From Thermodesulfobacteriota bacterium (GTDB lineage: Bacteria > Desulfobacterota > BSN033 > UBA1163): DNA of 8,168 nucleotides. How positions within the stretch are numbered: the stretch's first letter is position 1; each line of letters starts with the position of its first letter. The position numbers were made by a program, and so were the translations under genes. This document shows, one piece after another, positions 1 to 8,168 of the stretch. Where the stretch lies: NCBI GenBank assembly GCA_030024065.1, contig JASEIE010000186.1, positions 1-8,168 on the forward strand, in the 5' to 3' direction. The notes under the pieces were generated by a model. That model was not told the DNA's origin. It searched no databases and was given only the letters and a program-made list of their open reading frames with translations.

Positions 1-567
1 CGGCTCTGTAACGAGGAGACAGAAGTCACTTCCTTTGACGGTTTCAATTACGGGACAGGCTGTCCCTGGAGGAGCATCGAGGATGACGGTTTTATCCTTT
101 TGAATCCTCTCCTTTACCTTCCGGATCAGTGGAGAAGCCATGGGTTCTCCAACGTTCAACACTCCATTAACAAATGGAATTCCATCTGCACTCCCTTCCT
201 GAACAATGCCGATTTCCCTCTCCACTTCAAAAATGGCCTTTTCAGGGCACAAATAGTAACAGGCACCGCACGCATGGCAGAGTTCATCAAAAACCAGAAC
301 ATTTTTTAAAATGACAGCAATCGCATGATATTCACAGACCTGAGCACATTTGCCGCAATAAGTACATTTCGATTCATCAATACGGGGGACCGGAATTCCT
401 ACCGAGGTCACCTGGTGAATGGTGGGGGATAAAAAAAGGTGGGAGTTAGGTTCCTCCACATCGCAATCAATTAGTTGGACAGTCCCTTTTGATAGAGAGA
501 GAGCTAAATTGACTGCAATAGTGGTCTTTCCGGTCCCCCCTTTTCCGCTCGCAATAGAGATGATCAT
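1..567 (-). CDS. MinD-superfamily P-loop ATPase with inserted ferredoxin domain (3' end outside window)
   Basis: The first 189 residues are visible; the gene continues past the left edge. It opens with a deviant Walker A loop, SGKGGTGKTT (residues 7-16), followed by LIDCDVEEPN (32-41), both typical of the MinD/ParA/Mrp superfamily. Two ferredoxin motifs are inserted: C68-x2-C71-x2-C74-x3-C78, and C97-x2-C100-x2-C103-x3-C107 followed by Pro, enough for two [4Fe-4S] clusters. A Walker B-like VILDAPPG follows. This order matches COG1149. Members are cytoplasmic, often come in adjacent pairs, and occur in the orange-protein (ORP) clusters of sulfate reducers; their exact reaction is not established. 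The first motif ends in Cys-Glu rather than Cys-Pro. The ATG at 567 is preceded by AAGGA with a 9-base spacer, and that site overlaps the stop codon of the MBL gene upstream, so the two are probably co-translated. Family assignment is secure; the role is unknown. Confidence 0.93.
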   Translation of the reverse strand, partial: MIISIASGKGGTGKTTIAVNLALSLSKGTVQLIDCDVEEPNSHLFLSPTIHQVTSVGIPVPRIDESKCTYCGKCAQVCEYHAIAVILKNVLVFDELCHACGACYYLCPEKAIFEVEREIGIVQEGSADGIPFVNGVLNVGEPMASPLIRKVKERIQKDKTVILDAPPGTACPVIETVKGSDFCLLVTEP

Positions 568-579
568 CTGGATTTTTCC

Positions 580-1752
580 TTATGCTTTGAACTCAATGGT
601 ATCCCCATTGCCCAGGTAGGCTATATCTTTGGACCTGAATCGTGCCGTACCCTTTACGACCGGATAGCCTGCTTCGATAAACTTTCTTGCTGTTACAATT
701 CCTGTACAATGGTTGCACCCGACCTTCTCGAAGCCATAATTTTTAAATGCGATGACCAAGTCATCATACTTCGGGTCCCAGTCTTCGAAAGGTGAGATGT
801 GGAGGCCTCCGTAGACTCCATGGAGCTTCTCGAACTTAATGGTCCTGCGAGCGGTCTCAGCAAACTGGATGATACTTTGGTGGCAGCACCCGGTCACAGA
901 GACCAAGCCAGCCCCCTGGACGTTAAAGTATAGAGACTCTTCTCCGTAAACCCGGCAAATAATAGGGATAGCAAATGTATAGATTGCACAGCCAGGGAAA
1001 AGGGGAGTTAATCCAGGCTTACTGACAATTATCTTGCCTCTATAGCCGCTGTCCTTAATGTACTGTAACCCCTCCTGGTAAAACCCCTCTGGAACATATA
1101 AAGGTATTTCGGGATTGTACTTCAAACTCACCGGCAATCCCCAGAAGTGATCGAAATGTTCGTGGGAAATGATGAGACAGTCAATCTCCTTTTTGCTGAG
1201 CATCTTGTCAATCCCTTCGCGTTTGAAACATTCGTCCGTCCAGTCATACGCCCAACCGCTGTCCAGAAGGATTTTCTTCCGTGATCCGTCTAAGAGCTCC
1301 ACATCGATAAGGCAAGCATATCCCCCTGCGTTCTCAGGATGGACGGAGTTCTCCATCTGGAACTGCCAGGCTTTATCCAATTTGTCGGGAAGAAATTGCT
1401 TGATGTGCTTTATGCCGTTTTCATAAGAACCCTTACCCAGCTGTCCTTTCACATCGGCAAAAGGAGGCCAGTTATAGGTATACTGATTAACCAGCAACCC
1501 TCCAGATCCTTTGATGTCGCCCATCAACACCTTGTTATCAAACCAACTCGTTTCGCTGATGTTCGTGATTTTTACGCTCTTGCATTCTCCAATATCGATA
1601 TTCTTGGATGTGACCTTTGAAAAATGTCGCTTCCGCCAGGGGCCATAGGAATAGATGCCCATCGCACCGATAGCACCGGCAGCTCCACCCACAGCAAGCC
1701 CCTTGACGAAGTCACGCCTGCTAACACCTTGTTTTTCTTCTTCCGTTACCAT
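580..1752 (-). CDS. Tat-signal metallo-beta-lactamase-fold protein, COG1237-like
   Basis: A 390-residue protein. The N-terminus carries a twin-arginine motif, SRRDF (residues 11-15), then an Ala/Gly-rich hydrophobic stretch (about 18-34) with no clear AxA cleavage site. It is therefore probably exported folded and may stay anchored in the membrane. The MBL fold is shown by LLDSG (162-166), the metal-binding HEHFDH (197-202), TGCCH (287-291), GGLH (315-318) and a late CNHCTG (346-351). The GGxH and HCTG signatures are typical of COG1237, the group containing an archaeal enzyme annotated in methanopterin synthesis; the substrate here cannot be inferred. A GTG at 1770 in the same frame was rejected as start because its codons contain the Shine-Dalgarno sequence itself (AAAGGAGGT, 7 bases before the ATG at 1752). 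The gene ends 12 bases before the MinD-type ATPase and follows two membrane-protein genes. MBL fold is certain, Tat export likely, reaction unknown. Confidence 0.92.
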   Translation of the reverse strand: MVTEEEKQGVSRRDFVKGLAVGGAAGAIGAMGIYSYGPWRKRHFSKVTSKNIDIGECKSVKITNISETSWFDNKVLMGDIKGSGGLLVNQYTYNWPPFADVKGQLGKGSYENGIKHIKQFLPDKLDKAWQFQMENSVHPENAGGYACLIDVELLDGSRKKILLDSGWAYDWTDECFKREGIDKMLSKKEIDCLIISHEHFDHFWGLPVSLKYNPEIPLYVPEGFYQEGLQYIKDSGYRGKIIVSKPGLTPLFPGCAIYTFAIPIICRVYGEESLYFNVQGAGLVSVTGCCHQSIIQFAETARRTIKFEKLHGVYGGLHISPFEDWDPKYDDLVIAFKNYGFEKVGCNHCTGIVTARKFIEAGYPVVKGTARFRSKDIAYLGNGDTIEFKA

Positions 1753-1759
1753 CTTGTTA

Positions 1760-1764
1760 CCTCC
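1760..1764 (-). promoter_or_regulatory. Shine-Dalgarno site fixing the start of the MBL gene
   Basis: GGAGG inside AAAGGAGGT, with a 7-base spacer to the ATG at 1752. It lies within the codons that would follow an in-frame GTG at 1770, so that upstream start is unlikely. Confidence 0.85.
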
Positions 1765-1808
1765 TTTCACTCAAACAATGATCCTGGATCCTGCCAAACG
1801 TTTGGGAC

Positions 1809-1842
1809 AAAATGGGTATTTTTTTAAGTGAAAACCCATTTT
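1809..1842. other. Inverted repeat at the end of the 38-aa gene, possible weak attenuator
   Basis: Perfect 9-base arms (AAAATGGGT at 1809-1817 and its complement at 1834-1842) flank a 16-base AT-rich loop. The hairpin covers the last codons and the stop of the small membrane peptide and lies before the MBL gene. The outer A:T pairs mean either strand would show GGGT/ACCC followed by four U residues, so a weak terminator or an RNA-processing hairpin are both possible. There is no strong U tract, and the downstream gene has its own excellent ribosome site. Confidence 0.35.
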
Positions 1843-1940
1843 AATTTTCCCAAAACGGGTAGAAGCCAGATGGTTACGAAGTAAATCACGATACCGAGAA
1901 CAATTCCTACCAAAATCCCGATCTTATATTGTCCACTCAT
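1824..1940 (-). CDS. 38-residue single-span membrane peptide
   Basis: A short ORF that length cut-offs would miss. The peptide starts MSGQYKIG, runs through one hydrophobic segment (about residues 7-30: Ile, Val, Leu, Gly, then TIWLLPVL) and ends with a basic, aromatic tail, KLKWVFT. The case for a real gene is strong: AAAGGAGG lies exactly 7 bases before the ATG, the same arrangement as at neighbouring genes; the ORF fills an otherwise empty gap; and it starts 29 bases after the stop of the large membrane protein. The two are probably made together, and the peptide may be an accessory subunit of that protein, as tiny single-span subunits often are in respiratory and transport complexes. This role is inferred from position and shape only. 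No family is recognised. Confidence 0.75.
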   Translation of the reverse strand: MSGQYKIGILVGIVLGIVIYFVTIWLLPVLGKLKWVFT

Positions 1941-1947
1941 GTCGTCG

Positions 1948-1952
1948 CCTCC
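1948..1952 (-). promoter_or_regulatory. Shine-Dalgarno site of the 38-aa peptide
   Basis: GGAGG within AAAGGAGG, with a 7-base spacer to the ATG at 1940. It is the main evidence that this very small ORF is translated. Confidence 0.8.
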
Positions 1953-1969
1953 TTTCGTAAACTGGTTTT

Positions 1970-3223
1970 CTACGCTCTGACTTTCTTCCATCCTGGCCAG
2001 TTATCCATGAACCAGTGATTGATCAACATTAAATTGATAAGCCAGATCGTTGGAATCATCGGAAACTGCTCGGGCTGGGCATAACCCTTCTGGGTTCCCA
2101 AGGTCAAATGGCCAATGTTGTAGTAGATCCAGTAAACCAACATCCCACCAAAAATGGCAATGAGGGTTCGTATCAACCAGTTTACAGGGATGCTAAACTT
2201 CTTGGGCCAGTTGCCACAATAGAATGTCAAGAACAGAGCCGGAAGCAGAAAAAAGACCATGGTCTCCCCCACATGGAGCCATCGCCAATCCGGAGAAAAA
2301 TCCATGCGGGTTCCGCGGATGGCTGGCCCCCACCAAAGTTCCTGAGCGAAATAGAGGAATAGGAAGAAACACCAGGCAATCGCAATGATACCGAAAAAAC
2401 CAACCAGCCTTCTCGTGGTATCATGCTTGATGACTTTGAATGGATACCGTTCCCATATCGACTCGGTCAACCAAACCGTGATGGTGCAACACATGATCCA
2501 GGCTACGTGGAAGTTTCCACTGACCGTGTTGGCGAACTTCTCCCAGTAAGGCGGGGCGATCGAAGCGAAGTACTGCCAGGGATAGTAAAGAATCCCCATA
2601 TGAGGGTGCATGGTGCAAAGATAAACGATCGTTCCGATAAAAAAAGTAACGATGAGTACGGTTGTACCCAAAACAGGTTGTCTCAAATTCTGCCAAGGAG
2701 CCATCTCCATGGCTACAGGCCAGGAGGGGCTCAGCCAGGAGGCGATGGCTGCAAACATTAAGCAGGCGAGGGAAGCATACTCGATCGCAAAGAATTCAGT
2801 AACCCCCGGAAGTTTTGTGGTTTGAGCCGGGTTAAAATAAGCCATGGCAAAATTTCCAAGAATCCCTTCAAAGAAGACCTTGGTAATAACCAGAAGGACA
2901 ACCACCGTGATAGCTGTCATCACAATGCCTTTTACTACAGGATTCCAGCTTTCAAGCTGATGACGCTTGAATGGCCAGTAGTAAAAAAGATAAACCTGCC
3001 AGATCAGGACAATAAGGATCCACCGCGTATACATGTAACCGACATAAGGGGTATACATCCGCAGCCACCCGCGCCGGTCTTGAAAGATCCACCAACTGAT
3101 GTAAAAAACGGCCAGCAGAAACAAGATATTCACGATCTGCGGCCAGGGCGCAGGCCATCTCGGGACCAGCTTTCGTTCTTCCAAATACCCTTCTCCATAA
3201 CGTTCTCCAATTTTTTCTTCCAT
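1970..3223 (-). CDS. Trp/Tyr-rich integral membrane protein with about ten membrane segments, unknown function
   Basis: A 417-residue protein. It has a charged N-terminus of about 25 residues and then hydrophobic segments at roughly 28-50, 66-86, 98-121, 142-165, 185-206, 238-257, 272-297, 319-337, 350-371 and 388-407. It is unusually rich in Trp, Tyr and Phe (for example SWWIFQ, LFYYWPF, ELWWGP, LVYWIYY). Several histidines lie in or near membrane segments: MHPH about 206-208, NFH about 239, the HVGE motif about 317, NIGH about 372 and NHW about 403. These could bind a metal, heme or quinone, but that is speculation. No transporter signature was recognised. A TTG at 3229 in the same frame is only one base from the AGGAGG site, so the ATG at 3223, with a 7-base spacer, is the better start. 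It lies between the 107-aa protein and the 38-aa peptide and is probably the membrane core of whatever the operon builds. Confidence 0.9.
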   Translation of the reverse strand: MEEKIGERYGEGYLEERKLVPRWPAPWPQIVNILFLLAVFYISWWIFQDRRGWLRMYTPYVGYMYTRWILIVLIWQVYLFYYWPFKRHQLESWNPVVKGIVMTAITVVVLLVITKVFFEGILGNFAMAYFNPAQTTKLPGVTEFFAIEYASLACLMFAAIASWLSPSWPVAMEMAPWQNLRQPVLGTTVLIVTFFIGTIVYLCTMHPHMGILYYPWQYFASIAPPYWEKFANTVSGNFHVAWIMCCTITVWLTESIWERYPFKVIKHDTTRRLVGFFGIIAIAWCFFLFLYFAQELWWGPAIRGTRMDFSPDWRWLHVGETMVFFLLPALFLTFYCGNWPKKFSIPVNWLIRTLIAIFGGMLVYWIYYNIGHLTLGTQKGYAQPEQFPMIPTIWLINLMLINHWFMDNWPGWKKVRA

Positions 3224-3230
3224 GTCCAAA

Positions 3231-3235
3231 CCTCC
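3231..3235 (-). promoter_or_regulatory. Shine-Dalgarno site fixing the membrane-protein start
   Basis: GGAGG preceded by A, with a 7-base spacer to the ATG at 3223. It rules out the in-frame TTG at 3229, which would be one base away. Confidence 0.85.
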
Positions 3236-3252
3236 TTCCTTTCAGAAGATCA

Positions 3253-3576
3253 TCAACACAATTTTCTCTGTTTTCCTATTTCACCTCCTTTTCTACTATC
3301 CTTATTACTTTGAACCTGGGATGAAAATATTTCTTTAGCGATTTCCAACTTACTTTTCCCTTTGGTCTCGATCCCCTGCTTGATCGCTTCATCCATGAGC
3401 AGGCTACCAGCCTCCGAAAGCAGGGGGTAGCACTTTTCAAAAGACTCAAAATAATCCTCTTTCTCCTCCACGGACTCTCTGGATTCACACGAATCGGCCA
3501 TTTCATTAAAGAATCGAATCGCTTCTGTAAAAAAATCTTTTGTCAGAAAATCTCTCCTGCTTTTATCCATTTTCAT
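3253..3576 (-). CDS. 107-residue charged protein with SRRDF opening, unknown function
   Basis: A small, mostly charged and helical-looking protein starting MKMDKSRRDFLTKDFF. The SRRDF motif resembles a Tat leader and matches the one in the MBL protein of the same operon. Here, however, it is followed by amphipathic sequence (FFTEAIRFFNEMADS) rather than a hydrophobic core, so export by Tat is unlikely. The middle is acidic (ESVEEKEDYFESFEK) and the end is basic and finishes with Cys. Cysteines lie in ADSC, EKCY and at the last position. A longer reading from 3726 overlaps the upstream gene and was rejected: AGGAG with a 7-base spacer points to the ATG at 3576. A second ATG, at 3570, is less well placed. 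It starts 25 bases after the 340-aa gene and stops 29 bases before the membrane protein. It could be a cytoplasmic chaperone or adaptor for the membrane complex, but that is only a guess. Confidence 0.8.
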   Translation of the reverse strand: MKMDKSRRDFLTKDFFTEAIRFFNEMADSCESRESVEEKEDYFESFEKCYPLLSEAGSLLMDEAIKQGIETKGKSKLEIAKEIFSSQVQSNKDSRKGGEIGKQRKLC

Positions 3577-3601
3577 CAGCCCTCTCCTGTTTGACCGGGA
3601 C

Positions 3602-4624
3602 TCAATAATCCCTAAAACAGCAATGCTGGATTTCTCTCGCTGGTGGAAATGACCAGGAGGAAGCCCTCCACCAGCTTGGATTAATCCATGGACACTCCTT
3701 TTCGGGAGGATTTTCAAAATAGTCAACCAGAACTTCGTCCTTTTTTAATGAAAGACGAATAGATTGCAAAAATGCCTCTTTCAATCCCCTTGAATCGATT
3801 GGAGGCAGTGGGATTGATCGTATTAAAACTCCTGCCTCTATGGTTCTCCCGTGGACATCCGGTTCATGCGCCTCAACCACTTGGTTGAATTCACATATAT
3901 GATAAATAGTACCCGGATATTCAGTTAATCCTAATCCAAAGGGGATTGTTTTATGAACATAGCAAAAACCTAACAAAAGCTTGTCATAGAAACCCCAGCT
4001 CAACTCCCACCCCGGAACATTCCGAGCCTTTGCTTCTTCGGGGATGACGTCCATTACTTGTCTATAGTCAGTTTTAACAAGAGGGCCGTTTTTGACGATT
4101 TCGATCCAACGGTCCTGTGATGAAATGGTGAGTAAGGCGAAGTTTAACCCTTTATCAAAAGCGAGATGAAATTTTCCCACTGTGAAAAGGGATTCATGAA
4201 TTTCATTCTGTTTCTCGAAAAGTGGAGTCCCAGTATGATCGAAATAGGGTCCGAGACGAACCTCTCTTTCAATAAAAGCAAAATCATCGAAAGATGGTTC
4301 TTCAGGAGAGGGGTAATATCGAACTATAAATTCAGCTCTCACTGAAGGATTAATAATAGGATTTGGAATATCGACAATACTTGGTTCTTTGTGAAAATAT
4401 TCTATGTGTATGAGTTCTAATAGATAGGCCCCTTTCTGTTCTTTTGTCCAAAGGTACCATCCCGGCTTCTGGCTGATCAGACGGCTTATCTTGGTGAAAC
4501 CAATTCTGTGGTGGGCCTGCTCATCGAGAAACAGAGGTATAAACGTATCCTCCATGACCCTTCGAACCAGATCAATATCATCACTATAGAATTCGTTATG
4601 ATTCTCAGTCGGTTTTGGCACCAT
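3602..4624 (-). CDS. Unrecognised 340-residue soluble protein
   Basis: No signal peptide or membrane segment is visible, and no family was recognised. The sequence looks globular, with alternating strand-like and acidic stretches, many aromatic residues and several Pro-rich turns (IVDIPNPIINPSV about 83-95, IRSIPLPPIDSRG about 269-281). There is no Walker motif, CxxC pair or clear catalytic signature. Cysteines are scattered, with two adjacent near the C-terminus (QHCC). The in-frame TTG at 4633 has no ribosome site. The ATG at 4624 has only a closely placed GAGG, so the start is less certain than for its neighbours. It is the first gene after a 103-base gap and stops 25 bases before the 107-aa gene, so it probably opens the operon that leads to the membrane protein and the MinD-type ATPase. 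The reading frame is long and clean, so it is clearly coding. Confidence 0.8.
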   Translation of the reverse strand: MVPKPTENHNEFYSDDIDLVRRVMEDTFIPLFLDEQAHHRIGFTKISRLISQKPGWYLWTKEQKGAYLLELIHIEYFHKEPSIVDIPNPIINPSVRAEFIVRYYPSPEEPSFDDFAFIEREVRLGPYFDHTGTPLFEKQNEIHESLFTVGKFHLAFDKGLNFALLTISSQDRWIEIVKNGPLVKTDYRQVMDVIPEEAKARNVPGWELSWGFYDKLLLGFCYVHKTIPFGLGLTEYPGTIYHICEFNQVVEAHEPDVHGRTIEAGVLIRSIPLPPIDSRGLKEAFLQSIRLSLKKDEVLVDYFENPPEKECPWINPSWWRASSWSFPPAREIQHCCFRDY

Positions 4625-4690
4625 TTCCCTCAAGGCACTAAAGTCAATAGAACCCCCGTTACCAAGGTGAACAGCCTATAATGGTTGTTC

Positions 4691-4718
4691 GGTATAGTTT
4701 TTTGGGTACATCTGTCTG
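4691..4718 (-). promoter_or_regulatory. Weak candidate sigma70 promoter before the 340-aa gene
   Basis: In the 103-base gap, minus-strand CAGACA (4713-4718) and TATACC (4691-4696) are separated by 16 bases, each matching four of six consensus bases. It is the only sizeable gap between the middle and left gene blocks, so a promoter here would make sense, but the match is poor and may be chance. Confidence 0.22.
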
Positions 4719-4727
4719 CTGACCCTT

Positions 4728-5396
4728 TCACAGTCTCAAGTCCTCCCTAATTCTCTTTCTGGGTCCTCCGTCTCTTGCAGTGGTCCAATCCTTGATCGGG
4801 ATGATCTCCTCATACCGGTCCAACTGTCCAAGCTCCTTTAACCGATCGATGATGAGCTGCCAGGCGCAGTCAGTTTCTCTGTCCACCTCACACTTTCCAT
4901 TCGTCGACCCACCACAGGGACCATTGAGTAAGCTCTTGGCACACCTCGCAATCGGACAGATTCCTCCGGTCTGATCAAGGATGCAGGTCCCGCAACCCTG
5001 ACACCGCTCAGCCCAAACTCCCTGTTCCAGTGCCACTCCTAAAAAAGTTGTATTCACAGCCGGTAACACCGGCTTCGTCCGATACTTTTCCGCTACATAT
5101 TGTACCCCTGCACCACATGCCATTGACAAGATTGCTTCATAGTCTCCGACAAAGGGACGGACCTGATCAATGTATTCAGGGTCACACTGACGCTCAAGGG
5201 TATGCTCCCGAACCTCTATCTCCTCTCTCTCCTTTGCACGGAAGAGCCTCAACTCCGACGCCAGTGCTCCAACCTCCCTCTCTCCACCAACAGCACAGAC
5301 CGTTACACATTCGTTACAGCCAAGAAGGAGAACCTTTTTATAAGGCTTGATCATCTGCAGGATCTCATCAAGTGATTTGCGATTTGCTACAATCAT
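4728..5396 (-). CDS. metV: MetV-like methylenetetrahydrofolate reductase C-terminal-domain protein
   Basis: A 222-residue cytoplasmic protein. The N-terminal half contains LLLGCNECVTVC (Cys 27, 30, 34) and SMACGAGVQ (Cys 94). The C-terminal half holds the diagnostic cysteine-rich segment: CQGCGTC (132-138), GGICPIARC (145-152), LLNGPCGGS (157-164), GKCEV (168-171 and following) and CAW (177). This is the MTHFR_C/MetV family. In acetogens and sulfate reducers MetV binds MetF and helps reduce methylene-tetrahydrofolate in the Wood-Ljungdahl pathway, through Fe-S and possibly zinc sites. No metF adjoins it within this window; the next gene downstream is unrelated, so its partner is probably elsewhere. 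A TTG at 5399 directly precedes the ATG at 5396; GAGG with a 5-base spacer favours the ATG. It begins 18 bases after the radical SAM stop codon, so the two are probably co-transcribed. Confidence 0.9.
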   Translation of the reverse strand: MIVANRKSLDEILQMIKPYKKVLLLGCNECVTVCAVGGEREVGALASELRLFRAKEREEIEVREHTLERQCDPEYIDQVRPFVGDYEAILSMACGAGVQYVAEKYRTKPVLPAVNTTFLGVALEQGVWAERCQGCGTCILDQTGGICPIARCAKSLLNGPCGGSTNGKCEVDRETDCAWQLIIDRLKELGQLDRYEEIIPIKDWTTARDGGPRKRIREDLRL

Positions 5397-5414
5397 CAAG
5401 GCCTCTATTTATAT

Positions 5415-6368
5415 TTAATCGGTCGCAACATTCTCGTAATAACCACGGTGCTCATACATCCGATAATGGACGCCCCCTTCTTTCAGGAGTTTCTCCAAAT
5501 ATTTCACAACCTCATCTAAATGCAGTCCCAGAGCCTTTGAAATATCTTCTGCCGTACAGGGCCTTCTCTTTATGAGATTGAGGATTTCCGAATCCTTAAC
5601 CGAGTTAAATTTATCTCCTGCAGGTGCGGCAAACTCGGAGATAATCTCCGCCTTATCTCCCAATTTTTTCCTTATTTCTTCAAGCTGAGTTGTTGTTAAG
5701 GGATAAGCAAATTCTTCAGCAGGGGGCCTGACCGTGGTATTTAATTGAATCTTATCAGGCTCGATTTTGTCGATGACCTCTTTGAACTTTTCGATCTCGT
5801 CTCTACCGTCGTTTACACCCCGGCAAAAGAGAATTTCCAGCCAGATCTGGCCTCGATACTGATTTCGAAATTGAATGAGGCCTGAAATAATTTCCTCAAT
5901 TCCTAAGGACGCGTGGGGTCTGTTAATGTACTCAAAAATGGCTGGAGTGATTGCATCAAGGGATGGGAGGACGACATCGGCTTCCGATAGATCCCTTCTT
6001 ACCTCATTTAACGAGAGAAGAGAGCTATTGGTTAAGATGGCTATGGGAATAGAGGTGATCTCTTTAATCCTTCGAATTATTTCTCCAATGTTGGTATTTA
6101 ATGTCGGCTCACCAGAGCCAGACAGGGTTATATAATCTGGCTTTTTTCCCAAGGCCAACAGACAGATTTCCAATTCTCCCTGGATGTCTTCCGGAGATAT
6201 ATAGAATCGTCGAGATATCATTTTGTGAGTTGTTCTTCCTAAATCGCAATAGATACAATCAAAAGTGCAGGTTTTATATGGGACAAGATCAACTCCCAAG
6301 GATCTTCCCAATCTCCTTGAGGGCACCGGGCCAAAGATATATTTCTGTTCGACTGAAGACTTAGCCAT
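5415..6368 (-). CDS. Radical SAM protein, COG0731-like, with C-terminal winged helix
   Basis: A 317-residue protein. It opens with FGPVPSRRLGRSLGVD (12-27), followed by the cluster-binding C34-x3-C38-x2-C41 (KTCTFDCIYCDLGRTT) and the SAM-site SGSGEPTL (83-90), all typical of COG0731. That group is named after the archaeal wyosine-tRNA enzyme, but bacterial members have no assigned reaction, so the tRNA role should not be carried over. Residues about 258-310 form a winged-helix-like tail (ILNLIKRRPCTAEDISKALGL and on), probably for binding a nucleic acid or protein. An ORF start at 6470 is possible on frame alone but would run 110 bases into yqeB. The ATG at 6368, with GGAG 7 bases upstream and an 8-base overlap with the yqeB stop, fits much better and begins where the family normally begins. 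The overlap implies coupled translation with yqeB. Confidence 0.93.
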   Translation of the reverse strand: MAKSSVEQKYIFGPVPSRRLGRSLGVDLVPYKTCTFDCIYCDLGRTTHKMISRRFYISPEDIQGELEICLLALGKKPDYITLSGSGEPTLNTNIGEIIRRIKEITSIPIAILTNSSLLSLNEVRRDLSEADVVLPSLDAITPAIFEYINRPHASLGIEEIISGLIQFRNQYRGQIWLEILFCRGVNDGRDEIEKFKEVIDKIEPDKIQLNTTVRPPAEEFAYPLTTTQLEEIRKKLGDKAEIISEFAAPAGDKFNSVKDSEILNLIKRRPCTAEDISKALGLHLDEVVKYLEKLLKEGGVHYRMYEHRGYYENVATD

Positions 6369-7176
6369 TAAAGTGCTCCAGTATGGCTTGTAAGACCCCG
6401 CCGGAAATAGTCCTGGCTTTGTCTGAGATCGTATGACAATGGGCCATAATTCCCCGGGGATCGACATCACTCAGTTTCATGCCCTTCCAAACTTCGTTTC
6501 CATCTCGAAGTAAACCCCGAATGACTCCTGCAATCCTGGATCGAACCTCAACATTTCCTATCATTCCCACTTTTTCATTTGCCCGTACACCATCACCGAT
6601 CTTTTTAAAAGCTTTGAAATCCCCAGCCCTCGGAGCCCGTATCACCCTTTCCTCTGTATAGCCATCGATGGAGCCCGGGATTCCCGTATTTGGCTCGGCT
6701 TCCCCGTTGGCAACGATTCTTCCGAGATTGTGGCCGCGGTTTGTCTCGATAACCAGATGAACATCCCTCCCTGCATGGAATCCGGGTCCAAGGCCGATGA
6801 CCAGAAGGGCATCCGTGATCTTTGTGCCCAGATTCTTTTTGGCCAGAGTGGCATCGATGAGAACATCTGGTTTTAAGAAGTCCTTAACCTTTGCCTCCGG
6901 ATCTATCAGGATGGGAATTTCCCCCTTTCTCCACACCTCTGAGATACGGTCTGGTGACTCAACCCTTTTTGCAGCTATTCCCTCCACTTCCTTCTCCGAA
7001 TCGAAGATTGCCTCTGAAAAGGCCACTTCTCTCCTCACAGCATGAGGATTCGAGGTTTCAGTCATACAGACTTTAAAATGGCAGGAAGCAAGCCGATGAG
7101 CAACACCTGTTGCCATCTCCCCTGCACCTCTGATTAGGATTACCAGGTCATTCAGTTTCTTATTCATGCCGATCAA
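6361..7176 (-). CDS. yqeB: YqeB-family selenium-dependent molybdenum hydroxylase maturation protein
   Basis: A 271-residue cytoplasmic protein of normal family length. The N-terminus has a Rossmann-type turn, IRGAGEMATG (about 15-24), then the family's TETSNPHAVRREVAFSEA and LIDATLAKKN segments. Later come GLGPGFHAG, ETNRGHNLGR, ANGEAEPNTG and the C-terminal DVDPRG and ISGGVLQAIL. This pattern matches YqeB (EF2563 family), which is found with selenium-dependent molybdenum hydroxylases and is thought to help prepare their cofactor; the biochemistry is not settled. None of the usual companions (XdhC-like proteins, MocA, the hydroxylase) is in this window. The TTG at 7176 overlaps the TGA of the gene before it (TTGA) and has AAGGA nine bases upstream, which suggests translational coupling. 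The ATG at 7167 is the alternative start. The 3' end overlaps the radical SAM start by 8 bases. Confidence 0.92.
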   Translation of the reverse strand: MIGMNKKLNDLVILIRGAGEMATGVAHRLASCHFKVCMTETSNPHAVRREVAFSEAIFDSEKEVEGIAAKRVESPDRISEVWRKGEIPILIDPEAKVKDFLKPDVLIDATLAKKNLGTKITDALLVIGLGPGFHAGRDVHLVIETNRGHNLGRIVANGEAEPNTGIPGSIDGYTEERVIRAPRAGDFKAFKKIGDGVRANEKVGMIGNVEVRSRIAGVIRGLLRDGNEVWKGMKLSDVDPRGIMAHCHTISDKARTISGGVLQAILEHFNG

Positions 7177-7388
7177 TTCCGGAGATCCTTCAATTCTTTA
7201 AGCAGCCTCTTCTGATCGACGCCGAATAGGATGCAGGCCATCCCGAGTGTCTGGATCTTAAAGCCCGACCTTTCCAGGCAATGTCCACCAAAATATCTTT
7301 GCATGATCTTGGTCATCCGGGGATATTCTTTGACAATATCTCTGATCAGTTTGTATTCCAATGAGGCATTCATAGCTGAATATGACAT
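7173..7388 (-). CDS. DUF1858-like small protein
   Basis: A protein of 71 residues (66 if it starts at the second ATG). The pattern LIRDIVKEYPRMTKIMQRYFGGHC, then FKIQTLGMACILFGVD and LLKELKDL, matches the small helical DUF1858 fold, also seen at the N-terminus of ScdA-type proteins: an 'x-I-hydrophobic-x-x-YP' helix, a Gly-x-x-Cys turn and a 'hydrophobic-GVD-x-x-x-LL' tail. The usual second Cys right after the turn (CxxC) is absent (HCLERS), although another Cys follows at MAC. The family has no firm function and often sits beside redox and Fe-S proteins. The start is unclear: AAAGGAGG abuts the ATG at 7388 with no spacer, and is 15 bases from the ATG at 7373. It is the first gene of the block running through yqeB to metV, and its stop overlaps the yqeB start. 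Confidence 0.78.
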   Translation of the reverse strand: MSYSAMNASLEYKLIRDIVKEYPRMTKIMQRYFGGHCLERSGFKIQTLGMACILFGVDQKRLLKELKDLRN

Positions 7389-7430
7389 CCTCCTTTAATT
7401 CTCTATTAATACTGAAAATAGTTTTTAATC

Positions 7431-7469
7431 GACAGGCAGGGAGCCCGCAGAGGGACTCCCCTACATGTC
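7431..7469. repeat. Imperfect palindrome (GACA...AGGGAG/CTCCCCT...TGTC)
   Basis: Outer arms GACA (7431) and TGTC (7469) and inner arms around AGGGAGCCC and GGGACTCCCCT form an imperfect hairpin. It lies between the thioesterase and the DUF1858-like gene, beside a second palindrome. The GC-rich, imperfect design is typical of dispersed intergenic repeats in bacteria. It has no U tract, so it is not a standard terminator, though it may protect RNA ends. Confidence 0.55.
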
Positions 7470-7475
7470 TATTTC

Positions 7476-7515
7476 TGGATTCCCGTTTACACGGGAATGA
7501 CAGAATGGGAATCCA
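7476..7515. repeat. dRS3-like palindromic repeat overlapping the thioesterase 3' end
   Basis: ATTCCCGT (7479-7486) and ACGGGAAT (7491-7498) are perfect 8-base arms around the loop TTAC. A second arm, GGGAATCCA at 7507-7515, is the complement of TGGATTCCC at 7476-7484, so two alternative hairpins are possible. The core fits the ATTCCC-N8-GGGAAT pattern known from Neisseria dRS3 repeats; similar elements occur in many genomes. It contains the thioesterase stop codon. Confidence 0.65.
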
Positions 7516-7945
7516 AAGGGAGGTTGGGTGAATCTGACCTCATATACTTGGCCTCTGCACTTGCCACCTTCTTCCCATCCACCAAAGCCTTCCCTTCTAA
7601 AATGAACATTTCATGGAACTGGTCAACAACCTTCGCCTCTAACTTAACAACTGTTCCTGTTCGAATGGGGGTAGAATACTTGATCGACAATCTTCCCGTG
7701 AGAGCAGGGATATCCTTCATTAAGAGGCAGTGGGTCATCGCAGAATCCAACAGGGTGGCTATAATTCCTCCATGAATGATTCCCGAATAGCCCTCAAACT
7801 TCGGATCCGCAAAAAAATATCCAAAAACGGAGCCGTCTTCTCGCTTGTGAAACTTGAGTCGCAGTCCTGTCCCATTAGTCGAACCACAGGCAAAGCAATT
7901 CTGATGAAAATTACTTTCAATTTGCTCTTTTTGAGTAGGTAACAT
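7487..7945 (-). CDS. Hotdog-fold thioesterase, PaaI-like
   Basis: A 152-residue cytoplasmic protein of usual size for the family. NCFACGSTNGTGLRLKF (16-32) is the common opening of this group, and GIIHGGIIATLLDSAM (55-70) is the hotdog-helix signature with the HGG substrate-site turn. TGRLSIKYSTPIRTG (83-97) and the EGKALVDGKKVASAEAKY region (117-134) complete the fold. Such enzymes hydrolyse acyl-CoA thioesters; the acyl group cannot be told from sequence. A longer reading from 8056 translates a GC-rich palindrome into low-complexity Pro/Gly sequence and was rejected. The ATG at 7945 starts at the family's normal N-terminus, though its ribosome site is weak. The last residues, SHSVIPV, and the stop codon come from a palindromic repeat, so the original C-terminus may have ended differently. 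It appears transcriptionally separate from its neighbours. Confidence 0.9.
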   Translation of the reverse strand: MLPTQKEQIESNFHQNCFACGSTNGTGLRLKFHKREDGSVFGYFFADPKFEGYSGIIHGGIIATLLDSAMTHCLLMKDIPALTGRLSIKYSTPIRTGTVVKLEAKVVDQFHEMFILEGKALVDGKKVASAEAKYMRSDSPNLPLDSHSVIPV

Positions 7946-7968
7946 CAGGTTCAAAGGTCTATTGCCAT

Positions 7969-8051
7969 CCGTGATCCGTTTCCCCCACCTTTTTCCTCCC
8001 CCACCTGCGGGGGGAGGAGAGGAGGGGGGCAGACCCGGACACGAATCACGG
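7969..8051. repeat. Long GC-rich imperfect palindrome, dispersed-repeat type
   Basis: Outer arms CCGTGATCCGT (7969-7979) and ACGAATCACGG (8041-8051) match at 10 of 11 positions as inverted repeats. They enclose pyrimidine-rich and purine-rich stretches that pair imperfectly, with a perfect core of CCTCCCCC (7995-8002) and GGGGGAGG (8010-8017) around a 7-base loop. The nested design suggests a MITE-like or REP-like element. It fills the space before the thioesterase start and has no coding signature of its own. Confidence 0.65.
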
Positions 8052-8103
8052 TTCACATGATTTATTGATTAGGCGGCCTCCAATTCACGGCGTTTGGCAT
8101 AAG

Positions 8104-8168
8104 CTATTTTCTCACCATCTTTGTACCACATTTGGGACAGTTCTTATTGTAACAGGGAATTCCGGCCT
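8104..8168 (-). CDS. 3' end of a zinc-ribbon-type gene (5' end outside window, possible frameshift)
   Basis: The visible tail reads AGIPCYNKNCPKCGTKMVRK and then TAG. The C-x4-C-x2-C-G pattern is a zinc-ribbon or rubredoxin-like knuckle; the rest of the protein lies beyond the right edge. One frame over, the DNA continues in a protein-like reading, YKDGEKIAYAKRRELEAA, ending at TAA (8069-8071). The knuckle may therefore originally have joined that tail, with a single-base change now stopping it early. The short tail alone does not allow a family call. Confidence 0.5.
   Translation of the reverse strand, partial: AGIPCYNKNCPKCGTKMVRK

Follow-up and report, generated by a model that had tools for sequence, protein, structure and literature searches.

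The window analysed here is a stretch of 8,168 nucleotides from a Thermodesulfobacteriota bacterium (contig JASEIE010000186.1). Its minus strand carries six ORFs in the order U340, SRR, MEM, TM38, MBL and MinD-like ATPase, with the following features:

3602..4624, minus strand: U340, a 340-aa protein, the free-standing form of a domain that is CobW-fused in most relatives
3605..3625, minus strand: HCCFRDY, the U340 C-terminus, at the position of the Cys/His tails in other free-standing U340s
3253..3576, minus strand: SRR, a 107-aa protein with SRRDF near its N-terminus
1970..3223, minus strand: MEM, a 417-aa membrane protein with ten predicted spans, from a superfamily without a Pfam model
2600..2608, minus strand: H206-P-H208 of MEM, in a predicted periplasmic loop
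2264..2275, minus strand: H317-V-G-E320 of MEM, conserved in the superfamily
1824..1940, minus strand: TM38, a 38-aa single-span peptide, the split-off eleventh MEM span
580..1752, minus strand: MBL, a 390-aa Tat-exported metallo-beta-lactamase-fold protein, COG1237-like
1645..1752, minus strand: Tat signal region of MBL (SRRDF; PF10518, TIGR01409)
1147..1164, minus strand: metal-binding motif H197-E-H199-F-D201-H202 of MBL, invariant residues
1..567, minus strand: MinD-like ATPase with a 4Fe-4S insert, truncated at the window edge (base 1)

The initial annotation had described six same-strand genes with gaps of 12 to 71 bases, and both the ORFs and their order are confirmed: the gaps measure 25 bases (U340-SRR), 29 (SRR-MEM), 29 (MEM-TM38), 71 (TM38-MBL) and 12 (MBL-ATPase). 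Its three GGAGG sites and one AGGAG site likewise hold, as GGAGG precedes MEM, TM38 and MBL and AGGAG precedes SRR, with 7 bases between site and ATG in every case. The model of MEM has ten helices of at least 17 residues, in agreement with the roughly ten spans first counted. The single-span peptide is real as an ORF and does not stand as an independent component: from sequence comparison, TM38 is the last membrane span of MEM, detached as its own ORF. Alignment with the C-terminal extension of longer MEMs places it at the last span, a phmmer search with TM38 finds, in L089 and L091, the very frame of MEM, and, judged by length, it forms part of MEM in 69 of the best 80 of 138 relatives; a separate ORF is found in L002, L003, L015 and L036.

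No transporter profile of Pfam or NCBIfam matches MEM or the scanned proteins of its relatives in groups II and III, comparison with the PDB gives no significant sequence match, and the predicted model finds no convincing fold match. The name "AAT family amino acid transporter", which JGI/UniRef put on some MEM-I and group III proteins, is unsupported by any Pfam/NCBIfam transporter or PDB match.

As the initial annotation proposed, MBL carries a Tat signal (PF10518 at 25.0 bits, TIGR01409 at 29.5 bits, both above cut-offs) and is matched by Lactamase_B above its cut-off. Phmmer against PDB chains retrieves 2p4z (E 4e-14), 7dck (1e-10) and 3h3e (3e-5), which are COG1237-like proteins. The twin arginine of the signal is invariant in 19/19 aligned MBLs of subfamilies I and II, although L035 has RK. 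H197, H199, D201 and H202 are invariant in this alignment as well; the motifs HxHxDH, GCCH and NHCTG, typical of COG1237, are invariant across the same 19 proteins. The sequence matches and the metal-ligand motif thus liken MBL to these COG1237-like proteins, from which it differs in its Tat export, its additional N-terminal region and its tie to MEM.

This tie is almost invariable, which bears out the earlier reading of a membrane core paired with an exported metal-dependent protein. In 79 of 80 loci (the best 80 of 138 found, many of them MAGs) MBL is the next gene downstream of MEM, the remaining locus ending at a contig end; in a phylum sample it adjoins MEM in 17 of 18 MEM-I/II genomes, five of which are also among the 80 loci, and the eighteenth is interrupted by a contig end. 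The conserved unit comprises the MEM, MBL, SRR and U340 families, so that the six genes first grouped together are real and the conserved set is reduced to four, without TM38 and the ATPase.

For the ATPase we judge from sequence searches that it lies outside the conserved module. The fragment in the window matches CbiA/ParA and 4Fe-4S profiles, and clear matches to it (79-251 bits) occur only in L019 and L025 among the best 80 of 138 loci, 52 of which were searched with flanks of more than 5 kb on both sides; three further loci give 22-27 bits. Among near relatives, L001 and L003 have no match, and those in L002 and L120 reach 27 and 32 bits. The initial annotation had read the locus as a likely six-gene membrane complex with ATP- and Fe-S-dependent assembly or electron input on the inside. 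The shared strand and the 12-base gap between MBL and ATPase speak for it, but two clear matches in 80 loci (best 80 of 138) speak against it, and we consider it barely credible. Another NTPase does recur with the module, namely a CobW GTPase that forms one protein with U340.

COG0523/CobW G3E GTPase metallochaperones include the nitrile hydratase activator, ZigA and YjiA. In most relatives U340 is joined to such a GTPase within a single protein, U340 being the N-terminal and the GTPase the C-terminal half (two fusions were scanned and match PF02492 at 9e-41 and 1e-37), and hhalign aligns the window U340 with this fusion family at probability 99.6. The domain is found in 73/80 MEM loci (best 80 of 138). 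A CXCC motif follows the P-loop in 63 of 64 U340-CobW proteins, and PMC2770081 states that CXCC is shared by all COG0523 members. The fusions therefore resemble COG0523/CobW proteins in the cobW domain and CXCC of their C-terminal half, and differ in that about 310 residues ahead of the GTPase form an N-terminal domain that matches no Pfam model. The window protein represents this N-terminal domain only: it lacks the GTPase, gives no Pfam/NCBIfam match at E 0.1 and no significant PDB sequence match, and its model finds no convincing fold match. At least two cysteines occur in the last 45 residues of 10/11 free-standing U340s examined, a count made without composition control. All 18 of 18 genomes were counted over the cobW cut-off, including G006 and G010, which have free-standing U340 and where the matches to the cobW profile are weak, at 23.6 and 20.4 bits. 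Since the window lacks the CobW half and these two matches are weak, GTP-driven loading is probably not general.

A relative of SRR lies near MEM on the same strand in 67/89 loci, and nowhere else in those loci, by an iterated profile. Like that of U340, this profile was built from the loci themselves, and for SRR from near hits only; it found none in the other 22/89, where fewer than 300 bases lie upstream only in L004 and L058. No hydrophobic stretch was seen on reading SRR; no Pfam model matches it over cut-off, and no PDB sequence is significantly similar. In the proteins scanned, neither MEM, U340 nor SRR has a Pfam/NCBIfam match over cut-off.

The module is inherited jointly, recurs in many anaerobes and is spread over distant phyla. 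Among 297 genomes, MEM-I/II occurs in 18, U340 in 20 and both in 18 (hypergeometric p 6e-27, relatedness not corrected). Distances of MEM, MBL and U340-CobW correlate across 64 loci (r 0.93, 0.87, 0.85), and where one genome holds two modules (L031 and L071), these three genes of each group with the same neighbours. All four families are present in the 6/6 subfamily II loci read, in two gene orders that both differ from subfamily I; two further matches in the subfamily II range (G543, G797) lie outside the loci read. Contig labels include sulfate reducers, Syntrophaceae, purple bacteria (Rhodospira, Roseospira, Rhodobium) and the gut genera Bilophila, Sutterella and Parasutterella. Among the papers listed by literature searches, none showed a described system with this set, in line with the initial annotation.

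The MEM superfamily also contains a sister group, group III, from which the module is absent. Subfamily labels were assigned partly by E-value and partly by module presence, and a tree independent of these labels supports I+II. L094 reaches E 9e-52 to the MEM profile, yet groups with III in the tree, so E-value alone is insufficient to separate the subfamilies. MBL and SRR are absent from all 18 group III loci read (three of them from genome G461); a U340-CobW about 7 kb from L115 belongs to that genome's separate module. The occurrence of MEM homologues without MBL, which had been named as a finding that would tell against the first reading, is thus true of the distant group III and not of subfamilies I/II. 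Overall, the initial interpretation is partly supported.

Within three genes of MEM, an acyl-CoA ligase, thiolase or acyl-CoA/hydroxyacyl-CoA dehydrogenase is found in 7/18 group III loci (L105, L107, L109, L110, L112, L114, L163). A methylmalonyl-CoA mutase is present in L158, a B12-binding protein in L160 and, in L161, a succinate dehydrogenase/fumarate reductase flavoprotein. In the remaining 8/18, to the extent that they were read, none of these genes was seen. This neighbourhood fits a superfamily of carboxylate-related transporters. It could also point to a quinone- or proton-linked MEM paired with flavin dehydrogenases, of which I/II would be a variant, given the acyl-CoA dehydrogenases beside L105 and L114 and the flavoprotein of L161. 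Acyl-CoA ligases are equally frequent neighbours, however (L107, L109, L110, L112), no cofactor motif was seen, and no such dehydrogenase was recognised, in the subset scanned, among families present in at least 4 of 80 I-type loci; we regard this link as highly unlikely.

The residues of MEM offer a further clue. H206 and H208 are present in 65/65 rows of the MEM alignment; in subfamilies I/II they occur in 21/22 and 22/22, in group III in 0/22 and 3/22. E148 (1/22 in group III) and R314 (5/22) likewise mark the module-bearing clade, and H317 (44/44) and E320 (37/44) extend across superfamily members. MEM could accordingly be a membrane metalloenzyme itself, in which H206, H208, H317 and nearby acids would be the ligands of a periplasmic metal and MBL would supply or remove substrate. 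Its very strong conservation suits an enzyme: the 65 rows share 59-94% identity with the window protein, and many of its W, H, R and Q residues are invariant. This is unusually high for a transporter and counts against a nutrient-uptake reading. Against the enzyme stand the expected cytoplasmic location of U340/CobW, with the candidate residues predicted outside (a weak positive-inside signal, K+R 16 inside versus 8 outside), and sequence and fold searches in which no known membrane enzyme proved significantly similar. We consider it a serious though rather unlikely alternative.

Neighbouring families bear on what might be transported. Of the best 80 of 138 loci, 22 have a GntR/FCD regulator family and 13 have TonB-system families, which fits a regulated nutrient system; no TonB receptor was recognised beside the TonB genes on reading. 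One could instead envisage metal scavenging, in which TonB-driven uptake would bring in a metal or chelate, MEM would carry it and U340-CobW would distribute it inside the cell. The Cys/His tails of U340 and the TonB families would agree with this, as would the tie of COG0523 proteins to zinc homeostasis (PMC2770081). Yet 67 of the best 80 of 138 loci have no TonB family, the recurring regulators belong to GntR/FCD and PAS families (one member each scanned) and to the sigma-54 type, with no Fur or Zur among them as far as read, group III adjoins acyl-CoA genes, and a cobalamin riboswitch is found in none of 22 loci. The names ExbD, sigma-54, chemoreceptor and second PAS family were given by inspection. 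Scavenging appears clearly unlikely.

We favour the reading of the module as a metal-loaded exported enzyme docked on MEM, probably for hydrolysis-coupled import of an organic nutrient, and hold it to be plausible while falling a little short of probable. MBL would be a metalloenzyme that leaves the cytoplasm folded via Tat. U340, alone or CobW-fused, would act as a maturation factor carrying metal to a cytoplasmic client, most likely MBL before its export. After export, MBL may dock on MEM from the periplasm, the side on which MEM-I/II would carry an additional set of conserved HxH/Glu residues. SRR could be a small accessory protein, perhaps linked to the Tat step. The organic nutrient would most likely be hydrolysed in the periplasm and its product imported through MEM. 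The data show the gene set, its joint inheritance, the motifs and the fusion to a metallochaperone GTPase, and from these we infer the docking, the metal loading of MBL and the transport by MEM. No direct sign of transport or MEM-MBL contact was found, G253 has a U340-CobW with no MEM found in the genome, SRR was missed by its profile in 22/89 loci and no TonB receptor was recognised, all of which count against this explanation.

In its broadest form, MEM-I/II, MBL, SRR and U340 may constitute an undescribed membrane-periplasm metallosystem of anaerobes, with a membrane protein of new fold bearing a periplasmic HxH site and, as its partner, a Tat-exported metalloenzyme, which a novel metallochaperone domain, alone or CobW-fused, would mature before export; we advance this tentatively, as possible and on balance doubtful. 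For the family, it matters that public databases give MEM a transporter name without support. If the proposal holds, CobW-type metallochaperones would be seen to serve an exported client too, and there would be a way into a membrane superfamily whose genes also adjoin acyl-CoA genes in anaerobes.

The six reading frames on the minus strand are borne out in the order proposed by the initial annotation, with gaps of 25, 29, 29, 71 and 12 bases: U340 (a 340-aa protein), SRR (a 107-aa SRRDF protein), MEM (a 417-aa membrane protein), a 38-aa peptide, MBL (a Tat-exported, COG1237-like metallo-beta-lactamase-fold protein) and a MinD-like ATPase, whose frame is truncated at the window edge. The ribosome sites described there, three of GGAGG type and one AGGAG, each 7 bases before the ATG, were found again on this strand. 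The next gene upstream of U340, 103 bases away, encodes a MetV-like protein.

Genes upstream of U340 (all within window 4728-8056, minus strand)
MetV-like methylenetetrahydrofolate reductase C-terminal protein (PF12225)
Radical SAM protein
YqeB (TIGR03309)
DUF1858 match, under its cut-off
PaaI-like thioesterase frame, named by inspection

A relative of the radical SAM protein is present in four other contig loci around MEM relatives (L002, L012, L025 and L028).

The 38-aa peptide, previously read as a separate single-span product, is on sequence evidence the eleventh span of MEM, which has become separated from the rest of the protein in the window's lineage and in a small number of others. 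This follows from an alignment of 40 relatives, in which many longer MEMs close with an extra C-terminal span resembling the peptide, and from phmmer, which matches the peptide to the MEM frame itself in L089 and L091. Moreover, MEM carries the extension in 69 of 80 loci, as judged by length (459 aa or more), and the peptide forms a separate frame in L002, L003, L015 and L036. These 80 loci are the best of 138 obtained by scanning genome contigs with the MEM alignment.

Within the same best 80 of 138, MBL lies immediately downstream of MEM in 79, the sole exception being L072, where the contig stops inside MEM. A sample of 297 genomes from one phylum yielded MEM matches in 28, of which 18 belong to subfamily I or II; MBL adjoins MEM in 17 of these 18, and in G041 the contig stops inside MEM. 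Five of the 18 genomes also occur in the 80-locus set.

A 622-aa family adjoining MEM has an N-terminal half to which the U340 of the window and other free-standing U340s align (hhalign probability 99.6); its C-terminal half is a cobW GTPase in the two proteins scanned. CXCC occurs in 63 of 64 such U340-CobW fusions, and of 11 free-standing U340s examined, 10 carry at least two cysteines in their final 45 residues (L057 has none). The U340 domain is present in 73 of the best 80 of 138 loci; among the remaining seven, four have a contig end nearby, L003 and L004 have hardly any sequence upstream, and the match in L015 reaches just 34 bits. Of the 297 genomes, 20 contain U340, including every one of the 18 MEM-I/II genomes; the remaining two are G175, where the contig begins inside the gene, and G253, where MEM was not found in the genome. 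U340 matches were absent from all 11 genomes of this sample with group III, a sister group of MEM subfamilies I/II, but without I/II themselves. At L116 8408-10375 a U340-CobW fusion lies in a genome that gave no MEM match.

In 67 of 89 loci an iterated profile detected a small SRR-type protein no more than 3.5 kb from MEM and on the same strand; it matched nowhere else in those loci and found no SRR in the other 22. Where read, the motif is mostly SRR or SRK-x-F close to the start. A helix-turn-helix gene lies upstream of SRR in two relatives (L118 717-1184 and L120 9502-9951), the latter matched to HTH_17 under the coordinates L090 3304-3753.

All four families, with U340 free-standing, are kept in 6 of 6 more distant subfamily II loci (L092, L100-L104), ordered MBL-MEM-U340-SRR or MBL-MEM-SRR-U340. 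The window has U340-SRR-MEM-MBL, and most subfamily I loci SRR-MEM-MBL-U340/CobW. These changes of gene order are the strongest argument for a functional unit of the four families. Distances of MEM, MBL and U340-CobW also correlate over 64 loci (0.93, 0.87 and 0.85; reached in 0 of 500 permutations), which common ancestry by itself could also yield. In one Pseudodesulfovibrio MAG with two modules, however, all three genes group alike in each; both modules (L031 and L071) are complete, of different clades and on the same contig.

In a tree of 44 proteins, subfamilies I and II cluster with support 1.0. H317 (window numbering) is present in 44 of 44; H206, H208 and E148 set I/II apart and are largely missing from group III. 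The latter lacks the module, occurs in 12 of 297 genomes (own profile, E < 1e-180), and adjoins acyl-CoA genes in 7 of 18 loci.

Neighbours of group III
L107, L109, L110, L112: acyl-CoA ligases
L105: thiolase and acyl-CoA dehydrogenase
L163: thiolase
L114: hydroxyacyl-CoA and acyl-CoA dehydrogenase
L161: succinate dehydrogenase/fumarate reductase flavoprotein
L160: B12-binding protein

These neighbourhoods point towards carboxylate transport by the MEM superfamily without proving it. Group III MEM (e.g. L108 8898-10187) is widespread, strongly conserved and often near acyl-CoA genes, and is named an AAT transporter without profile support. For the MEM profile, all classes together, the genomes with a match number 35 of 149 (family of a Desulfovibrio), 6 of 67 (family of a Parasutterella), 12 of 199 (order of Rhodospira) and 4 of 199 (a sample of Bacillota, one of these four being subfamily I).

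Accessory families in the best 80 of 138 loci include a GntR/FCD regulator (22), two PAS-type families (21 and 6), a sigma-54-type family (14, named by inspection), ExbB/ExbD/TonB (13 jointly) and a chemoreceptor-like family (6, named by inspection). The regulators, TonB-system and chemoreceptor families are consistent with induction of the system by an organic compound from outside. A Type II hammerhead ribozyme match lies at L067 626-691, on a contig labelled Bilophila.

Predicted structures of MEM (mean pLDDT 84.6, pTM 0.87) and U340 (84.1, 0.86) gave no convincing PDB match. On the positive-inside reading (16 K+R inside vs 8 outside), the conserved H206, H208, H239, H317 and E320 of MEM are predicted to face the periplasm, which is also MBL's export destination. 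COG0523-type factors work in the cytoplasm and the Tat pathway exports proteins already folded, so that in the simplest order MBL would acquire its metal in the cytoplasm, leave loaded via Tat and then dock on MEM. Of the steps in this mechanism, the one with least behind it is MEM's role in transport. No new chemistry is claimed; the novelty lies in the gene system, in the sense that no description of its central families turned up in the libraries and papers searched.
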